Source: Chryseobacterium sp. GVT01B (GTDB lineage Bacteria > Bacteroidota > Bacteroidia > Flavobacteriales > Weeksellaceae). From it: 64,000 nt of DNA. The notes under the pieces were generated by a model. That model ran no database searches. It worked only from the letters and a program-made list of their open reading frames with translations, and was not told the DNA's origin. Shown piece after piece: positions 1-64,000 of this stretch. Each line of letters opens with the position of its first letter. The first letter of the stretch is position 1. The stretch is taken from the NCBI RefSeq assembly GCF_019970045.1, contig NZ_JAHXYI010000004.1:1-64000 (forward strand), given 5' to 3'. Made by a program: the position numbers and the translations under genes.

Positions 1-178
1 ACTACGGAAATCGAATGATGTCTTTGTAAAACCTTAACAACACAATCTGTTTTAAATGCTAAACTATACTTTGATTTGCCCATAAAAAATGCCCCTAAAA
101 AGTGTCTAACTTTTTGGGGGCACTCTATTTTCTGAGGGCTTTTTTATTTTTAATCGAGAAAATAATCTTGGAATATTT
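1..178. other. Left edge, no assignable gene
   Basis: No complete gene is seen here. A short plus-strand frame running in from the edge closes at 35-37 and could be the last dozen codons of a gene to the left, but it is too short to identify. The rest holds the hairpin listed at 91-121 and an AT-rich spacer before the coaE stop codon. Confidence 0.4.
91..121. terminator. Hairpin terminator between coaE and the left edge
   Basis: A 13-base-pair stem (GCCCCTAAAAAGT against ACTTTTTGGGGGC, one G-T pair) encloses a five-base loop. The A run on the left and the T-rich stretch on the right would let it stop transcription in either direction. It would end the ruvB-to-coaE minus-strand unit and any plus-strand gene entering from the left. 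Confidence 0.7.
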
Positions 179-808
179 CTATTCAATAGCAAAGATTACT
201 TTTTCGGTTTGTTCTTTTAATTCTTCCAGATTGGTATTGTTGTAGATGATACAATCTGCCATTTTAATTTTATCCCTTTCAGGCATCTGTTTTTCCATGA
301 CAGCCTCTACCTCACGGTAGGTTTTATTATCTCTGTCCATTACTCTTTTAGCTCTGATATTATCCTCAGCGGTTACCAAAAGAGATTTATAACATTGCCT
401 GTTGAGTTTTAGTTCAAACAATAATGCAGTTTCTTTGAAGACCAGATATTTGCTTTGCTTCTTTACCCAATTTTCAAAATCAATTCGTACAGCCGGGTGT
501 ATGATTTCATTCAATTGCTGAAGCAGATCACTATTGTTAAAAACTTTACCGGCAACAAATTTTCTGTCATATAATCCTTGTTCATCATAAGATTCTTCGC
601 CAAGAAGTTCTTTGATCTTTATTTTCAGATCATCACTCTCATTGACGATTGTCTTTGCTCTGTCATCGGAATAGTAAACCGGAAAACCGAATTCCTCTAT
701 AAAGTGTGCTACTGTAGTCTTTCCAGAACCGATTCCGCCTGTTAAACCTATGATCTTGGGTGCTGGTTCCGGTTCAGCCTGTTGTGTTTCTGAATGTAAT
801 TCTTCCAT
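179..808 (-). CDS. coaE: Dephospho-CoA kinase
   Basis: This enzyme phosphorylates the 3'-hydroxyl of dephospho-CoA with ATP, the last step of coenzyme A synthesis in the cytoplasm. The 209-residue product has a P-loop, GGIGSGKT, at residues 24-31. It also shows the CoaE-type stretch IIHPAVR, and the conserved Arg-rich region around KRVMDRD. The length is normal for the family apart from about 17 acidic, proline-containing residues before the first beta strand (KIIGLTGG). No other Met lies nearby, so the extension is probably real. The gene is last in a minus-strand run after the metallo-hydrolase, with a gap of only nine bases. Confidence 0.95.
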   Translation of the reverse strand: MEELHSETQQAEPEPAPKIIGLTGGIGSGKTTVAHFIEEFGFPVYYSDDRAKTIVNESDDLKIKIKELLGEESYDEQGLYDRKFVAGKVFNNSDLLQQLNEIIHPAVRIDFENWVKKQSKYLVFKETALLFELKLNRQCYKSLLVTAEDNIRAKRVMDRDNKTYREVEAVMEKQMPERDKIKMADCIIYNNTNLEELKEQTEKVIFAIE

Positions 809-817
809 GATTTAAAA

Positions 818-1684
818 TTAATATCCAAAAACATCATTAAAGCTAAACGTTTCATCAAGTCTTACCCCTTTATCGGTCATTTTAAGACTTGCCAGCTCAT
901 TATGAGCATCATGTTCAAAGAACAATAAATATTCGTTGTCTACACACTGCTTAAGGAATTTTCCTTTTTCTTCCATTGTTAAAAGAGGTCTGGTATCATA
1001 TCCCATCACATACACAGGGTTGATATGTCCCGCTGTTGGAATAAGATCTGCCGCAAAAACAACTGTTTTTTCCTGATACTGAATTACAGGAAGCATCTGC
1101 TTTTCCGTATGTCCGTCTACAAAGATGACATCCATCTTTAGGTCTGGAGCAAATCCGTAATTTCCGGTAGTAGGAAGAGGTAAAAAATTAAGTTGGCCGC
1201 TTTCCTGTATTGGCAGAATATTTTCCTTCAGGAAACTTGCTTTCTCTCTTGCATTAGGCTCTGTTGCCCATTGCCAGTGATTTTCATTAGTCCAGAAATG
1301 GGCATTTTTGAAAGCTGGTCTGTATCCGGTTCTGTCATCATTCCATTCTATAGCACCACCACAGTGATCGAAGTGAAGGTGAGTAAGGAATACATCTGTA
1401 ATATCTTCTTTTATAAAACCGTATTTCTTTAGATTTTTATCAAGAGTATCATCTCCCCAAAGAGAATAATGTCCGAAAAACTTATCATCCTGTTTGTTAC
1501 CAAGACCGCAGTCTACCAGGATTAGTTTTTTTCCGTCTTCAATAAGCAGGGAACGTGTTCCCAGTTCGATTAGGTTTTTTTCGTCTGCCGGGTTTGTTTT
1601 TTCCCACAGACTCTTCGGGACGACTCCGAACATAGCACCGCCGTCCAGTTTAAATTTTCCACATTGTATTGGATATAACTTCAT
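818..1684 (-). CDS. Metallo-beta-lactamase-fold hydrolase
   Basis: The 288-residue protein carries the MBL-fold metal motif HLHFDH at residues 102-107. Further on are the downstream ligand regions VDGHTEKQ and FAADLIP. These residues usually bind two zinc ions that activate water for hydrolysis. The overall pattern (a D-C-G-L-G strand, then the motif, then a GHT loop) resembles quorum-quenching lactonase-like and other uncharacterised MBL hydrolases, but the substrate cannot be read from the sequence. There is no signal peptide, so it is likely cytoplasmic. It lies between the PaiB-like gene (13 bases upstream) and coaE and is probably cotranscribed with them. Confidence 0.85.
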   Translation of the reverse strand: MKLYPIQCGKFKLDGGAMFGVVPKSLWEKTNPADEKNLIELGTRSLLIEDGKKLILVDCGLGNKQDDKFFGHYSLWGDDTLDKNLKKYGFIKEDITDVFLTHLHFDHCGGAIEWNDDRTGYRPAFKNAHFWTNENHWQWATEPNAREKASFLKENILPIQESGQLNFLPLPTTGNYGFAPDLKMDVIFVDGHTEKQMLPVIQYQEKTVVFAADLIPTAGHINPVYVMGYDTRPLLTMEEKGKFLKQCVDNEYLLFFEHDAHNELASLKMTDKGVRLDETFSFNDVFGY

Positions 1685-1697
1685 ATGTATATTTTGA

Positions 1698-2309
1698 TTA
1701 TTTCTTTATTACTTTCATTTTCTCCGCAATTTTTCTTGCGTTATCATCAGAATTCTCAAGATGGTTGATAATGTTGTCATAATCGGCTTGTTTTCTGTTC
1801 TGAGAAAGTTTTTGTTTGATAAATATTTCGTCAGGGATTATTTTAATACCAAAAGCTCCCTTCATTTCCTTTTCCACAAATTCTTTTCCCATATCCTTCA
1901 CCATCATTGGACATTGCTGAAATTTTTCATATTTTGAAGTCAATTTGTCCAAATGAGTATAAAGCTCATCATGATTCATCAGTTCAATCTTTCCGTAGAT
2001 CTGTACAGCCTCATAATTCCAGGTAGAAACATTAATATGATCGTACCAGCTGCTGGATATGTAAGTATGTGCCCCTAAAAAATCGCAAAGTACTTCATCT
2101 CCGTTTTTTAAGGTTTTCGCCTGTGGATTAGCTCTCGAAATATGAGTTTCAATATAAGCATTTTCAGGATCATCTTCATTTAGCATCATCATAGCATGAG
2201 TTGCCCGGATTTTGTCAACAGAAGAAATCAGTAAAGCAAAAGAATTTTCTTTGATGATTTCTCTCATCAAATTGTAATCTTCGCTTCTGTATAATTTGGG
2301 TATAAACAT
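1698..2309 (-). CDS. PaiB-like FMN-binding protein
   Basis: The 203-residue protein begins MFIPKLYRSED and contains HAMMML, ETHISRANPQ and a YISSSWY region. This is the pattern of the PaiB / FMN-binding negative transcriptional regulator family (split-barrel flavin fold). In Bacillus the paiB product has been linked to repression of sporulation and degradative enzyme genes, but most family members have no tested function. An FMN-binding split barrel is therefore the safe call and a regulatory role is unproven. No DNA-binding domain is visible. It sits 57 bases downstream of ruvB and 13 bases upstream of the metallo-hydrolase gene. Confidence 0.8.
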   Translation of the reverse strand: MFIPKLYRSEDYNLMREIIKENSFALLISSVDKIRATHAMMMLNEDDPENAYIETHISRANPQAKTLKNGDEVLCDFLGAHTYISSSWYDHINVSTWNYEAVQIYGKIELMNHDELYTHLDKLTSKYEKFQQCPMMVKDMGKEFVEKEMKGAFGIKIIPDEIFIKQKLSQNRKQADYDNIINHLENSDDNARKIAEKMKVIKK

Positions 2310-2366
2310 AAACTAATAAACTCTCATTAACCTTAAATCTTGAACTTTAAACTCAAAACTTTGAAC

Positions 2367-3389
2367 TTAGAACAGCTCTCCCGGATTTTTAGGTCTTGTA
2401 ATATTCAAATGTTTGTAAGCTTTGTCAGTAACTTCTCTTCCTCTCGGAGTTCTGATAATAAATCCTTCCTGGATCAAAAATGGCTCATAAACTTCTTCCA
2501 GTGTTTCAGGATTTTCAGCAATAGATGTGGCCAAAGCGGAAATACCAACCGGTTTTCCTTTAAAGTTTTCAATCATAACACGCATGATCTTATTATCCAT
2601 TTCATCCAATCCGAATTCATCCACATTTAGAGAGTCCAAGGCATATTTTGTAATCTTGATCTCAATTTCACCATTCCCTTTAATCTCTGCGAAATCACGT
2701 ACTCTTCTCAATAATGCATTGGCAATTCTTGGTGTTCCACGGCTTCTTCTTGCAATTTCTATCGCTGCATCTTCATAAATAACAACTCCTAAAACTCTTG
2801 CACTTCTCTGAATAATAGTTGACAAAAGTTCAATAGAATAATATTCCAGTCTGCTTTGAATCCCGAATCGGGCAAGCATAGGTTTCGTAAGCATTCCACT
2901 TCTTGTAGTGGCTCCTACCAAGGTAAAAGGATTCAGCCCAATCTGCACACTTCTGGCATTAGGACCTGTTTCCAGCATAATGTCAATCTTATAATCTTCC
3001 ATTGCAGAATACAGATATTCCTCTACAACAGGAGAAAGACGGTGAATTTCATCAATGAAAAGAACATCGTTTTCTTCCAGATTGGTCAACAAACCGGCTA
3101 AACTTCCAGGTTTGTCTAATACAGGCCCAGAAGTAATCTTACAGTTGACGCCAAGTTCATTGGCAATAATATTGGCTAAAGTGGTTTTACCAAGTCCCGG
3201 CGGACCATGTAATAGAACATGATCTAGTGCTCCGCCACGTCGTTTCGCAGCAGTAACAAAAACTTCAAGGTTCTCCAGCGTTTTTCTCTGCCCCGCAAAA
3301 TCTTTAAAGCTCTGGGGGCGGATCTGTTCTTCCTGCATCAGCTCCTCGTTTGAGTAGTTTTCCTTATCTGGATGTAAAAAATCTGGCAT
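2367..3389 (-). CDS. ruvB: Holliday junction branch migration ATPase RuvB
   Basis: RuvB is the hexameric AAA+ motor that, with RuvA, drives branch migration of Holliday junctions during recombination repair. The 340-residue product has Walker [10 protein letters not shown] at 62-70 and Walker B with DEIH at 113-116. It also has sensor 1 GATTRSGML, the arginine-rich [17 protein letters not shown] segment, and a C-terminal winged helix ending in [11 protein letters not shown]. The length is normal. It is the first gene of the minus-strand group and has a good TAnnTTTG promoter just upstream. Neither ruvA nor ruvC is in the window, as is common in this phylum. Confidence 0.97.
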
Positions 3390-3408
3390 TAATTCATTTC
3401 ATTTACCT

Positions 3409-3416
3409 CAAAGATA
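3409..3416 (-). promoter_or_regulatory. -7 box upstream of ruvB
   Basis: Read on the minus strand, this is TATCTTTG, matching the Bacteroidetes TAnnTTTG element and lying 20 bases before the ruvB start codon. A second match, TAAATTTG, lies at 3418-3425. The spacing gives a short leader. Confidence 0.6.
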
Positions 3417-3648
3417 GCAAATTTAGACTAAGGTTGAAGGGCAGATTGAGAAAAGGTTAAGATTGACACTGAGTTTAGGCTAAGGTTAAAAATGAGAACC
3501 GCTAAGATTTAAATAATTGGGATATTTTAAGTATTTTTGAGAGGAAAAATTATTGATAAAAAATATTGAAATTTTGATTGTTTAGAAGGCAAGTATTGAT
3601 AATAAATAAATCAGCTTCAATCTGGACATTAGCATTAACTTTAAACTA

Positions 3649-4872
3649 ATGAAATTAATAGGACCATTTAAGCAGGTGGTAACGCTTGCTAACTTACCAT
3701 TAAGAGGAAAAATTTCCGATGAACAACTTGAAATTATTGTAGACGGAGGAATTGTAGTAGAGCAGAATATCATTCAGAAAGTTGGAAATTTTGAAACATT
3801 AAAAACAGAAAATCCTACCATAGAAATCGAGAGCATCGAAGGAGAACAGATTGTTCTTCCTGCCTTTGTAGATTCACATACCCATATCTGTTTCGGAGGA
3901 AACCGAGCCAATGATTTTGCGATGCGTAATGCAGGGAAAACCTATCTGGAAATCGCAGAAAGTGGTGGTGGAATCTGGAGTTCAGTGCAGCATACAAGAA
4001 ATGCATCAGAAGAAGACTTGCTGAAAACTTTAGTGGAAAGAATCAACTTTTTGATTGATTTAGGAATCACAACCATTGAAGTAAAGAGTGGCTACGGTCT
4101 TGATGTAGAAAACGAGCTGAAGATGCTTAGAATTATTAAAAAAGCACAGAATAAAACTAAAGCTACTTTGGTTCCTACCTGTCTTTCAGCCCACTTAAAG
4201 CCCAGAGATTTTGAAGGAAGCAATCCTGAATATCTTGATTATATCATTACCGAAATTTTACCAAAAGTAAAAGAAGAGAAATTAGCAAACAGAGTAGATA
4301 TTTTTATTGAAAAGTCTGCATTCCAGCCTGAAGAGAGCAAAGAATTCTTACTTAGAGCAAAAGAATTAGGTTTTGAGATTACCGTTCATGCAGATCAGTT
4401 TACACCAGGAAGCTCAAGGATTGCAGTAGAAGTGGGGGCTAAATCTGCAGACCATTTAGAAGCAACTATTGATGACGACATCGAATTTTTGGCTAAGTCT
4501 GATACCGTAGCAACAGCTCTTCCAGGAGCAAGTTTAGGGCTGGGAGAAAAATTTACTCCTGCAAGAAAACTATTAAATGCGGGAGCAATTGTTGCCATTG
4601 CAAGTGACTGGAATCCAGGATCAGCGCCGATGGGAAATTTAATTACTCAGGCGTCTATCTTAGCTACTTTCCAGAAACTGACAACTGCTGAGGTGTTAGC
4701 AGGAATGACTTTCCGCGCAGCTTACGCCCTTAATCTGGAAGATAGAGGACAGTTGGAAACAGGGAAAAAAGCAGATTTTGTTACTTTCAAAACCAATAAT
4801 TTCCAGAATGTGCTCTATAATCAAGGAAGCTTAAAGGCTGAACTTGTTTATATTGATGGGAATTCAATATAA
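3649..4872 (+). CDS. hutI: Imidazolonepropionase
   Basis: HutI hydrolyses 4-imidazolone-5-propionate to N-formimidoyl-L-glutamate, the third step of histidine degradation, in the cytoplasm. The 407-residue product is an amidohydrolase with the metal-binding HTH at residues 77-79 in DSHTHICFGG. It also has the substrate-contacting ESGGGIW region and a metal His in VHADQF at 247. The conserved Asp is D320 in ASDWNPGS. The length is normal. hutG follows after one small gene, so the unit can convert imidazolonepropionate to glutamate. hutH and hutU are not in the window. The start gives a family-typical N-terminus. Confidence 0.96.
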   Translation: MKLIGPFKQVVTLANLPLRGKISDEQLEIIVDGGIVVEQNIIQKVGNFETLKTENPTIEIESIEGEQIVLPAFVDSHTHICFGGNRANDFAMRNAGKTYLEIAESGGGIWSSVQHTRNASEEDLLKTLVERINFLIDLGITTIEVKSGYGLDVENELKMLRIIKKAQNKTKATLVPTCLSAHLKPRDFEGSNPEYLDYIITEILPKVKEEKLANRVDIFIEKSAFQPEESKEFLLRAKELGFEITVHADQFTPGSSRIAVEVGAKSADHLEATIDDDIEFLAKSDTVATALPGASLGLGEKFTPARKLLNAGAIVAIASDWNPGSAPMGNLITQASILATFQKLTTAEVLAGMTFRAAYALNLEDRGQLETGKKADFVTFKTNNFQNVLYNQGSLKAELVYIDGNSI

Positions 4873-4883
4873 AATTTGCTATT

Positions 4884-5150
4884 TTGAAAGCTATTAAAAA
4901 TTTGATAATTTATCTGGTACTATTCATAGTATCTTTAAATGTGATTACTTTCTTGCAGGCTCTTTGGAATTATAGAACCTTGATCGAAGGGGAAAAGCAT
5001 TTTTTAGAAATATTTTATACCGGATTTCTTTTTATAGCTTTTCTATTGATAGTACTCTTATCTTTTTATTTCTTTTTCATGATCGTATTTTGTGTTTTTC
5101 AAATTATGAAAAGTATATACGTTTCTTTGATTAGAAAGAGTAAACAATAA
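4884..5150 (+). CDS. Small two-helix membrane protein in the hut operon
   Basis: This 88-residue protein is not recognised as a named family. Two hydrophobic segments, about residues 6-26 and 45-77, suggest an inner-membrane hairpin with a basic C-terminal tail ending RKSKQ. The only reasonable start is a TTG at 4884, because an in-frame stop lies at 4854-4856 and no ATG occurs between it and the first helix. It sits 11 bases after the hutI stop and before hutG, so it should be cotranscribed with histidine catabolism genes. A role in transport or regulation there is a guess. Confidence 0.5.
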   Translation: MKAIKNLIIYLVLFIVSLNVITFLQALWNYRTLIEGEKHFLEIFYTGFLFIAFLLIVLLSFYFFFMIVFCVFQIMKSIYVSLIRKSKQ

Positions 5151-5225
5151 AAACTGAAGATAACAATTAAAGATAGTTTAATTTGATTGAACTTTAAGGA
5201 AACAACATACAAATTGAAATTATTA

Positions 5226-6149
5226 ATGATGAGTAATATTTGGCAAGGCAGATTAGACGGAGAAGAACTTCTCCATCACAGAATATTTCAAAGAGTAAAA
5301 GAAGAACGCAATTACGATAATATCGCAACGGATGATTTCGTTCTGCATGGTTTTGCTGTAGATGAAGGCGTAAGACGAAACAAAGGCCGTCAGGGAGCTA
5401 AAGATGCTCCAGATGTGATCAGAAAGAATATGTCCAATTTTCCGGTAATTCTTCCTGACTTTTCAATGCTGGATTTTGGGAATATTACCTGTGACGATGG
5501 TAATCTGGAAAATACACAGAACAATCTTGCCAAAAATGTTTCAAAAGTACTTTTAAAAGGAGGAAAATCCCTTGTGTTGGGTGGAGGCCATGAAGTTACT
5601 TACGCTCATTATTTAGGAGTCAAAACAGCTTTTCCGGAGCAAAAAATAGGGATTATTAATCTTGATGCCCATTTTGATAACAGACATCCGGAAAAAGGAG
5701 TAGGCGCGAGCTCTGGTACCGGATTCTGGCAGATTGCTCAGGAAGGTCCTATCAACTCGCTGCATATTGGAATTCAGAGAAACTCCAATACACTGAAGCT
5801 TTTTGATACCGCTCATCAGTACGGAATGAAATATATCCTGGCAGATGAATTGTTTTTTGAAAACCTTCCATCCATCTATCAGCGTATTGATGATCTATTG
5901 GATACTGTAGATTATGCCTATCTAACAATTTGTATGGACGTCTTTAATGCATCAATCGCTCCCGGAGTTTCGGCTGCAGCGTACAATGGAATCTTTGCGG
6001 ATCCTACATTTATGCATTTTTACAGACATATCTTAAAAAATAAAAAATTGGTTGCAATGGATGTTGCAGAAGTTAATCCTTCTTTTGATATCCAGGACCG
6101 GACAGCAAGACTGGCAGCATGTCTTGTGAATGAATGGCTAATGATTTAA
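5226..6149 (+). CDS. hutG: Formimidoylglutamase (arginase family)
   Basis: HutG hydrolyses N-formimidoyl-L-glutamate to L-glutamate and formamide, ending the histidine pathway. The arginase/ureohydrolase fold shows in GGGHEVTYAHYLG, NLDAHFDNR and CMDVFNASIAPGVSA, which together supply the His/Asp ligands for two manganese ions. The usual SxDxD motif is reduced to CMDV, as in other HutG proteins. The frame is open upstream to a TTG at 5187, but the ATG pair at 5226/5229 (MMSNIWQGR) is the better start. The product is about 307 residues. The neighbouring hutI supports the formimidoylglutamase call over agmatinase or arginase. Confidence 0.9.
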   Translation: MMSNIWQGRLDGEELLHHRIFQRVKEERNYDNIATDDFVLHGFAVDEGVRRNKGRQGAKDAPDVIRKNMSNFPVILPDFSMLDFGNITCDDGNLENTQNNLAKNVSKVLLKGGKSLVLGGGHEVTYAHYLGVKTAFPEQKIGIINLDAHFDNRHPEKGVGASSGTGFWQIAQEGPINSLHIGIQRNSNTLKLFDTAHQYGMKYILADELFFENLPSIYQRIDDLLDTVDYAYLTICMDVFNASIAPGVSAAAYNGIFADPTFMHFYRHILKNKKLVAMDVAEVNPSFDIQDRTARLAACLVNEWLMI

Positions 6150-6286
6150 GATAAAGTTATATTCTTCTGATAGAGAAAATCATTATTTTATTGACCCTTT
6201 AAGGAATGGAATTTGCTAATTTCACCGTGCTTTTAAAATAAAAGCGCTCATAAATTCATTAGCTGAATTTAAAACAGATTTATATT

Positions 6287-7579
6287 ATGGAACAATTAAT
6301 TGAAAGCAAGCTTATTAAAGCAGATAAAGCGTTTTCAGTGTGGAGAAAAGTGCCGTTTGAGGAAAGGCAGAAGTTAATTGCAAAAGCAGCAGAAATTTTA
6401 AAGAATAATTCAGAGAAATTTGGTAAAATAATTACAACAGAAATGAATAAGCCCATTTCAGAATCAATAGCTGAAGTGGAAAAGTGTGCTTTAATGATGA
6501 ATTATTATGCCGCTGCGGATAATATTTTAAAACCTGAAAAAGTAGAATCTGAATTTACTTATTCCGAAGTTCATTACGCTCCGAAAGGGGTGATTTTAGG
6601 AGTAATGCCATGGAATTTTCCTTTCTGGCAGGTATTGAGATTTGCTACTCCAGCAATTTTAGCCGGAAATACAATAGTTTTGAAACATGCTTCAATTTGT
6701 TTCGGAAGCGGAAATGCCATTGAAGAAGTTCTTTTAGAGGCAGGTTTTCCGGAAGGTATTTTCCAGAATCTTGAAGTGGGACATAAAGCAGTAAAGGAAA
6801 TCCTTGAACATGATGCTGTAAGAGGTGTAAGCCTTACAGGAAGTGGAAAAGCTGGAGGTGAGGTCGCATCAATAGCAGGGTTAAATATCAAAAAATCTTT
6901 ACTTGAATTAGGCGGAAGTGATGCATTTATCATTTTTGATGATGCGGATCTTGAAGCCGCCGCAAAAGCTGGAGTAAAATCAAGGCTTCAAAACTGTGGA
7001 CAAACCTGTACTGCGGCTAAAAGATTTATCATTGACGAAAAGATCGAAAATGAGTTTCTTCCTATATTCATTGAAGAATATAAAAAATACGAAATTGGAG
7101 ATCCTTTAGATAAAGAAACCAAACTGGCTGGAATGGCAAGACCTGACCTGGCTGATGAGCTGGAAGCTCAATTCAACAGGGCATTGGAAAATGGCGCAGA
7201 AATTATCATTCCTCTGGAAAGAATTTCAGATAATGAATTTAAACCAGGTTTAATAAGAGTTCAGGAAGGAAATCCGATCTTAAAAGAAGAGCTTTTTGGT
7301 CCTCTTGGTATGATTATGATTGCAAAAAATGATGAGGAAGCCTTACAAATGGCCAATGATATTCCTTTCGGACTTTCCAATTCTGTATGGACTAAAAATA
7401 AAGACCGTCAGCTATTCTTCATTGAAAGCCTTGAATCCGGAACAGTCAATATCAACAGAATGACAAGTTCTGATCCGCGTTTCCCGTTCGGAGGATCAAA
7501 AGCTTCAGGATATGGAACAGAGTTGTCTTTACTGGCTTTAAAAGAATTTGTAACTGCAAAGACGATTGTAGGTAATTAG
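6287..7579 (+). CDS. NAD(P)-dependent aldehyde dehydrogenase, succinate-semialdehyde type
   Basis: This is a member of the aldehyde dehydrogenase superfamily, which oxidises aldehydes to acids through a thiohemiacetal on a catalytic Cys. The general base is E207 in LLELGGSDAF and the nucleophile is C241 in NCGQTC. PWNFPFW at 108-114 lies at the cofactor-binding end. At 430 residues it is at the short end of the family and matches the compact succinate-semialdehyde dehydrogenase group common in Flavobacteriia. Substrate choice cannot be settled by reading. It follows hutG by about 140 bases and ends at a shared hairpin facing pyk. Confidence 0.85.
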   Translation: MEQLIESKLIKADKAFSVWRKVPFEERQKLIAKAAEILKNNSEKFGKIITTEMNKPISESIAEVEKCALMMNYYAAADNILKPEKVESEFTYSEVHYAPKGVILGVMPWNFPFWQVLRFATPAILAGNTIVLKHASICFGSGNAIEEVLLEAGFPEGIFQNLEVGHKAVKEILEHDAVRGVSLTGSGKAGGEVASIAGLNIKKSLLELGGSDAFIIFDDADLEAAAKAGVKSRLQNCGQTCTAAKRFIIDEKIENEFLPIFIEEYKKYEIGDPLDKETKLAGMARPDLADELEAQFNRALENGAEIIIPLERISDNEFKPGLIRVQEGNPILKEELFGPLGMIMIAKNDEEALQMANDIPFGLSNSVWTKNKDRQLFFIESLESGTVNINRMTSSDPRFPFGGSKASGYGTELSLLALKEFVTAKTIVGN

Positions 7580-7589
7580 AAGAGTAAAA

Positions 7590-7656
7590 TGTCATTCCGA
7601 GGAACCGAGGAATCTCACAGATTCTTCACTTCACTCCCGTTTTGTTCAGAATGACA
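7590..7656. repeat. Intergenic element bounded by TGTCATTC / GAATGACA
   Basis: A 67-base segment starts with TGTCATTCCGA and ends with its inverse, GAATGACA. Inside it is a second inverted pair, AGGAATCT and AGATTCTTC, so the transcript could fold into a long hairpin. A related half-copy begins at 27721. It looks like a dispersed, non-coding palindromic repeat. Confidence 0.6.
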
Positions 7657-7675
7657 AATTACCACACATAAAAAT

Positions 7676-7710
7676 AAAAATTCCCGGAAATTAATTTCCG
7701 GGAATTTTTT
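7676..7710. terminator. Bidirectional terminator between the aldehyde dehydrogenase gene and pyk
   Basis: A stem of AAAAATTCCCGGAAA against TTTCCGGGAATTTTT with a TTAA loop has A and T runs on both sides. It sits between convergent genes and can serve both strands. Confidence 0.85.
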
Positions 7711-7731
7711 ATGCTTTTACAAAAAGTAATT

Positions 7732-7773
7732 TTGCTTATTGCTTATTGCTTATTGCTTATTGCTTATTGCTTA
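7732..7773. repeat. Six perfect copies of heptamer TTGCTTA touching the pyk stop codon
   Basis: The seven-base unit TTGCTTA is repeated six times without error. The last three bases, 7771-7773, are the complement of the pyk TAA stop codon. The rest is the immediate 3' untranslated region of pyk. Such a heptamer array is prone to copy-number change by slippage. Changes here would alter only the trailer, not the protein. Confidence 0.95.
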
Positions 7774-9216
7774 TACTGTCGTCAATCTCAGCGTATTTGT
7801 TTTTCCACCTTCATATGATGGAGTTGCATTGATATTGATTACAAAGTCTCCGGTTTCAATATAACCGTAGTTGTGTGTCAGCATATTTACCTGAATGATT
7901 GTTTCATCCGTAGATTTCTTCATATCATAATAATAGGCGTGAACACCCCAAAGAAGGTTCAGCATAGTAATAACTCTTCTGTTACCGCTATAGACGATGA
8001 TATGTGAGTTTGGTCTGTGTGCTGCAAGCTGGAAAGCTGTGTATCCAGAGTGAGTAAGCGTTACAATAGCAGAAACGTTTGTTGTTTTAGCGATTCTTAC
8101 CGCTGCAAGACAAACCCTGTTTGTAATGAATCTCTCATCAATACAGTTATAATCTTTTTCGATAGGCTCATTTTTGTGTTGATAGAAATGAGTGGTTTCG
8201 ATATTTTTTACAATTTTAGCCATGTTTTCCACCACCTGTACCGGATATCTACCTACAGAAGTTTCTCCCGAAAGCATGACAGCATCAGCTCCATCCAATA
8301 CAGAGTTCGCTACGTCATTTACTTCCGCTCTTGTTGGCGTTAAGCTGTTGATCATCGTTTCCATCATTTGGGTAGCGATGATTACCGGCTTAGAATAGAA
8401 TCTTGCTTTTTCTACCAGATTTTTCTGGATTGCCGGAACTTCTTCCATTGGAACTTCTACTCCAAGGTCTCCACGGGCAACCATTAATCCGTCACATTCA
8501 ACAAGGATTTCTTCAATATTTTTTACCCCTTCAGGTTTTTCAATCTTCGCAATAATAGGAGTCTTGAATTTACCATTCGGGTGTGCTTTGATAAGCTCCT
8601 TCAAGTCAATAATATCCTGAGCATGACGAACAAACGATAAGGCAATCCAGTCAACTTCCATGTCAAGCATGAAATTAGCATCCTGAATATCCTTTTCTGT
8701 TAAAGCTGGAAGAGAAACATTTGTATTAGGTAGATTAACACCTTTTTTAGAGCTTAACGGACCTCCTTGAATAGTTTTTGCTTTTACAGTATCCTTTTCA
8801 TTGGTTTCGATAACCTCCAACATCAGTTTCCCATCATCAATAAGGATTCTTTCCCCTACTTTTACATCCTGTGGAAACTGTTGATAAGTCATGTATACCT
8901 TAGTGGAATCTCCCTCCATTTTTTCGTTGGTGAAGGTAAGAATATCGCCAGGATTCAGATAAGATCCTTCTTTTACAACTCCTACTCTCAGCTTAGGTCC
9001 CTGAAGGTCTCCCAGGATTCCCACTGAATAACCATACTCGCTGTTTAGCTCTCTAATTATTTCAATATTTTTTCGAACTAAGTCGTAATCTGCATGGGAA
9101 AAATTTATTCTGAAAATATCAACACCCGCTCTCATTAAATCTAACATTACCTCCTTCGATGATGAAGCAGGTCCTAGTGTTGCGATAATTTTTGTCTTCT
9201 TTAAATACTTATTCAT
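7771..9216 (-). CDS. pyk: Pyruvate kinase
   Basis: Pyruvate kinase transfers phosphate from phosphoenolpyruvate to ADP in the last step of glycolysis. The product begins MNKYLKKTKIIATLGPAS and has the active-site segments KIEKPEGVKNIEEIL and MVARGDLGVE. It also carries the ATQMMETMINSLTPTRAE signature. The frame is open to a further ATG at 9246, but the start at 9216 fits the family and reduces the overlap with the upstream gene to eight bases, giving 481 residues. It is the last gene of the acpP-fabF-rnc unit. A heptamer repeat array touches the stop codon. Confidence 0.96.
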   Translation of the reverse strand: MNKYLKKTKIIATLGPASSSKEVMLDLMRAGVDIFRINFSHADYDLVRKNIEIIRELNSEYGYSVGILGDLQGPKLRVGVVKEGSYLNPGDILTFTNEKMEGDSTKVYMTYQQFPQDVKVGERILIDDGKLMLEVIETNEKDTVKAKTIQGGPLSSKKGVNLPNTNVSLPALTEKDIQDANFMLDMEVDWIALSFVRHAQDIIDLKELIKAHPNGKFKTPIIAKIEKPEGVKNIEEILVECDGLMVARGDLGVEVPMEEVPAIQKNLVEKARFYSKPVIIATQMMETMINSLTPTRAEVNDVANSVLDGADAVMLSGETSVGRYPVQVVENMAKIVKNIETTHFYQHKNEPIEKDYNCIDERFITNRVCLAAVRIAKTTNVSAIVTLTHSGYTAFQLAAHRPNSHIIVYSGNRRVITMLNLLWGVHAYYYDMKKSTDETIIQVNMLTHNYGYIETGDFVININATPSYEGGKTNTLRLTTV

Positions 9217-9682
9217 AATACTGGATAATTTGATAAAGTTCTTCATCAGAACTCAGTGTATAATCTTGAATTGGAAACACAAGATTTTCAGGGAGCAAAA
9301 TTACGGAAAAATCAGGAAACTGTTCCGAACTATGTAGAATATATTCCACATCTACCTGATTATTTAATAAAAATTTAATGTTTTCTTCTTCTGTAAAGAG
9401 TTCTGTCTGAACTTTTTTTTGCTTACTTTCAGAAGATTTATTGGAAATAAAGGTAAAACAGGTCTTAGAAAACTTGTGGTAGGCCTCAAATCTTGGGAAA
9501 AAATAATCATAATACCCTCCATGAAAGACAAGATCTTTTTTTCTTGAAAAACTGAGGTTGTTGGTATGATTTATTTTGTAAAAAAACTCATGAGCAGGTA
9601 TATCTTTTGCTAATCTTACCAATCCTATGGCAATATCTTCAAATTCTATATCATCAAGATCATAAAGTTTTTGAATTTCCAA
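9209..9682 (-). CDS. IPExxx-VDY family-like protein of unknown function
   Basis: The 157-residue protein has an IPAHEFFYKIN segment near residue 29 and VDVEYIL near residue 111. This resembles the small Bacteroidetes family named after its IPExxx and VDY motifs, although both motifs deviate here. That family has no established function. There is no signal peptide or membrane segment. The gene overlaps the 3' end of rnc by 23 bases and the start of pyk by eight bases, so translation of the three is probably coupled. The conserved position next to rnc hints at RNA metabolism, but this is only context. Confidence 0.75.
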   Translation of the reverse strand: MEIQKLYDLDDIEFEDIAIGLVRLAKDIPAHEFFYKINHTNNLSFSRKKDLVFHGGYYDYFFPRFEAYHKFSKTCFTFISNKSSESKQKKVQTELFTEEENIKFLLNNQVDVEYILHSSEQFPDFSVILLPENLVFPIQDYTLSSDEELYQIIQYYE

Positions 9683-10424
9683 GTATATTTTCTTTTTTAT
9701 TTAAAATATAAAATGCCCTTTGTGCTGCCTTTTCCTCTGCTTTTTTCTTGGAAGTTTCCGCTGCATTAGCAATTTTTCCTTCACCCAGCCAAACGTGACA
9801 TCGGAATACCACAGATTTATTAGCTTGTATTTCTTCGCAGGTTTCGTACTTTATATTGACCTTCTTCTTTTGGCTCCATTCTAGAAGGAGACCTTTGTAG
9901 CTTACAATCTTGTTTTCAAGCTTGTTGATTTCAGAAGGGGTCAGCAATTTTTCCAAAATAATCCTTTTACAGGTATCATAATGGAAATCTAAATAAACGG
10001 CACCAATTAGAGCTTCGAATAAATTTCCGGAGATATTCTCGCCCAAAGCAGAAGAACTGTTTTGCTTTTGCAAAAGGTTGGTAAGCTTTAGGTCTTCGCC
10101 TAATTTATTGAGGTTTTTCCTATTAACAATCTTAGATTTCATCTGTGTCAGATAGCCCTCGTTAGCTTGGGGATAGGTCTGGAACAAATGACAAGAAATA
10201 ATTGTACCCAAAACAGAATCTCCCAAAAATTCAAGTCTTTCGTAGTTGCTGTCTTGATTTTTAGAAGAATTTTTTAAAGAAAAAGCTTCGCGGTAAAGAG
10301 CTATATTCTGTACCTCTGTACCTAAAACTTTTTTAAGCTCGGTACTGAGAAAATACTCTCTCTCCGTTAATTGTCTTTTTCTTTTTTTGAGAAGGAATTT
10401 AGAAAAGTATTTCTGTAACTCCAT
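9660..10424 (-). CDS. rnc: Ribonuclease III
   Basis: RNase III cleaves double-stranded RNA, including the rRNA precursor and structured mRNAs. The 254-residue product has the catalytic signature YERLEFLGDSVLG around residues 82-94 and a second acidic cluster in LFEALIGAVYLD. A C-terminal double-stranded RNA-binding domain contains AAETSKKKAEEKAA. A basic N-terminal extension of about 25 residues, rich in KKRKRQ, precedes the first domain. It lies nine bases after fabF, the acpP-fabF-rnc order seen in many bacteria. Confidence 0.96.
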   Translation of the reverse strand: MELQKYFSKFLLKKRKRQLTEREYFLSTELKKVLGTEVQNIALYREAFSLKNSSKNQDSNYERLEFLGDSVLGTIISCHLFQTYPQANEGYLTQMKSKIVNRKNLNKLGEDLKLTNLLQKQNSSSALGENISGNLFEALIGAVYLDFHYDTCKRIILEKLLTPSEINKLENKIVSYKGLLLEWSQKKKVNIKYETCEEIQANKSVVFRCHVWLGEGKIANAAETSKKKAEEKAAQRAFYILNKKENILGNSKTL

Positions 10425-10433
10425 TCATTGAAT

Positions 10434-11678
10434 TTAGATTTTCTTAAATAGAACGCAAGCGTTATGCCCGCCAAATCCAAAAGTATTGCTCATGGCTACT
10501 TTTACATCTTTCTTCACAGCTGTATTAAACGTAAAGTTTAGTCTGCTGTCAATATTTTCATCATCAGTAAAATGGTTGATGGTAGGAGGAACAGTACCAT
10601 GAATAATAGTTCCCAATGCAGCGATAGCTTCAATAACACCTGCAGCACCAAGAAGGTGGCCTGTCATTGATTTTGTAGAATTAATCTGAATGTCATAAGC
10701 GTGCTCGCCTAATAATCTTGAGATTGCATTGGATTCTGCGATGTCTCCTAATGGAGTAGAAGTACCATGCATATTGATATGATCTACTTCATCAGCAGTT
10801 AAACCTGCATCTTCCAGGCAACTCTTCATTACCAGATAAGCACCAAGGCCTTCAGGATGAGGAGCGGTCATGTGATGTGCATCAGCACTTAAACCTCCTC
10901 CTAATAATTCTGCATAAATTGTAGCACCACGTTTTACAGCGTGCTCATATTCCTCAAGAATAATACATCCTGCACCTTCTCCTAATACAAATCCATCTCT
11001 GTCTTTGTCGAAAGGTCTTGAAGCTGTTTTAGGATCATCATTTCTTGTAGAAAGTGCCATCATTGCATTAAATCCACCGACACCACTTGCTGTAACGGCT
11101 GCTTCAGAGCCTCCACACACAATCACGTCTGCTTTTCCTAACTGGATCAGCATTTTGGAATCAATTATAGCGTTTGCTGAAGATGCACATGCAGATACAG
11201 TTGTGTAGTTTGGTCCATGGAAACCGTACTCAATAGAGATATGTCCTGGAGTGATATCCGCAATCATTTTTGGGATAAAGAACGGGTTGAATCTCGGAAT
11301 TTCCGTATTGGCCCATCCTAACACTTCAGTTTCAAAAGTCTCTAAACCTCCGATTCCGGAACCCCAAATTACTCCAACTCTGTTTTTGTCTACATTGTCT
11401 TCAATAATTCTGGAATGTGCTACTGCTTCTTTTGCAGCAACAAGTCCCAGTTGGGTATTTCGGTCCATTTTTTTAGACTCTTTCTTATCGAAATGCTGTA
11501 ATGGATCGAAACCTTTGACTTCGCAAGCGAACTTTGTTTTAAAGTTTGTGGCATCAAAAAGAGTAATCGGAGCGGCACCGCTCTCACCTTTCACAAGATT
11601 TTCCCAGTATTCTTTTGCATTATTTCCTATTGGCGTTATTGCTCCAAATCCTGTTACAACTACTCTTTTTAATTCCAT
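10434..11678 (-). CDS. fabF: 3-oxoacyl-ACP synthase II
   Basis: FabF condenses malonyl-ACP with acyl-ACP to elongate fatty acids. The 414-residue product has the nucleophilic Cys in VSACASSANA and the two catalytic histidines in NMHGTSTPLGD and STKSMTGHLLGAAG. It also has the glycine-rich C-terminal NTFGFGGHNACVLF. The length is normal. It is directly downstream of acpP, whose product carries its substrates, with 34 bases between them. Confidence 0.97.
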   Translation of the reverse strand: MELKRVVVTGFGAITPIGNNAKEYWENLVKGESGAAPITLFDATNFKTKFACEVKGFDPLQHFDKKESKKMDRNTQLGLVAAKEAVAHSRIIEDNVDKNRVGVIWGSGIGGLETFETEVLGWANTEIPRFNPFFIPKMIADITPGHISIEYGFHGPNYTTVSACASSANAIIDSKMLIQLGKADVIVCGGSEAAVTASGVGGFNAMMALSTRNDDPKTASRPFDKDRDGFVLGEGAGCIILEEYEHAVKRGATIYAELLGGGLSADAHHMTAPHPEGLGAYLVMKSCLEDAGLTADEVDHINMHGTSTPLGDIAESNAISRLLGEHAYDIQINSTKSMTGHLLGAAGVIEAIAALGTIIHGTVPPTINHFTDDENIDSRLNFTFNTAVKKDVKVAMSNTFGFGGHNACVLFKKI

Positions 11679-11712
11679 AAACTTTGTTTAATTTCTTTTT
11701 TGTTGAAGAATA

Positions 11713-11952
11713 TTATTTATTTACTACTTCTTCGATGTAAGCGATAGCGTGTCCTACAGTAGTAATTTTTTCAGCTTGGTCATCAGGGATCTGAATGTTA
11801 AATTCTTTTTCAAATTCCATGATTAACTCAACTGTATCTAGTGAATCAGCTCCTAAATCGTTAGTGAAGCTAGCTTCAGGAGTTACTTCTGTTTCTTCAA
11901 CGTCAAGCTTATCAGCGATGATAGCTTTTACTCTTGATGCAATGTCTGACAT
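11713..11952 (-). CDS. acpP: Acyl carrier protein
   Basis: This 79-residue acidic protein carries fatty-acyl intermediates on a 4'-phosphopantetheine group. The attachment Ser is S37 in [16 protein letters not shown]. The length and helix pattern are typical. It is the first gene of the acpP-fabF-rnc-IPExxx-VDY-pyk unit and has a good TAnnTTTG promoter 32 bases upstream. Confidence 0.98.
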
Positions 11953-11983
11953 AGTAAATTATTTTTTTAATTGTTAGATGGTG

Positions 11984-11991
11984 CAAATATA
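11984..11991 (-). promoter_or_regulatory. -7 box of acpP
   Basis: Read on the minus strand this is TATATTTG, an exact TAnnTTTG match 32 bases before the acpP ATG. No clear -33 TTTG is seen at the usual distance. Confidence 0.65.
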
Positions 11992-12424
11992 TAAAATTCT
12001 TTACGATAAAACATTTTTTTAGCCTTTTTTGTGGACTAGAAGCTTTCATTTTAAATTGTCTCGCTTTAGTCTTTTAGTTTTCAGGAGGTTATATTTGGTG
12101 CCTGAGTGTAAATATGAAAGTAATCCTGAAGATCTAAAAAAAACTTAATATATATGACTCTTAGATCTCCATTGTGTATTCCATTTTGTGAATTTAAATT
12201 TTGTGAAATCAACTTGTTCTTTTTTTCTCTACTAATATATCTTTCTTTAATTAGGAGTAAAAGAAAATTGATTTTGAAATCTAGGTTTTGAGGAATTTAG
12301 AATATTCTTTTCTTTCAAGTATACTATCTATATTGTATAGGTCTATACTTGGTTTGAAAAATGATAAGTAAATCTAAAATTAGAAAGAAGAAGGGATGGT
12401 AATGATATAAAGGTTTTTGAAAAT
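11992..12424. other. Long AT-rich spacer between acpP and tmRNA
   Basis: About 430 bases lie between the acpP promoter and the tmRNA terminator. No coding frame of convincing composition and no RNA family are recognised. An imperfect palindrome, GTATACTATC to GTCTATAC, lies near 12319-12350. The function, if any, is unknown. Confidence 0.4.
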
Positions 12425-12455
12425 AAAAAACCGCTCAGATAAACTAAGCGGTTTT
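12425..12455 (-). terminator. Terminator of the tmRNA gene
   Basis: A stem of AAAAACCGCT and AGCGGTTTTT lies immediately downstream of the tmRNA 3' end on the minus strand. Reading leftward it is followed by a T-rich tract. Confidence 0.8.
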
Positions 12456-12459
12456 TATG

Positions 12460-12855
12460 TGGAGTTGGAGGGATTCGAACCCTCGTCCAAACAAGCAATA
12501 CATAAGCTTTCTACATGCTTATTCTACCATTGGTTTTCGACTGAAAGCAGAGGATAGACACCCAACTTCCAGCTTATCTTCTAAAGTTTTCGAATTTTAG
12601 CCGAAGCTTCTAAAATCTTATTCCCGCATTCCTATATCTCAGGATCAAACGCCGCAGAACAGAGCATTTGTGAGATATCTTGCTTCCTTACTATCTTCAG
12701 GAAAACGCTTGATCTACTATACTTCGATATTAAGCTGCAAGAGCGAACTCTTCGTTGCCAGTTAAAATTTTGTAGCAAGGGATTATAGAGATCGCGCCAC
12801 GGTTCTCTGCATGCTTACTTACCCATTGGTCTTGCTGTCGAAACCAGTCAACCCC
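12460..12855 (-). ncRNA. ssrA: tmRNA
   Basis: Transfer-messenger RNA rescues stalled ribosomes and tags the unfinished protein for proteolysis. The minus-strand 5' end GGGGTTGACTGGTTTCGAC and the 3' end GGTTCGAATCCCTCC then CAACTCCA form the tRNA-like domain. The acceptor stem pairs GGGGTTG with CAACTCC with one G-T pair. CCA is not encoded. The tag frame, read on the minus strand from 12759 to a TAA at 12730-12732, gives GNEEFALAA, ending in the usual ALAA. The resume codon was placed by this match and could be off by one codon. Confidence 0.95.
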
Positions 12856-12871
12856 ATGAATAAAGTGAACG

Positions 12872-12879
12872 CAAAGATA
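12872..12879 (-). promoter_or_regulatory. -7 box of ssrA
   Basis: Read on the minus strand this is TATCTTTG, 16 bases before the mature tmRNA 5' end, consistent with a short precursor that is trimmed. Confidence 0.65.
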
Positions 12880-13071
12880 ATGCTTTTTGTTTACATTTCA
12901 TTAATATGGGTGTCTTTTAATGAAAGTAGTTAGTAAAATGAATAATTTGAAGCTGTTATGGATTGATTTTTTAGTCATTGTGGATAAAAATATTAGTATG
13001 TGTTAAATGCCTATAACACTAGGTTTATTAGCAATATTCAGATAAAAGAGTAATTCTTTATGGTAATATAT

Positions 13072-13102
13072 TTTGTGATGTAAGAAAAATTGTCTAGTTT
13101 TG
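13072..13102 (+). promoter_or_regulatory. Promoter of rpsU
   Basis: TTTG at 13072-13075 and TAGTTTTG at 13095-13102 are separated by 19 bases, the consensus Bacteroidetes arrangement. The rpsU ATG follows 23 bases later. Confidence 0.75.
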
Positions 13103-13125
13103 CAATCCAAAATGAGATGTAAAAT

Positions 13126-13323
13126 ATGTTAATAATTCCAGTAAAAGATGGTGAATCCATCGACAGAGCTTTAAAAAAATACAAGAGAAAATTTGATAAA
13201 ACAGGTACAGTTCGTCAATTGAGATCTAGACAAGCGTTTATCAAGCCTTCTGTAACTTTGAGACAATCAAGGTTGAAAGCTGCTTACAAACAAAGAGCGC
13301 TTAGCAAAGAAGAGCAGGCTTAA
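13126..13323 (+). CDS. rpsU: 30S ribosomal protein S21
   Basis: S21 is a small basic protein of the 30S subunit near the anti-Shine-Dalgarno region of 16S rRNA. The 65-residue product has the family pattern ESIDRALKKYKRKFDKTG and an Arg/Lys-rich second half. It opens the plus-strand translation and transcription region and is followed by the recombinase gene and hpf, an order common in Flavobacteriia. Confidence 0.96.
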   Translation: MLIIPVKDGESIDRALKKYKRKFDKTGTVRQLRSRQAFIKPSVTLRQSRLKAAYKQRALSKEEQA

Positions 13324-13398
13324 GATTTTTTCTTAATCATATATTAATTCACTTCTTAAATTCTTATATTTGAGGAGTGAATTTTTATTTTTATACCC

Positions 13399-14289
13399 AT
13401 GATGCTGGAAAAGTTTTTAGAATACTTACAATTCGAAAAAAGGTACTCTCCTCATACTGTTACAAGCTACAAAAAAGACCTTGAAGATTTCTCCCATTTC
13501 TTTCTCCGAACGGAGTCTTCCGACAATCTGGCTAAAGCGGACAAAAAAATCATCAGAAATTTTATTGTTGAACTCAGCGAAAACAATATTTCCAAAAGAA
13601 GTATCAATAGAAAATTATCTTCTCTCCGTAGTTTTTATCTTTTTCTTTTAAAAATAGGCGAAATCAATGTTTCTCCCACTGAAGGGATTTCTTCCCTGAA
13701 GTTTTATGCTGAAAAACAGATTCCTATGTCTAAAGAAGAGATGGCAGATCTTAATGATAGAATTTTCGAACAGCTGCATGATGTGCTTGAAAGGTGCATC
13801 ATGGAAGTTCTTTATCAGACAGGCATGCGTAAAGCGGAACTTTGTGGCCTGATATTTGAGAATGTTAACTTATATGAAAATGAATTAAAAGTAATAGGAA
13901 AAGGAAATAAAGAAAGGGTAATTCCTGTTTCCAATGAATTGTCTGGACTCCTTAAAAGTTATCTGGAAATAAGAAATCCACAGACAGAATTTAAATCATA
14001 TTTTTTTGTAAATAAGAAGGGGAAAAAACTCAACGAAAAATTTGTTTATGTGGTAGTTAATAAGTACCTTAGTCTTATAACAACGAAAGAAAAAAAAAGT
14101 CCTCACATCCTTCGGCATAGCTTTGCTACTCACGTTTTGGATAATGGGGCGGAGATCTCCAAAGTGAAAAAAATATTAGGGCATTCCAGTCTTGCCAGTA
14201 CTCAAGTCTATACGAATGCTAATATTGAACAATTGAAAAAAGTGTTTAATCAGGCTCACCCTCGAGCTTCAAAAAAAGAAGAATTATGA
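13399..14289 (+). CDS. Tyrosine recombinase of the XerC/XerD type
   Basis: Xer recombinases resolve chromosome dimers at dif. The 296-residue protein has a SAM-like N-terminal core-binding domain (about residues 1-85) and a full catalytic set: R144 in TGMRKAELCG, K168 in VIGKGNKER, H237 and R239 in HILRHSFATH, H262 in GHSSL and Y271. The length matches XerC/XerD rather than a phage integrase, and its position between rpsU and hpf argues for a housekeeping role. XerC and XerD cannot be told apart by eye. The start could be either of two adjacent ATGs (13399 or 13402). Confidence 0.9.
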   Translation: MMLEKFLEYLQFEKRYSPHTVTSYKKDLEDFSHFFLRTESSDNLAKADKKIIRNFIVELSENNISKRSINRKLSSLRSFYLFLLKIGEINVSPTEGISSLKFYAEKQIPMSKEEMADLNDRIFEQLHDVLERCIMEVLYQTGMRKAELCGLIFENVNLYENELKVIGKGNKERVIPVSNELSGLLKSYLEIRNPQTEFKSYFFVNKKGKKLNEKFVYVVVNKYLSLITTKEKKSPHILRHSFATHVLDNGAEISKVKKILGHSSLASTQVYTNANIEQLKKVFNQAHPRASKKEEL

Positions 14290-14576
14290 AGATTTCAGTA
14301 CAATCAATTGGTTTAACTCCACACGAACCACTAGAGTCACACATTGACAAAAAAGTAAGTAAATTAGATACCTTTTATGACAAGATTCAGGAGTGTAAGG
14401 TATTTTTGAAAGTAGAAAATAACGCTGATAAAGTGAACAAAACAACTGAACTTATTCTAGCGGTTCCGGGAGATGATATTGTAGTAAAAAAGACATCTGC
14501 AAGTTTTGAAGAAAGTCTGGACCTTTGCGTTGATACTGCTAAAAAGCTATTAATCAAGAAAAAAGAAATGGCATAG
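14286..14576 (+). CDS. hpf: Ribosome hibernation promoting factor (HPF/RaiA family)
   Basis: Proteins of this family bind the decoding centre of idle 30S subunits and promote inactive ribosomes in starved cells. The 96-residue product has the beta-alpha-beta pattern of the short HPF form (ISVQSIGLTPHEPLESHIDKK, then a VFLKVENN strand). It lacks the C-terminal dimerisation domain of long HPF. Its ATGA overlaps the recombinase stop codon, so translation is likely coupled. Confidence 0.9.
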   Translation: MKISVQSIGLTPHEPLESHIDKKVSKLDTFYDKIQECKVFLKVENNADKVNKTTELILAVPGDDIVVKKTSASFEESLDLCVDTAKKLLIKKKEMA

Positions 14577-14606
14577 GAAAAAAAGTTAAAAAAAGTTCAT
14601 AAAAAA

Positions 14607-14638
14607 TTTGAGAATTCAAAAAATCCGTTCTATATTTG
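14607..14638 (+). promoter_or_regulatory. Promoter of the tRNA array
   Basis: TTTG at 14607-14610, a 20-base spacer and TATATTTG at 14631-14638 match the Bacteroidetes consensus. It lies 47 bases before the first tRNA-Thr. Confidence 0.8.
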
Positions 14639-14685
14639 CACTCGCAAAAAAGGAACAGCGATCTTTTGAATTCTTTTTTATATTT

Positions 14686-14759
14686 GCCTCCATAGCTCAG
14701 TTGGCCAGAGCACGTGATTTGTAATCTCGGGGTCGTGGGTTCGAATCCCTCTGGAGGCT
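14686..14759 (+). tRNA. tRNA-Thr (TGT), copy 1
   Basis: GCCTCCA pairs with TGGAGGC at the acceptor, with discriminator T. The anticodon loop TTTGTAA gives anticodon TGT. The T arm is GTGGGTTCGAATCCC. CCA is not encoded. The sequence is identical to the copy at 15109. Confidence 0.97.
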
Positions 14760-14778
14760 CATAAAATATAAACTTTTT

Positions 14779-14859
14779 GGGGAGATTCCAGAGTGGCTAA
14801 ATGGGACTGACTGTAACTCAGTTGCTTCGGCTTCGTAGGTTCGAATCCTGCTCTCCCCA
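14779..14859 (+). tRNA. tRNA-Tyr (GTA), copy 1
   Basis: GGGGAGA pairs with TCTCCCC. The anticodon loop CTGTAAC gives GTA, and the long variable arm GTTGCTTCGGCTTC is expected for tyrosine tRNA. CCA is not encoded. Confidence 0.97.
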
Positions 14860-14882
14860 CTTTATATTTTTATAAAAAAAAC

Positions 14883-14913
14883 TTGCAGGATTAAATAAGT
14901 TTTCTTAGTTTTG
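14883..14913 (+). promoter_or_regulatory. Internal promoter before tRNA-Gly copy 1
   Basis: TTG at 14883-14885 and TAGTTTTG at 14906-14913 with a 20-base spacer lie 34 bases before tRNA-Gly. The same element recurs at 15305-15335 in the second cassette. Confidence 0.7.
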
Positions 14914-14947
14914 CACAGCGTTTACCAATAGTTTTGGAAACAAAATT

Positions 14948-15020
14948 GCGGAAGTAGCTCAGTTGGTAGAGCGTCAGCCTTCCAAGCTGAATGTCGCGGG
15001 TTCGACCCCCGTCTTCCGCT
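14948..15020 (+). tRNA. tRNA-Gly (TCC), copy 1
   Basis: GCGGAAG pairs with CTTCCGC. The anticodon loop CTTCCAA gives TCC. The T arm is CGGGTTCGACCCCCG. The discriminator is T and CCA is not encoded. Confidence 0.97.
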
Positions 15021-15024
15021 CAAA

Positions 15025-15050
15025 AAAATACCTCAATAAGAGTATTTTTT
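15025..15050 (+). terminator. Weak hairpin after the first tRNA cassette
   Basis: AATACCTC and GAGTATT can pair with one bulged base and are followed by eight T residues. It may only partly stop transcription. Confidence 0.45.
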
Positions 15051-15108
15051 TTAACACTGAAATGTGTAGAGTAGATTCTCTCAATCACTTTCAGTCTTTT
15101 ATTAAAAT

Positions 15109-15182
15109 GCCTCCATAGCTCAGTTGGCCAGAGCACGTGATTTGTAATCTCGGGGTCGTGGGTTCGAATCCCTCTGGAGGCT
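15109..15182 (+). tRNA. tRNA-Thr (TGT), copy 2
   Basis: This is identical in sequence to the tRNA-Thr at 14686 and begins the second Thr-Tyr-Gly cassette. No separate promoter is seen immediately in front of it. Confidence 0.97.
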
Positions 15183-15202
15183 CATTTTAATATAAAATAT
15201 CT

Positions 15203-15283
15203 GGGGAGATTCCAGAGTGGCTAAATGGGACTGACTGTAACTCAGTTGCTTCGGCTTCGTAGGTTCGAATCCTGCTCTCCCCA
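15203..15283 (+). tRNA. tRNA-Tyr (GTA), copy 2
   Basis: This is identical to the tRNA-Tyr at 14779, including the long variable arm. Confidence 0.97.
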
Positions 15284-15304
15284 CATTTTATATTATTAAA
15301 AAAC

Positions 15305-15335
15305 TTGCAAAATTAAATAAGTTTTCTTAATTTTG
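15305..15335 (+). promoter_or_regulatory. Internal promoter before tRNA-Gly copy 2
   Basis: TTG at 15305-15307 and TAATTTTG at 15328-15335 with a 20-base spacer. It is a duplicated version of the element at 14883-14913 with a few substitutions. Confidence 0.7.
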
Positions 15336-15369
15336 CACAGCGTTTACCAATAATTTTGGAAACAAAATT

Positions 15370-15442
15370 GCGGAAGTAGCTCAGTTGGTAGAGCGTCAGC
15401 CTTCCAAGCTGAATGTCGCGGGTTCGACCCCCGTCTTCCGCT
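15370..15442 (+). tRNA. tRNA-Gly (TCC), copy 2
   Basis: This is identical to the tRNA-Gly at 14948. Confidence 0.97.
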
Positions 15443-15443
15443 C

Positions 15444-15475
15444 AAAAAAATCACGCTACTCAGTGTGATTTTTTT
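15444..15475 (+). terminator. Hairpin between tRNA-Gly copy 2 and the last tRNA-Thr
   Basis: ATCACGCT pairs with AGTGTGAT (one G-T) inside flanking A and T runs. The next tRNA starts eight bases later without a visible promoter, so read-through or processing is likely. Confidence 0.5.
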
Positions 15476-15482
15476 AGTTAAT

Positions 15483-15554
15483 GCCGACTTAGCTCAGCGG
15501 TAGAGTGCTTCCTTGGTAAGGAAGAGGTCACGGGTTCAAGTCCCGTAGTTGGCT
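15483..15554 (+). tRNA. tRNA-Thr (GGT)
   Basis: GCCGACT pairs with AGTTGGC. The anticodon stem CTTCC/GGAAG encloses TTGGTAA, giving GGT. The T arm is CGGGTTCAAGTCCCG and CCA is not encoded. It is a second threonine isoacceptor at the end of the array. Confidence 0.97.
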
Positions 15555-15562
15555 CTCGATTT

Positions 15563-15589
15563 TCCCGAATTTCTTCGGGATTTTTTTTT
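15563..15589 (+). terminator. Terminator of the tRNA array
   Basis: TCCCGAA and TTCGGGA form a hairpin followed by nine T residues, a strong intrinsic terminator. Confidence 0.85.
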
Positions 15590-15809
15590 GCTCTAATTTT
15601 TTGAATACAACATGATGTGATTTTATCACTGAAGGAGTTTTATCGTTAAACACCTGCTTAAACAAAACAATAAAACTGATTATACCCAATTTTTCAAGGC
15701 TACTTTTATCTATTAATAATAAAATATAGAAGTTCCCCGAAAACTTTTACTTTATCTTTAGAATCACAATCATAAAATTTTCGTTAAATTCGTGTAAAAT
15801 AAATTTTTG

Positions 15810-16490
15810 ATGAATATTCTTTTATTAGAAGATGATCTCATTCTGTCTGCAGAACTTTGCCGATTTTTAGAATCAAATAATTTTAACTGTGATAAAATCT
15901 ATGACGGGGAAACTTTTCTCCGCCAGATAAAAAATAATACTTACGAACTGTATTTGCTTGACATTAATGTTCCTAAAATAAATGGACTTGACGTCTGCCA
16001 GACCATCCGTTCTTTTGATAAGAATACGCCAATCATTATCATTTCTGCCTATGGAGATATCTCTGATAAAAAGGATGCCTTCACCAGGCTGGCCGATGAT
16101 TATCTGGTAAAGCCTTTTCAGTTTGAAGAACTTCTTTTAAGAATGAACTCGCTGCTGAGAAGAAAAGCACCTTCCGATAATTCGGATCAGGATATTCTCA
16201 GAATTGATGATCTTATCATTAACAAAACCGAACAGAAGGTGTATCGTGGAGGAAATGAAATCACCCTTACATTAAAAGAATTTCAGCTGCTGGTTTATCT
16301 TGCGGAAGCACAAGGAAGAACGGTTTCCAAACAGCAGATTACAGAACATGTATGGGAACATAATTTTAATACGAATACCAATACGGTAGAAGTTTATATT
16401 AATTTCCTCAGAAAAAAAATTGATAAAGATTTTAAAATAAAACTGATCCATACCCGTTCAGGTTTCGGATATTACCTTAGCCCACTATAA
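15810..16490 (+). CDS. Response regulator, OmpR/PhoB type (CusR/CopR-like)
   Basis: The 226-residue protein has a receiver domain with acidic pocket E7-D8-D9, phospho-acceptor D51 in LLDINVPKING and the conserved Lys in DDYLVKPFQ. A C-terminal winged-helix DNA-binding domain contains TLKEFQLLVYLAE and HTRSGFGYYL. The ATG at 15810 is preferred to the TTG one codon earlier. The sensor kinase gene begins at the base after its stop codon, and a TolC/MFP/RND efflux set follows. It therefore probably activates that efflux operon in response to metal, but the inducer is not visible in the sequence. Confidence 0.92.
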   Translation: MNILLLEDDLILSAELCRFLESNNFNCDKIYDGETFLRQIKNNTYELYLLDINVPKINGLDVCQTIRSFDKNTPIIIISAYGDISDKKDAFTRLADDYLVKPFQFEELLLRMNSLLRRKAPSDNSDQDILRIDDLIINKTEQKVYRGGNEITLTLKEFQLLVYLAEAQGRTVSKQQITEHVWEHNFNTNTNTVEVYINFLRKKIDKDFKIKLIHTRSGFGYYLSPL

Positions 16491-17855
16491 ATGTCTTTAA
16501 AAAGAAAGATAGCTTTAACGATCAGTATCGCCTTTTCATTACTTTTTGGAATGGTGATGGCGGTCATTTATTTATCTTTTAACGATTTCAGGAGAGATGA
16601 ATTTAAAGAACGTTTCAGACAACGACTTGAATTTACATCTCATTTCATTTCAAAATCCAAAGACTTTGAGGAGGAAGCACCGGTTTTTTTCAATGAAAAT
16701 TCAGATAATATTCTTTTGAATGAAAAGATTTTAATTTTCAACGAAAAAAAAGAACTGATCTACAGCACCATCAAGGACCGGAATGTCACCTGGGACAGTG
16801 CGATGCTTAAAGAACTGGATAAGAAAAAGATTATCTATACGGAAAGAACAGTTCCGGAGATCTATGCCGCGCTCAGGACAATTAATGGTGAAGACTATTA
16901 TATTCTTACGAGTGCCTTTGATACCAACGGAAAATCAAAACTGGGGTTTCTGAAATATCTTTTGATCACAGCTTATGCTATGAGTACCCTTCTTATTGGC
17001 TTTTTTAGTTATTATTTTGTGGAAAAGTTTCTGCGTCCGCTGGAAGATCTGAACAAAGAGATTTCTGAAGTCACGGCCCATAAACTTACAAAACAGATTC
17101 CTGTGGAGCAGTCTAATGATGAAGTCAGTGTACTGGCAAAATCATTTAATACAATGATCGGAAGGCTGGATGATGTATTTCAGTCACAAAAGGATTTTAC
17201 CGCTAGTGCTTCCCATGAGATAAGAACACCAATTACAAGAATGGCATTTCAGTTGGAGAACCTCATAAAATTTGAAGAGCATTCTCCGGAAACCTTGTCT
17301 TCTTTACAACAGATTCAACGGGATGTATACCAGTTGTCGGATTTGACGAATTCACTTTTGCTGCTTACAAAATTTGATAAAGAAAATATTCAGAGTATTT
17401 ATGAGGAGGTAAGAATTGATGAAGTTATCTTTGAGGCTTTTGAGGCAGTAGAGAAAAGTTATCCACAACTTAAGCTAGACTTTCTTATTAATGAAGACAG
17501 TTCCGAGAATGCTTTTCTCATGATAAAAGGAATTCAATCGTTATTGGTTATCGTCTTTATTAATCTCTTTAAAAATGCAGCGGTATATTCTGATAATTCA
17601 GAAGTGAATGTCTTGATTACCGAAACGAATGATAACCTTTCTGTAGAAGTTCTTTCTCATGGAAATACTATTTCTGAAGATGAGCAGGCTAAACTGTTTG
17701 AAGCTTTCACAAGAGGGAATAATGCCCAGAATATTGCAGGATCGGGCCTAGGTCTTAGGATTGTCAAAAGAATTTTGGAATACCATGATGCCGATATCAT
17801 ATACTCCTCTCCTCAGGAATATATTAATAAATTTACTTTAATTTTTAAGAAATAA
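16491..17855 (+). CDS. Sensor histidine kinase (CusS-like)
   Basis: The 454-residue kinase has membrane helices at about residues 8-30 and 154-178 with a 120-residue periplasmic sensor domain between them. A HAMP domain follows (about 176-230). HisKA has H242 in SASHEIRTPITR, and the ATPase domain has NLFKNA and GSGLGLRIVKRIL. It starts directly on the stop codon of the response regulator, so the pair is translated together. The gene context (CzcCBA/CusCBA-like genes 200 bases downstream) suggests metal sensing. No obvious Cys or His metal cluster is seen in the periplasmic loop, so the ligand is uncertain. Confidence 0.92.
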   Translation: MSLKRKIALTISIAFSLLFGMVMAVIYLSFNDFRRDEFKERFRQRLEFTSHFISKSKDFEEEAPVFFNENSDNILLNEKILIFNEKKELIYSTIKDRNVTWDSAMLKELDKKKIIYTERTVPEIYAALRTINGEDYYILTSAFDTNGKSKLGFLKYLLITAYAMSTLLIGFFSYYFVEKFLRPLEDLNKEISEVTAHKLTKQIPVEQSNDEVSVLAKSFNTMIGRLDDVFQSQKDFTASASHEIRTPITRMAFQLENLIKFEEHSPETLSSLQQIQRDVYQLSDLTNSLLLLTKFDKENIQSIYEEVRIDEVIFEAFEAVEKSYPQLKLDFLINEDSSENAFLMIKGIQSLLVIVFINLFKNAAVYSDNSEVNVLITETNDNLSVEVLSHGNTISEDEQAKLFEAFTRGNNAQNIAGSGLGLRIVKRILEYHDADIIYSSPQEYINKFTLIFKK

Positions 17856-17860
17856 TATTC

Positions 17861-17896
17861 AAAAGCAACTGACCTCAAAATCAGTTGCTTTTTTGT
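17861..17896 (+). terminator. Terminator after the two-component genes
   Basis: AAAAGCAACTGA and TCAGTTGCTTTT form a 12-base-pair stem followed by a T run. The efflux genes downstream therefore need their own promoter, consistent with control by the regulator. Confidence 0.85.
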
Positions 17897-18073
17897 TAAA
17901 CCCCGGATTAAATTTTTAATAAAAAATTCAACTCTTGGAGAATAAAATACCTTTTCAACTGTTATTTTTTTGTTTGAAACGTCCTGTAGAAGGAGATTTT
18001 AATATTTTTTTAAGCGTCATTTAAGTTTCTTTTAATAGCATCAAAGCAATTTTGTAATTTAAAAAGAAAAACA

Positions 18074-19315
18074 ATGAACAGAATTGCAGTGCTGTGTCTC
18101 GCCGTTTCCTCATTCATGGCAGCACAACAGCAGATGTCTCTTTTGGATTGCGAAGAAGCCTTTCAGAAGAACAACCTCCAGCTGCTCGCCGAACAATACA
18201 ACATCAATATGGCTGATGCAGATATTCTGCAGGCTAAAATCTGGGAACTACCACAACTAAGCGGGCAATTCAATGCTTACAATCCCCAGGATAAAAAGGT
18301 TTTTGATGTGGGACACTCAAAAGGAGCAGGAATTACTCAATTGATTTACATGGGTGGGAAAAAGAAAAACGAAATTGCTTTTGCCAAATCCAATAAAGAA
18401 CTTGCCCAGCTTCAGTTTTCCCAATTGCTGGCGGATTTAAGATCTCAGCTTCGTTCCGCCTATTTCAACCTTTATTACGAAAAACTAAAACTGGAGAATA
18501 CCAATAAGCAGTTAGGCTACATGAATGATCTTTTAAATGCTTATCGTGTGCAGTCTGCAAAAGGGAATGTTTCCCTTAAAGATGCAGTAAGGTTACAGAG
18601 TATTGTAATCCAGCTGAATCATGATAAACTTGAGATCAATAAAAATATTCTGGATTTTGAACAGAACCTGAAAGTTTTAACGGGAGTTTCGGAAGAAATA
18701 GAACCAACGATGTCTGAAGCTGAAGCTAAAGAATCACTGGCAGCACAGCCATTCGGTGATGAAGAAGAACTGAAAAGCAAAGCGTTGGAAAATAATGCTG
18801 ATTACCGTTACAATCTGAAACTTATTGACAACAGTAAGCTATATGCACAATGGCAGAAATCTTTGAATGTGCCGGATGTGACAGTAGGCGCTGCATGGGA
18901 TCAGGCAGGCGGAACTTTTAATAATGAAGCGAATCTTACCTTAGGAATTCCTTTGCCTTTATGGAAAGCGAATCAGGGGAACGTGGTAAAAGCAAACTAT
19001 GCTATTCAACAGAATCAGAAAAATGCTGACTTTCAAAAAATGACCCTGGAGACGAAAGTGCAGTCTGCTTATAAAACCTGGAAAGCACAGTATGATCAGC
19101 TTCTGGACATCAAAACTACAGATCTGCAGAATATGGACCTCGTATACAACGGAATGCTGAATAATTTCAGAAAAGGAAATGTCAACCTGATTGAATTCAC
19201 AGACTTTATGGACAGCTACAGGGAAACAGCCCTACAGATCTATGATATGAAAAATGAGATCATGCAGTCAGCAGAGCAGCTTAATCAACTCGTACAAACT
19301 AAAATCTTCTATTAA
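18074..19315 (+). CDS. TolC-family outer membrane efflux protein
   Basis: The 413-residue protein begins with a signal peptide ending near FMAAQQ. It has the long alternating helices of the TolC/CusC family (for example LRSQLRSAYFNLYYEKLKLENTNKQ and its C-terminal counterpart). It should form the trimeric outer membrane duct of a tripartite pump. The membrane-fusion protein gene starts five bases after its stop codon and the RND pump follows. It lacks a lipobox, unlike E. coli CusC. The 178 bases upstream, after the terminator, hold no perfect TAnnTTTG, as expected for an activator-dependent promoter. Confidence 0.88.
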   Translation: MNRIAVLCLAVSSFMAAQQQMSLLDCEEAFQKNNLQLLAEQYNINMADADILQAKIWELPQLSGQFNAYNPQDKKVFDVGHSKGAGITQLIYMGGKKKNEIAFAKSNKELAQLQFSQLLADLRSQLRSAYFNLYYEKLKLENTNKQLGYMNDLLNAYRVQSAKGNVSLKDAVRLQSIVIQLNHDKLEINKNILDFEQNLKVLTGVSEEIEPTMSEAEAKESLAAQPFGDEEELKSKALENNADYRYNLKLIDNSKLYAQWQKSLNVPDVTVGAAWDQAGGTFNNEANLTLGIPLPLWKANQGNVVKANYAIQQNQKNADFQKMTLETKVQSAYKTWKAQYDQLLDIKTTDLQNMDLVYNGMLNNFRKGNVNLIEFTDFMDSYRETALQIYDMKNEIMQSAEQLNQLVQTKIFY

Positions 19316-19319
19316 AACC

Positions 19320-20405
19320 ATGAAAACATATATTATCCCCGTATTGATGGCCCTTTCATTATTGGCCTGTTCAAAAAAAGAGGAAGAGAAAACCAATCAC
19401 GCCAAAAAAGGATTCGAGCTGAGCAATACAATGCTGAATTCTATTTCCCTGGCAAAAGTTGAAAAAAAGAATATAGAAGATGAATACAGCTTTTACGGAA
19501 AGATCTCAGCAGACAAAAACAGTTATATAGATGTTTATCCGCTGGTAGGAGGAAATGTGATGAGTGTAAATGTAGAGCTGGGCGACTATGTAAAAAAAGG
19601 GCAGGTGCTGGCAACCATCAGAAGTACCGAGCTTGCAGAAATTCAAAAAGATGTAAGCGATGCAAAAACAGATCTGGTAGTGGCGAAAAATAATCTTCGT
19701 GTTGCGAAGGAACTCTACGAAGGAAAATTAAATACAGAAAGAGACGTGCTGGAAGCAAAAAGCCAGTTACAAAAAGCCGAAGACCAGTTGCAGAGAGCTG
19801 CAGCAGTAAGTACGGTTTATAATGTAAAAACCGGGAATATATACAGTGTAGTAGCACCCATCAACGGTTATATTGTTCAGAAAAGTATCAATAAAGATAT
19901 GCAGCTGAGAAGTGACAGGAGTGATAATATCTTTGATGTTGCCAATACAACCAACGTTTGGGCAATAATGAATGTCAACGAATCGGATATTGATAAAATA
20001 AGCCTTGGAATGAAAGCGCAGGTATCTACTCTTTCTTACCCGGATAAAGTTTTTGACGGGAAAATTGATAAAATATTCAAGATTATTGATCCACAGACCA
20101 ATGCTATGCAGGCCAGAGTGGTATTGGATAATGCCAATGGACTTCTCATTCCGGACAGTAAAGCAACAATAAAGGTTTCCAGCCTGGAGAGCAATACGAT
20201 GCTGACTGTTCCGTCCAAAGCAGTGATTTTTGATGATAACAAGAGCTTTGTAGTGATTTTTAAATCAAGAACAGATGTGAAGGTGAGAGAAATTAAAGTA
20301 TTAAAACAAGTAGGGGATGTCACTTATATAGCAGACGGCCTGAAAGAAGGAGAAGAAGTGATTACCAACAACCAGCTGCTGATATACCGTTCACTGAACA
20401 GCTAG
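19320..20405 (+). CDS. Efflux RND transporter periplasmic adaptor lipoprotein
   Basis: This membrane-fusion protein links the inner-membrane RND pump to the outer duct. The start MKTYIIPVLMALSLLAC gives a lipoprotein signal with lipid-modified C17. A biotinyl-lipoyl half-motif (VNVELGDYVKKGQVLATI), a long coiled-coil hairpin (about residues 100-155) and a second lipoyl half (SVVAPINGYI) follow, then beta-barrel domains. The product is about 361 residues. An earlier in-frame ATG overlaps the TolC-family gene and would hide the lipobox, so it was rejected. No His-rich N-terminal metal motif of the CzcB kind is obvious. Confidence 0.9.
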   Translation: MKTYIIPVLMALSLLACSKKEEEKTNHAKKGFELSNTMLNSISLAKVEKKNIEDEYSFYGKISADKNSYIDVYPLVGGNVMSVNVELGDYVKKGQVLATIRSTELAEIQKDVSDAKTDLVVAKNNLRVAKELYEGKLNTERDVLEAKSQLQKAEDQLQRAAAVSTVYNVKTGNIYSVVAPINGYIVQKSINKDMQLRSDRSDNIFDVANTTNVWAIMNVNESDIDKISLGMKAQVSTLSYPDKVFDGKIDKIFKIIDPQTNAMQARVVLDNANGLLIPDSKATIKVSSLESNTMLTVPSKAVIFDDNKSFVVIFKSRTDVKVREIKVLKQVGDVTYIADGLKEGEEVITNNQLLIYRSLNS

Positions 20406-20474
20406 TCTTATTAAATCCTTAAGAATATTGATGTTTTTCTTTAACGGCTTTTTTAGGTCATCAATTTATCTATC

Positions 20475-23400
20475 ATGAATAAATTCATAAAAAATATAAT
20501 CGCTTTTTCATTAAAAAATAAAGCATTTACCTTTATCTGGGTAGCGATTTTAGCCATCTCCGGATTTATAAGTTTCAAAAATATGCCTATTGAAGCTTTT
20601 CCGGATGTTACCAATACCCAGATTGTCATCATTACCCAATGGAATGGGCGCAGTGCAGAAGAAGTAGAACGTTTTGTCACTACCCCCATAGAATTGGCGA
20701 TGAGCCCGGTTCAGAAAAAAACAAGTGTGAGAAGTACCACCATGTTTGGTCTTTCCATTGTTAAAATTCTGTTTGACGATGGGGTGGACGATACTTTTGC
20801 CAGAAATCAGGTCAATAACCAATTAAGAACCATTAGCCTTCCTGATGAGGTAGATCCAGAAGTACAGCCACCCTACGGGCCAACCGGGGAGATTTTCAGA
20901 TATACGCTGGAAAGTAAAACAAAAGATTCAAGAGCGTTGCTTACCCTTCAAAATTGGGTCATAGACCGTGCATTAAGAGGGGTTCCCGGAGTAGCTGATA
21001 TCAACGTTTTCGGAGGCCAGGATAAAGTTTTTGAATTAAGTATTGATCCGAGAGCATTGGATAAATATAATCTGACGCCGCTTCAGGTATATGATGCTGT
21101 CACCAAAAGTAACCTGAATGTAGGAGGAGATGTTATTGAAAAAAACGGTCAGGCTTACGTTGTAAGAGGGATTGGTTTGGTGAAATCTGTGGCCGATATC
21201 GGAAATATTACCATTCAGAATGACAGCGGAAACCCTGTTTTGGTAAAAAATGTTGCTGAGGTTCATGAAAGTTCAATGCCCAGAGTAGGACAGGCTGCCC
21301 TGAATCATCATGACGATACGGTAGAAGGAATTGTTGTCATGAGAAAAGGAGAAAATCCAAGAGAGGTTTTGGTAGGAGTGAAGGCTAAAATTAAAGAGCT
21401 TAACGAAAAAATACTTCCAAAAGATGTCAAAATGGTTACTTTCTACGACCGTGACAATCTGATGGATTTTACCACCCACACTGTAATGCACAACCTTATT
21501 GAAGGAATTGTGCTGGTAACGGTAATCGTTTTAATCTTTATGGCCGACTGGAGAACAACGCTGATTGTTTCCATCATTATTCCTCTATCCTTACTCTTTG
21601 CATTTTTATGCTTAAAGTTAGCCGGAATGAGTGCTAACCTGCTTTCATTAGGAGCCGTGGACTTCGGGATCATCATAGACGGAGCCGTCGTCATGGTAGA
21701 AGGACTCTTTGTAATGCTTGATCATAAGGCGCACAAATATGGAACAGAGAAGTTTAACAAACTCGCAAAAGGAGGCTGGATCAAACAGACCGGGACCGGA
21801 TTGGGAAAAGCAATCTTCTTTTCAAAATTAATCATCATTACTTCCCTGATTCCTATTTTCTCATTTCAGAAAGTGGAAGGGAAGATGTTTTCTCCTTTGG
21901 CTTTTACACTGGGATTTGCATTAATTGGAGCATTAATATTTACATTAACGCTGGTTCCTGTTCTTTCACATATCCTTTTAAATAAAAATGTAAGAGAAAA
22001 AAATAATCCGTTTGTTAATTTCTGGGATAGAATCGTTTTGAAAGGCTTTAATTTAACATTTAAGCATAAAAAAACGAGCATGATTGTTGCCATATCTTTC
22101 CTGGCACTCACTTTATTTTCCGGTAAATTTTTAGGAACAGAATTCCTGCCGCAGTTGAACGAAGGTTCATTGTGGATCACTGCCGAAATGCCGATGAGTT
22201 CATCATTAAAAGAATCTCTGAAAACAGCAGACCTTTTAAAGAAAGACATTATGAGCTTTTCAGAAGTCACAGATGTTCTGGCACAGACGGGGAGAAGTAA
22301 TGACGGAACAGACCCCAATGGATTTGGATTCGTACAGTTTGCTGTTAACCTTAAGCCAAGAGAAGAATGGAAGCGTAAGATCACCTATGATGAATTGATT
22401 AATGAAATTGATAAAAAGCTCAGAAGTTATCAGGGAATTACTTTCAATTATTCCCAGCCGATTTCAGATAATGTGGCAGAAGCAGTAGCAGGTTTTAAAG
22501 CAGAAAACGGAATTAAAATCTATGGTGATAATCTGGAAACTCTGGATAAAATAGCGAATGAAGTTTTATTAAAAATTAAGGATGTACAAGGGGTAAAAGA
22601 CCCCGGAATTATTAAAAATATCGGTCAGCCGGAAGTAAGCGTTGTGCTGGACAGAGATAAAATGGCTGCTTATGGAGTAATGCCGGCAGATGCACAGGCC
22701 GTATTGGAAATGGCTTTTGGAGGGAAAACCGCTTCAGAAATGTTTGATGGTGAAAGAAAATTCCCGATCCGTCTGCGTTATTCACAGGAATACAGGACCA
22801 GTGAAAACGATATTGCCGCTTTGATGGTTCCTACCCAGGACGGAGCAAAGATCCCTTTAAAAGAAATAAGTACCATTGTAAAAGACAACGGAGCTGCATT
22901 TATTTACAGAGACAATATCAAACGATATATCGGGGTTAAATTCTCCATCCGTGACAGAGATTTGGGAAGCACCATTGCCGATGCCCAGAAAAAAGTGGAA
23001 ACTATTGAACTTCCTGATGGCTATTCCGTAGGATGGACCGGACAGTTTGAAAACCAGCAGAGAGCCTCTCACAGATTGGCACAGGTGGTACCCGTAAGTA
23101 TTGTGATGATTTTCTTCCTGTTGTTTATCCTGTTTGGAAATATGAAAGATTCCCTGTTGGTACTGGCTAATGTACCTTTTGCTTTAATAGGAGGAATTAT
23201 CGCTTTACACGTTACCGGAATCAATTTTGGAATCTCTGCCGGAGTAGGGATGATTGCTCTCCTGGGAATTTGTATTCAGAATGGGGTAATTCTTATCACA
23301 GAATTCCATCAGAATGTGAAAGACGGTCTTGATATAGACTCCGCGATATTAAACGGAGTGAAATCCAGAACAAGACCCGTAATTATGACTGCGCTTATGG

Positions 23401-23573
23401 CTTCTATCGGATTGATGCCGGCAGCATTGTCTACAGGGATCGGCTCAGAATCTCAAAAACCTCTGGCGATTGTCATTATTGGAGGGCTTATTACAGCTAC
23501 CGTGCTTACACTGCTTATTTTTCCAATTATTTTCTGGATATTCAACAGAACTAAAAAGCTCAGCCACATTTAA
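20475..23573 (+). CDS. Heavy-metal efflux RND pump (CzcA/CusA family)
   Basis: This inner-membrane proton-driven pump of 1032 residues matches the heavy-metal-efflux subfamily. It has 12 predicted membrane helices and two large periplasmic loops. The proton-relay segment DFGIIIDGAVVMVEG in helix 4 has D396, D402 and E409, equivalent to the D402/D408/E415 set known from CzcA. Which ion is moved (copper/silver or zinc/cobalt/cadmium) cannot be decided by reading. It sits 69 bases after the adaptor gene, and a perfect bidirectional terminator follows. Confidence 0.93.
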   Translation: MNKFIKNIIAFSLKNKAFTFIWVAILAISGFISFKNMPIEAFPDVTNTQIVIITQWNGRSAEEVERFVTTPIELAMSPVQKKTSVRSTTMFGLSIVKILFDDGVDDTFARNQVNNQLRTISLPDEVDPEVQPPYGPTGEIFRYTLESKTKDSRALLTLQNWVIDRALRGVPGVADINVFGGQDKVFELSIDPRALDKYNLTPLQVYDAVTKSNLNVGGDVIEKNGQAYVVRGIGLVKSVADIGNITIQNDSGNPVLVKNVAEVHESSMPRVGQAALNHHDDTVEGIVVMRKGENPREVLVGVKAKIKELNEKILPKDVKMVTFYDRDNLMDFTTHTVMHNLIEGIVLVTVIVLIFMADWRTTLIVSIIIPLSLLFAFLCLKLAGMSANLLSLGAVDFGIIIDGAVVMVEGLFVMLDHKAHKYGTEKFNKLAKGGWIKQTGTGLGKAIFFSKLIIITSLIPIFSFQKVEGKMFSPLAFTLGFALIGALIFTLTLVPVLSHILLNKNVREKNNPFVNFWDRIVLKGFNLTFKHKKTSMIVAISFLALTLFSGKFLGTEFLPQLNEGSLWITAEMPMSSSLKESLKTADLLKKDIMSFSEVTDVLAQTGRSNDGTDPNGFGFVQFAVNLKPREEWKRKITYDELINEIDKKLRSYQGITFNYSQPISDNVAEAVAGFKAENGIKIYGDNLETLDKIANEVLLKIKDVQGVKDPGIIKNIGQPEVSVVLDRDKMAAYGVMPADAQAVLEMAFGGKTASEMFDGERKFPIRLRYSQEYRTSENDIAALMVPTQDGAKIPLKEISTIVKDNGAAFIYRDNIKRYIGVKFSIRDRDLGSTIADAQKKVETIELPDGYSVGWTGQFENQQRASHRLAQVVPVSIVMIFFLLFILFGNMKDSLLVLANVPFALIGGIIALHVTGINFGISAGVGMIALLGICIQNGVILITEFHQNVKDGLDIDSAILNGVKSRTRPVIMTALMASIGLMPAALSTGIGSESQKPLAIVIIGGLITATVLTLLIFPIIFWIFNRTKKLSHI

Positions 23574-23603
23574 ATTTGGATTATCTTTCATTTATATTAG
23601 TCA

Positions 23604-23634
23604 GAAGCGCGGAAAACAAAGTTTTCCGCGCTTC
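23604..23634. terminator. Bidirectional terminator between the RND pump gene and DUF4394 gene
   Basis: GAAGCGCGGAAAAC and GTTTTCCGCGCTTC form a perfect 14-base-pair stem with loop AAA, between convergent genes. Confidence 0.85.
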
Positions 23635-23662
23635 TCCATTATTGAAATAAAATATGATGAGT

Positions 23663-25165
23663 TTAAAATCCTAATCCTATAGTAAAAGCTTTTACCGTAT
23701 TCGGATAGTCGGAAACTGAAGTTGCAGCCCCTGTTGTGGTATTTATAGAGTAAATTTTTGTAGAGGAACCTACCGATGCCATTAAATAGGCTTTTTGGCT
23801 CATGCTTCCAATATCAAAACCATTAGCATTGGTAATATTAATACCTAAAGAACCTGTCTCTACTAAAGTTCCGTTATTGGGAGGGTTTTGCTGATATAAT
23901 TTATCTGTATTATGGTCAATGACAAACAAGGTAGTGGAAGTGGCACCTGCAAAGTTATTCGTATATGCCGCAGCACTTATCATTGGACTTGCCGGATTTA
24001 ACGTAATATCTACGGCCGCTATTGTTCCGTCGTTAGGATTAAGTCGGATATTCTGCCCGGTATTACTCACTACTTTTATTCTGTCAACTGTTGGATTGAA
24101 GTCAAATCCGAAATCCGTTCCGGAAAGTAAAGTTGAAAAAGGAGAAGTGCCGACCGCTGTAGCAGCACCTGTCCCTAAATTGATAGTATAAATTCTGCTT
24201 GAGCTTCCCAAAGCATATAATTGCCCGTTGACCGGCCTGAAATCTATTCCTAAAATATTCTCACCGCTTTGTAAACCAGTCACTGTTTTAGAAACAGGCA
24301 TAGGATTGTTTGGATTGAAAATTTGAAGATTATTTGAATTGTCAATCGCATAAGCTGTCGGCTCTGTAGGAATAGCAATATCAATGACTGCCTGTTGAAG
24401 AGTTCCTATCGGAGTCGTTTTGCCGTTATTCAGATCCAGAACATGCAATTTATCATTGAAAGCTAATAATGCAGTGCTGTTATCATATCTAATATCAAAC
24501 GCAGACTGTCCTGTAAAAGTAGTTCCCAGACTCCCAACCTCTACTAAAGTTCCATTGTTGGGTGGATCTTGTTTGTATAATTTTCCCAAAGCCGGATCTA
24601 TGTCAAATAAAGCAGTAGTGGAAGCACCAGCTTTACTGTTGGTATATGCTAATCCAGTTACGGAAGGGTTTGCTGTTCCGTTAATATTGATATCAGTAGC
24701 AGCAACAGCTCCGGTTTCCGGATGTAAGCGAAGGTTTTGTCCGGTATTACTCACCAGACGAATCCTGTCGACGGTAGGGTTGAAATCAATAGAAGCTATT
24801 GTTCCTGAAATCATAGGAGAAAATGCAGTAGAGCTTACCGCTCTTGCTGAAGCATTGGAAGTATTGATAATATATAATTTGCTGGCATTGGATAATGCAT
24901 ACAATTCTCCAGTCGCAGGTCTGAAATCTATGCTTAATAATTTCTCTCCTGATACAATGCCGGTTACCGCTGTTTTTGAGGTGAAAGTTTTAGGATTGTT
25001 GGAATTAAAATAAACAAGTTCATTCATAGCGGTTATTCCGTATACCATAAGATCTGGACCTTGAGGTGTCATATTTTCAGGCATGTTGTTTTCATCCGAA
25101 TTATCGCATGAAAATAATGTTATAATAGCAAACAGGGCTAAATACATGTGTAATAGTTTTCTCAT
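23663..25165 (-). CDS. DUF4394 repeat lipoprotein
   Basis: The 500-residue product has a lipoprotein signal ending LFSCDNSDE. Two tandem DUF4394 domains follow, about residues 40-265 and 270-490. Each contains a version of LLSIDFRPATGELYAL, then FNPTVDRIRLVSNTGQNLR, then DKLYQQNPPNNGTLVE, as expected for beta-propeller-like repeats. DUF4394 has no established activity, and the propeller reading is inference. The protein is probably on the outer face of a membrane. It is convergent with the efflux operon and divergent from tuf. It belongs to the block that separates the tRNA array from tuf. Confidence 0.85.
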   Translation of the reverse strand: MRKLLHMYLALFAIITLFSCDNSDENNMPENMTPQGPDLMVYGITAMNELVYFNSNNPKTFTSKTAVTGIVSGEKLLSIDFRPATGELYALSNASKLYIINTSNASARAVSSTAFSPMISGTIASIDFNPTVDRIRLVSNTGQNLRLHPETGAVAATDININGTANPSVTGLAYTNSKAGASTTALFDIDPALGKLYKQDPPNNGTLVEVGSLGTTFTGQSAFDIRYDNSTALLAFNDKLHVLDLNNGKTTPIGTLQQAVIDIAIPTEPTAYAIDNSNNLQIFNPNNPMPVSKTVTGLQSGENILGIDFRPVNGQLYALGSSSRIYTINLGTGAATAVGTSPFSTLLSGTDFGFDFNPTVDRIKVVSNTGQNIRLNPNDGTIAAVDITLNPASPMISAAAYTNNFAGATSTTLFVIDHNTDKLYQQNPPNNGTLVETGSLGINITNANGFDIGSMSQKAYLMASVGSSTKIYSINTTTGAATSVSDYPNTVKAFTIGLGF

Positions 25166-25336
25166 AATAGTAATTTTAGTTGTTATTTTGTATTTACGAG
25201 AAAAAAATAAAGTTGGATTTACGGATGGAGATCACTGCCCGTATTTTTTTATCTGTATATTGTATTCATAACTAGTAAGATAGTTTATATTTTTAATAAA
25301 ACGTTTCTAAGGATTTTTTCTATTCGGAAAAATTTG

Positions 25337-25344
25337 TAAATTTG
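25337..25344 (+). promoter_or_regulatory. Distal -7 box upstream of tuf
   Basis: TAAATTTG at 145 bases before tuf matches the consensus. It would give a long leader that includes the second promoter. Confidence 0.5.
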
Positions 25345-25419
25345 CAGTCTCAATACGTTAAATATAAGGTTTGTCCTTCACTGGATGAGAATATTGAAAG
25401 TTTTTTTAATAAAAAGTTT

Positions 25420-25446
25420 TTGGTATTTAAAAATTCATTATATTTG
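25420..25446 (+). promoter_or_regulatory. Proximal promoter of tuf
   Basis: TTG at 25420-25422 and TATATTTG at 25439-25446 are separated by 16 bases, slightly short. The leader to the tuf ATG would be about 37 bases. Confidence 0.7.
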
Positions 25447-25489
25447 CACACCGAAAATTTGAAAAACAATAAATAAATAATTTTAAATC

Positions 25490-26701
25490 ATGGCAAAGGA
25501 AACGTTTAATCGTAACAAACCACACTTGAACATTGGTACTATTGGTCACGTTGACCATGGTAAAACTACTCTTACAGCTGCTATTTCTGCTGTATTAGCT
25601 AGCAAAGGTCTTGCTGAGAAAAAAGACTTCTCTGCAATTGACTCTGCTCCAGAAGAAAAAGAAAGAGGTATTACTATCAATACTGCTCACATCGAATACG
25701 AAACTGAAAAAAGACACTATGCTCACGTTGACTGTCCAGGTCACGCCGACTATGTTAAGAACATGGTAACTGGTGCTGCTCAAATGGATGGAGCTATCGT
25801 AGTATGTGCTGCAACTGACGGTCCTATGCCTCAGACTAGAGAACATATCCTACTTTGCCGTCAGGTAAACGTACCAAGAATCGTTGTTTTCATGAACAAA
25901 GTTGACATGGTAGATGATCCAGAGTTATTAGAGCTTGTTGAAATGGAGCTTAGAGACTTATTATCTACTTACGAATTTGACGGAGACAACTCTCCAGTAA
26001 TTCAAGGTTCTGCACTAGGTGCTCTTACTGCAGCTACTGCTTCTCCTGCTAACACAGAAGATAAGTGGTTCAAGAGCGTTGAAGAATTGATGGATGCTGT
26101 TGATACTTGGATCGAGCAACCACCAAGAGATACTGAAAAGCCATTCTTGATGCCAATCGAAGACGTATTCTCTATTACAGGTAGAGGTACTGTAGCAACT
26201 GGTAGAATCGAGGCTGGTGTTATCAACACTGGTGATCCAGTTGATATCGTAGGTATGGGTGACGAGAAATTAACTTCTACTATTACAGGAGTTGAGATGT
26301 TCAGAAAGATCCTAGATAGAGGTGAAGCTGGAGATAACGTAGGTCTATTGTTGAGAGGTATTGAAAAAACTGACATCAAGAGAGGTATGGTTATCGCTAA
26401 GAAAGATTCAGTTAAGCCACACAAAAAATTCAAGGCTTCTGTTTATATCCTTTCTAAAGAAGAAGGTGGACGTCACACTCCATTCCACAACAAATACCGT
26501 CCTCAGTTCTACGTAAGAACTACTGACGTTACAGGTGAGATCTTCTTACCAGAAGGTGTAGAAATGGTAATGCCTGGTGATAACTTAGAGATCACTGTAG
26601 AATTGTTACAACCAATCGCTCTTAACGTAGGTCTTAGATTTGCGATCAGAGAAGGAGGTAGAACAGTTGGTTCAGGTCAGGTTACTGAAATCTTAGACTA
26701 A
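25490..26701 (+). CDS. tuf: Elongation factor Tu
   Basis: EF-Tu is the GTPase that delivers aminoacyl-tRNA to the ribosome. The product starts [17 protein letters not shown] and has G1 GHVDHGKTT, the switch I region [15 protein letters not shown]3 [12 protein letters not shown] and G4 NKVDMVDD. Both C-terminal beta-barrel domains are complete. Codon use is strongly biased, with frequent GGT, GCT and AGA, as for a highly expressed gene. It is followed by a hairpin and tRNA-Trp. Confidence 0.99.
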
Positions 26702-26717
26702 TCATCTTAAAATAAAT

Positions 26718-26750
26718 AAAGCTTCCGAAAGGAAACTCTCGGAAGCTTTT
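26718..26750 (+). terminator. Hairpin between tuf and tRNA-Trp
   Basis: AAAGCTTCCGA pairs with TCGGAAGCTTT and a T run follows. The tRNA starts only six bases later, so no separate promoter fits between them. It may act as a partial terminator or processing site. Confidence 0.7.
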
Positions 26751-26755
26751 TATCT

Positions 26756-26826
26756 ACGGGCATCGTCCAATGGTAGGATACCGGTCTCCAAAACCGTTGA
26801 TCAGGGTTCGAATCCTTGTGCCCGTG
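26756..26826 (+). tRNA. tRNA-Trp (CCA)
   Basis: ACGGGCA pairs with TGCCCGT. The anticodon loop CTCCAAA gives CCA, the discriminator is G and the T arm is CAGGGTTCGAATCCTTG. The 3' CCA is not encoded. It lies between tuf and secE, an order conserved in many bacteria. Confidence 0.96.
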
Positions 26827-26838
26827 CAAATATAAATT

Positions 26839-27045
26839 ATGAGTTCATTTGTCGATTTTTTAAAAGGTTCTTATAACGAATTCAGACATAAAGTTGAATG
26901 GCCAAAGTGGGCTGACCTTCAGTCATCTACTATTGTAGTGACTATTGCGACAGTGATTCTGGCATTATTTACTTTTGGAGTTGATGAATTGTTTTCTAAA
27001 TCAATCAGCAACATCATTGGAATGCTAATCAACTTGTTCAATTAA
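26839..27045 (+). CDS. secE: Preprotein translocase subunit SecE
   Basis: SecE is the small essential subunit that clamps SecY in the Sec translocon. The 68-residue product has the amphipathic segment with the conserved EWPKW motif, followed by a single membrane helix at about residues 30-60. This is the minimal one-helix form. The gene begins 12 bases after tRNA-Trp and is followed by nusG. Confidence 0.95.
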   Translation: MSSFVDFLKGSYNEFRHKVEWPKWADLQSSTIVVTIATVILALFTFGVDELFSKSISNIIGMLINLFN

Positions 27046-27064
27046 TTAAAAGTATTTTCCCATA

Positions 27065-27607
27065 ATGAGCGAATTGAAATGGTATGTGCTGAAAGCAATC
27101 AGCGGACAGGAAAATAAAGTGAAAAACTATATTGAGACAGAAATCAAACGTCTAGGGTTTGATCAGTACGTTACTCAAGTGGTTATTCCTATGGAAAAGG
27201 TTATTCAAATTAGAAACGGAAAAAAAGTTCCTAAAGAAAGACCTTACTACCCTGGATACTTGATGATTGAAGCTGAGCTGATGGGAGAAATTCCTCACGT
27301 TATCAAGAATATTCCCGGAGTTATTTCTTTCTTAAGTTTAACTAAAGGAGGAGATCCTGTTCCAATGAGAAAATCAGAGGTTAACAGAATGCTTGGAAGA
27401 ATGGATGAACTTTCAGAATTTGCAAGCGATGTTGAAATTCCTTATGTAGTAGGTGAAAACGTTAAAGTAATCGATGGACCTTTCAACGGATTCAATGGTA
27501 CAGTTGAGAAGATTCTTGAAGACAAAAAGAAAATTGAAGTTTCTGTATTGATCTTCGGTAGAAAAACTCCAATGGAGCTAAGCTACATGCAAGTAGAAAA
27601 AGTATAA
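27065..27607 (+). CDS. nusG: Transcription termination/antitermination factor NusG
   Basis: NusG binds RNA polymerase and links it to Rho, antitermination complexes or the ribosome. The 180-residue product has the N-terminal NGN domain (WYVLKAISGQENKVKNYIE, then RPYYPGYLMIEAEL). A C-terminal KOW motif is in VIDGPFNGFNGTVEKI. The length is normal. It follows secE by 19 bases. In most bacteria rplK would follow directly, but here a terminator and three secreted-protein genes intervene. Confidence 0.97.
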   Translation: MSELKWYVLKAISGQENKVKNYIETEIKRLGFDQYVTQVVIPMEKVIQIRNGKKVPKERPYYPGYLMIEAELMGEIPHVIKNIPGVISFLSLTKGGDPVPMRKSEVNRMLGRMDELSEFASDVEIPYVVGENVKVIDGPFNGFNGTVEKILEDKKKIEVSVLIFGRKTPMELSYMQVEKV

Positions 27608-27626
27608 CAATTACTTATAAAAATAT

Positions 27627-27655
27627 AAAAAGACTGCTATTAAGCGGTCTTTTTG
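27627..27655 (+). terminator. Terminator after nusG
   Basis: AAAAAGACTGCT and AGCGGTCTTTTT pair with one G-T and end in T residues. It separates the tuf-nusG unit from the inserted genes. Confidence 0.8.
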
Positions 27656-28071
27656 CTTTTATAATACTTTATTAATTATATACAATTTTACATTAATCTG
27701 CTGTCTTATTATTATGACTCTGTCATTCCGAATGTAACGCAGTGAAATGAAGAATCAAGGCTTTACATAAGATTTTTCCTTCGTCAGAAATCGAAGATTC
27801 GGCGTAGTCAATGTCTTTTATTACAGACATCTTGTTGATTTCTACAATGAAATTCTTAAATTTAATTGCTTTATAGTTTCTTCCAATTCTTTAATTTATT
27901 TTCCGATGGCATAGTTCTTGCAACCAAGCTGTTAAATAATCCATAAATTTTATGTTTTTTTATTTCATACACTGTTTACAGGCGTATGGTAAATTTTATG
28001 TTTTTACTTAAAAAAATATAAAGTTTGGATTATCTATTCAAAACACAAGCCTTATATAAACACATAACCCA
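27656..28071. other. Spacer after nusG with an intergenic repeat
   Basis: About 415 bases contain no convincing gene. The segment from 27721 (TGTCATTCCGAATGTAACGC and onward) is related to the element at 7590-7656 and recurs only as a half element here. No exact TAnnTTTG promoter was found for the following gene. Confidence 0.4.
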
Positions 28072-28692
28072 ATGACAAAAATTATTTCGATGGTCATTCT
28101 TGTGGGTACGTCCGTACTCGTGAGTGCGCAGGTTGGTATCAATACTGCGAATCCTGAAAAAGAACTTACCGTGAACGGTACAATGAAGACATCAGGAGTT
28201 GTTTTCAAGCAACCTATGGAGAAATTGAAAGCGGATGAGAATTACACTTTCATCATCAAATCTCCAGCTCCGGAAAACAAAATTACAGCGTACAACGATT
28301 CCTTTGTACCTAATTCTCCGGCACCAATTAATCTTATTCAATTTAAAATTACCTGTGATCCTTCAGACAAGGATTGGGTGAACCAATTTGACACAAAAAT
28401 CAATTCTAGTAAATTTTTGGTGGTAATTTCTTCCTTTGGATTTACACAGCCTACAAGGACTTTTTCTGCGGATTGGCTTACACCGGTACCTCAGATTTTT
28501 GCTTATTCTGCAGGAGGTACATGGAAACTTAAGGCAGATTATCAGGGGTTTTCTCCGGATGGCTCTTTTCCTACAGGAGTATGGACACTGAATTTGTTGG
28601 TATTTGACAGATCATATGCAAAAGATTTTAGTTCTACACAAAGCCTTAATGCTTCAACAACGGGTGCTGCTGCAGCTCCATTAATTCAATAA
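28072..28692 (+). CDS. Secreted VGINT-type protein, paralogue 1
   Basis: The 206-residue protein has a signal peptide ending VSA, then the mature N-terminus QVGINTANPEKELTVNG. That motif (VGIxTxxP...LxVxG) opens many Bacteroidetes surface and fibre proteins. The rest is beta-rich, with a C-terminal block GVWTLNLLVFDRSYAKDF that recurs in the next two genes. No T9SS sorting domain or membrane anchor is visible. No function is recognised. It is the first of three tandem paralogues placed between nusG and rplK. Confidence 0.75.
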   Translation: MTKIISMVILVGTSVLVSAQVGINTANPEKELTVNGTMKTSGVVFKQPMEKLKADENYTFIIKSPAPENKITAYNDSFVPNSPAPINLIQFKITCDPSDKDWVNQFDTKINSSKFLVVISSFGFTQPTRTFSADWLTPVPQIFAYSAGGTWKLKADYQGFSPDGSFPTGVWTLNLLVFDRSYAKDFSSTQSLNASTTGAAAAPLIQ

Positions 28693-28704
28693 AACAAATA
28701 CTTT

Positions 28705-29352
28705 ATGAAAAAAATTATTGCGATACTCTTTACGGGTTTTGCTGCTTTAAGCATTAATGCACAAGTTGGAATTAATACTAGCACACCCAAAGGAACTCTC
28801 GATGTTGAAGGAGAAACACTGGTAGAGTCCTATTTAATAGATACTGAAAATACAAAGGCAAGCGGAAACTATCTTCTTCTTACCCGTTCAAAAGATACTT
28901 CACCGGTAGGTAAAGTAAAGCTGCTGGATATATCGCTCCGTAATGTAGCCCCTGTAAATATATATAATATTGTATTGAAAAATGTGAGACAGGATGAAGT
29001 GGTGAACCTCAATACAGGATTAGATGTAAGTAAATATGTTGTGGCCATTACAGGTGCTGTTTTTACAGGAGCGGTGTCGGCAGCTAATACCACGACTAAC
29101 CCAAAATCATTTGGTTCTTATTCTACTGAAGTTACTCAGGTAGCAAGTGGAGGTAAAAATTACCATGCGATTAATTTAAGCTTTAAAGGAGCCGGTACCG
29201 TTTCATCCCAAAATGGAACATGGACTCTTACCCTGAATGTTTTTGAAAAATCACTAGTTAAAGACTGGGGAACTTTCAATGGCTCAGTTTCAGCATCTGC
29301 TTCCCCGGCTTATTCGGGAGTATCAACCAACACGCCTCTAGGGCTTCAATAA
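28705..29352 (+). CDS. Secreted VGINT-type protein, paralogue 2
   Basis: The 215-residue product has the same plan as the preceding gene: a signal peptide ending SINA, then QVGINTSTPKGTLDVEG, a beta-rich middle containing LDVSKYVVAITGAVF, and a C-terminal NGTWTLTLNVFEKSLVKDWG. It begins 12 bases after paralogue 1. The shared start and end blocks with a variable middle suggest diversification after duplication. The function is unknown. Confidence 0.75.
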   Translation: MKKIIAILFTGFAALSINAQVGINTSTPKGTLDVEGETLVESYLIDTENTKASGNYLLLTRSKDTSPVGKVKLLDISLRNVAPVNIYNIVLKNVRQDEVVNLNTGLDVSKYVVAITGAVFTGAVSAANTTTNPKSFGSYSTEVTQVASGGKNYHAINLSFKGAGTVSSQNGTWTLTLNVFEKSLVKDWGTFNGSVSASASPAYSGVSTNTPLGLQ

Positions 29353-29358
29353 AAAACT

Positions 29359-30027
29359 ATGAAAAGAAAAATTTATATAACAATAATTATGTGTCTGGGG
29401 CTCTTTTTAAATGCCCAAAAAGGAAATGTAGGAATAAACACCGCTAATCCTACAGAAACACTTGATGTTAATGGAAAAACATACACGAATTCCCTATATC
29501 TGAGAAACCCGGGTGAGCCTACCATGACGGGAGGTAGTTTCTTGGCAACTTCACAGAATGGTTTGCAATTGTATGATCCGGCTTTAGAAAGTAGTGGGTT
29601 GTTCAATTATCTTAAACTTACCCTTACCGGAATATCAGGTTCGGGAATCACAGATTATGATACCAAAATTGATGCAAATAACTTTCTGGTTGTACTTCAT
29701 AACTACTCATTCAAACTGAATGACGGGAACACTAATGTAATGCTTGATTATGGCGATAACGGTATTAATGACAACAAGCAGGGGTCACCTGATGTGGTTG
29801 CTTTCAAAAGTAACGGAACGTGGCATATCAGAGCAAAATTTACAGACAGTAGAATTATTGCTGTGAATTCATCCAATCCAGCAAGAAGCTATAACAACTT
29901 TACGGTAGATCTTTATCTGATGGCCTACAGAAGACTGATTACAAAACAAAATATCAATGATGTTACTGCTGATCTTGGCGGAAATAATGGTTCTACCCAA
30001 ACGATTACCAAACCATCAGGTTTTTAG
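29359..30027 (+). CDS. Secreted VGINT-type protein, paralogue 3
   Basis: The 222-residue product has a signal peptide ending LNA, then NVGINTANPTETLDVNG. A DTKIDANNFLVVLHNYSF segment corresponds to similar DTKINSSKFLVV and LDVSKYVV segments in the other two. The C-terminal block is YNNFTVDLYLMAYRRLITK. It begins six bases after paralogue 2 and ends at a strong terminator. It is the most diverged of the three, and its function is unknown. Confidence 0.75.
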   Translation: MKRKIYITIIMCLGLFLNAQKGNVGINTANPTETLDVNGKTYTNSLYLRNPGEPTMTGGSFLATSQNGLQLYDPALESSGLFNYLKLTLTGISGSGITDYDTKIDANNFLVVLHNYSFKLNDGNTNVMLDYGDNGINDNKQGSPDVVAFKSNGTWHIRAKFTDSRIIAVNSSNPARSYNNFTVDLYLMAYRRLITKQNINDVTADLGGNNGSTQTITKPSGF

Positions 30028-30049
30028 TAATTCTTTGAATCAATAAATA

Positions 30050-30084
30050 AAAAAAGAAGAGCAAGTGTTTGTTCTTCTTTTTTT
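30050..30084 (+). terminator. Terminator after the three VGINT genes
   Basis: AAAAAAGAAGAGCAA and TTGTTCTTCTTTTTT pair with one G-T pair around a GTGT loop and continue into T residues. Confidence 0.8.
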
Positions 30085-30222
30085 GGTTAAAGGTTTACTT
30101 TTTAAAATCGGGTGGGATGTATTTCAATTCCTCCCGAAAGAGGACACTGCAAAAGAGGATCTGGAAAAATAATTCTGTATCTCAATTATTTTTTAAAACT
30201 TTTTAAAAATCAGCAATTTCCG

Positions 30223-30253
30223 TTTGCTATTTCAAAAATATTTTATACTTTTG
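30223..30253 (+). promoter_or_regulatory. Promoter of the rplKAJL unit
   Basis: TTTG at 30223-30226, a 19-base spacer and TACTTTTG at 30246-30253 match the consensus exactly. The leader to rplK is about 90 bases. Confidence 0.8.
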
Positions 30254-30350
30254 CAGTCCAAAAAGTAGGTTTATTGTTATGTGAGTGCATAACCTGCTGA
30301 ATAATAAATGCTTCCAAACTCATTAATTATTCAAATTTAAAAAACAAACA

Positions 30351-30794
30351 ATGGCTAAGAAAGTCTTTAAAATGGTAAAGCTTCAGGTGAAAGGTGGCGC
30401 AGCTAACCCTTCTCCACCAGTAGGTCCAGCATTGGGTTCTGCAGGTGTGAACATCATGGAGTTTTGTAAGCAATTTAACGGAAGAACCCAAGATAAGCCA
30501 GGGCAAGTTTTACCTGTAGTAATTACAGTATACGAAGACAAATCTTTTGAATTCGTTATTAAAACTCCACCTGCAGCAATCCAGTTAATGGATGCAGCTA
30601 AAATCAAGGGAGGTTCTGGTGAACCAAACAGAAACAAAGTAGGTTCTGTAACTTGGGAACAAGTAAAGAAAATCGCTGAAGATAAAATGGCGGATCTTAA
30701 CTGTTTTACAACAGACTCTGCACTTTCTATGGTTGCAGGTACTGCTAGATCTATGGGATTAAGAGTAACAGGAACTAAACCAACTAACGCTTAA
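30351..30794 (+). CDS. rplK: 50S ribosomal protein L11
   Basis: L11 binds the GTPase-associated region of 23S rRNA. The 147-residue product shows [20 protein letters not shown] and the C-terminal rRNA-binding domain with [15 protein letters not shown]. The gene starts a four-gene ribosomal protein unit with 11 bases to rplA. Confidence 0.98.
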
Positions 30795-30805
30795 AACTTA
30801 AAGAA

Positions 30806-31498
30806 ATGGCAAAATTAACTAAAAAGCAAAAGGAAGCTTTAAGCAAAGTAGAAAAAGGAAGAATCTATAACCTTGAAGAAGGTTCAGCTCTTGTAAAAGA
30901 AGTGAACACTACAAAGTTTGATGCTTCTGTAGATATCGCTGTAAGATTAGGGGTAGACCCAAGAAAAGCAAACCAAATGGTAAGAGGTGTTGTATCTCTT
31001 CCTCACGGTACTGGTAAAGATGTTAAAGTATTAGCTCTTGTAACTCCAGATAAAGAAGCAGAAGCTAAAGCTGCTGGTGCTGATTATGTAGGTCTTGACG
31101 AATATTTACAAAAAATCAAAGAAGGTTGGACAGATGTTGACGTTATCGTTACTATGCCAGCTGTAATGGGTAAATTAGGTCCATTAGGTAGAGTATTAGG
31201 TCCAAGAGGTTTAATGCCGAACCCTAAATCAGGAACTGTAACAATGGAAATTGGTAAAGCAGTAACTGAAGTGAAAGCAGGTAAAATTGATTTCAAAGTA
31301 GACAAGTATGGTATCATCCACGCTGGTATTGGTAAAGTATCTTTCGATGCTGCTAAGATCAAAGAAAATGCGCAGGAATTGATTTCTACATTGATCAAAA
31401 TGAAGCCAACTGCTGCTAAAGGAACTTATGTAAAAAGCATTTATTTGTCTTCTACAATGAGCCCTGGTATTGCAATCGATACTAAATCTGTTAACTAA
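30806..31498 (+). CDS. rplA: 50S ribosomal protein L1
   Basis: L1 forms the mobile L1 stalk and in other bacteria can repress its own operon by binding the mRNA leader. The 230-residue product has the signature [20 protein letters not shown] and the normal two-domain length. It lies between rplK and rplJ with very short gaps. Confidence 0.98.
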
Positions 31499-31515
31499 TA
31501 TAAATCCTTAAGACA

Positions 31516-32103
31516 ATGACAAAAGACCAAAAAGTTGTAGCAATACAAGAGATCAAAGACTTGCTTCAGGATGCAAAAGTAGTATACGTAGCAGATCTAG
31601 ACGGTTTGAACGCTGCGAAGTCTTCAGAATTCAGAAGACAGGCTTTCAAGCAAAATATCAAAGTGAAAGTGGTAAAAAATACACTTTTACAAAAAGCAAT
31701 GGAGCAGATTGAAGGAGTAGATTACTCTGAAATGTTCCAGACTTTTAAAGGAAACTCTGCATTAATGATTTCTGAGACTGCAAACGGTCCAGCAAAATTA
31801 ATCCAAGGTTTCAGAAAGAAAGAAGAAAAGCCAGCTTTAAAGTCTGCTTTTGTTCAGGAAACTTTCTACGTTGGAGACGAAAACTTATCTGCACTTGCTA
31901 ACATCAAGTCTAGAGAAGAAATGATCGGAGAAATCATCGGATTACTTCAATCTCCAATTCAAAGAGTTGTTTCTGCTCTTCAAAACAAACCTGAAACTGT
32001 AGAAGCTAAAGCTGAAGAAGCTGCTGCTCCTGCTGTTGAAGAAACTCCTGCTGAAGCTCCTGAAGCTGCTGCAGAAAGCACTGAAGAAACAAGTGCTGAA
32101 TAA
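31516..32103 (+). CDS. rplJ: 50S ribosomal protein L10
   Basis: L10 anchors L7/L12 dimers at the ribosomal stalk. The N-terminal domain (VVAIQEIKDLLQDAKVVYVA) and the L12-binding helix are present. The 195-residue length includes an Ala/Glu/Pro-rich tail of about 30 residues after residue 163, longer than the E. coli protein. There is no room for a separate leader before it, so any autoregulation would act through the rplK transcript. Confidence 0.97.
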   Translation: MTKDQKVVAIQEIKDLLQDAKVVYVADLDGLNAAKSSEFRRQAFKQNIKVKVVKNTLLQKAMEQIEGVDYSEMFQTFKGNSALMISETANGPAKLIQGFRKKEEKPALKSAFVQETFYVGDENLSALANIKSREEMIGEIIGLLQSPIQRVVSALQNKPETVEAKAEEAAAPAVEETPAEAPEAAAESTEETSAE

Positions 32104-32149
32104 TTACACTCAAGAAATTAAATAAATAATCAACAAAAACATTACAACA

Positions 32150-32515
32150 ATGTCAGATTTAAAAAATTTAGCTGAAACGCTAGTAAACTTAACAGTAAAA
32201 GACGTAAACGAATTAGCAACTATCCTTAAGGATGAGTACGGAATTGAGCCAGCTGCTGCTGCTGTAGTAGTTGCTGCAGGTGGTGGTGAAGCTGCTGAAG
32301 AAAAAACTGAATTCGACGTAATTCTTAAGTCTGCAGGTGCTTCTAAATTAGCTATCGTTAAATTAGTAAAAGATTTAACTGGTGCTGGTCTTAAAGAAGC
32401 TAAAGATATCGTAGATGGTGCTCCTGCTCCAATCAAAACTGGTATCTCTAAAGACGAAGCTGAAGCTCTTAAGAAGCAATTAGAAGAAGCTGGTGCTGAA
32501 GTAGAATTGAAATAA
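32150..32515 (+). CDS. rplL: 50S ribosomal protein L7/L12
   Basis: L7/L12 is the multicopy stalk protein that recruits translational GTPases. The 121-residue product has the N-terminal dimerisation domain, an Ala/Gly-rich hinge ([16 protein letters not shown]) and the C-terminal domain with [20 protein letters not shown]. It ends at a very strong terminator instead of running into rpoB as in many bacteria. Confidence 0.98.
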
Positions 32516-32538
32516 TTTCAATTTTATTATAAATATAG

Positions 32539-32569
32539 GAGCCCGGGCATTTGCCCGGGCTCTTTTTTT
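32539..32569 (+). terminator. Strong terminator after rplL
   Basis: GAGCCCGGGCA and TGCCCGGGCTC form a perfect GC-rich stem followed by seven T residues. Confidence 0.95.
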
Positions 32570-32759
32570 GTATGTAAGTCTTTGCAAATGCGTATGTTAT
32601 TTTATAATAGTATTTGAATATTATTAATTCTTTCTTTGTTATATTTTAATATGATTATTCATTTACTAAAAATTAACATAATATTTTATTTGTATTTTAT
32701 AATTTGTTAATTTTGTTTAGTTTTTTACTAACAAATTGTTGTTTTGGTTAAAAAAATAT

Positions 32760-32767
32760 TATATTTG
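32760..32767 (+). promoter_or_regulatory. -7 box upstream of the small ORF at 32790
   Basis: TATATTTG is an exact match. A TTG at 32736-32738, 21 bases earlier, may be the -33 element. Transcription would start about 15-20 bases before 32790. Confidence 0.6.
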
Positions 32768-32789
32768 TACCGAAAAAAACACAACATAA

Positions 32790-33287
32790 TTGGATAGAAA
32801 TTATTTTCTTTCCTACGGCCACAAGATTACACTTCTATTGCTTCTGGCGGCTGTAGGAAAACTAAACGCTAAGTTTACAGCTGGCAAAATGAGTAAGACT
32901 GAATTACCTTATTGCACAGCTATAAATAATCATCCGCAGCGATGCTTAGCTGATGTTTCAGTTCATCTGTCTGAAGCAGGAAATGATTTGACAGCTGCAA
33001 ACAAATTGTCTGCTGTTCAAAATAAAGCCTTTGCATTTTATAGCAATAGCAAGCAACACAATTTTTCTTTTTTTAATAATAGCGGTCTTCAGTTATTTCT
33101 ACTGAGAGATGTAAGATTCGCCACTATGTGGACTCAATGGATATTTTCATTCTCTGTCTGCAAAGAATATACTTTCCTTACATTTAATGAAGTCCGAAAG
33201 TTCTGTGTCAACCCTCTTAAACTTGTTGATGGCTTTAAGTTTATTATTAAAATTCCTGATAAATTAATCCATTCTTTTATCTCCTAA
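32790..33287 (+). CDS. Hypothetical protein with possible signal peptide
   Basis: This 165-codon frame starts at a TTG and is not recognised as a known family. Residues 12-27 (ITLLLLLAAVGKLNAK) look like a signal peptide or membrane anchor. The rest has five Cys, no repeats and an unusual composition. A consensus promoter lies about 20 bases in front, which supports a transcript starting here. The first internal ATG would remove the hydrophobic segment. The frame may also be non-coding DNA upstream of the next gene. Confidence 0.35.
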   Translation: MDRNYFLSYGHKITLLLLLAAVGKLNAKFTAGKMSKTELPYCTAINNHPQRCLADVSVHLSEAGNDLTAANKLSAVQNKAFAFYSNSKQHNFSFFNNSGLQLFLLRDVRFATMWTQWIFSFSVCKEYTFLTFNEVRKFCVNPLKLVDGFKFIIKIPDKLIHSFIS

Positions 33288-33419
33288 TATTTCTAACAAT
33301 CTTATGCGCTTTCTTACAGTACTATCTGTTATTTCATTTATTATTTGAATGAGAATGCCTGAGAATTGTCCTTTCAAAAAAAAACACATACACATAAAAA
33401 ACAGCAAATATCATTAGAC

Positions 33420-34553
33420 ATGAAAAACAGATTATTTACTATCGTACTTTTATCATTTGGTTTGCCGGCATTAGCACAGGTTGGGATTAATACCGGACAG
33501 GCTCAGGCAACTTTTGATATAGTAGGATCACCTTCTAACCCTGGTAAACTTGATGGCGTGATTGCTCCAAGGCTTACAGGTGTACAATTAAAAGCTAAAA
33601 GCTATACGACCGCTCAAACAGGGGCTATAGTATATGTTACTTCAGTTGAGACTACACCTTCCGGGCAGACCATTGATGTCGTTTCACCAGGGTATTATTA
33701 TTTTGATGGTACCAAATGGGGGAGTATCAGCGGAAACTGGCGTACGGTAGGAAATGCCGGTACAACGGCAACGACGTCAACCTTAGGAACTGATATTGGC
33801 AGCGGAAATTACTTAGGTACCAATGACGGTCAGAATTTGGTTTTGGCTACTCAGAAAAACGTAAAAGGGATATTAGATACTAACGGAACCCTGCAAGGTG
33901 GAAATTCCAATTCTGCAACAGGTCCTTATGCATCATTCACCTGGGGATCCAATAATATTCTTACCAATAGTACCTCTTCAAATATTGCATTGGGAAAAGA
34001 CAACACAGTCTCTGCACAGGGGAATTTTCTCGCTGTTGCAATCGGAATGGGGAATACAGCAAATAATGGTGCTAAAGTAATAGGGAATAGCAATAATGCT
34101 ACAGGACCTAATAATTTAGTATTTGGAAATCTTAATACCGTAACAGGACTCACAGGACTCACAGTTGGAAACAATCATATCAACAGTGGCGGGATTGCTA
34201 TCGGAAGCGGAAATACAACATCATTGAACAATATTGCTGTCGGTTCAGCGAATACAGCCACTGGTACAGAAGCTTTTGCAATAGGATTTTCAGGTCAGGC
34301 AGCAGCTGGACAGATGGTTTATGCCAACAAACAACACATTTTCTTCAATAAAAATAACGGTACAGACACAATATTAGGAATCAATATGACTCCTACAGCA
34401 GCTACGGCTACAGGTGCCGCCATTCAGATGAAAGGAATCGCTTCAGGTGCTAATGCAGCTTGTTCAACCGCTGAGGAGGGTGCAATCCGATATAATACAA
34501 CCACCAGAGTACATGAAGGTTGTAATGGGACCAACTGGAAAGCACTTTACTAA
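33420..34553 (+). CDS. Secreted protein with YadA-head-like repeats
   Basis: The 377-residue product starts MKNRLFTIVLLSFGLPALAQ (signal peptide), followed by VGINTGQAQATFDIVG, the same mature N-terminus type as the genes at 28072-30027. Residues about 180-310 hold repeated short units such as NIALGKDNTVSAQG, FLAVAIGMGNTANNG and GGIAIGSGNTTSLN. These resemble the left-handed beta-roll of trimeric autotransporter heads. No membrane anchor of that class is present. The end, EEGAIRYNTTTRVHEGCNG, resembles the tip of fibre proteins. It sits 36 bases before the large T9SS gene. Confidence 0.75.
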   Translation: MKNRLFTIVLLSFGLPALAQVGINTGQAQATFDIVGSPSNPGKLDGVIAPRLTGVQLKAKSYTTAQTGAIVYVTSVETTPSGQTIDVVSPGYYYFDGTKWGSISGNWRTVGNAGTTATTSTLGTDIGSGNYLGTNDGQNLVLATQKNVKGILDTNGTLQGGNSNSATGPYASFTWGSNNILTNSTSSNIALGKDNTVSAQGNFLAVAIGMGNTANNGAKVIGNSNNATGPNNLVFGNLNTVTGLTGLTVGNNHINSGGIAIGSGNTTSLNNIAVGSANTATGTEAFAIGFSGQAAAGQMVYANKQHIFFNKNNGTDTILGINMTPTAATATGAAIQMKGIASGANAACSTAEEGAIRYNTTTRVHEGCNGTNWKALY

Positions 34554-34589
34554 TTCAATACAAATAAACACAAACCTTAAAAATAAAAA

Positions 34590-37187
34590 ATGACCAGAAA
34601 ATTATTCGAAAAGTTAGCTGCGATGCTTATGACACTGATAATGTCAGCAGTAGTATTTGCGCAGCAGGGCTATGAACCGATCCGTGGGATGGGTGTAGAG
34701 GCAAAACCTGTCAACAATTCAGGGATCTGCCTGGCATGTTATAACGGAAGTATGAATCCGGTGGTGGATGCAAGTCTTGACAACAGCGTAAGCATGGGGA
34801 ATTTCGCTTCCCTGCTAAGTGGAAACGGAATCTCTGTGAAGAATAAAAATACAACCTATCCTGCAGGATATATTACCGGATTCAATGTAGATCTTGGAAC
34901 GAGTTTTATTACTGTTGATCTGTTGAGTTCTTTACGAATCAGTACTTATAAAAATGGTGTTCTTCAGGAGACCACTACCAGCAGTACTCTTTTGTCAGTT
35001 CCTGCATTCGGAGGAAGTAAAAACAGGATATTCCTTCATTTTAAAACTTCAAAAGAATTTGATGAAGTAAGACTGTACCAAACCAATGTTCTTTCCGTAT
35101 TCAGTGCTATGAATGTGTATTATGCCTTTGCATTTGATCCTGCAAAAGTACCTACAGACAATAATGGTATTTGTGATGATATCATTGCAGGAAGCGGTGT
35201 TGATGGGAATGTATCCGGAAGCAGCAGTTTCCTGGCTCCGCTTTCTTATGTTCAGAATAAAGAAAGAATTGGAGATGGAAATAAAAACTCTTACGGATCA
35301 ATAGTTCTTCCGGTCGGATTACTGGGATCTTATTCAGTTGGGGTTCTTGATAAAAACCAGGTGTATCCTGCAGGTAACAGGACAGGTTTTGTAATAGAAC
35401 CGGATGATCAGGGAAAACTCTTAAGTGCAGAGTTTTTAAAGAATATTACAATAGAAACTTACCTTTACGGCCAGCTTCAGGATTCAAAACAACTATCTGA
35501 CGGAGGTGGTTTGATTAATATAAAAGTATTGGGATTCGGTTCAGGAAAACAAAAAGTTACATTAACGACTACTAAGCCTTTCAATGAAGTACGATTAAAA
35601 ATTACCCAGACAGTTGGATTTAATTTAGGAGCTTTAAAAGTTTACTATGCTTTTGAAGAACCTGTTTCTTGCGAATGTGATGATAAAATCCAGACAAGTG
35701 GTTCTGCGGTACCTGGAAATTTGGTATCTGGAACTTCATGGACATCAGGTCCGGGATTTCTTGGTCTTATTTTAGCGAAGATGACCAATCCGGAAGCTAT
35801 TGTGGATAATAATCCGTCTAATTATGCAACGGCTACGGTTCCGGCAGCATCTTTTCTTAGTATTTTTTCAGCATTTGCAACGGTAAGCAGTAATACTGTG
35901 CTTCCAGTCAATACGATGGCCGGGTTTACTGTAGAAAAAGCAGGAAACCTTCTTGGAGTAAGTGTTCTGGAAAATATCACTGTGACATTATACAACGGAA
36001 ATACGCTGACAGATACTTTTACGAGCTCAGGAAGTCTTATCAGCGGAAACTTCTTCACAACGAATTCAAATAAATTCTATGTCGGGGGAAAAGCTACAAA
36101 GCCTTTCAACCGTATTAAAATTACATTCAACAGCGGAACTGCGGTTCGCATTCCTCAAAGTTATTATATCTATAATGCTTTTGCGAGCAGAGATGATGAT
36201 AACGATGGTGTTCCAAACTGTTTTGACCGTTGCCCTGGAGGTGATGACAGCATAGATAATAACGGAAACGGAATTCCTGACTGTGCAGAAGGATGTACAG
36301 AAGTGAATGATAAATCTCCTGCACTTGATACAGACGGAGATGGTATTGTAGATGCTTGCGATCTGGATTCTGATAACGATGGTATTCCTGATGCTGTGGA
36401 AGACTTTGATAAAAATGGAAAATTCCAGGATGATGATAATGAAGGAGATATTCTGTTGACACCGGTATTGGGAGATTCAGTTCCGAATTATCTGGATCTT
36501 GATTCTGATAACGATGGTATCTTAGATTTGTTTGAATCAGGAATTCCAACATCAGTCATCAATCAGATTGATGCGGATCACAACGGAGTTATCGATGCAA
36601 ATGTTCCGGTAGGTAAAAACGGGATCGCTGATATTCTGGAAACATCACCTGATTCAGGAATATTGAAATATGCAATCAAAAATACAGATGGAGATGATAA
36701 ACCGGACTTCCTCGATATTACTTCCAACGGATCAGATCTTGACCTTTATAAGATCGGAAAAGGTAATCTGGATACTTTAGGAGGTGGATTTATCTCTACA
36801 ATTAATGATCAGGATAAAGACGGTATTCAGGCAGTTGTAGATACTGATCTTGTGAAAAGAGGTTCCCCTGATTCTCCGCTTTCACCATATGCTTCATTAC
36901 TGAAAAGTGCTTCTAAAACTGCTGCAAAAACCACAGCTGGGGAAATTACTGATGCTGCCAATGATGTGAAAGTTTATCCAAACCCGGTAAAAGCAGGAGA
37001 AAATCTTAGAATTACATCTGCAGAAGAAGGAGTGTATACTCTGTTCTCAGCACAGGGACAGGTAATTAGGACAGATAAATTTAATGCCAATACCGGTATT
37101 GATACATCTTCACTTCCTACAGGGGTTTATATCATTAAAATAGAAACCAAATCAAAAATAAAATCTTATAAGGTTATTGTGAAATAG
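34590..37187 (+). CDS. Large T9SS-secreted protein with calcium-binding type-3 repeats
   Basis: The 865-residue protein has a signal peptide ending AVVFAQQ. Three related beta-rich domains of about 160 residues follow (about 35-195, 196-370 and 371-535). Each opens with a Cys-containing segment, and contains an AGxxTGF-type core and an NRI/EVRL...YYAF close. Residues about 536-640 hold thrombospondin type-3-like Asp repeats (DDDNDGVPNC, DTDGDGIVDAC, DSDNDGIPDA, DSDNDGILDL), which bind calcium in known relatives. The end, VYPNPVKAGENLRI to YKVIVK, is a type A T9SS sorting domain. It should be exported and anchored on the cell surface. Its ligand is unknown. Confidence 0.88.
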   Translation: MTRKLFEKLAAMLMTLIMSAVVFAQQGYEPIRGMGVEAKPVNNSGICLACYNGSMNPVVDASLDNSVSMGNFASLLSGNGISVKNKNTTYPAGYITGFNVDLGTSFITVDLLSSLRISTYKNGVLQETTTSSTLLSVPAFGGSKNRIFLHFKTSKEFDEVRLYQTNVLSVFSAMNVYYAFAFDPAKVPTDNNGICDDIIAGSGVDGNVSGSSSFLAPLSYVQNKERIGDGNKNSYGSIVLPVGLLGSYSVGVLDKNQVYPAGNRTGFVIEPDDQGKLLSAEFLKNITIETYLYGQLQDSKQLSDGGGLINIKVLGFGSGKQKVTLTTTKPFNEVRLKITQTVGFNLGALKVYYAFEEPVSCECDDKIQTSGSAVPGNLVSGTSWTSGPGFLGLILAKMTNPEAIVDNNPSNYATATVPAASFLSIFSAFATVSSNTVLPVNTMAGFTVEKAGNLLGVSVLENITVTLYNGNTLTDTFTSSGSLISGNFFTTNSNKFYVGGKATKPFNRIKITFNSGTAVRIPQSYYIYNAFASRDDDNDGVPNCFDRCPGGDDSIDNNGNGIPDCAEGCTEVNDKSPALDTDGDGIVDACDLDSDNDGIPDAVEDFDKNGKFQDDDNEGDILLTPVLGDSVPNYLDLDSDNDGILDLFESGIPTSVINQIDADHNGVIDANVPVGKNGIADILETSPDSGILKYAIKNTDGDDKPDFLDITSNGSDLDLYKIGKGNLDTLGGGFISTINDQDKDGIQAVVDTDLVKRGSPDSPLSPYASLLKSASKTAAKTTAGEITDAANDVKVYPNPVKAGENLRITSAEEGVYTLFSAQGQVIRTDKFNANTGIDTSSLPTGVYIIKIETKSKIKSYKVIVK

Positions 37188-37210
37188 TCATAAGATTAGC
37201 TTGTGTTGTG

Positions 37211-37247
37211 GAGGGGTTGCTCATATTTGAGCAGCCTCTCTTGTTTT
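37211..37247 (+). terminator. Terminator after the T9SS gene
   Basis: GAGGGGTTGCTCA and TGAGCAGCCTCTC pair with two G-T pairs around TATT, followed by TTGTTTTT. Confidence 0.85.
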
Positions 37248-37273
37248 TAAGAGTCTCAAAATGAGATGATTTA

Positions 37274-37305
37274 TTTGTTATTGTGGATAGATTTTTGTAT
37301 CTTTG
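37274..37305 (+). promoter_or_regulatory. Promoter of rpoBC
   Basis: TTTG at 37274-37277, a 20-base spacer and TATCTTTG at 37298-37305 match the consensus. The rpoB start is more than 300 bases further on. Confidence 0.75.
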
Positions 37306-37628
37306 CCCTTCTTTTGGCGCGAAAAATTGTTTGTAAATTTATAATATACTGAAAATCAACTCTTTCATTGTGAAAACGTGAAGGGGATTTCGTATATGTA
37401 GATATTGCGGTAATGCTGCCTCAAAAGTAATAAAAATATTTTGCATTACACTGTGAAAAGATATACCAGTGTTGCAGTTAGAAAGAACCAAGTGCATAGT
37501 TAAAAGAGTCCTAAGGTCTTCTGTGAGCGCCAAAAACACTTTTACCTTTTACTTTTACCTTGTTTTTTGTTCTTTTCTGATATTTTTTAATGAATCAAAA
37601 TATTTTTTAACCCTTTCTTAAAAGTTTT
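37306..37628 (+). other. Long 5' leader of rpoB
   Basis: About 310 bases separate the promoter from the rpoB ATG. No gene is convincing. Features seen are a pyrimidine-rich stretch near 37536-37565 with repeated CTTTTAC units, and AT-rich sequence next to the start. No known riboswitch or ribosomal leader is recognised. Confidence 0.45.
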
Positions 37629-40600
37629 ATGAGTAAAACAAAATCAACAACTCAAGGAAATCCGAGAATTAATTTCTCATCAGCGAAAGGAAAAATCATC
37701 ACTCCTGACTTTTTGGATATCCAAATTGAGTCTTTCAGAGAATTTTTCCAGCTTGATACACTTCCTGAAGCCAGAAAGACAGAAGCTCTTTACAAGACTT
37801 TCCAAGAGAATTTCCCAATTACGGATTCTAGAAACCAATTCGTATTAGAATTCCTGGACTATCTGGTAGATTCTCCACGTTATTCAATCGATGAGTGTGT
37901 GGAAAGAGGACTTACTTATTCAGTTCCTCTAAAAGCTAGACTTAAACTGTATTGTACTGACCCGGAACACGAAGATTTCCAGACAGTGGTTCAGGACGTA
38001 TATTTAGGTCCGGTTCCTTACATGACGCCAAGTGGTTCTTTCATCATCAACGGTGCTGAGAGAGTTATCGTTACGCAGCTTCACCGTTCACCTGGTGTAT
38101 TCTTCGGACAGACTTACCACGCGAATGGAACCAAACTTTACTATTCAAGAATTATCCCTTTCAAAGGATCTTGGATGGAATTTACAACAGATATCAACAG
38201 CGTAATGTACGCGTATATCGACCGTAAGAAAAAATTACCATTAACAACTTTATTAAGAGCTATCGGATACGAATCTGATAAAGATATCCTTCAGATCTTC
38301 GACCTTGCGGAAGAAGTGAAAGTTTCTAAAGCTGCCCTTAAAAAAGTGGAAGGGAGAACATTGGCTGCGAGAGTATTGAACACTTGGTTCGAAGATTTCG
38401 TAGACGAAGATACAGGTGAAGTAGTTTCTATTGAAAGAAACGAGATCATCCTGGATAGAGAAACAATCCTTGAAAAAGAACACTTAGATCTTATCCTGGA
38501 TGCTGGTGTGAAATCAATCCTGATTCACAAAGAAAACAGCAACGAATTCTCTATCATCCAGAATACATTACAAAAAGACCCTACTAACTCTGAAAAAGAA
38601 GCGGTAGAGTATATTTATCGTCAGTTAAGAAACGCAGATCCGCCAGATGAGGAAACTGCAAGAGGAATCATTGAAAAATTATTCTTCTCTGAGCAGAGAT
38701 ACTCTTTAGGTGAAGTTGGACGTTACAGATTGAACAAAAAGTTAGGTCTTAACATTCCTACAACAACTGAGGTTCTTACAAAAGAAGATATCATTGCTAT
38801 CGTAAGACACTTAATCGAACTTGTAAACTCTAAAGCTGAGGTTGATGATATTGACCACTTATCAAACAGAAGAATTAAAACTGTTGGTGAGCAGTTAGCA
38901 GGACAGTTCGGAGTAGGTCTTTCAAGAATTGCAAGAACAATCAAGGAAAGAATGAACGTTAGAGATAACGAAATCTTTACTCCGCTTGATCTTGTAAATG
39001 CTAAGACATTAACGTCTGTAATTAACTCATTCTTCGGTACCAACCAGCTTTCTCAGTTCATGGACCAAACCAACCCGTTATCAGAGATCACTCACAAGAG
39101 AAGATTATCTGCACTAGGGCCTGGTGGTTTATCAAGAGAAAGAGCAGGTTTCGAGGTTCGTGACGTTCACCATACTCACTACGGAAGAATTTGTCCGATT
39201 GAAACTCCGGAAGGACCAAACATCGGTTTGATTTCATCTCTGGGGATCTATGCGAAAATCAACAACCTTGGTTTCATCGAAACTCCATATAGAAAAGTAG
39301 AAGGTGGTAAGATTGATCTTAACGCTGACCCTATTTACTTAAATGCAGAAGATGAGGAAGATAAAGTAATTGCTCAGGCAAACGTTGAATTGAGTGATAA
39401 CGGAGATTTCTTAACAGACAGAATTATTGCAAGATTGGATGGTGACTATCCGGTAGTGGAGCCTGCTCAGGTGAACCTTATCGACGTAGCTCCAAACCAG
39501 ATCTCAGGTATTTCCGCTTCATTGATTCCTTTCCTGGAGCATGATGATGCGAACCGTGCATTGATGGGATCTAACATGATGCGTCAGGCCGTTCCTCTAT
39601 TGAAGCCACAGGCTCCAATCGTTGGTACAGGGCTTGAGCAGCAAGTTGCAAGAGATTCAAGAATCTTAATTAACGCTGAAGGTACAGGTACTGTAGAGTA
39701 CGTAGATGCTGACAGAATCGTTATTAAATATGAAAGAAGCGAAGACGAAGATTTAGTACAATTCGAGTCTGCTACTAAAACATACAAACTTACTAAGTTC
39801 AGAAAAACCAACCAAAGTACAACCATTACCCTAAGACCAAACGTAAGAGTAGGTGATGTAGTGGAAAAAGGACAAGTACTTTGTGACGGTTATGCTACTG
39901 AAAAAGGAGAATTAGCTCTTGGTAGAAACTTAGTAGTAGCGTTCATGCCTTGGAAAGGGTACAACTTCGAGGATGCAATTGTAATCAACGAAAAAGTTGT
40001 ACGTGAAGACTGGTTTACTTCAATCCACGTAGATGAGTATTCTCTTGAAGTTCGTGATACCAAATTAGGTATGGAAGAGCTTACAGCGGATATTCCAAAC
40101 GTATCTGAAGAAGCTACCAAAGATCTTGACGAGAACGGTATGATCAGAATCGGTGCTGAAGTGAAGCCTGGAGATATCATGATTGGTAAAATTACTCCAA
40201 AAGGTGAATCTGACCCGACTCCTGAAGAAAAACTTCTTAGAGCAATCTTCGGTGATAAAGCTGGTGATGTAAAAGATGCATCATTAAAAGCTGACTCTTC
40301 ATTAAGAGGAGTTGTTATCAACAAGAAATTGTTCTCAAGAAACATTAAAGACAAAAAGAAAAGAACTGAAGAAAAACTTAGACTTGAAGAAATTGAAAAC
40401 ACTTACAAGGCTAAATTTGACGAGTTGAGAAATACTTTAATTGAAAAATTAAATACACTGGTAAGCGGTAAAACTTCTCAGGGGGTACAAAATGACCTTG
40501 ACGAAGAAATCATCGGTAAAGGTGTGAAATTTACTCACAAGTTATTAACTTCAGTTGAAGATTATGTAAACGTTAGTGGTGCAGACTGGACAGTAGACGC

Positions 40601-41450
40601 TGACAAGAATGAATTGATCAAACAATTAATTCACAATTACAAAATCAAATATAACGACATCCAAGGAGTTAAAAACCGTGAGAAATTTGCAATTTCAATC
40701 GGAGATGAACTTCCGGCAGGTATCATGAAGTTAGCTAAAGTTTACATCGCTAAGAAACGTAAACTGAATGTAGGAGATAAGATGGCGGGACGTCACGGTA
40801 ACAAAGGTATCGTTTCAAGAATCGTTCGTGAAGAAGACATGCCGTTCTTAGAAGATGGAACACCGGTAGATATCGTATTGAATCCACTAGGGGTACCTTC
40901 TCGTATGAACATCGGTCAGATCTACGAAACCGTTCTTGGATGGGCTGGTAGAAAACTAGGATTGAAGTTCGCTACACCAATCTTTGATGGAGCAAGTCTT
41001 GATCAGATTACTGAATACACTGAGAAAGCAGGTCTTCCTAAATTCGGTCACACTCACCTTTATGATGGTGGTACCGGAGAAAGATTTACTCAGGCTGCGA
41101 CGGTAGGTATCATTTACATGTTGAAACTAGGACACATGGTTGATGATAAGATGCACGCACGTTCTATTGGACCTTACTCATTGATTACTCAGCAGCCGTT
41201 AGGAGGTAAAGCTCAGTTCGGAGGTCAGAGATTCGGAGAGATGGAGGTTTGGGCACTTGAAGCATTCGGTGCATCCAATATCTTGAGAGAAATCCTGACT
41301 GTGAAGTCGGATGACGTGATTGGTAGAGCAAAAACTTATGAAGCAATTGCAAAAGGTGAATCTATGCCTGAACCAGGTATTCCGGAATCATTCAATGTAT
41401 TACTTCACGAGCTACAAGGTCTTGGATTAGACGTAAGACTAGAGGAATAA
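37629..41450 (+). CDS. rpoB: RNA polymerase subunit beta
   Basis: This is the beta subunit of RNA polymerase. The 1273-residue product has the rifampicin-pocket segment [19 protein letters not shown] followed by [12 protein letters not shown], with wild-type-looking residues. It also contains [24 protein letters not shown] and the C-terminal region that contacts beta-prime. The length is normal for Bacteroidetes. It has its own promoter and is followed by rpoC after 84 bases. Confidence 0.99.
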
Positions 41451-41534
41451 TTTTAAATTTTAAATTATAAATGTTGAATGGCAACATTCAGAAATTAATC
41501 TAAAATCTAAAATCTAAAATTTAAAATCTAACAA
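41451..41534 (+). other. rpoB-rpoC spacer with short AT repeats
   Basis: The 84-base spacer contains a small hairpin (ATGTTG and CAACAT) and then direct repeats of the type TAAAATC/TAAAATT just before the rpoC start. No promoter is evident, so rpoC is probably cotranscribed with rpoB. Confidence 0.45.
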
Positions 41535-44500
41535 ATGTCAAATAAAAATAAAACAAGTAGATTTAATAAAATAACCATCGGTTTAGCTTCACCGGAGTCT
41601 ATTTTACAAGACTCAAGAGGGGAGGTTTTAAAACCGGAAACTATTAACTACAGAACTCACAAACCTGAAAGAGACGGATTATTCTGTGAGAAAATCTTTG
41701 GTCCTGTAAAAGATTACGAATGTGCTTGTGGTAAATACAAGAGAATTCGTTACAAAGGGATCGTTTGTGACCGTTGTGGTGTAGAAGTTACTGAGAAAAA
41801 AGTAAGAAGAGAAAGAATCGGTCATATCGGATTGGTTGTTCCTATTGCTCATATCTGGTACTTCCGTTCATTGCCAAACAAAATCGGATACCTTTTAGGA
41901 ATCCCTTCTAAGAAATTAGATATGATCATCTACTACGAAAGATATGTAGTGATTCAGCAGGGTATTGCTAAAAAATTAGATGGTTCTGATTTCGAAAATA
42001 TGGAATTCCTTACAGAAGAAGAATACCTTGATATCATGGAAACTCTTCCTGTAGAAAACCAGTATCTTGATGATTCTGATCCAAACAAATTCATCGCCAG
42101 AATGGGTGCTGAAGCTGTAGAAGATCTATTAAAAAGAATCGATCTTGATGCATTGTCTTTCGACTTGAGACACAAAGCTCACAACGAAGGTTCTAAACAA
42201 AGAAGAACAGAAGCTCTTAAAAGATTGAACGTTGTAGAAGCATTGAGAGGTGCTAATACAAGAATGATCAACAGACCAGAGTGGATGATCATGCGTGTAC
42301 TTCCTGTTATTCCACCAGAATTAAGACCATTAGTTCCATTGGATGGAGGACGTTTCGCAACTTCTGACTTGAATGACCTTTATAGAAGAGTAATTATCAG
42401 AAATAACCGTTTGAAGAGATTATTGGAGATCAAAGCTCCTGAAGTAATCTTGAGAAACGAGAAGCGTATGCTTCAGGAATCAGTAGATTCATTATTCGAT
42501 AATACAAGAAAATCTTCTGCAGTAAAATCTGAATCAAACAGACCATTGAAATCACTTTCTGATTCATTGAAAGGTAAGCAAGGTCGTTTCCGTCAGAACT
42601 TACTAGGGAAAAGGGTAGATTACTCTGCGCGTTCTGTAATTGTTGTAGGTCCAAACTTACAGCTTCACGAATGTGGTATTCCTAAAGATATGGCAGCTGA
42701 ACTTTACAAACCGTTTATCATTAGAAAACTAATTGAAAGAGGGATTGTAAAAACTGTAAAATCTGCAAAGAGAATTATTGACAGAAAAGAACCTGTAGTT
42801 TATGATATCCTTGAAAACGTGATGAAAGGTCACCCTGTTCTATTGAACAGAGCACCTACGCTTCACAGACTGGGTATCCAGGCTTTCCAACCTAAGATGA
42901 TCGAAGGTAAGGCAATCCAGCTACACCCGTTGGTAACAACAGCATTCAACGCCGATTTCGATGGTGACCAGATGGCGGTACACTTACCGTTAGGACCAGA
43001 GGCAATCCTTGAAGCTCAGTTATTGATGTTAGGTTCTCAGAACATTTTGAACCCCGCAAACGGTTCTCCGATTACAGTACCTTCTCAGGACATGGTTCTT
43101 GGTCTTTATTTCATGACTAAAGAATTGAGCTCTACAGAAGATATGAAAGTAAAAGGCGAAGGTCTTGCATTCTATTCTCCTGAAGAAGCGGAAATCGCTT
43201 ATGCTGAAGGTAGAGTTTCTTTAAATGCTAAGGTAAGATGTAGACTACCTGTTAAAGAAGACGGAGTAATAGTAACAAGATTGATCGAAACTTCTGTAGG
43301 TAGAATTTTATTCAACCAGATTGTACCTAAGCAGGTAGGATATATCAATGAACTTCTTACTAAGAAATCATTGAGAAATGTTATCGGTAAGATCCTTGCT
43401 GATACAGACTTCCCTACAACTGTGAAGTTCCTTGATGCAATGAAAGACTTAGGGTATTCAAACGCATTCAAAGGAGGTCTTTCATTCTCACTTGGGGATA
43501 TTGTAGTTCCTGTTGAGAAAAAGCAGATGATTGCTTCTTCAATTGAAACTGTAGACGAAATTAGAGCTAACTATAACATGGGTCTAATTACCGATACAGA
43601 ACGTTATAACCAGGTAATCGACGTTTGGACAAATACCAACGCAGGATTAACTGAAATGATCATGAGCAGAATGAAAACTGACCAAGGTGGTTTCAACTCT
43701 GTATATATGATGCTTGACTCTGGAGCGAGGGGTTCTAAAGAACAGATCCGTCAGTTATCAGGGATGAGAGGTTTGATGGCAAAACCGCAGAAAGCCGGTT
43801 CTACCGGAGCGGAGATCATCGAAAACCCGATCCTTGCAAACTTTAAGGAAGGTCTTTCGATTCTAGAGTACTTTATCTCTACCCACGGTGCCCGTAAGGG
43901 TCTTGCGGATACCGCTCTTAAGACAGCCGATGCTGGTTACTTAACGAGAAGATTGGTAGACGTTGCACAGGACGTTATCGTTACAGAAGATGACTGTGGA
44001 ACGCTGAGAGGTACAGAAGTTACTGCACTTAAGAAAAATGACGAGATCGTTGAAAGAATCTCTGAAAGAATCTTAGGTAGAGTATCTCTTCATAATATTT
44101 ATGATCCTGAAACTGACGAGCTTATTGCAAGCGCAGATCAGGTGATCATTGAAGCATTGGCGAAAAGAATCGAAGAGGCTGGATTAGAGTCTGTTGAGGT
44201 TCGTTCACCATTAACTTGTGAAGCTAAGAAAGGAATCTGTGCTAAATGTTACGGTAGAAACTTAGCAACAGGTAAAGTGATCCACATGGGTGAAGCGGTA
44301 GGTGTAATTGCAGCACAGTCAATTGGGGAACCAGGTACTCAGCTTACGTTGAGAACCTTCCACCAAGGGGGTACTGCAGGAAACGTATCAGAAAACCCAT
44401 CTATCGTTGCAAGAAGAGATGGTATCGTTGAAATGGATGAAGTAAGAACGATTACTTCTGAAGATGAAAACGGTAACACTGCTGAGGTTGTAGTTTCTCG

Positions 44501-45800
44501 TTCAACAGAATTCAGATTAGTTGCTGATAATGAGCTTAGAACTCCATTAATGGTAGCTAACGTACCTTACGGATCTATATTAGCTGTAAAGCCAGGTGAT
44601 AAAGTGAAGAAAGGAGATACAATCTGTAGATGGGATCCATATAACGCGGTAATTATTGCTGAAACTTCGGGTAAGGTAGAATACGAGGATATCATCCAGG
44701 GTATTTCATTCCAACTTGAAATTGATGAACAAACAGGATTTGAAGAGAAAGTAATCTCTGAATCAAGAAATAAGAAAGCCGTACCTACCTTGAAGGTGGT
44801 AGACTCTAAAGGTGTTGAGCAAAAAGCTTACAACTTACCGGTAGGAGCCCACTTAATGGTTAACGATGGTGAAAAAATTAAGGCTGGTAAAGTCTTAATC
44901 AAAATCCCAAGAAAATCTGCAAAAGCAGGGGATATCACCGGAGGTCTTCCGAGAGTTACCGAATTATTCGAAGCAAGAAACCCTTCAAACCCAGCGGTTG
45001 TTACTGAAATCGACGGGGTAGTTTCTTACGGAAAAATTAAGAGAGGTAACCGTGAACTTATTGTTGAAGCTAAAACTGGAGAAAGAAAAATTTACTTAGT
45101 TAAATTATCAAACCAGATCTTGGTACAGGAGAATGACTTCGTAAGAGCAGGTTCTCCGCTTTCTGACGGTTCTATTACACCGGAAGATATCTTAAGAATT
45201 AAAGGCCCAACAGCAGTTCAGGAATACTTGGTAAATGAGATTCAGGAAGTTTACCGTCTACAAGGGGTAAAAATCGACGACAAGCACTTCGAAATTATCG
45301 TAAGACAGATGATGACGAAAGTATCTATCGTAGATGGAGGTGATACTCAATTCCTTGAAGGAGCTCTTGAGCACAAATATGATTTCTTAGAAGAAAACAA
45401 CAGAGTATTTGGTCTTAAAGTAGTAGTAGATGCTGGTGATTCTAAAGAATTTATGCCAGGTCAGATGATTACTGCAAGAGAATTAAGAGATGAAAACTCT
45501 AAGTTGAAGCGTGAAGATTTAGGTCTTGTAGAAGTAAGAGAAGCTCTTCCTGCTACAGCAACTCCTGTACTACAAGGTATTACAAGAGCAGCACTTCAGA
45601 CTAAGTCATTCATGTCTGCAGCATCATTCCAGGAAACAACTAAGGTTCTTAACGAAGCAGCGGTTGCTGGTAAAGTAGACGATCTTAACGGTCTTAAAGA
45701 AAATGTAATTGTAGGTCACAGAATCCCTGCAGGTACAGGTCTTAAAGAGTATCAGAACGTTATTGTAGGTTCTAAGAAAGAATTCGAAGACCTTAACTAA
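41535..45800 (+). CDS. rpoC: RNA polymerase subunit beta'
   Basis: This is the beta-prime subunit of RNA polymerase. The 1421-residue product has an N-terminal zinc site in [20 protein letters not shown] and the catalytic NADFDGDQM with three magnesium-binding Asp. A second zinc site is in [13 protein letters not shown], and the trigger-loop region contains [10 protein letters not shown]. The length is normal for the phylum. It is followed by a DUF3467 gene, a common arrangement in this group. Confidence 0.99.
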
Positions 45801-45887
45801 AATTAATGATTTGAAATTTGAGGTTTGAAATTATTTTTATATTTTCACAATCTCAAATTTCGAATTTTAAAAACATAATTTATAACA

Positions 45888-46193
45888 ATGGACAACAATC
45901 AAAATCCACAAGACGGAAACATCAACATCGAATTAAACGAAATGGTAGCTGCTGGTATCTATGCTAACCTAGCTTTAGTAAACCACTCTCCATCTGAATT
46001 TGTAGTAGACTTTATTCAGTTGATGCCAGGTGTTCAGCAAGCTAAAGTAAGATCAAGAGTTATTCTTGCTCCACTTCACGCTAAAAGAGTATTAAACGCT
46101 CTTCAACAGAACATCGCTAACTACGAGCAGCAGTTCGGAGAAATCAAAGAAGTTGAGCCTTTCGTATTAGGAGGAAACAACGTTCAAGCGTAA
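45888..46193 (+). CDS. DUF3467 protein
   Basis: The 101-residue protein matches the DUF3467 family pattern (ANLALVNHSPSEFVVDF, then MPGVQQAKVRSRVILAP and HAKRVLNALQQNI). The fold is small and has no signal peptide. Its function is not established. Its position directly after rpoC, with a terminator behind it, suggests cotranscription with RNA polymerase subunits. Confidence 0.9.
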   Translation: MDNNQNPQDGNINIELNEMVAAGIYANLALVNHSPSEFVVDFIQLMPGVQQAKVRSRVILAPLHAKRVLNALQQNIANYEQQFGEIKEVEPFVLGGNNVQA

Positions 46194-46218
46194 GATTTCT
46201 TTTTACAATAAAATAAAA

Positions 46219-46248
46219 ATGCCCTGGTTTTTAACCGGGGTGTTTTTT
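46219..46248 (+). terminator. Terminator of the rpoBC unit
   Basis: GCCCTGGTT and AACCGGGGT pair through G-C, G-T and A-T pairs and are followed by TGTTTTTTG. Confidence 0.75.
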
Positions 46249-46343
46249 GTGCTAATTCTAACTTAGAAAATAGTATAGAACTTATGTAATTGTTAATTTT
46301 CTTTAATAACATAAAAATATATAATAACCATTCATCAATTTTA

Positions 46344-46351
46344 TATCTTTG
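46344..46351 (+). promoter_or_regulatory. -7 box of the Crp/Fnr gene
   Basis: TATCTTTG matches TAnnTTTG, 27 bases before the ATG. No clear TTTG lies 19-20 bases upstream. Confidence 0.6.
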
Positions 46352-46378
46352 TTTGAGAAAAAGTAGAAAATATAGGAT

Positions 46379-47029
46379 ATGGTTGATAACGCATTCGCTG
46401 TAAGTAAATTTGGCTTTTTAGGAGCCGATTTTTTATCTGAGCTGGAAAAGCATGCTGTTGCAGTTGATATAAAAGCAAAAACTGAAATCATAAGAGAAGG
46501 GCAGAAAAATAAGTTTGTCCCTTTCCTTATAAAAGGCTCTATCAAGGTTTTTACCCTTAATGATGGAAGAGAACTGATCTACTACTATATTAAGCCTAAA
46601 GATAGCTGCCTTATGACCTTTTCATCTATTCTGACTGATTATATCAGCAGGGTGTATGCTATTGCTGAAGAAGACTCGGAAGCTATTCTTATTCCCGTTT
46701 CTGTAATGCATGATTGGCTGATAAAATTCCCGGAAATCAATAAACTGTTTTATCATGAATATGACCGCAGATTCTCAGAAGTGATGAATATGGTAAATGA
46801 TGCAGTGTTCCACAGGCTGGATAAAAGAGTCCTGAATTACATCAAACAGCAGATTTCATCCACAGGAAACAATCCTATTAAGATCACCCATCGTGAAATT
46901 GCCAACAGTTTGGGAACTTCCAGAGAAGTGGTGAGCAGAGTTTTGAAAAAAATTGAAAGCGAAGGTGAAATTATTCAAACTAAAGAAGGAATGAAAGTTC
47001 CTGTAAATGAAAATGTTAGAATAATCTAA
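46379..47029 (+). CDS. Crp/Fnr-family transcriptional regulator
   Basis: The 216-residue regulator has an N-terminal cyclic-nucleotide-binding-like beta roll (about residues 20-120: IIREGQKNKFVPFLIKGSIKVFTL). A C-terminal winged helix carries the HTH THREIANSLGTSREVVSRVLKKIE. No Cys cluster of the oxygen-sensing Fnr type is seen (the beta roll has a single Cys, in DSCLM), and the residues that contact cAMP in Crp are not evident. The signal is therefore unknown. Five genes for envelope proteins follow on the same strand after a 125-base gap, and the regulator may control them. Confidence 0.88.
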   Translation: MVDNAFAVSKFGFLGADFLSELEKHAVAVDIKAKTEIIREGQKNKFVPFLIKGSIKVFTLNDGRELIYYYIKPKDSCLMTFSSILTDYISRVYAIAEEDSEAILIPVSVMHDWLIKFPEINKLFYHEYDRRFSEVMNMVNDAVFHRLDKRVLNYIKQQISSTGNNPIKITHREIANSLGTSREVVSRVLKKIESEGEIIQTKEGMKVPVNENVRII

Positions 47030-47154
47030 TTCTAATTGTTTGAAAAGCTTATTTCTATCATTGATAAAAACAATTTGGCTGGTGACTTTTATCACCTGTT
47101 TTTGAATTGAGAACTCAATAAGTTTGTTATATCATAATTTAATTCAAATTGTAT

Positions 47155-47997
47155 ATGACGAAAACTCTCTTATTTTTGTCAATATTTTCTTCAGGTCTTG
47201 TCTTTGCACAGGAAGATCTGCTGAAAGATATTGACACGGTGAAAACCAACACAGAAACTTCACAACCCGCCTTTAAAGCACTTCAGATTGTCACGGGACA
47301 ATCCACAAAACTTGCTGCCAAAAAAGAATGGTACATTATCGTTGCTCACAGATTTGGGGACATAAGCGCAGGATTTAAAGACTTTTTCGGTCTGGATCAT
47401 GCCTCTACCAAATTAGGTGTTATCTATGGTATTTCAGATGCAGTATCCGTAAGCCTTTCCAGAGAAACGAATATGAAGACGTTTGAAGGAGCCGTGAAAT
47501 ACAGACTGGTAAGACAAAATGAAAACTTCCCGGTGGATATTGTGGGATACAATGTAATGGGGGCTAATACTGAGCTGGATAAAGATACCTATCCACACCT
47601 TAAATTCAGTGACAGGCTTTCTTATCTTACACAGGCATTAATTTCAAGAAGGTTCAATGATAAGCTTTCATTACAGCTTACTCCATCCTTTGTTCATAAA
47701 AACCTTTACGAACCTACCATTGAAAACAAAAATCAGTTTTTGGCAGGTTTGGGAGGGCGCTACAAAATTTCCAAAAGAGTTTCTGTGAATGCAGAATACT
47801 TTGTGAATTTCGACGATCACAGTTTTTATAAAAACCCACTGTCTTTGGGGGTGGATATAGAAACCGGAGGACATGTGTTCCAGCTTTTATTGACGAACTC
47901 CCAGATAAATTCAGATATCGGATATCTTACCAATGCTACAGGAGCATGGGGGAAAGGACATATTTTCTTTGGGTTTAATCTTTATAGAGTTTTTTAA
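47155..47997 (+). CDS. DUF5777-like outer membrane beta-barrel protein
   Basis: The product of about 280 residues starts MTKTLLFLSIFSSGLVFAQ (signal peptide; the TTG two codons earlier was rejected). It consists of alternating amphipathic beta strands, for example VSVSLSRETNMKTFEGAVKYRL and FNDKLSLQLTPSFVHKN. It ends in an aromatic strand, GHIFFGFNLYRVF, as outer membrane barrels do. The pattern fits the DUF5777 barrel family, which has no established role. The cytochrome gene starts one base after its stop codon. Confidence 0.8.
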   Translation: MTKTLLFLSIFSSGLVFAQEDLLKDIDTVKTNTETSQPAFKALQIVTGQSTKLAAKKEWYIIVAHRFGDISAGFKDFFGLDHASTKLGVIYGISDAVSVSLSRETNMKTFEGAVKYRLVRQNENFPVDIVGYNVMGANTELDKDTYPHLKFSDRLSYLTQALISRRFNDKLSLQLTPSFVHKNLYEPTIENKNQFLAGLGGRYKISKRVSVNAEYFVNFDDHSFYKNPLSLGVDIETGGHVFQLLLTNSQINSDIGYLTNATGAWGKGHIFFGFNLYRVF

Positions 47998-47998
47998 T

Positions 47999-48346
47999 AT
48001 GAAAAAGCTAACATCCTTATTGATAGTGTCGTCAGTAATCATACTGACGGCGTGTGACAGCAGAACTTATGAAGAGATTTCTGATAATACACCAATCACA
48101 GTACCTGTAAAATATACAGCAGATGTAAAACCCATTGTGGATAACAATTGCATTGGCTGTCATTCTGCCAGTGGCTATAAACCTCTCGTTACTTATGATC
48201 AGGTAAAAGACAACATAGACGGAATTCTGGACCGTATCCAAAGACCCAATGGTGATCCGGAGAAAATGCCTAAGGGAGGATCATTGTCCGCAGCTCAGAT
48301 CAATGTTTTCATAAAGTGGAAAGCTGACGGGCTCAATGAAAATTAA
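47999..48346 (+). CDS. c-type cytochrome lipoprotein
   Basis: The product is about 115 residues. MKKLTSLLIVSSVIILTAC gives a lipoprotein signal with lipidated C19. The covalent heme site CIGCH lies at 51-55 and a possible axial ligand M90 is in EKMPKGG. The small size and single heme fit a membrane-tethered electron-transfer protein or a cytochrome-like domain. An in-frame ATG 22 codons upstream would overlap the barrel gene and destroy the lipobox, so the start at 47999 was chosen. It ends 10 bases before the YceI start. Confidence 0.88.
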   Translation: MKKLTSLLIVSSVIILTACDSRTYEEISDNTPITVPVKYTADVKPIVDNNCIGCHSASGYKPLVTYDQVKDNIDGILDRIQRPNGDPEKMPKGGSLSAAQINVFIKWKADGLNEN

Positions 48347-48356
48347 AAAAAATGAT

Positions 48357-48902
48357 ATGAAAAAATTAGCATTATTAAGCGTATTACTGCTTTCTGCCAG
48401 TTACGCTTCAGCACAAAAATACAGTTCTAAGACAGGAAAAGTAACTTTTGAAGCCTCGGTTCCTCTGTTTGATGACATCTTTGCCCAGGATGACAATAAT
48501 GTTGTTATTCTGAACGCGGATAATGGTGAAATGGCATCCGTTTCAACCGTTAAAAACTTTCATTTTAAAACCAAATTAATGGAGGAGCATTTCAATGAGA
48601 GTTATGCTGAATCTGCAAAATACCCGAAAACAACTTTCAAAGGGAAAATTGTCAACTTTGATAAAACAAAACTTACGGCCAGTCCTCAGAAATATACCGT
48701 TCAGGGAACGCTTAACTTTCATGGTGTAGACAAAGCGGTTGCTTCTTCAGCCACATTATATGCAAAAGATGGTAAAATCTATATGCAGGGTGGTTTTGTG
48801 GCTAAACCTGCAGATTATAAAGTGACTATCCCTAAAATGGTTACCAAAAAAGTGGCAGAAAATGTCAACATCGAATACAATTACGTAATGGTAAAACAAT
48901 GA
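48357..48902 (+). CDS. YceI-family lipid-binding protein
   Basis: YceI proteins have a lipocalin-like barrel that binds isoprenoids such as polyprenols or quinone-like molecules in known structures. The 181-residue product has a signal peptide ending ASYASA, then KYSSKTGKVTFEASVP. It contains the family strands AKYPKTTFKGKIVNF, YTVQGTLNFHGVDK and ADYKVTIPKMV. An in-frame ATG at 48336 overlaps the cytochrome gene and is less likely. The stop overlaps the next ATG by four bases. An isoprenoid or quinone ligand next to a cytochrome would fit electron transfer, but this is inference. Confidence 0.88.
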   Translation: MKKLALLSVLLLSASYASAQKYSSKTGKVTFEASVPLFDDIFAQDDNNVVILNADNGEMASVSTVKNFHFKTKLMEEHFNESYAESAKYPKTTFKGKIVNFDKTKLTASPQKYTVQGTLNFHGVDKAVASSATLYAKDGKIYMQGGFVAKPADYKVTIPKMVTKKVAENVNIEYNYVMVKQ

Positions 48903-49423
48903 GAAATCTAATCTTAATTTTAGGACTATTTCTGAGCTCATTGATATTTGCTCAGGAAAAGGCAAAATCAATATTTGATATTGCCAGAAGCGGAACAGTT
49001 CCTGAAGTACAGGAGCTGATGAAACAAAATTCGGATATTATTAATCAGGTGAATGAAAACGGATTCTCTCCCCTTATTTTAGCTTGTTACAGAGGAAATA
49101 TCCCTGTTGCAGAATTTTTAATTACTCACGTTAAAAATATGAATTACGCAAGTGGAGAAGGAACAGCTTTAACGGCTTCTGTTTTTAAAGGAGATAAAAA
49201 TCTTACTCAGAAATTATTAGCGAACAAAGCTGATCCCAATGTGGCAAACAGCAGTGGAGTAACACCATTGATATATGCTGTTCAGTCACAAAACAAAGAA
49301 ATGGTAGAACTGCTGCTAAAGAATAAAGCAAATAAGACATTATCAGATAAACAAGGGAAAACTGTTTTTGAGTATGCATTATTTACTAAAAATCAAGACA
49401 TTATTAACTTATTAAAAAATTGA
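48899..49423 (+). CDS. Exported ankyrin-repeat protein
   Basis: The 174-residue protein has a signal peptide ending LIFAQ and four to five ankyrin repeats. Clear units are NGFSPLILACYRGNIPVAEF, SGVTPLIYAVQSQNKEMVEL and a final GKTVFEYALFTKNQDIINLL. Ankyrin repeats mediate protein binding, and here they would do so in the periplasm. The ATGA overlap with the YceI gene indicates coupled translation. Confidence 0.88.
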   Translation: MRNLILILGLFLSSLIFAQEKAKSIFDIARSGTVPEVQELMKQNSDIINQVNENGFSPLILACYRGNIPVAEFLITHVKNMNYASGEGTALTASVFKGDKNLTQKLLANKADPNVANSSGVTPLIYAVQSQNKEMVELLLKNKANKTLSDKQGKTVFEYALFTKNQDIINLLKN

Positions 49424-49427
49424 CCAT

Positions 49428-50207
49428 ATGAAATTAAAAACTACATTATTATTGATCGGATTTTTTGCTTTTTTTCATGTAAAAAGTCAATATTCGACAG
49501 GAACTGTACCTCTTTTTTCCACACCGGGAGGAGCAGATTTGGCTTATTCAGTTAAGATTGACCTTACCCCTTCTTTAGTTACCCTTACCCTTGTCGGGCC
49601 TTCTACGGGATGGCTGGGAATGGCTTTCAATACAACGAATATGGATGATATAGGGAAAGACGTTGTAATTTTTGATGGAACTAATTTAAGTGACAGAACA
49701 TTTAATGGACAAGGAGTGGTTCCGCCTTTGGATGGAACTCAAAACTGGACTGTAACATCTAATACAGTGGCAGGAAGTGTTCGTACCGTAATCGCTACAA
49801 GAGCTTTAAACACAGGAGATGCTAATGATTATGTTTTTACTGTTCCTCCTGCAGGCCCTTTAAACATTACCTATGGACGTAGATTGTCGAATTTTACGAT
49901 TGGTTATCACGGTTCTAACAGCTGTGGTACTACATCCCTGAGTTTTGGTACTTTAGGTACTAAAGAAACAGCTTCCGAAAGTAAGAAAATGGTTCTTTAT
50001 CCAAACCCGGCGAAAGAAACGGTGAGCTTTAAAAATGCAGATAAAATAAAATCTGTTGATATTTATGAATCTGCCGGAAGAAAAGTAAGATCTGTAAAGC
50101 TTGAGGGAGAAAATATCAGTGTCAGAGATTTAAAATCCGGTACTTATTATTTCGAAATCACTTTAAAAGATGGAACTACATCTTACGAAAAACTGATTAA
50201 AGAATAA
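49428..50207 (+). CDS. DOMON-like T9SS-secreted protein
   Basis: The 259-residue protein has a signal peptide ending HVKSQ. A beta-rich domain (about 20-165) follows with LVGPSTGWLGMAFN, KDVVIFDGTNLSDRTF and NITYGRRLSNF, resembling DOMON domains, which bind heme or sugars in characterised proteins. Residues about 185-259 (VLYPNPAKETVSF to YEKLIKE) are a T9SS type A sorting domain, so it should reach the cell surface. It is last in the five-gene run. A possible heme function fits the neighbouring cytochrome but is not proved. Confidence 0.78.
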   Translation: MKLKTTLLLIGFFAFFHVKSQYSTGTVPLFSTPGGADLAYSVKIDLTPSLVTLTLVGPSTGWLGMAFNTTNMDDIGKDVVIFDGTNLSDRTFNGQGVVPPLDGTQNWTVTSNTVAGSVRTVIATRALNTGDANDYVFTVPPAGPLNITYGRRLSNFTIGYHGSNSCGTTSLSFGTLGTKETASESKKMVLYPNPAKETVSFKNADKIKSVDIYESAGRKVRSVKLEGENISVRDLKSGTYYFEITLKDGTTSYEKLIKE

Positions 50208-50243
50208 TTTTCAGAAAAAACACACCTAAATAATTAGTAATGC

Positions 50244-50277
50244 ATACCCCTGATTTTTCAGGGGTATCATTTTTTCT
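50244..50277 (+). terminator. Terminator after the DOMON-like gene
   Basis: ATACCCCTGA and TCAGGGGTAT form a perfect stem around TTTT and are followed by CATTTTTTC. Confidence 0.85.
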
Positions 50278-50313
50278 TAAGTCCCAATTTCAGGGAGGTT
50301 GCTTTAAAATTCA

Positions 50314-50321
50314 TATATTTG
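50314..50321 (+). promoter_or_regulatory. -7 box of the two-domain acetyltransferase gene
   Basis: TATATTTG matches the consensus 58 bases before the ATG. No well-spaced -33 element is evident. Confidence 0.55.
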
Positions 50322-50379
50322 TGTAGATACGGATTTTTAATAAAAGGCCATCTCTTAGCCTTATAATTTTTTACGACCA

Positions 50380-51225
50380 ATGGAATTTAAAACCTTAGCC
50401 CATATCACAACAGATGAACTTTTATCGGTATTCAATCATTCATTTTCTGACTATGTTGTTCCTTTTCACTTAACGAAAGAAGTACTTGTTTCAAAAATTG
50501 CAGCTGAAAAACTAGATATGAATTTATCCGCCGGAGCATTTGAAGACGGAAAGCTGGTTGGTTTTATTCTACAGTCTGAAAAAGTTGAAAATGGAGAAAA
50601 AATAATCTACAACGGAGGAACAGGAGTCGTTCCGGAAAGCAGAGGTAAAGGATTGGTGAGAAAAATGTATGATTTTATTATTCCTGTTTTAAAGGAAAGA
50701 AATACCAATACATTACTGCTTGAAGTTATTGAAGGAAATCAGCCTGCTATCAGGGCATATGAAAATTTAGGCTTTAGTATTGTCCGAAGATTGCTTTGCT
50801 TTAACGGTAGCATTAAGCAGGGAAAAGATAATGCTGAGGTTTCTATTAAGGATTTGAATGACTTTCAATGGGAAAAATTACGTTCTTTCTGGGATATCGA
50901 ACCTTCATGGCAGGGATCTGTTTTCGTATTGGAGCCTATGCCTGAGAAATATGTGACTTTAGGTGCTTATATTGATGAGAAGCTTGTTGGGTATATTGTT
51001 TATGGTCCTGCAGCGAAAAAAATCTACCAGTTTGCTGTAGATAAAGGTTTCAGAAATCAGGGAATAGGAACGACGCTTTTTAATGCCATTTCGAAAAAAA
51101 ATGGAGGGCAGGCTATTGCATTGAACAATGTAGATGATTCTTCGGAAAACACCAGTAAATTTCTTAGCGAAAGAGCAGGACTGAACAATTGGCTGTCACA
51201 GTTTGAAATGAAAAGACCTATTTAA
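50380..51225 (+). CDS. Tandem GNAT acetyltransferase
   Basis: GNAT enzymes move an acetyl group from acetyl-CoA to an amine. The 281-residue protein holds two GNAT domains. The first has the acetyl-CoA loop VPESRGKGLVRKMYDF near residue 87. The second has AVDKGFRNQGIGTTLFNA near residue 225. Both keep the R-x-x-G-x-G/A pattern. The substrate cannot be inferred. It is transcribed alone from its own promoter. Confidence 0.85.
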   Translation: MEFKTLAHITTDELLSVFNHSFSDYVVPFHLTKEVLVSKIAAEKLDMNLSAGAFEDGKLVGFILQSEKVENGEKIIYNGGTGVVPESRGKGLVRKMYDFIIPVLKERNTNTLLLEVIEGNQPAIRAYENLGFSIVRRLLCFNGSIKQGKDNAEVSIKDLNDFQWEKLRSFWDIEPSWQGSVFVLEPMPEKYVTLGAYIDEKLVGYIVYGPAAKKIYQFAVDKGFRNQGIGTTLFNAISKKNGGQAIALNNVDDSSENTSKFLSERAGLNNWLSQFEMKRPI

Positions 51226-51309
51226 TGAGTTTTAATTTTGATTCAAAAAAAATAATCGCTTTTAATATACTTTTAATCTCTTAAACTTTTCAGGCAGAAG
51301 TATAGGATG

Positions 51310-51317
51310 TAACTTTG
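51310..51317 (+). promoter_or_regulatory. -7 box of the phosphodiesterase gene
   Basis: TAACTTTG lies 18 bases before the ATG and matches TAnnTTTG. Confidence 0.6.
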
Positions 51318-51334
51318 CAGAAAATTTTTAAATA

Positions 51335-52618
51335 ATGAAGCGAGGAATCCATTTTTTACTACTGTTAATTTCCTTTACGGCTTTTGCACAACAGGTAAAT
51401 ATTGATACAGCCCAGGTGGTGATCCCGGGTAGACAAAACAGTACAGAGGCACAGTCTAAACCTTACGTGATTATGATATCTACAGACGGTTTCCGTTATG
51501 ACTATGCTCAGAAATACAATGCTGAAAATCTTTTGAAACTGGCTAATGGCGGTGTAAAAGCTGAAGCCATGATTCCAAGCTATCCAAGTATTACTTTCCC
51601 AAACCACTGGAGCTTAATCACCGGACTTTATCCATCCCATCATGGCTTGATTGATAACTTTTTCTATGATTACAAGAGAAAAGAAGGCTATGCAATGAGC
51701 AGTAAAAAAAATGCTGAGGACGGGAGCTGGTATGGAGGAACTCCACTTTGGGGACTTGCCGAAAAACAGGGAATGGTATCGGCTTCTTTAATGTGGGTAG
51801 GATCTGCCAGTGATGCAGGAGGAATGAGACCTACTTATTATTATCCTTATCATGAAAAATTCACACCTTCAGAAAAAGTAGGAAAAGTAGTGAACTGGCT
51901 GAAGTTACCGGAAGATAAAAGACCTCACTTTATTTCATTATATTTCCCGGAAGTAGATGGAAGCGGACATCATTATGGTCCGGACGCCAAAGAAACAGAA
52001 ACGGCTGTTCATCTGATAGACCAGGCGATTGGTGACCTTGCTCAGAAAGTAAATGAATTAGGATTAAAAAATGTTAACTTTATTTTTGTTTCCGACCACG
52101 GCATGATTAAAGTCGATGGCGGTACACCATTGGAAATTCCGGCTGTGCTTTTTGATAAAAACAGATTTGATTTTTACAATTCTCAAACCCTGTTAAGAGT
52201 TTACGTTAAAAATCCGGATGAGGTAAAAGCAGTTTATAAAGAATTGAAAGCCAGTAAAACAGACGATTACGAAGTATATCTGGATAAAAAGCTTCCCAAA
52301 TACCTGCATTTTGCAACAAGAGATGACAGATACAACAGGATCGGTCAGATTCTTCTGATTCCGAAAGCACCAAAGATTTTCTTGGAAAAAGGTAAAAAGA
52401 CGTCGGTTGGAAAACATGGTTACAACCCTAAAGTTGTTCCGGAAATGAAAGCGACTTTCTTTGCCTGGGGACCTGAATTTAAAAATAATTTGACAATCGG
52501 AGAATTTGCCAATATCAATGTTTATCCTTTGGTTGCTGAAGTTTTAGGATTAAAAATTGATCAGCCTATTGATGGAAAACTGAAAGTTTTAAAAGAAACA
52601 TTGAAAGAGAAAAAATAA
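51335..52618 (+). CDS. Ectonucleotide pyrophosphatase/phosphodiesterase-like enzyme
   Basis: The 427-residue exported enzyme has a signal peptide ending FAQQ and the alkaline-phosphatase-superfamily metal site of the NPP group. D51 is in ISTDGFR, the nucleophile is T87 in PSYPSITFPNHWS, and Asp/His residues lie in FPEVDGSGHHYG, FVSDHGM and GKHGYNP. NPP enzymes hydrolyse phosphodiester or pyrophosphate bonds of nucleotides or lipids using two zinc ions, usually in the periplasm in bacteria. The gene is monocistronic, with a promoter in front and a perfect terminator behind. Confidence 0.9.
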   Translation: MKRGIHFLLLLISFTAFAQQVNIDTAQVVIPGRQNSTEAQSKPYVIMISTDGFRYDYAQKYNAENLLKLANGGVKAEAMIPSYPSITFPNHWSLITGLYPSHHGLIDNFFYDYKRKEGYAMSSKKNAEDGSWYGGTPLWGLAEKQGMVSASLMWVGSASDAGGMRPTYYYPYHEKFTPSEKVGKVVNWLKLPEDKRPHFISLYFPEVDGSGHHYGPDAKETETAVHLIDQAIGDLAQKVNELGLKNVNFIFVSDHGMIKVDGGTPLEIPAVLFDKNRFDFYNSQTLLRVYVKNPDEVKAVYKELKASKTDDYEVYLDKKLPKYLHFATRDDRYNRIGQILLIPKAPKIFLEKGKKTSVGKHGYNPKVVPEMKATFFAWGPEFKNNLTIGEFANINVYPLVAEVLGLKIDQPIDGKLKVLKETLKEKK

Positions 52619-52648
52619 TCTGAGGATTAAAAAATAAAAATTAAAACT

Positions 52649-52688
52649 AGTTTCGGCGCACCAAAGGTGCGCCGAAACTGGTTTTTAT
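52649..52688 (+). terminator. Terminator after the phosphodiesterase gene
   Basis: AGTTTCGGCGCACC and GGTGCGCCGAAACT form a perfect 14-base-pair stem with loop AAA, then GGTTTTTATT. Confidence 0.9.
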
Positions 52689-52738
52689 TATTGACTTAGC
52701 ATTTCCAGTCTTGAACTTTTGTTTCAAGACAAAAGAAA

Positions 52739-53617
52739 TTAAAACTGAGAAGAAAACTCTTTCGCAAAATCTTCCAATTTAACATTTCCTGTAACAGGAG
52801 AACCATGATCAATAAAATCCTTTTGAACAACACCCGTTCTTATTCCTCTTCCCATTTCAACATACAACTTAGCCATATCTTCAGGTAATCCCGCCTGAAG
52901 CATTCCGTTTAAAGAATCTTCATCAGAAAATTCTACCCATGGAAGTTCAGGCTTATTAACAGAAGTACCTAAAACTTTTGCAAAATCGGAAGCTGTTCGT
53001 ACATCACTTACAATATATCTGATGTTGTTGGTATTTTCTTTTTTTACCAATTCTTCAGCTGCGGCTTTGGCAATATCAGTAGGATGTACTACAGGAACTT
53101 CGATATTTGCAGGATAATTACCACCAATGATTCCTGCATTTTGAATCAAAGGGATATCGTTGAAAAAGTTATTATAAAAATATCCGGCTCTTAAAAAAGT
53201 AAAAGAAGTGTTCTCTACTTCATTATATATTTTTTCAATATTGTGGAGACCTGCGATTGGGCCGTTTTCTACAGGAGATTCTGCTCCAACACTGCTTAGC
53301 ATTACAGCTCTTTTTACGTTAGCATTTTTTAAAGCTTCAGCATAATTTTTTCCTGCATTGGTTGTGTTTTCCACAATCTTATCCGGGCTGATAGCTGGAG
53401 GTGTCATTACAAAAACAGCGTCCGCACCTTCAAATGTATGAGCCAAAAAGTTAACATCCGTGATAGAACCTATTGCTGGAGTTGCTCCCAGAGATTCAAT
53501 ATCCTGCTTTCTTGCATCGCTGCTGCTTACTACGGTAATAGTATGTCCTTCAGAAATTAATTGTTGTGCTAGTGGTTTAGCTACATTTCCTAATGATCCT
53601 GTGATTACGATTTTCAT
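52739..53617 (-). CDS. NmrA-like NAD(P)-binding oxidoreductase
   Basis: The 292-residue protein starts MKIVITGSLGNVAKPLAQ, a Rossmann nucleotide-binding motif of the atypical short-chain dehydrogenase / NmrA type. It continues with VFVMTPPAI and KRAVMLSSVGAES, as in quinone-reductase-like QorB relatives. The classical YxxxK catalytic pair is not obvious. It is transcribed divergently from an HxlR-type regulator, a common pairing in which the regulator represses a reductase gene and responds to electrophiles or quinones. A longer frame to 53713 runs into the regulator's promoter and was rejected. Confidence 0.85.
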   Translation of the reverse strand: MKIVITGSLGNVAKPLAQQLISEGHTITVVSSSDARKQDIESLGATPAIGSITDVNFLAHTFEGADAVFVMTPPAISPDKIVENTTNAGKNYAEALKNANVKRAVMLSSVGAESPVENGPIAGLHNIEKIYNEVENTSFTFLRAGYFYNNFFNDIPLIQNAGIIGGNYPANIEVPVVHPTDIAKAAAEELVKKENTNNIRYIVSDVRTASDFAKVLGTSVNKPELPWVEFSDEDSLNGMLQAGLPEDMAKLYVEMGRGIRTGVVQKDFIDHGSPVTGNVKLEDFAKEFSSQF

Positions 53618-53650
53618 ATGTAAATATTTTTTTATTTCTGAGAACAAAGT

Positions 53651-53658
53651 TATATTTG
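53651..53658 (+). promoter_or_regulatory. -7 box of the HxlR-type gene
   Basis: TATATTTG lies 42 bases before the regulator ATG and overlaps the inverted repeat at 53656-53679. Confidence 0.6.
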
Positions 53659-53679
53659 TACTTACTTTTATACAAGTAC
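53656..53679. promoter_or_regulatory. Inverted-repeat operator candidate
   Basis: TTGTA and TACAA are separated by ten bases (53656-53675). GTACTT at 53658-53663 and AAGTAC at 53674-53679 form an overlapping pair. The element sits between two divergent genes and overlaps the regulator's own promoter, as expected for an autoregulated HxlR-type repressor site. Confidence 0.55.
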
Positions 53680-53699
53680 TTACCCTAAAGTATGTAGAT

Positions 53700-54128
53700 A
53701 TGACAGCAATCAAAGAAAGTTCAACTATTCAGGAAAACAGAAAGACGGTACAGGATTGTCCCGTAATGTACGTTATGGAAAGAATTGGAGGATTCTGGAA
53801 ACCTATTATTCTTTTTAATCTTTCCACAGGCGAAAAAAGATACAGCGAATTGAAAAAAGCAATTCCTGCCGTAACGGAAAAAATGCTCATTCAGCATCTG
53901 AAACAGTTGGAAACAGACGGATTAATTATCAGAACAGCAAAACCTGTAGTACCTCCTCATGTCACCTATAAGTTGAGTGATGCAGGTAATGAGCTGGCTC
54001 CCGTTATTGATGCAATGGCTGCATGGGCTTTTCAGGATATGGAAAGAAATGATATCAAATGTGCTGAAGGAAACAGATTTATACCAAATCAGGCTCAGAA
54101 TACATTTAGCCAAAATCTTAAAAAATAA
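53700..54128 (+). CDS. HxlR-family transcriptional regulator
   Basis: The 142-residue protein has the HxlR winged helix with CPVMYVMERIGGFWKPIIL at residues 20-38, then RYSELKKAIPAVTEKMLIQ and HVTYKLSDAGNEL. C20 aligns with the conserved Cys that senses electrophiles or diamide in the YodB/HypR members of the family. The preferred start is the ATG at 53700, because the frame upstream lies on the divergent gene. It likely controls the neighbouring NmrA-like gene. A small hairpin follows. Confidence 0.9.
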   Translation: MTAIKESSTIQENRKTVQDCPVMYVMERIGGFWKPIILFNLSTGEKRYSELKKAIPAVTEKMLIQHLKQLETDGLIIRTAKPVVPPHVTYKLSDAGNELAPVIDAMAAWAFQDMERNDIKCAEGNRFIPNQAQNTFSQNLKK

Positions 54129-54132
54129 AAAC

Positions 54133-54159
54133 ATGCGCTTCAATCCGAAGCGCATATTT
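54133..54159. terminator. Terminator between the HxlR gene and the alcohol dehydrogenase gene
   Basis: ATGCGCTTC and GAAGCGCAT form a nine-base-pair stem with AT-rich flanks between convergent genes. Confidence 0.7.
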
Positions 54160-54181
54160 TCGTTACTATTCTCCAGAAGAA

Positions 54182-55234
54182 TTATAAAGACTGCATATCA
54201 ATGACGAAACGGTATCTTACGTCACTTTTCAACATTCTTTCATAAGCTTCGTTGATGTCCTGCATTTTGATCATTTCAATTTCTGAAACAATATTATGCT
54301 CTCCGCAGAAATCTAATAATTCCTGAGTTTCTGCAATACCTCCAATTACGGAACCTGCTACAGATTTTCTTCCCATAATCATCGGAACAGTATTAAGGAT
54401 AGGTTCCAAACCTCCCAGATATCCTACAAGAACATGAGTTCCATTGATATTTAAAGTTGCCACATAAGGATTTACATCATGTACGTAAGGAACCGTATCA
54501 ATAATCACATCAAATTTTCCTTTTACAGACTCCATTTGTGCTTCATCCGTAGAGATAACAACATGATCAGCACCCAGTTGTTTTGCATCATCAGTTTTTC
54601 CGGGAGTTCTTGAAAATAAAGTAACTTCAGCACCCAATCCTTTTGCCAGTTTAATCGCCATATGGCCTAAACCGCCCAGTCCTACAACCGCTACTTTAGA
54701 GCCGGGACCTACATTCCAGTGCTTTAAAGGAGACCATGTTGTAATACCTGCACAAAGAAGTGGTGCTACTGCTGCAAGATCAAGATTTTCAGGTACTTTT
54801 AAAACATGGTGAGAATCCACAACTACTTTTTGAGAATATCCTCCAAAAGTATGACCTCCCAAATGCTTGTCTTTTCCATTATAAGTTCCTGTGAAGCCGT
54901 TTAAACAATACTGCTCAAGATCGTGCTGGCAGCTGTCACAATGTCCACATGAATCTACGATACATCCAACCCCTGCAAGATCACCTACTTTAAATTTGGA
55001 AACTTCGCTTCCTACTTTGGTAATTCTCCCGACAATTTCATGTCCCGGAACTACAGGATACAAAGATCCGCCCCAGTCATTTCTTGCCGTGTGAAGGTCA
55101 GAGTGGCATACCCCGCAATATAGGATTTCAATCTCTACATCCTTTGAGGTTACTTCTCTTCTTTCAATATTCATTTCTTTCAGGTCTGCTGTGGTAGACT
55201 CTGCACCATAAGCTTTTACTGTGATTGTACTCAT
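54182..55234 (-). CDS. Zinc-dependent NAD(P) alcohol dehydrogenase
   Basis: The 350-residue medium-chain dehydrogenase has catalytic zinc ligands C40 in CGVCHSD and H65 with E66 in PGHEIVG. Structural zinc ligands are C96, C99, C102 and C110. The Rossmann motif is GLGGLGHMAIKLA, followed by TLFSRTPGK, where Ser-Arg at the end of the second strand suggests NADPH preference. It resembles the YahK / cinnamyl-alcohol-dehydrogenase group that reduces aldehydes. It is divergent from an AraC-type gene, its probable regulator. Confidence 0.9.
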   Translation of the reverse strand: MSTITVKAYGAESTTADLKEMNIERREVTSKDVEIEILYCGVCHSDLHTARNDWGGSLYPVVPGHEIVGRITKVGSEVSKFKVGDLAGVGCIVDSCGHCDSCQHDLEQYCLNGFTGTYNGKDKHLGGHTFGGYSQKVVVDSHHVLKVPENLDLAAVAPLLCAGITTWSPLKHWNVGPGSKVAVVGLGGLGHMAIKLAKGLGAEVTLFSRTPGKTDDAKQLGADHVVISTDEAQMESVKGKFDVIIDTVPYVHDVNPYVATLNINGTHVLVGYLGGLEPILNTVPMIMGRKSVAGSVIGGIAETQELLDFCGEHNIVSEIEMIKMQDINEAYERMLKSDVRYRFVIDMQSL

Positions 55235-55394
55235 TTTTATATTTAGTTTATTTAGGTTTATAAATTATTATATGGATGTATTAAAGTTACCATAACGATA
55301 CAAAAGTCGAAACTTTTTAGTAAACCAGACTTATACAGATTACCGAATTACTTACCAATTTTACAGACCCTATTTCAGTTACATAAGAAAGTGG

Positions 55395-55402
55395 TAATTT
55401 TG
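55395..55402 (+). promoter_or_regulatory. -7 box of the AraC-type gene
   Basis: TAATTTTG lies 22 bases before the ATG. No matching box was found on the minus strand for the alcohol dehydrogenase gene, which may depend on an activator. Confidence 0.55.
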
Positions 55403-55424
55403 AATAGAAATAAAAATATACTTC

Positions 55425-56327
55425 ATGGAAAATCAGGAGGTTGAAATCTATAATACGGTCTCAGAATACAATAAAATGGCGAATCATGAAACCCTGCATC
55501 CGCTGGTGAGTGTTATTGATTTTTCCAAATCTGATCCTATCTGCCAGCATAAAAGAACATTTGGATTTTATACCGTTTTTCTGAAAGATGTAATGTGCGG
55601 AGATATGCAATATGGAAAACACAGCTATGATTATCAGGAAGGAACATTGGTTTTTATCGCTCCCGGTCAGACCTATGGAATTTATAACAAAGATAAATAT
55701 ATTCAGCCTGCAGGTTCTGCATTAATTTTTCACCCGGATTTAATAAAAGGAACCAATTTAGGGAAGAATATGAAAGACTATTCATTCTTCTCTTATGATG
55801 TGCATGAAGCGCTTCATCTCTCAGAAAAAGAAAGAGAAGTGGTGCTGGATTGTTTTAAAAATATTAAACTTGAGCTTGAACAGGCTATTGATAAACACAG
55901 TAAATCTTTAATTGTCAATAATATTGAACTTTTCCTGAATTACTGTATGCGTTTTTATGACCGTCAGTTTATTACCAGAGATCATATCAACCAGGGAGTG
56001 ATTGGGAAATTTGAAAATCTGGTTGACGAGTATTTAAAATCTGAAAATCCTAAAAATATCGGTTTTCCGATGGTCAACTACTTTGCAGAAAAACTGAATT
56101 TGTCTGCTAATTATTTTGGGGATTTAATAAAAAAAGAACTGGGAATTTCCGCACAGGAATTTATCCACAACAAACTTATTGATATCGCCAAAGAACAGAT
56201 TCTGGATCAGGCAAAAACAATCAGTGAGATTTCCTATGATCTGGGCTTTAAATATCCACAGCATTTTACAAGACTCTTCAAAACAAAGGTGGGTATTTCT
56301 CCAAGTGAGTACAAAATTCTGAACTAG
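55425..56327 (+). CDS. AraC-family transcriptional regulator
   Basis: The 300-residue regulator has a cupin-like N-terminal sensor domain (about residues 30-110, FVFIAPGQTYGIYNKD-type strands). A C-terminal pair of helix-turn-helices (about 205-298) has FAEKLNLSANYFGDLIKKELG and ISYDLGFKYPQHFTRLFKTKVG. Divergent placement 190 bases from the alcohol dehydrogenase gene suggests it controls that gene, perhaps in response to an aldehyde. The ligand is unknown. Confidence 0.88.
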   Translation: MENQEVEIYNTVSEYNKMANHETLHPLVSVIDFSKSDPICQHKRTFGFYTVFLKDVMCGDMQYGKHSYDYQEGTLVFIAPGQTYGIYNKDKYIQPAGSALIFHPDLIKGTNLGKNMKDYSFFSYDVHEALHLSEKEREVVLDCFKNIKLELEQAIDKHSKSLIVNNIELFLNYCMRFYDRQFITRDHINQGVIGKFENLVDEYLKSENPKNIGFPMVNYFAEKLNLSANYFGDLIKKELGISAQEFIHNKLIDIAKEQILDQAKTISEISYDLGFKYPQHFTRLFKTKVGISPSEYKILN

Positions 56328-56719
56328 CTTTTTAACACTAATATCACTAATCTTTTCACAAATGGCACAATTCAAATTAGTGGATATTAGTGAGCTCATT
56401 TGTGATGTTCGTGTTTAGATTTTTTTCAACACGAATGACACTAATTTTTTTCACAAATAACACAATGATGGTTTGTGGATATTAGTGAGCTCATTTGTGA
56501 TGTTCGTGTTTAGATTTTTTTCAACACGAATGACACTAATTTTTTTCACAAATAACACAATGATGGTTTGTGGATATTTGTGCTCATATTTGTGATATTT
56601 GTGTTTAGATTTTTCAATACGAATAATACTATAAGTATTAGTGAATATTAGTGCTTTCATTTGTGGAATTTGTGTTTAAATCATTAAATTTAAAGAGAAA
56701 AGTTTTCACCATTCCAAAG
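56328..56719. other. Repeat-filled spacer between the AraC-type gene and the carboxylesterase gene
   Basis: Nearly all of these 390 bases are covered by copies of a 95-base repeat, two perfect (56381-56570) and two degenerate. No gene or clear promoter is seen. A repetitive minus-strand frame at 56451-56660 is an artefact of the repeat. Confidence 0.7.
56381..56570. repeat. Perfect 95-base tandem duplication
   Basis: The 95-base unit at 56381-56475 is repeated without change at 56476-56570. Degenerate copies flank it, one before 56381 and one from 56571 to about 56680. Each unit contains inverted pieces such as TTTGTG/CACAAA and GTTCGTGTT/AACACGAA, so each could fold into a hairpin. Confidence 0.95.
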
Positions 56720-58057
56720 ATGACACCAAATCAGCAAGAAACCTTTATTTTTAATACCCGTTTTGGGAGAATTATAGCATTGAAAGAACAAGGAATTATC
56801 AAGGCTAAAAGTATTCGCTATGCCCATTCTGAGAGATTTCAAAGACCTGTTGCTGTAAAATTTTCATCATCTGATATTATTGCTCCTGAAAAAACTCCAG
56901 TGTGTCCTCAAGCTTTAAGTCCACTTGTGGAAAAAATGATTGGTACAACCCCTGTTGAGAGCTTTGAAGCTGATGAATCTACACAATATCTTTCCATCAC
57001 CCGTCCTGAAACAGTTTCTGAAAATGAACAACTTCCTGTTATAGTCTGGATTCATGGAGGTTCCCATGAAATTGGTTGTGGTGATCTTGCCACTGCCGAT
57101 CCTTCGGAATGGGTGAAAGAACAGCATGTCATTGTTGTTGCTGTTTCATATCGATTGGGATTATTTGGTTTTTTAGGTGGAGACGAAACCAGGCCTGCTA
57201 ATCTTGGTCTGTTGGATATGATCGAAGCATTAAAGTGGATAAAAATCCATATTGCAGATTTCAATGGAGATGAAAACAATATTACCCTTCTTGGACAGTC
57301 TTCGGGAGGTGATGCCATTGCGCATTTAATGATTTCTGAAGGAGTGGAAGATTTATTTCAGCGTGTTATTATCCAGAGTGCACCTTTGGGCTTACGTCAT
57401 CAAAGACAGAAAATGTCTGCAGAATTTCTGAGAAAAACAGAAATACTTAAAGATGAAACAGATGTGTTAAAAATGATGAATGAATACGGAAAATTTTTAC
57501 CATCCATCATGAAATACGGTTTGAAAGCGGCGATGCCTTTTGGAACTCAATACGGATATTTTCCTTTATGTAAAGAAGAAGAATCGCTGGAAATGTGGAA
57601 AAAGAATGCACAGAAATATGATGTACTCATTGGCTTAAATAATGATGAAACTGCATTTTATCTCAAAACTTCTGATGCATTAAATAAATATTTCGGAACA
57701 GGACTGGGATTAAAAATCATGGATAAGACAGTTGAAAAAACCACAGAATTCATCTATGGAACTCCGGCAAGACGGTTTGCAGAAAATCTGGCTGATGCTG
57801 GCGGAAATGTTTATTTGTTCAGAATTCATTCAAAACTGAAAGACAGTCATATCGGGGCTCCTCACTGTATTGATCTTCCTTTGATCTTTGGCAATGAATC
57901 TGCGTGGAAATTTTCCGAACTGCTGAAAGATATACCTTGGAGTCGTATTCATGAAAACGGTAAGAAATTACGAGCACTCTGGGCCGAATTTGCCAGAACC
58001 GGGAAAATATCTGATGTCTCCGAAAAACCGGAAATCCTGCAACTCAGAAAAATGTAG
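56720..58057 (+). CDS. Type B carboxylesterase
   Basis: The alpha/beta hydrolase of about 445 residues has the oxyanion segment VIVWIHGGSHEIG and the nucleophile S194 in LLGQSSGGDA. The usual motif is GESAGG, so Gln-Ser-Ser is a variant. An acid candidate is in LNNDETAFY and the likely catalytic His is in GAPHCIDLPLIFG. It hydrolyses carboxylic esters, but the substrate is unknown. No signal peptide is evident, so it is likely cytoplasmic. A GTG upstream at 56651 would place the start in the repeat region and was rejected. Confidence 0.87.
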   Translation: MTPNQQETFIFNTRFGRIIALKEQGIIKAKSIRYAHSERFQRPVAVKFSSSDIIAPEKTPVCPQALSPLVEKMIGTTPVESFEADESTQYLSITRPETVSENEQLPVIVWIHGGSHEIGCGDLATADPSEWVKEQHVIVVAVSYRLGLFGFLGGDETRPANLGLLDMIEALKWIKIHIADFNGDENNITLLGQSSGGDAIAHLMISEGVEDLFQRVIIQSAPLGLRHQRQKMSAEFLRKTEILKDETDVLKMMNEYGKFLPSIMKYGLKAAMPFGTQYGYFPLCKEEESLEMWKKNAQKYDVLIGLNNDETAFYLKTSDALNKYFGTGLGLKIMDKTVEKTTEFIYGTPARRFAENLADAGGNVYLFRIHSKLKDSHIGAPHCIDLPLIFGNESAWKFSELLKDIPWSRIHENGKKLRALWAEFARTGKISDVSEKPEILQLRKM

Positions 58058-58126
58058 CATACTAAGTGTATAAAATCTCTAATCTTAACAAATATCCCTA
58101 TTGAGGACGTAAACATTCCCCTCCCT

Positions 58127-58167
58127 CGGAGGGGTGGCAAAAATTCAAAGAATTTTTGACGGGGTGG
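58127..58167 (+). repeat. Dispersed 41-base intergenic repeat, copy 1
   Basis: A 41-base element begins CGGAGGGGTGGCAAAAATTC and ends GACGGGGTGG. It matches, in inverted orientation and with a few changes, the copy at 62496-62536. AATTCAAAGAATT inside it is palindromic. Confidence 0.75.
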
Positions 58168-58301
58168 TTCGTCATATTCTCAATATTTATTTTTAATAAT
58201 GAAAATTATATATACTAAATCAAGTATTTGGTGATAAATACTTATGCATAATTGTAATTTTTAACGTATATTTAATTACTAAACCATTAAAAATAATAAT
58301 T

Positions 58302-58469
58302 ATGAAAACAAACAAAGATTTCAAAGTAAAAAAACTTAAACGTGAGCAACTGAAGACCCTAAAGGCGGGAGATCTAAATTGGGGTAAAGTATGCTGTACT
58401 TCCAACGAAGACGGACAATGCTGCGAATGGGCTACAGATATTTGGAATTGCCGATATATTTATTGCTAA
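58302..58469 (+). CDS. 55-residue Cys-rich bacteriocin-like peptide
   Basis: The peptide has a basic N-terminal leader with LKREQLKTLKAGDLNWG at residues 12-28, then a core with six cysteines (residues 31, 32, 40, 41, 50 and 55) and three tryptophans. The leader resembles the KKLxREqLKxIxGG leaders of small bacteriocin-like precursors in Chryseobacterium, with KAG in place of the usual double glycine. After cleavage the core would be about 32 residues with paired cysteines. No modification enzyme or exporter is adjacent. The reading frame, ATG and leader pattern support a real gene. Antimicrobial activity is inference. Confidence 0.7.
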   Translation: MKTNKDFKVKKLKREQLKTLKAGDLNWGKVCCTSNEDGQCCEWATDIWNCRYIYC

Positions 58470-58474
58470 TTGAA

Positions 58475-58507
58475 AGCCTTGTCAAGGTTTTAAACCTTGA
58501 CAAGGCT
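58475..58507. terminator. Palindrome between the peptide gene and the amylase gene
   Basis: AGCCTTGTCAAGGTTT and AAACCTTGACAAGGCT form a 16-base-pair stem around one base, between convergent genes. T runs on either side are weak, so it may work with other signals. It lies six bases after the peptide stop and two bases from the amylase stop. Confidence 0.7.
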
Positions 58508-58508
58508 C

Positions 58509-59981
58509 TTACTCAGGAATCCAAACGCTTACATTTCCTGCCGGAACAGGGAAATTTCCCCATCCATTTTCATCAATGGTTACTTTTTCTTTGAATCTCT
58601 TCAAAAGATCTTTAAATTTTTTTCCTGCGTAAAGCTGTCCTACTTCCATAGGTTTGTTGTAAGCATCTTTATTACTTAATACGACAGCACATCCTGAATG
58701 TTCATTATCACCTGTACGAACCCACCCAAGGCAGTTGGCATCCTCAAAATAATCATGCTGATCACCATATGCATGATCTTTTCTGGCTTTTAATAGCTCT
58801 TCAATTCCATCTATTTTAGGCATAAATATTTCCTGATCGTTGCCCTCTCTATCTTTATCCGTATAATGGGCACCATACAAATCAGGATAGAATACACAAG
58901 GATAACCTTCTTTTCTCAATAGAATAAGGGCATAAGCAATAGGCTTAAACCACGGTTCTACAGGAGCTTCAAGATCCTGTAAAGGCTGGGTGTCATGATT
59001 AGCTACTATACTTACCGAATGTAGGGGATCTGCCTGGGTAAGAGTTTCATCAAAAATTCTGCGGAGATCATATGAACTTCCTTCTTTTGAAGCATTATGA
59101 AAATTGTTCTGAAGGGAACTGTCAAAAAGACTCATACAGCCCTCTGTCACCTCAATATACTTTTGAAGCAGATGAAGATATCCGGGAGCCCAGTATTCAC
59201 CGACAGCAAAAATATTTTTCCCCGAATTAGAACGAAGCATAGTGAGCCATTCTTTATAAAAGTCGAACGAAATATGCTTCAAGGCATCCAGTCTCACTCC
59301 ACCGAAATCTGTCTGATCAAAATACCATTTTGCCCAAGTGTTAAGCTCTTCCCGTACAAAAGGATTTCGGTGTTCAATATCGTTGTACATCAGGTAGTCA
59401 TAATTTCCTTTTTCATCGTGAATCATTTCTTCCCAGTCATCTCCATATTCAGACTGTATTTTATAGATGTGGGATTCCATACCTTCTGCGTAATCTACGC
59501 CGCTGAAGCAGGTGAAGTTCCATTCAAAATCAGAATATTTTTTTCCTCTTCCGGGAAAGGTGAATTTAGTGTAAGACTCGATTTCAATGACATCGGAAAT
59601 AACTTTCTCCCTGTTTTCTTCATCTACTTTTACCACTTTGAATTTTTCCAGCTCATCACCTCCGGCTTTATGCCCCAGAACAATATCTACAATTACCTGT
59701 ATATTTTGTTTCTTTAAGGCTTTAATAGCTTTTATATAATCGGTTTTAGTGCCGTATTTTGTAGCAACGGTTCCCTTTTGGTCAAATTCTCCGAGGTCAT
59801 AGAGATCATAAGCATCATATCCGGTAGAGTAACCTCCATTTGTTCCTTTATAGGCAGGAGGAAACCACACAGAAGTAATCCCCAGCTTTGCTAAATATCT
59901 GGCCTGTTTTTCGGCTTCTTTCCACAACTTTCCGTCTCCTTCAGAATACCAGTGAAAAAACTGAATCATGGTTGGGTTCAT
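58509..59981 (-). CDS. Cytoplasmic alpha-amylase (GH13)
   Basis: The 490-residue enzyme has the GH13 set. VDIVLGHKAG is region I with the usual Asn-His replaced by Gly-His. The catalytic triad is the nucleophile D232 in GGVRLDALKH, the acid/base E262 in AVGEYW, and D330 in VANHDTQ. It hydrolyses internal alpha-1,4-glucan bonds. There is no signal peptide, so it probably acts on intracellular glycogen or malto-oligosaccharides, like the AmyA-type cytoplasmic amylases. It is a single gene, with dinB upstream and 44 bases between. Confidence 0.93.
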   Translation of the reverse strand: MNPTMIQFFHWYSEGDGKLWKEAEKQARYLAKLGITSVWFPPAYKGTNGGYSTGYDAYDLYDLGEFDQKGTVATKYGTKTDYIKAIKALKKQNIQVIVDIVLGHKAGGDELEKFKVVKVDEENREKVISDVIEIESYTKFTFPGRGKKYSDFEWNFTCFSGVDYAEGMESHIYKIQSEYGDDWEEMIHDEKGNYDYLMYNDIEHRNPFVREELNTWAKWYFDQTDFGGVRLDALKHISFDFYKEWLTMLRSNSGKNIFAVGEYWAPGYLHLLQKYIEVTEGCMSLFDSSLQNNFHNASKEGSSYDLRRIFDETLTQADPLHSVSIVANHDTQPLQDLEAPVEPWFKPIAYALILLRKEGYPCVFYPDLYGAHYTDKDREGNDQEIFMPKIDGIEELLKARKDHAYGDQHDYFEDANCLGWVRTGDNEHSGCAVVLSNKDAYNKPMEVGQLYAGKKFKDLLKRFKEKVTIDENGWGNFPVPAGNVSVWIPE

Positions 59982-60025
59982 AAATTTGCTGATTTGGTAG
60001 ATACAAGTTAGCGAAAAAATATGAC

Positions 60026-61123
60026 CTACTCACTTTCAAATTCTTCAAACGGGATTTTTAGTTGAACGGAAACCTGTTTTTTTTCTTCCGTATTCAGGTG
60101 GGAGAGAGATAAGCCGAGAAGGCGTACTGCCTTATCAAAAGGGCGGAGTTCCCAGAGCTTTCTTCCTGTATTAAAGTACTGTTCCGGTGATGAGAAATAA
60201 TCTTCTCTTGTGATGCTCCTTGTAAAAAGAGAGAAATCTTTATATTTTATTTTTAACGTTAAAGTTCTCCCGAGAATATTATTTTTCTGTAATCTCTGAT
60301 GAAGTTCCTGTCCGAGGCTTTCCAGTTTTTCATTGATCTGCTGATCATCCAGGAGGTCCTCAAAAAAGGTTCTTTCTACAGCCACACTTTTCTGGATACG
60401 ATGAGGTTTTACTTCGGAAGTATGAATTCCACGTACTACGTTGTAATAATGTTGTCCGGACTTCCCGAAAAGTCTTACCAGATCTTCAAGTGATCTTTTC
60501 TTTAAATCTTTTCCTTTATAAATTCCTAAGCTAAACATCTTGTTAGCTGTCACTTTCCCAACTCCATAAAATTTTTCTACAGGTAATTCTTCCAGGAAAT
60601 GCTCCATTTTATCAGGATGAATGGTTTTCTGGCCATTCGGTTTATTGATGTCGGAAGCTACTTTAGCCAAAAACTTATTCACTGAAATTCCTGCAGATGC
60701 CGTCAATCCTGTCTGTTCAAAAATTTTCTGACGGATTTCTTTGGCAATCAGGTTAGCAGATTCCATTCCTTTTTTATTTTCGGTGACATCCAGATAGGCT
60801 TCATCCAGAGAAAGAGGTTCTACCAGATCAGTATATTCATAGAAAATTTCCCGGATCTTTTTGGAGATCTCTTTATATCTGGCAAATCGGGGAGGAACAA
60901 AAATAAGATGCGGACATTTTTCCTTTGCGGTCTTGCTGGGCATTGCAGAACGGACTCCATATTTTCTGGCTTCATAGCTTGCTGCAGCAACTACACCACG
61001 ATGCTGACCTCCAACTGCAATAGGCTTGCCTTTCAATGTAGGATTATCATGCTGCTCCACAGAAGCATAGAATGCGTCCATGTCAACATGAATAATTTTA
61101 CGAAGCGGCAAAGAAAAATCCAT
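60026..61123 (-). CDS. dinB: DNA polymerase IV
   Basis: Pol IV is a Y-family polymerase for translesion synthesis. The 365-residue product has the palm motifs DMDAFYASVE and SLDEAYLDV with the catalytic acidic residues. Next are the thumb helix-hairpin-helix (VEKFYGVGKVTANKMFSLG) and a little-finger domain. The ATG at 61121-61123 gives MDFSLPLRKIIHVDMDAFY. A TTG two codons earlier is possible but would overlap the -7 box. No typical PIP beta-clamp peptide was confirmed at the C-terminus. The promoter lies inside an inverted repeat that also covers the start codon. Confidence 0.95.
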   Translation of the reverse strand: MDFSLPLRKIIHVDMDAFYASVEQHDNPTLKGKPIAVGGQHRGVVAAASYEARKYGVRSAMPSKTAKEKCPHLIFVPPRFARYKEISKKIREIFYEYTDLVEPLSLDEAYLDVTENKKGMESANLIAKEIRQKIFEQTGLTASAGISVNKFLAKVASDINKPNGQKTIHPDKMEHFLEELPVEKFYGVGKVTANKMFSLGIYKGKDLKKRSLEDLVRLFGKSGQHYYNVVRGIHTSEVKPHRIQKSVAVERTFFEDLLDDQQINEKLESLGQELHQRLQKNNILGRTLTLKIKYKDFSLFTRSITREDYFSSPEQYFNTGRKLWELRPFDKAVRLLGLSLSHLNTEEKKQVSVQLKIPFEEFESE

Positions 61124-61140
61124 ATACAAAGATATGGATT
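61117..61140. promoter_or_regulatory. Palindromic operator candidate over the dinB start
   Basis: AATCCATAT (61117-61125) and ATATGGATT (61132-61140) are perfect inverted copies separated by six bases. They enclose the TATCTTTG promoter box and the dinB ATG, so a bound dimer would block transcription start. Confidence 0.55.
61127..61134 (-). promoter_or_regulatory. -7 box of dinB
   Basis: Read on the minus strand this is TATCTTTG, followed by TAT and then the ATG. Transcription would begin at or within a few bases of the start codon, giving a leaderless or near-leaderless mRNA. Confidence 0.65.
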
Positions 61141-61313
61141 CCTTTATTGACGGTAAATTTTTTTGTAGAAAGGAAGTCTGAAGCTGGGAGAGGGAAGTTA
61201 ATGAAAACGATATAGAAATGGATGATCCATTTATTAAAAGTTAGCTAAAAGACTAGCTGATCATTCATGGTACTTAAATTACTTCCATCTTCGATCTTTC
61301 TGCTTCAAACCTC

Positions 61314-61769
61314 TTACGGTTTCAGTCTCATAGTGAGAAGATGAGGTTCAAAACCTGCTTTTTCATAAGCTTTTATGGCAGATTCATTCTGAGCATATAC
61401 ATCAAGTCTTACCTCACTGATTCCCCTTGATTTTGACCAGGAAACAAGTTCATCTGTAATCACTTTATTAATCCCTTTACCTCTGTGCTCGGGTTTTACG
61501 TACATAAAACCGAGATAGGCATATTCTTTAAACTGATAATAATCTTTGGCTGCTTTTTTGATCAGAGCATATCCTGATGCAACGATTTCATCATTCTCCT
61601 CTGCAACAATTACAGTTGCATCCGGAGACTGTATAAGATGTTTTAAATCATAATAATGAATTTCTCCTTCAATAAGTGTGCTGTTGAAAGGTCTTTCGGC
61701 AGTTACAACTCCCTGTTCGAATTCTAAAAGGGTTTTTAAATCCTGTTCTGTGGCTTCTCTTGTGATCAT
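61314..61769 (-). CDS. GNAT acetyltransferase
   Basis: The 151-residue single-domain GNAT has the acetyl-CoA loop VKPEHRGKGINKVITDEL near residue 91 and a C-terminal YAQNESAIKAYEKAGFEPH segment. Both are typical of N-acetyltransferases acting on small molecules or protein N-termini. The substrate cannot be inferred. It lies alone between dinB and the thioredoxin-like gene, with about 190 bases before dinB and no clear promoter noted. Confidence 0.87.
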   Translation of the reverse strand: MITREATEQDLKTLLEFEQGVVTAERPFNSTLIEGEIHYYDLKHLIQSPDATVIVAEENDEIVASGYALIKKAAKDYYQFKEYAYLGFMYVKPEHRGKGINKVITDELVSWSKSRGISEVRLDVYAQNESAIKAYEKAGFEPHLLTMRLKP

Positions 61770-61855
61770 GGTGTTATCTATGAAATTTTAAAACTCATTG
61801 AAAGTTGAGGTTTCCAATGAGTTTTTTATGTTTTTTTGGATTAAAATAAATGAAG

Positions 61856-62371
61856 TTATTTTAAAAGTTTATCTATGGTTTGCTGAAGTTCAGGATCTTC
61901 AGGTGATATTGCATAATATTTTGCGATAGAAGATTTCTGATCGATTACCATATATCTTGGAATCCAGTTAAGATCTACATAATTGTTGAAATCATTTTTC
62001 CATCCTGTGGAAAACCAATAATTTTCTTTGTCTTTCATCTCAAATCTTTCCAGACTTTTTTCAAACCCTTCTTTTGAACGGTCTAATGATAAAAATACAA
62101 AATCAATATTTTTGTTGTTATCTTCCAGTTCTTTAGCTTTTGGAAGTGCCTTTAAGCAATCTCTACACCATCCTGCCCAAAAATCAATGACTAAAACTTT
62201 TCCTTTATGCTGGTCAAGAATCTGCTGGATGGTAACGGCTTTTCCTTCTTCATCTTCCAGTTTCTGCTGTAAAGCCTCTTTTGAAAATCCCGTTTTAAGA
62301 ACGGCAGGAACTTGTTGTGAATAACTTATCCCAAAAATACCTATCATAAAAATTAGTATCAACTTTTTCAT
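61856..62371 (-). CDS. TlpA-like exported thioredoxin-fold protein
   Basis: The product is about 171 residues. It starts MKKLILIFMIGIFGISYSQQ, a signal peptide, and has the redox motif WCRDC in VIDFWAGWCRDCLKALPK and the thioredoxin cis-Pro region LNWIPRYMVID. It should act in the periplasm as a thiol-disulfide oxidoreductase, for example in cytochrome maturation or disulfide reduction. Two in-frame ATGs upstream (62404 and 62386) coincide with or precede the promoter and were rejected. The WCxxC pair is intact. Confidence 0.88.
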   Translation of the reverse strand: MKKLILIFMIGIFGISYSQQVPAVLKTGFSKEALQQKLEDEEGKAVTIQQILDQHKGKVLVIDFWAGWCRDCLKALPKAKELEDNNKNIDFVFLSLDRSKEGFEKSLERFEMKDKENYWFSTGWKNDFNNYVDLNWIPRYMVIDQKSSIAKYYAISPEDPELQQTIDKLLK

Positions 62372-62391
62372 CTCGTACAATTTCATTTGTA

Positions 62392-62399
62392 CAAATCTA
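62392..62399 (-). promoter_or_regulatory. -7 box of the TlpA-like gene
   Basis: Read on the minus strand this is TAGATTTG, matching TAnnTTTG. It sets transcription start near 62386 and supports the ATG at 62371. Confidence 0.6.
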
Positions 62400-62495
62400 A
62401 ACAATGAATTGCAATCTGAGATTGATTTCTGCTGAATTAGGAAAAATTTATAATATTGATGGATTCTATGGGGTATGAGGATGGGTATGTGTAAA

Positions 62496-62536
62496 CCACT
62501 CCGTCAAAAATTCTTTGAATTTTCCCCACTCCTCCG
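62496..62536 (-). repeat. Dispersed 41-base intergenic repeat, copy 2
   Basis: This is the inverted counterpart of the element at 58127-58167. It runs from CCACTCCGTCAAAAATTC to CCACTCCTCCG on the plus strand and carries the same AATTCAAAGAATT palindrome. Confidence 0.75.
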
Positions 62537-62585
62537 TGTGAAGGGAATATTACATCTTCAGTTGTGATTTTCTGATTGAAATTTT

Positions 62586-63401
62586 TTACTGATAGTTTTT
62601 AATCAAGCCTTTCACAACGGCAATTACATTGGGCATTGCTTTATTGGCTGCATTTAAAACTTCTTCGTGAGAAACGGCAAAAGCTACATCCGGTCCGCCA
62701 AGATCTGTGATTACGGAAACACAGAAAACATCCATTCCCATATGTCTGGCGACAATGACCTCAGGAACGGTACTCATTCCTACCATATCACCGCCGATGG
62801 CTTTGATCATGCCATATTCAGCCGGAGTTTCAAAAGTTGGTCCTTGTAGTGCTACGTAAACTCCCTGATGGATTTTTATTTGGTGATCTGCAGCAGCCTT
62901 TTCCGCTGTGGCAATCATTTTTTTGTTGTATGGCTCGCTCATATCCACAAATCGTGGTCCAAGCTCATCTATATTTTTTCCCCGAAGTGGATGCTCAGGC
63001 ATCATATTGATGTGATCTTTCAGAATAACAATATCTGCAACGCTGTAAGCAGGATTTACGCCGCCACATGCATTGGAAAGAATAAGGTTTTGAATACCCA
63101 ATAAATGAAAAACTCTTACAGGAAAAGTTACAGTTTCCATCGAATGTCCTTCGTAATAATGGAAACGGCCGCTCATCATCAGTACTTTTTTACCTTCCAG
63201 AAGTCCATAAATCAGTTTTCCGGTATGTCCAGCTACTGTAGTTTGTGGAAAATGTGGGATGTCTTTGTACTCTAAAACATGGATCGGTTCTACTTCATTC
63301 TGTAATTTTCCCAGTCCGGATCCTAAAACAACCGCAAAATCAGGTGTTTTCTGAATGATATTTTTAATAAAATCTGCGGTCTCTTTAATTTTTTCTAACA
63401 T
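62586..63401 (-). CDS. punA: Purine-nucleoside phosphorylase
   Basis: PNP cleaves purine nucleosides with phosphate to free base and (deoxy)ribose-1-phosphate in purine salvage. The 271-residue product belongs to the trimeric PNP-I group. It has phosphate-binding VVLGSGLGKL and GRFHYYEGHS, then NACGGVNP, the ribose/base segment GPTFETPAEY and MVGMSTVPEVIVARHMG. The residue in the position of human Asn243 is Asp (VITDLGG), which may affect base choice. The gene overlaps the end of lpxK by 17 bases. Confidence 0.93.
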   Translation of the reverse strand: MLEKIKETADFIKNIIQKTPDFAVVLGSGLGKLQNEVEPIHVLEYKDIPHFPQTTVAGHTGKLIYGLLEGKKVLMMSGRFHYYEGHSMETVTFPVRVFHLLGIQNLILSNACGGVNPAYSVADIVILKDHINMMPEHPLRGKNIDELGPRFVDMSEPYNKKMIATAEKAAADHQIKIHQGVYVALQGPTFETPAEYGMIKAIGGDMVGMSTVPEVIVARHMGMDVFCVSVITDLGGPDVAFAVSHEEVLNAANKAMPNVIAVVKGLIKNYQ

Positions 63402-64000
63402 AATCTAAGATGATTTGATTGAATTCTTCTTTCTTATCAATCAGTACATTGATAGGCCAGTAGTAAACAATTTCTCTAAGATAGTCAAAAGTTTTCAGAC
63501 GTACATAGTCTTTCTCTGTGGTTAATATCAGTTTATATTCCCCTAATTTTTTGTACTCGGCAAGGATTTTTTTAATATCATCATCCGTGAAATTATGATG
63601 ATCTCTGAACTTTAAATGCTTTACCCTTTTTGAGAATTTTGCCAGATGTTCCAGAAGGGGGTTAGGATTGGCAATTCCGGTGATCAGTAAAATATCATAA
63701 TAATTCAGGTTATTATCCGGAAGCATTTTATCTTTTCCGTATACATTTTCGTCATAACCGATGGATGAAAAGAATACTTTCTGTCCATAAGAAGGTCTTA
63801 TTCTTGAAATATAATATCTTTTTGTTTCCTCAGTCAGTTCATCAGGACATTTGCTGACCATAATGATGTTGGCTCTTTTATATCCTGCTCTGGATTCTCT
63901 CAGATCTCCTGCCGGAAGAAGGTAGTCTTTGAAAAAAGGATCATTAAAGTCGGTCATCAGAATATTGAATCCTGCCTTGATGGCTCTGTGCTGCATGGCG
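63385..64000 (-). CDS. lpxK: Tetraacyldisaccharide 4'-kinase, C-terminal part
   Basis: LpxK phosphorylates the 4' position of the lipid A disaccharide at the inner membrane. The visible 203 residues begin inside the conserved (DD)xMQHR region. They continue with ILMTDFNDPFFKDYLLPAG, LRESRAGYKRANIIMVSKCP and a DHHNFTDDDI segment, all characteristic of LpxK. The N-terminal part with the Walker A motif lies beyond the right edge, so the Met at 63996 is internal and not the start. The 3' end overlaps the purine-nucleoside phosphorylase gene by 17 bases, which suggests coupled translation. Confidence 0.92.
   Translation of the reverse strand, partial: AMQHRAIKAGFNILMTDFNDPFFKDYLLPAGDLRESRAGYKRANIIMVSKCPDELTEETKRYYISRIRPSYGQKVFFSSIGYDENVYGKDKMLPDNNLNYYDILLITGIANPNPLLEHLAKFSKRVKHLKFRDHHNFTDDDIKKILAEYKKLGEYKLILTTEKDYVRLKTFDYLREIVYYWPINVLIDKKEEFNQIILDYVRKN

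Follow-up and report, generated by a model that had tools for sequence, protein, structure and literature searches.

Cyc2, the porin-cytochrome of iron oxidisers, unites a one-heme c-type cytochrome and a 16-stranded outer-membrane barrel in one protein, and its cytochrome domain is proposed to dock where the barrel opens to the periplasm (cited passages of PMC8406198). MtrCAB and MtoAB follow the overall logic of a barrel, a cytochrome and an outer redox protein, and rely on 26-strand barrels and decaheme cytochromes (same passages of PMC8406198). In the LcoA–BcnA system a YceI-type protein is genetically tied to a cytochrome, in that case a b561 (cited passages of PMC9113575).

The locus described here lies in the window, a stretch of 64,000 nucleotides from Chryseobacterium sp. 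GVT01B. Its best reading, to which we assign a probability of about one half on the strength of sequence comparisons, is a redox relay at the outer membrane that connects to a secreted cytochrome b. Such a relay would resemble the Cyc2 porin-cytochromes in its working, a likeness extended by three loci of our survey (L292, L326 and L327) in which the cytochrome is fused in front of the barrel, but it departs from the features that define Cyc2. Cytochrome and barrel are separate genes in the window, 12 strands are predicted for the barrel, and YceI and type IX secretion (T9SS) partners are present. The Cyc2 motif AXPXFAR[Q/K][T/Y] upstream of CXXCH is found in none of the 143 open reading frames (ORFs) that match our cytochrome model, the window's included, and in none of the set that holds the fusions. 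With 12 strands and one heme the locus also differs from MtrCAB and MtoAB. Compared with LcoA–BcnA, the cytochrome is of type c and a barrel and a T9SS protein are added; no linked cytochrome b561 was found by Pfam in the six locus genes and six flanking genes (45888–55234, rpoC excepted).

Organization of the locus

The sequence-only reading had described a Crp/Fnr-type regulator followed by five closely spaced genes at 46379–50207 as a Crp-linked operon. All six are found at that place and on that strand (Table 1). The packing is tight from the barrel onward, with spacings of 1, 10, −4 and 4 nt, but the gap between the Crp and barrel genes is 125 nt; as it also holds a palindrome, the Crp gene is possibly a separate unit. 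The linkage is conserved in relatives, but the set is not one fixed operon. Judged from the sequences, it falls into three layers: a core of barrel, cytochrome and YceI, an interchangeable surface unit of ankyrin and DOMON proteins, and a Crp regulator that within our sample is confined to the window's kin.

Table 1. Features of the locus, with positions in the window
Feature	Position	Strand	Remarks
Crp/Fnr-type regulator, 216 aa	46379..47029	+	recognition helix SREVVSR (CRP: SRETVGR)
Palindrome GGTGACTTTTATCACC	47081..47096	+	probable Crp-type site upstream of barrel operon; alternatively weak terminator of Crp gene
DUF5777 outer-membrane barrel, 280 aa	47155..47997	+	signal peptide, 12 predicted strands
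Monoheme cytochrome c lipoprotein, 115 aa	47999..48346	+	lipobox Cys19, CIGCH 51-55, Met90
CIGCH motif	48149..48163	+	heme c attachment motif
YceI-family protein, 181 aa	48357..48902	+	signal peptide
Ankyrin-repeat protein, 174 aa	48899..49423	+	exported; candidate heme-delivery partner of DOMON protein
DOMON protein, 259 aa	49428..50207	+	T9SS-tailed; candidate surface cytochrome b, axial Met72 + His161
DOMON domain	49491..49958	+	residues 22-177
T9SS type A sorting domain	49983..50204	+	residues 186-259
Hairpin + T-run resembling intrinsic terminator	50244..50275	+	after last gene; consensus scan

Barrel, cytochrome and YceI proteins

The barrel is assigned to DUF5777 (PF19089) with 291.1 bits against a cut-off of 23.1 (E = 7.7e-87), the match covering positions 1–247 of 247. 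Its structure model (pLDDT 87.6) shows a small barrel of 12 strands, with porin-like matches, and not a TonB-dependent receptor; a sequence search of the PDB returned only a designed barrel (E = 0.13). A second DUF5777 match in the same genome (25.7 bits) turned out to be a BBP2 porin, scoring 334.6 bits with that family. There was no support for the idea that the lumen is lined by invariant histidines; the most conserved histidines are located in the hydrophobic register of their strands, a position that the relay model leaves unexplained and that counts against it.

The best Pfam cytochrome c match of the small lipoprotein, 18.3 bits, lies under the curated cut-off of 27. Its identity as a cytochrome c is nevertheless upheld, because the heme-motif residues Cys51, Cys54 and His55 and the distal Met90 are invariant across 34 aligned cytochromes (a subset of 51 references plus the window's own). 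The wider motif count covers all 143 cytochrome-model ORFs near barrels: each carries a CX2-4CH motif, followed in 133 by an MP or MS methionine, which is absent from the other ten, including the barrel neighbours in L072 and L091. The c-type heme motif occurs once in the window's cytochrome, and the genome encodes a ResB-family cytochrome c maturation protein.

The YceI assignment is clear (43.1 bits against a Pfam cut-off of 23.7), and phmmer at E 0.01 found no solved structural relative of the window's protein in the PDB. YceI proteins are better known for binding a lipid or an isoprenoid, which, with YceI present in 134 of the 141 loci surveyed below, counts against the relay.

Conservation of the core

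Partner genes were counted with profile models over 141 barrel loci; for the cytochrome and YceI the counts are six-frame counts of partners within 4 kb of the barrel. Sixty loci were hand-picked from the barrel matches after exclusion of weak partial ones (every matched relative from the window's family, 17 in number, and a further 43), and a second set consists of the best 80 of 590 confirmed stretches. The models were trained mainly on the hand-picked 60, except the OB and copper models, which were trained on the best-80-of-590 set. For the cytochrome and YceI this second set and the loci from outside the order are therefore the fairer test.

A cytochrome accompanies the barrel in 136 of the 141 loci, YceI in 134 and both in 130; outside the order, the corresponding numbers are 16/20 for the cytochrome and 15/20 for YceI. 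Among the 827 ORFs within three genes of a barrel, the cytochrome model picks out 137 and the YceI model 130, while neither model matches any of the 449 ORFs six or more genes away, so the neighbourhood is not due to chance. Conserved linkage in relatives, a check set beforehand, is thus borne out by the survey. The three cytochrome–barrel fusions are clean and come from distant genomes; an apparent fourth, in L275, was dropped on account of ambiguous bases at the junction. Six loci keep cytochrome and barrel without YceI. One of these is L072, where the barrel paralogue adjoins a hexaheme cytochrome c, an EB_dh-family protein, a cytochrome c and 4Fe-4S and NrfD proteins. Of the genomes sampled, 96 of 148 from the order and 98 of 247 from the phylum contain a match to the barrel family. 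One core locus, L147, belongs to Flavobacterium johnsoniae strain CI04.

The near-constant presence of YceI would also suit an envelope antioxidant system, a reading that we regard as rather unlikely. YceI, as a periplasmic lipocalin, would carry an isoprenoid antioxidant and help to quench lipid peroxyl radicals; its redox partner would be cytochrome c in place of the b561 of Burkholderia LcoA/BcnA, and the barrel and surface proteins would help to exchange or remove oxidised lipids. The cited passages of PMC9113575 report more membrane lipid peroxidation in Burkholderia BcnA and LcoA mutants and a Neisseria YceI lipocalin purified with bound ubiquinone-8, and the ankyrin family of the window's genome is tied to a catalase. 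On its own, however, an antioxidant role leaves unexplained the cytochrome–barrel fusions, the YceI-less loci, including L072 with its 4Fe-4S and NrfD pair, and the T9SS-tailed DOMON protein with its blue-copper substitute, to which we now turn.

The surface unit

The last protein of the operon reaches only 26.3 bits with Pfam DOMON, under the cut-off of 32.7. Its structure model (pLDDT 80.7) matches the cytochrome domain of cellobiose dehydrogenase (PDB entry 1d7b) with Z = 12.8 and an r.m.s.d. of 2.7 over 140 residues, on which basis the assignment is upheld. Chains of ethylbenzene dehydrogenase (Z = 11.1) and nitrite oxidoreductase (Z = 10.8), both of which we take to bind heme b, share the fold. 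A Met/His pair is found at a spacing similar to that in cellobiose dehydrogenase, where M65 is named in the title of entry 1pl3 and its partner is presumably His163. Met72 and His161 are therefore candidate heme-b ligands by fold and spacing; the methionine is present in 54 of 55 DOMON loci (the exception, L125, has one nearby as judged by eye) and the histidine in all 55. Identity to these proteins is 10–16%, and unlike these domains or subunits the DOMON here is a stand-alone T9SS cargo. Searched by sequence against the PDB, the DOMON alignment hit sorting tails of known structure and no cytochrome. The tail scores 40.7 bits in Pfam (cut-off 27) and 40.4 bits with TIGR04183 (cut-off 23), and the genome encodes the T9SS component SprA (SprA_N, E = 1.5e-153).

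The neighbouring ankyrin repeats are well recognized (Pfam E = 6.6e-25). An ankyrin gene is present in 55 of 55 DOMON loci and in none of the 86 loci without DOMON, although 39 of the 55 are Crp-linked loci of the window's kin and the 55 are hence not independent. An order-wide search yielded 27 DOMON domains, four of which have no ankyrin in the fetched flank. A paralogue of the ankyrin gene lies 5 nt after an exported catalase gene in the same genome, and we see in this a pointer to heme delivery by the family. Campylobacter jejuni Cj1386, likewise a small ankyrin protein encoded beside a heme protein, is reported to traffic heme to catalase (cited passages of PMC4518328). The window's protein differs in being exported and paired with DOMON; the catalase-paired one is the paralogue.

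In seven loci a T9SS-tailed plastocyanin-type (blue-copper) protein adjoins the barrel, with H, C, H and M present in all seven; none of these loci has DOMON, and the copper protein is never found with ankyrin. Some loci hold T9SS proteins of unclear kind in the same slot, LTD-like or weakly DUF2271-like, which also weighs against the relay. DUF2271 as a further surface partner was discarded, as seven proteins gave one weak match below the cut-off.

The pairing of ankyrin with DOMON would also be expected if the locus handled heme or iron, with DOMON as a secreted heme binder, the ankyrin protein as heme chaperone and the barrel as uptake channel. Several Flavobacterium loci have FecI/FecR-like genes and a TonB-type receptor upstream, as judged by eye. 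We nonetheless consider this improbable: the barrel is a small porin-like one and no TonB-dependent receptor, its constant partner is a cytochrome c, and a blue-copper protein takes the place beside it in seven loci. Still less probable, to the point of being very doubtful, is that the barrel serves as an outer-membrane anchor or export helper for neighbouring T9SS cargo, the redox parts being incidental. T9SS-tailed proteins are indeed common near the barrel, but the tail of the window's cargo is of the ordinary type A, the constant neighbours are cytochrome and YceI, and 79 of the 141 core loci lack DOMON as well as the copper protein within five genes. This last count also weighs against the redox relay, as does the complete absence of such a DOMON from 71 of the 96 genomes with a barrel in the order sample.

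The Crp regulator and its putative site

The regulator scores 52.9 bits against the CRP equivalog NF008732 (cut-off 266) and is a member of the superfamily but not the cAMP-responsive CRP equivalog. Its recognition helix resembles that of CRP (Table 1), whose residues presumably read GTGA. A palindromic Crp-type candidate site is found in 37 of 39 Crp-linked loci and in 1 of 102 others. Among Chryseobacterium relatives, 13 of 18 preserve the core GTGACTTTTATCAC exactly, together with its loop, and four of 18 have GTGACTTTAGTCAC. The window's GGTGACTTTTATCACC is probably a Crp-type site upstream of the barrel operon.

The palindrome could instead merely terminate the Crp gene, and the regulator would then not control the operon. 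The hairpin and T-run do score as terminator-like, and in L046–L048 the palindrome directly follows the Crp gene with a long T-run. Yet the outer arms and T-run vary among the Chryseobacterium relatives while the core and its loop are kept, and half-sites and spacing fit a recognition helix of the CRP type, SREVVSR against SRETVGR, so that we judge a terminator-only role to be rather unlikely.

A genome-wide Crp regulon received no support. GTGAYTTTWRTCAC has two exact matches in the genome and, with these included, 19 at one mismatch or fewer, compared with 17 in a reversed control; given such similar counts, no regulon past the operon can be demonstrated. The other exact match adjoins a glycine-cleavage-like gene, as judged by eye.

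Proposed model of the relay and its implications

Envelope electron transfer reaching the surface, as the sequence-only reading had proposed, is our best reading because of the conserved linkage, the conserved heme ligands in both candidate cytochromes, the T9SS tail and the blue-copper substitute, and the sequence comparisons support it in part. In this relay the lipoprotein cytochrome would dock at the barrel's periplasmic opening and trade electrons with the periplasmic cytochrome c pool. Across the barrel, electrons would move in one direction or the other between this cytochrome and the DOMON cytochrome b at the surface, either directly or via a small soluble mediator. As one periplasmic and one surface heme cannot span the membrane, a further carrier or plug inside the barrel would be needed. 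The role of YceI may be to provide or shield a lipid or an isoprenoid redox cofactor, and that of the ankyrin protein to load heme on the DOMON protein ahead of T9SS export; the local Crp protein may switch the operon via GGTGACTTTTATCACC.

More tentatively, and with somewhat less confidence than in the relay itself, we suggest that the combination of DUF5777, YceI and a monoheme cytochrome c, whether free-standing or fused, represents an undescribed class of minimal electron conduit in the outer membrane, found phylum-wide in Bacteroidota. It would feed or drain interchangeable T9SS-delivered surface redox proteins, either a blue-copper protein or a heme-b DOMON served by a heme-loading ankyrin of its own. 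No open PMC paper was found that mentions DUF5777, that treats a DOMON domain together with type IX secretion, or that combines a cupredoxin, type IX secretion and electron transfer. Among the open PMC matches listed for YceI/DOMON in Bacteroidetes none concerns the gene set, judged by title and start of abstract. The listing for a YceI and cytochrome operon in Flavobacterium gives only an apparently unrelated paper, and the matches listed for Bacteroidetes outer-membrane electron transfer or porin-cytochromes leave YceI unmentioned.

How exported b-type cytochromes acquire their heme is a question to which we know of no general answer. If the model is correct, the ankyrin–DOMON pair would offer a directly testable system for this step, T9SS would serve to deliver electron carriers to the cell surface, and Bacteroidota would own a widespread one-heme electron route across the outer membrane.

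Organization of the locus

Upstream of the Crp/Fnr-type regulator gene lie rpoC, identified by eye, and a gene of the DUF3467 family. Downstream of it come five packed genes; in order, their products are a DUF5777 barrel, a lipoprotein bearing CIGCH, a member of the YceI family, an ankyrin protein that is exported, and a DOMON protein ending in a T9SS type A tail. Among the matches listed, the Chryseobacterium sp. S0630 barrel shares 98% identity with the window's. The names cytochrome and DOMON given to two of these products in the sequence-only reading fall below the Pfam cut-offs, but are upheld by ligand residues and fold.

Coordinates of features in the window and in the compared loci
Feature	Sequence	Position	Strand	Remarks
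Crp/Fnr-type regulator gene	window	46379-47029	+	
Gap	window	between regulator gene and five-gene block		125 nt
Five packed genes	window	47155-50207	+	
Barrel gene	window	47155-47997	+	
Terminator-like hairpin	window	50244-50267		3' of the five packed genes
Cytochrome-barrel fusion	L326	3911-5137		cytochrome model E 2e-9, barrel E 2.7e-43
Cytochrome-barrel fusion	L327	155-1378		cytochrome model E 8.8e-6, barrel E 3.9e-44
Cytochrome-barrel fusion	L292	6272-7507		barrel E 9.1e-38; cytochrome part by eye only (CX4CH, MP motifs)
Paralogous cluster	L072	3619-11592		
Catalase and ankyrin paralogue	L095 (own genome, contig C35)	5788-7838		
BBP2-family porin	L096 (own genome, contig C2)	5930-6865		
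LTD-like-looking protein	L159	5218-5970		Pfam LTD 23.6 bits, below cut-off
LTD-like-looking protein	L163	5251-5970		no Pfam LTD match
LTD-like-looking protein	L169	5170-5925		

Conservation of the core genes

DUF5777 matches occur in 96 of 148 genomes sampled from the order and in 98 of 247 sampled from the phylum. We compared 141 barrel loci (60 chosen by us, the best 80 of 590 confirmed stretches in a second set, and the window). Within 4 kb of the barrel, a cytochrome of the window's family is found in 136 and a YceI gene in 134, with both present in 130; one of the five loci lacking the cytochrome (L154) is a contig of 3.3 kb whose barrel gene lies close to the edge. Among the 827 ORFs at most three genes from a barrel, 137 match the cytochrome model and 130 the YceI model; of the 449 background ORFs at a distance of at least six genes, none matches either. 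Twenty further loci, one of which is incomplete, come from beyond the order; here the cytochrome lies within six genes of the barrel in 16 and YceI in 15. Core gene order and strand differ from locus to locus, and the set therefore seems to be kept together by selection rather than by inheritance alone. A fourth partner, a 130-residue tRNA_anti-like protein (Pfam, one member), occurs in 81 of the 141 loci and is absent from the window.

The lipid-anchor cysteine, both heme cysteines, the heme histidine and a distal methionine are invariant in 34 aligned cytochromes. All 143 cytochrome-model ORFs near barrels carry CX2-4CH, and 133 a later MP or MS; the ten others include the barrel-adjacent cytochromes of L072 and L091. 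In the paralogous cluster of L072, barrel and cytochrome stand beside a hexaheme c protein, an EB_dh-family protein, another cytochrome c, a 4Fe-4S protein and NrfD, which reads as a putative chain that starts at the quinol pool and ends at the outer membrane. By eye, L091 and L331 resemble it.

The barrel and its fusions

The barrel model (pLDDT 87.6) has 12 strands; at the end where both termini lie the turns are mostly short, and the opposite end bears longer loops. Its best solved matches, FapF (Z 18.6) and KdgM (Z 17.9), support a predicted 12-strand outer-membrane barrel and nothing beyond. His65 and His240 are invariant and His181 nearly so, all in the hydrophobic register of their strands. 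Elsewhere in the window's own genome, a BBP2-family porin (Pfam 334.6 bits), which also gives a weak DUF5777 score, adjoins genes that by eye resemble the Kdp potassium system.

A different class of the phylum supplied three genomes in which a cytochrome c domain at the N-terminus and a DUF5777 barrel at the C-terminus form a single protein, matching the arrangement of Cyc2, in which a monoheme cytochrome c is joined to a barrel. As these genomes are confined to two families (f39 and f58), the fusions perhaps have one origin. In its way of working the window's system would resemble the Cyc2-type porin-cytochrome (PMC8406198). It is nevertheless not a Cyc2, because its genes are separate, its barrel has 12 strands instead of 16 and the Cyc2 motif is absent.

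The surface proteins

The DOMON protein was modelled with a pLDDT of 80.7 overall and about 90 across the domain. Its structural matches are dopamine β-hydroxylase (Z 13.6), the cytochrome domain of cellobiose dehydrogenase (Z 12.8 over 140 residues) and chains of ethylbenzene dehydrogenase (Z 11.1) and nitrite oxidoreductase (Z 10.8). The latter two chains bind heme b; the matched domain of dopamine β-hydroxylase is not known to carry heme, so that the fold by itself is no proof of heme. The residues expected as axial ligands are conserved: Met72 in 54 and His161 in all 55 DOMON proteins of the compared loci. All 55 carry a T9SS tail, which in the window's protein matches solved sorting domains with Z up to 10.9, and SprA and a ResB-family protein are encoded in its genome.

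An ankyrin gene accompanies every one of these 55 DOMON loci (39 Crp-linked loci of the window's kin and 16 others), within five genes in 54 and as the next gene out in L169, and none of the 86 barrel loci lacking DOMON. The pair stays joined wherever it lies: downstream of YceI, before an OB-like gene, between that gene and the barrel, following the barrel, or encoded on the opposite strand. In L198, L200 and L208 it occurs with no barrel in the 3.5 kb examined. A separate search of 148 genomes found 27 DOMON domains in 26 genomes, 23 with an ankyrin in the 1.5 kb flank and four without (one at a contig end); 25 of the 26 also have the barrel, but a DOMON of this kind is lacking from 71 of the 96 genomes with a barrel.

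An exported ankyrin paralogue in the window's own genome, 32% identical to the window's ankyrin protein, is encoded 5 nt 3' of a catalase that is likewise exported (583 bits against Pfam Catalase). Of 30 homologues of this paralogue that were examined, 22 stand beside DOMON, two beside catalase and six beside neither; in genome G133, a short ankyrin protein with no evident signal peptide adjoins a catalase. Cj1386 of C. jejuni is reported to traffic heme for catalase (PMC4518328). Together with the catalase-adjacent ankyrins, this makes heme delivery the likeliest role of the ankyrin protein.

In seven loci (L071, L074, L168, L170, L174, L186 and L194) the barrel is adjoined by a T9SS-tailed plastocyanin/azurin-family protein (37.9 and 36.1 bits in the two members scanned; cut-off 21.2). 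His, Cys, His and Met are kept in all seven, and neither DOMON nor ankyrin is present at these loci. Such a copper protein in the stead of the heme protein, with the ankyrin absent, would fit an electron carrier and not a heme scavenger, the seven loci being few in number and in part related to one another. Elsewhere the place beside the barrel is taken by T9SS proteins of no clear function, and the slot is thus not for redox proteins alone. T9SS-tailed proteins of LTD-like appearance occupy it in L159, L163 and L169. By eye, L137 and several other Flavobacterium loci have FecI/FecR-like genes and an 844-residue TonB-type receptor upstream of the core; in L137 a secreted-repeat lipoprotein (PF03640) is present as well.

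A palindrome upstream of the barrel gene

Of the 18 Crp-linked loci among those chosen by us and the window, 13 have GTGACTTTTATCAC as the palindrome core between regulator and barrel genes and four have GTGACTTTAGTCAC. GTGA-N6-TCAC was observed in 17 of these loci against a mean of 0.034 when the same regions were shuffled letter by letter. Across all 141 loci, the 260 nt 5' of the barrel contain it in 37 of the 39 cases where a Crp gene is adjacent and in one of the 102 where none is. The hairpin may also act as a terminator of the Crp gene; that this is its sole role, the regulator having no control of the operon, we consider unlikely. The regulator retains the SREXXXR helix of CRP, but its score is far below the CRP equivalog level. 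No wider regulon of the palindrome was seen in a genome search.

Proposed function

In Burkholderia LcoA-BcnA, a YceI-type lipocalin is reported to act with a cytochrome b561 (PMC9113575). The main rival reading, that the locus is a similar envelope antioxidant system, seems to us rather improbable. With a probability of about one half, we favour a relay that carries electrons across the outer membrane, in which a secreted cytochrome b would be the outer carrier. What the genes are, how they are linked, their ligand residues and folds, the fusion and the swap are direct observations; the docking of the cytochrome on the barrel, heme delivery by the ankyrin protein, the direction of transfer and the role of YceI are inferred. 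The redox relay and an antioxidant system could overlap.
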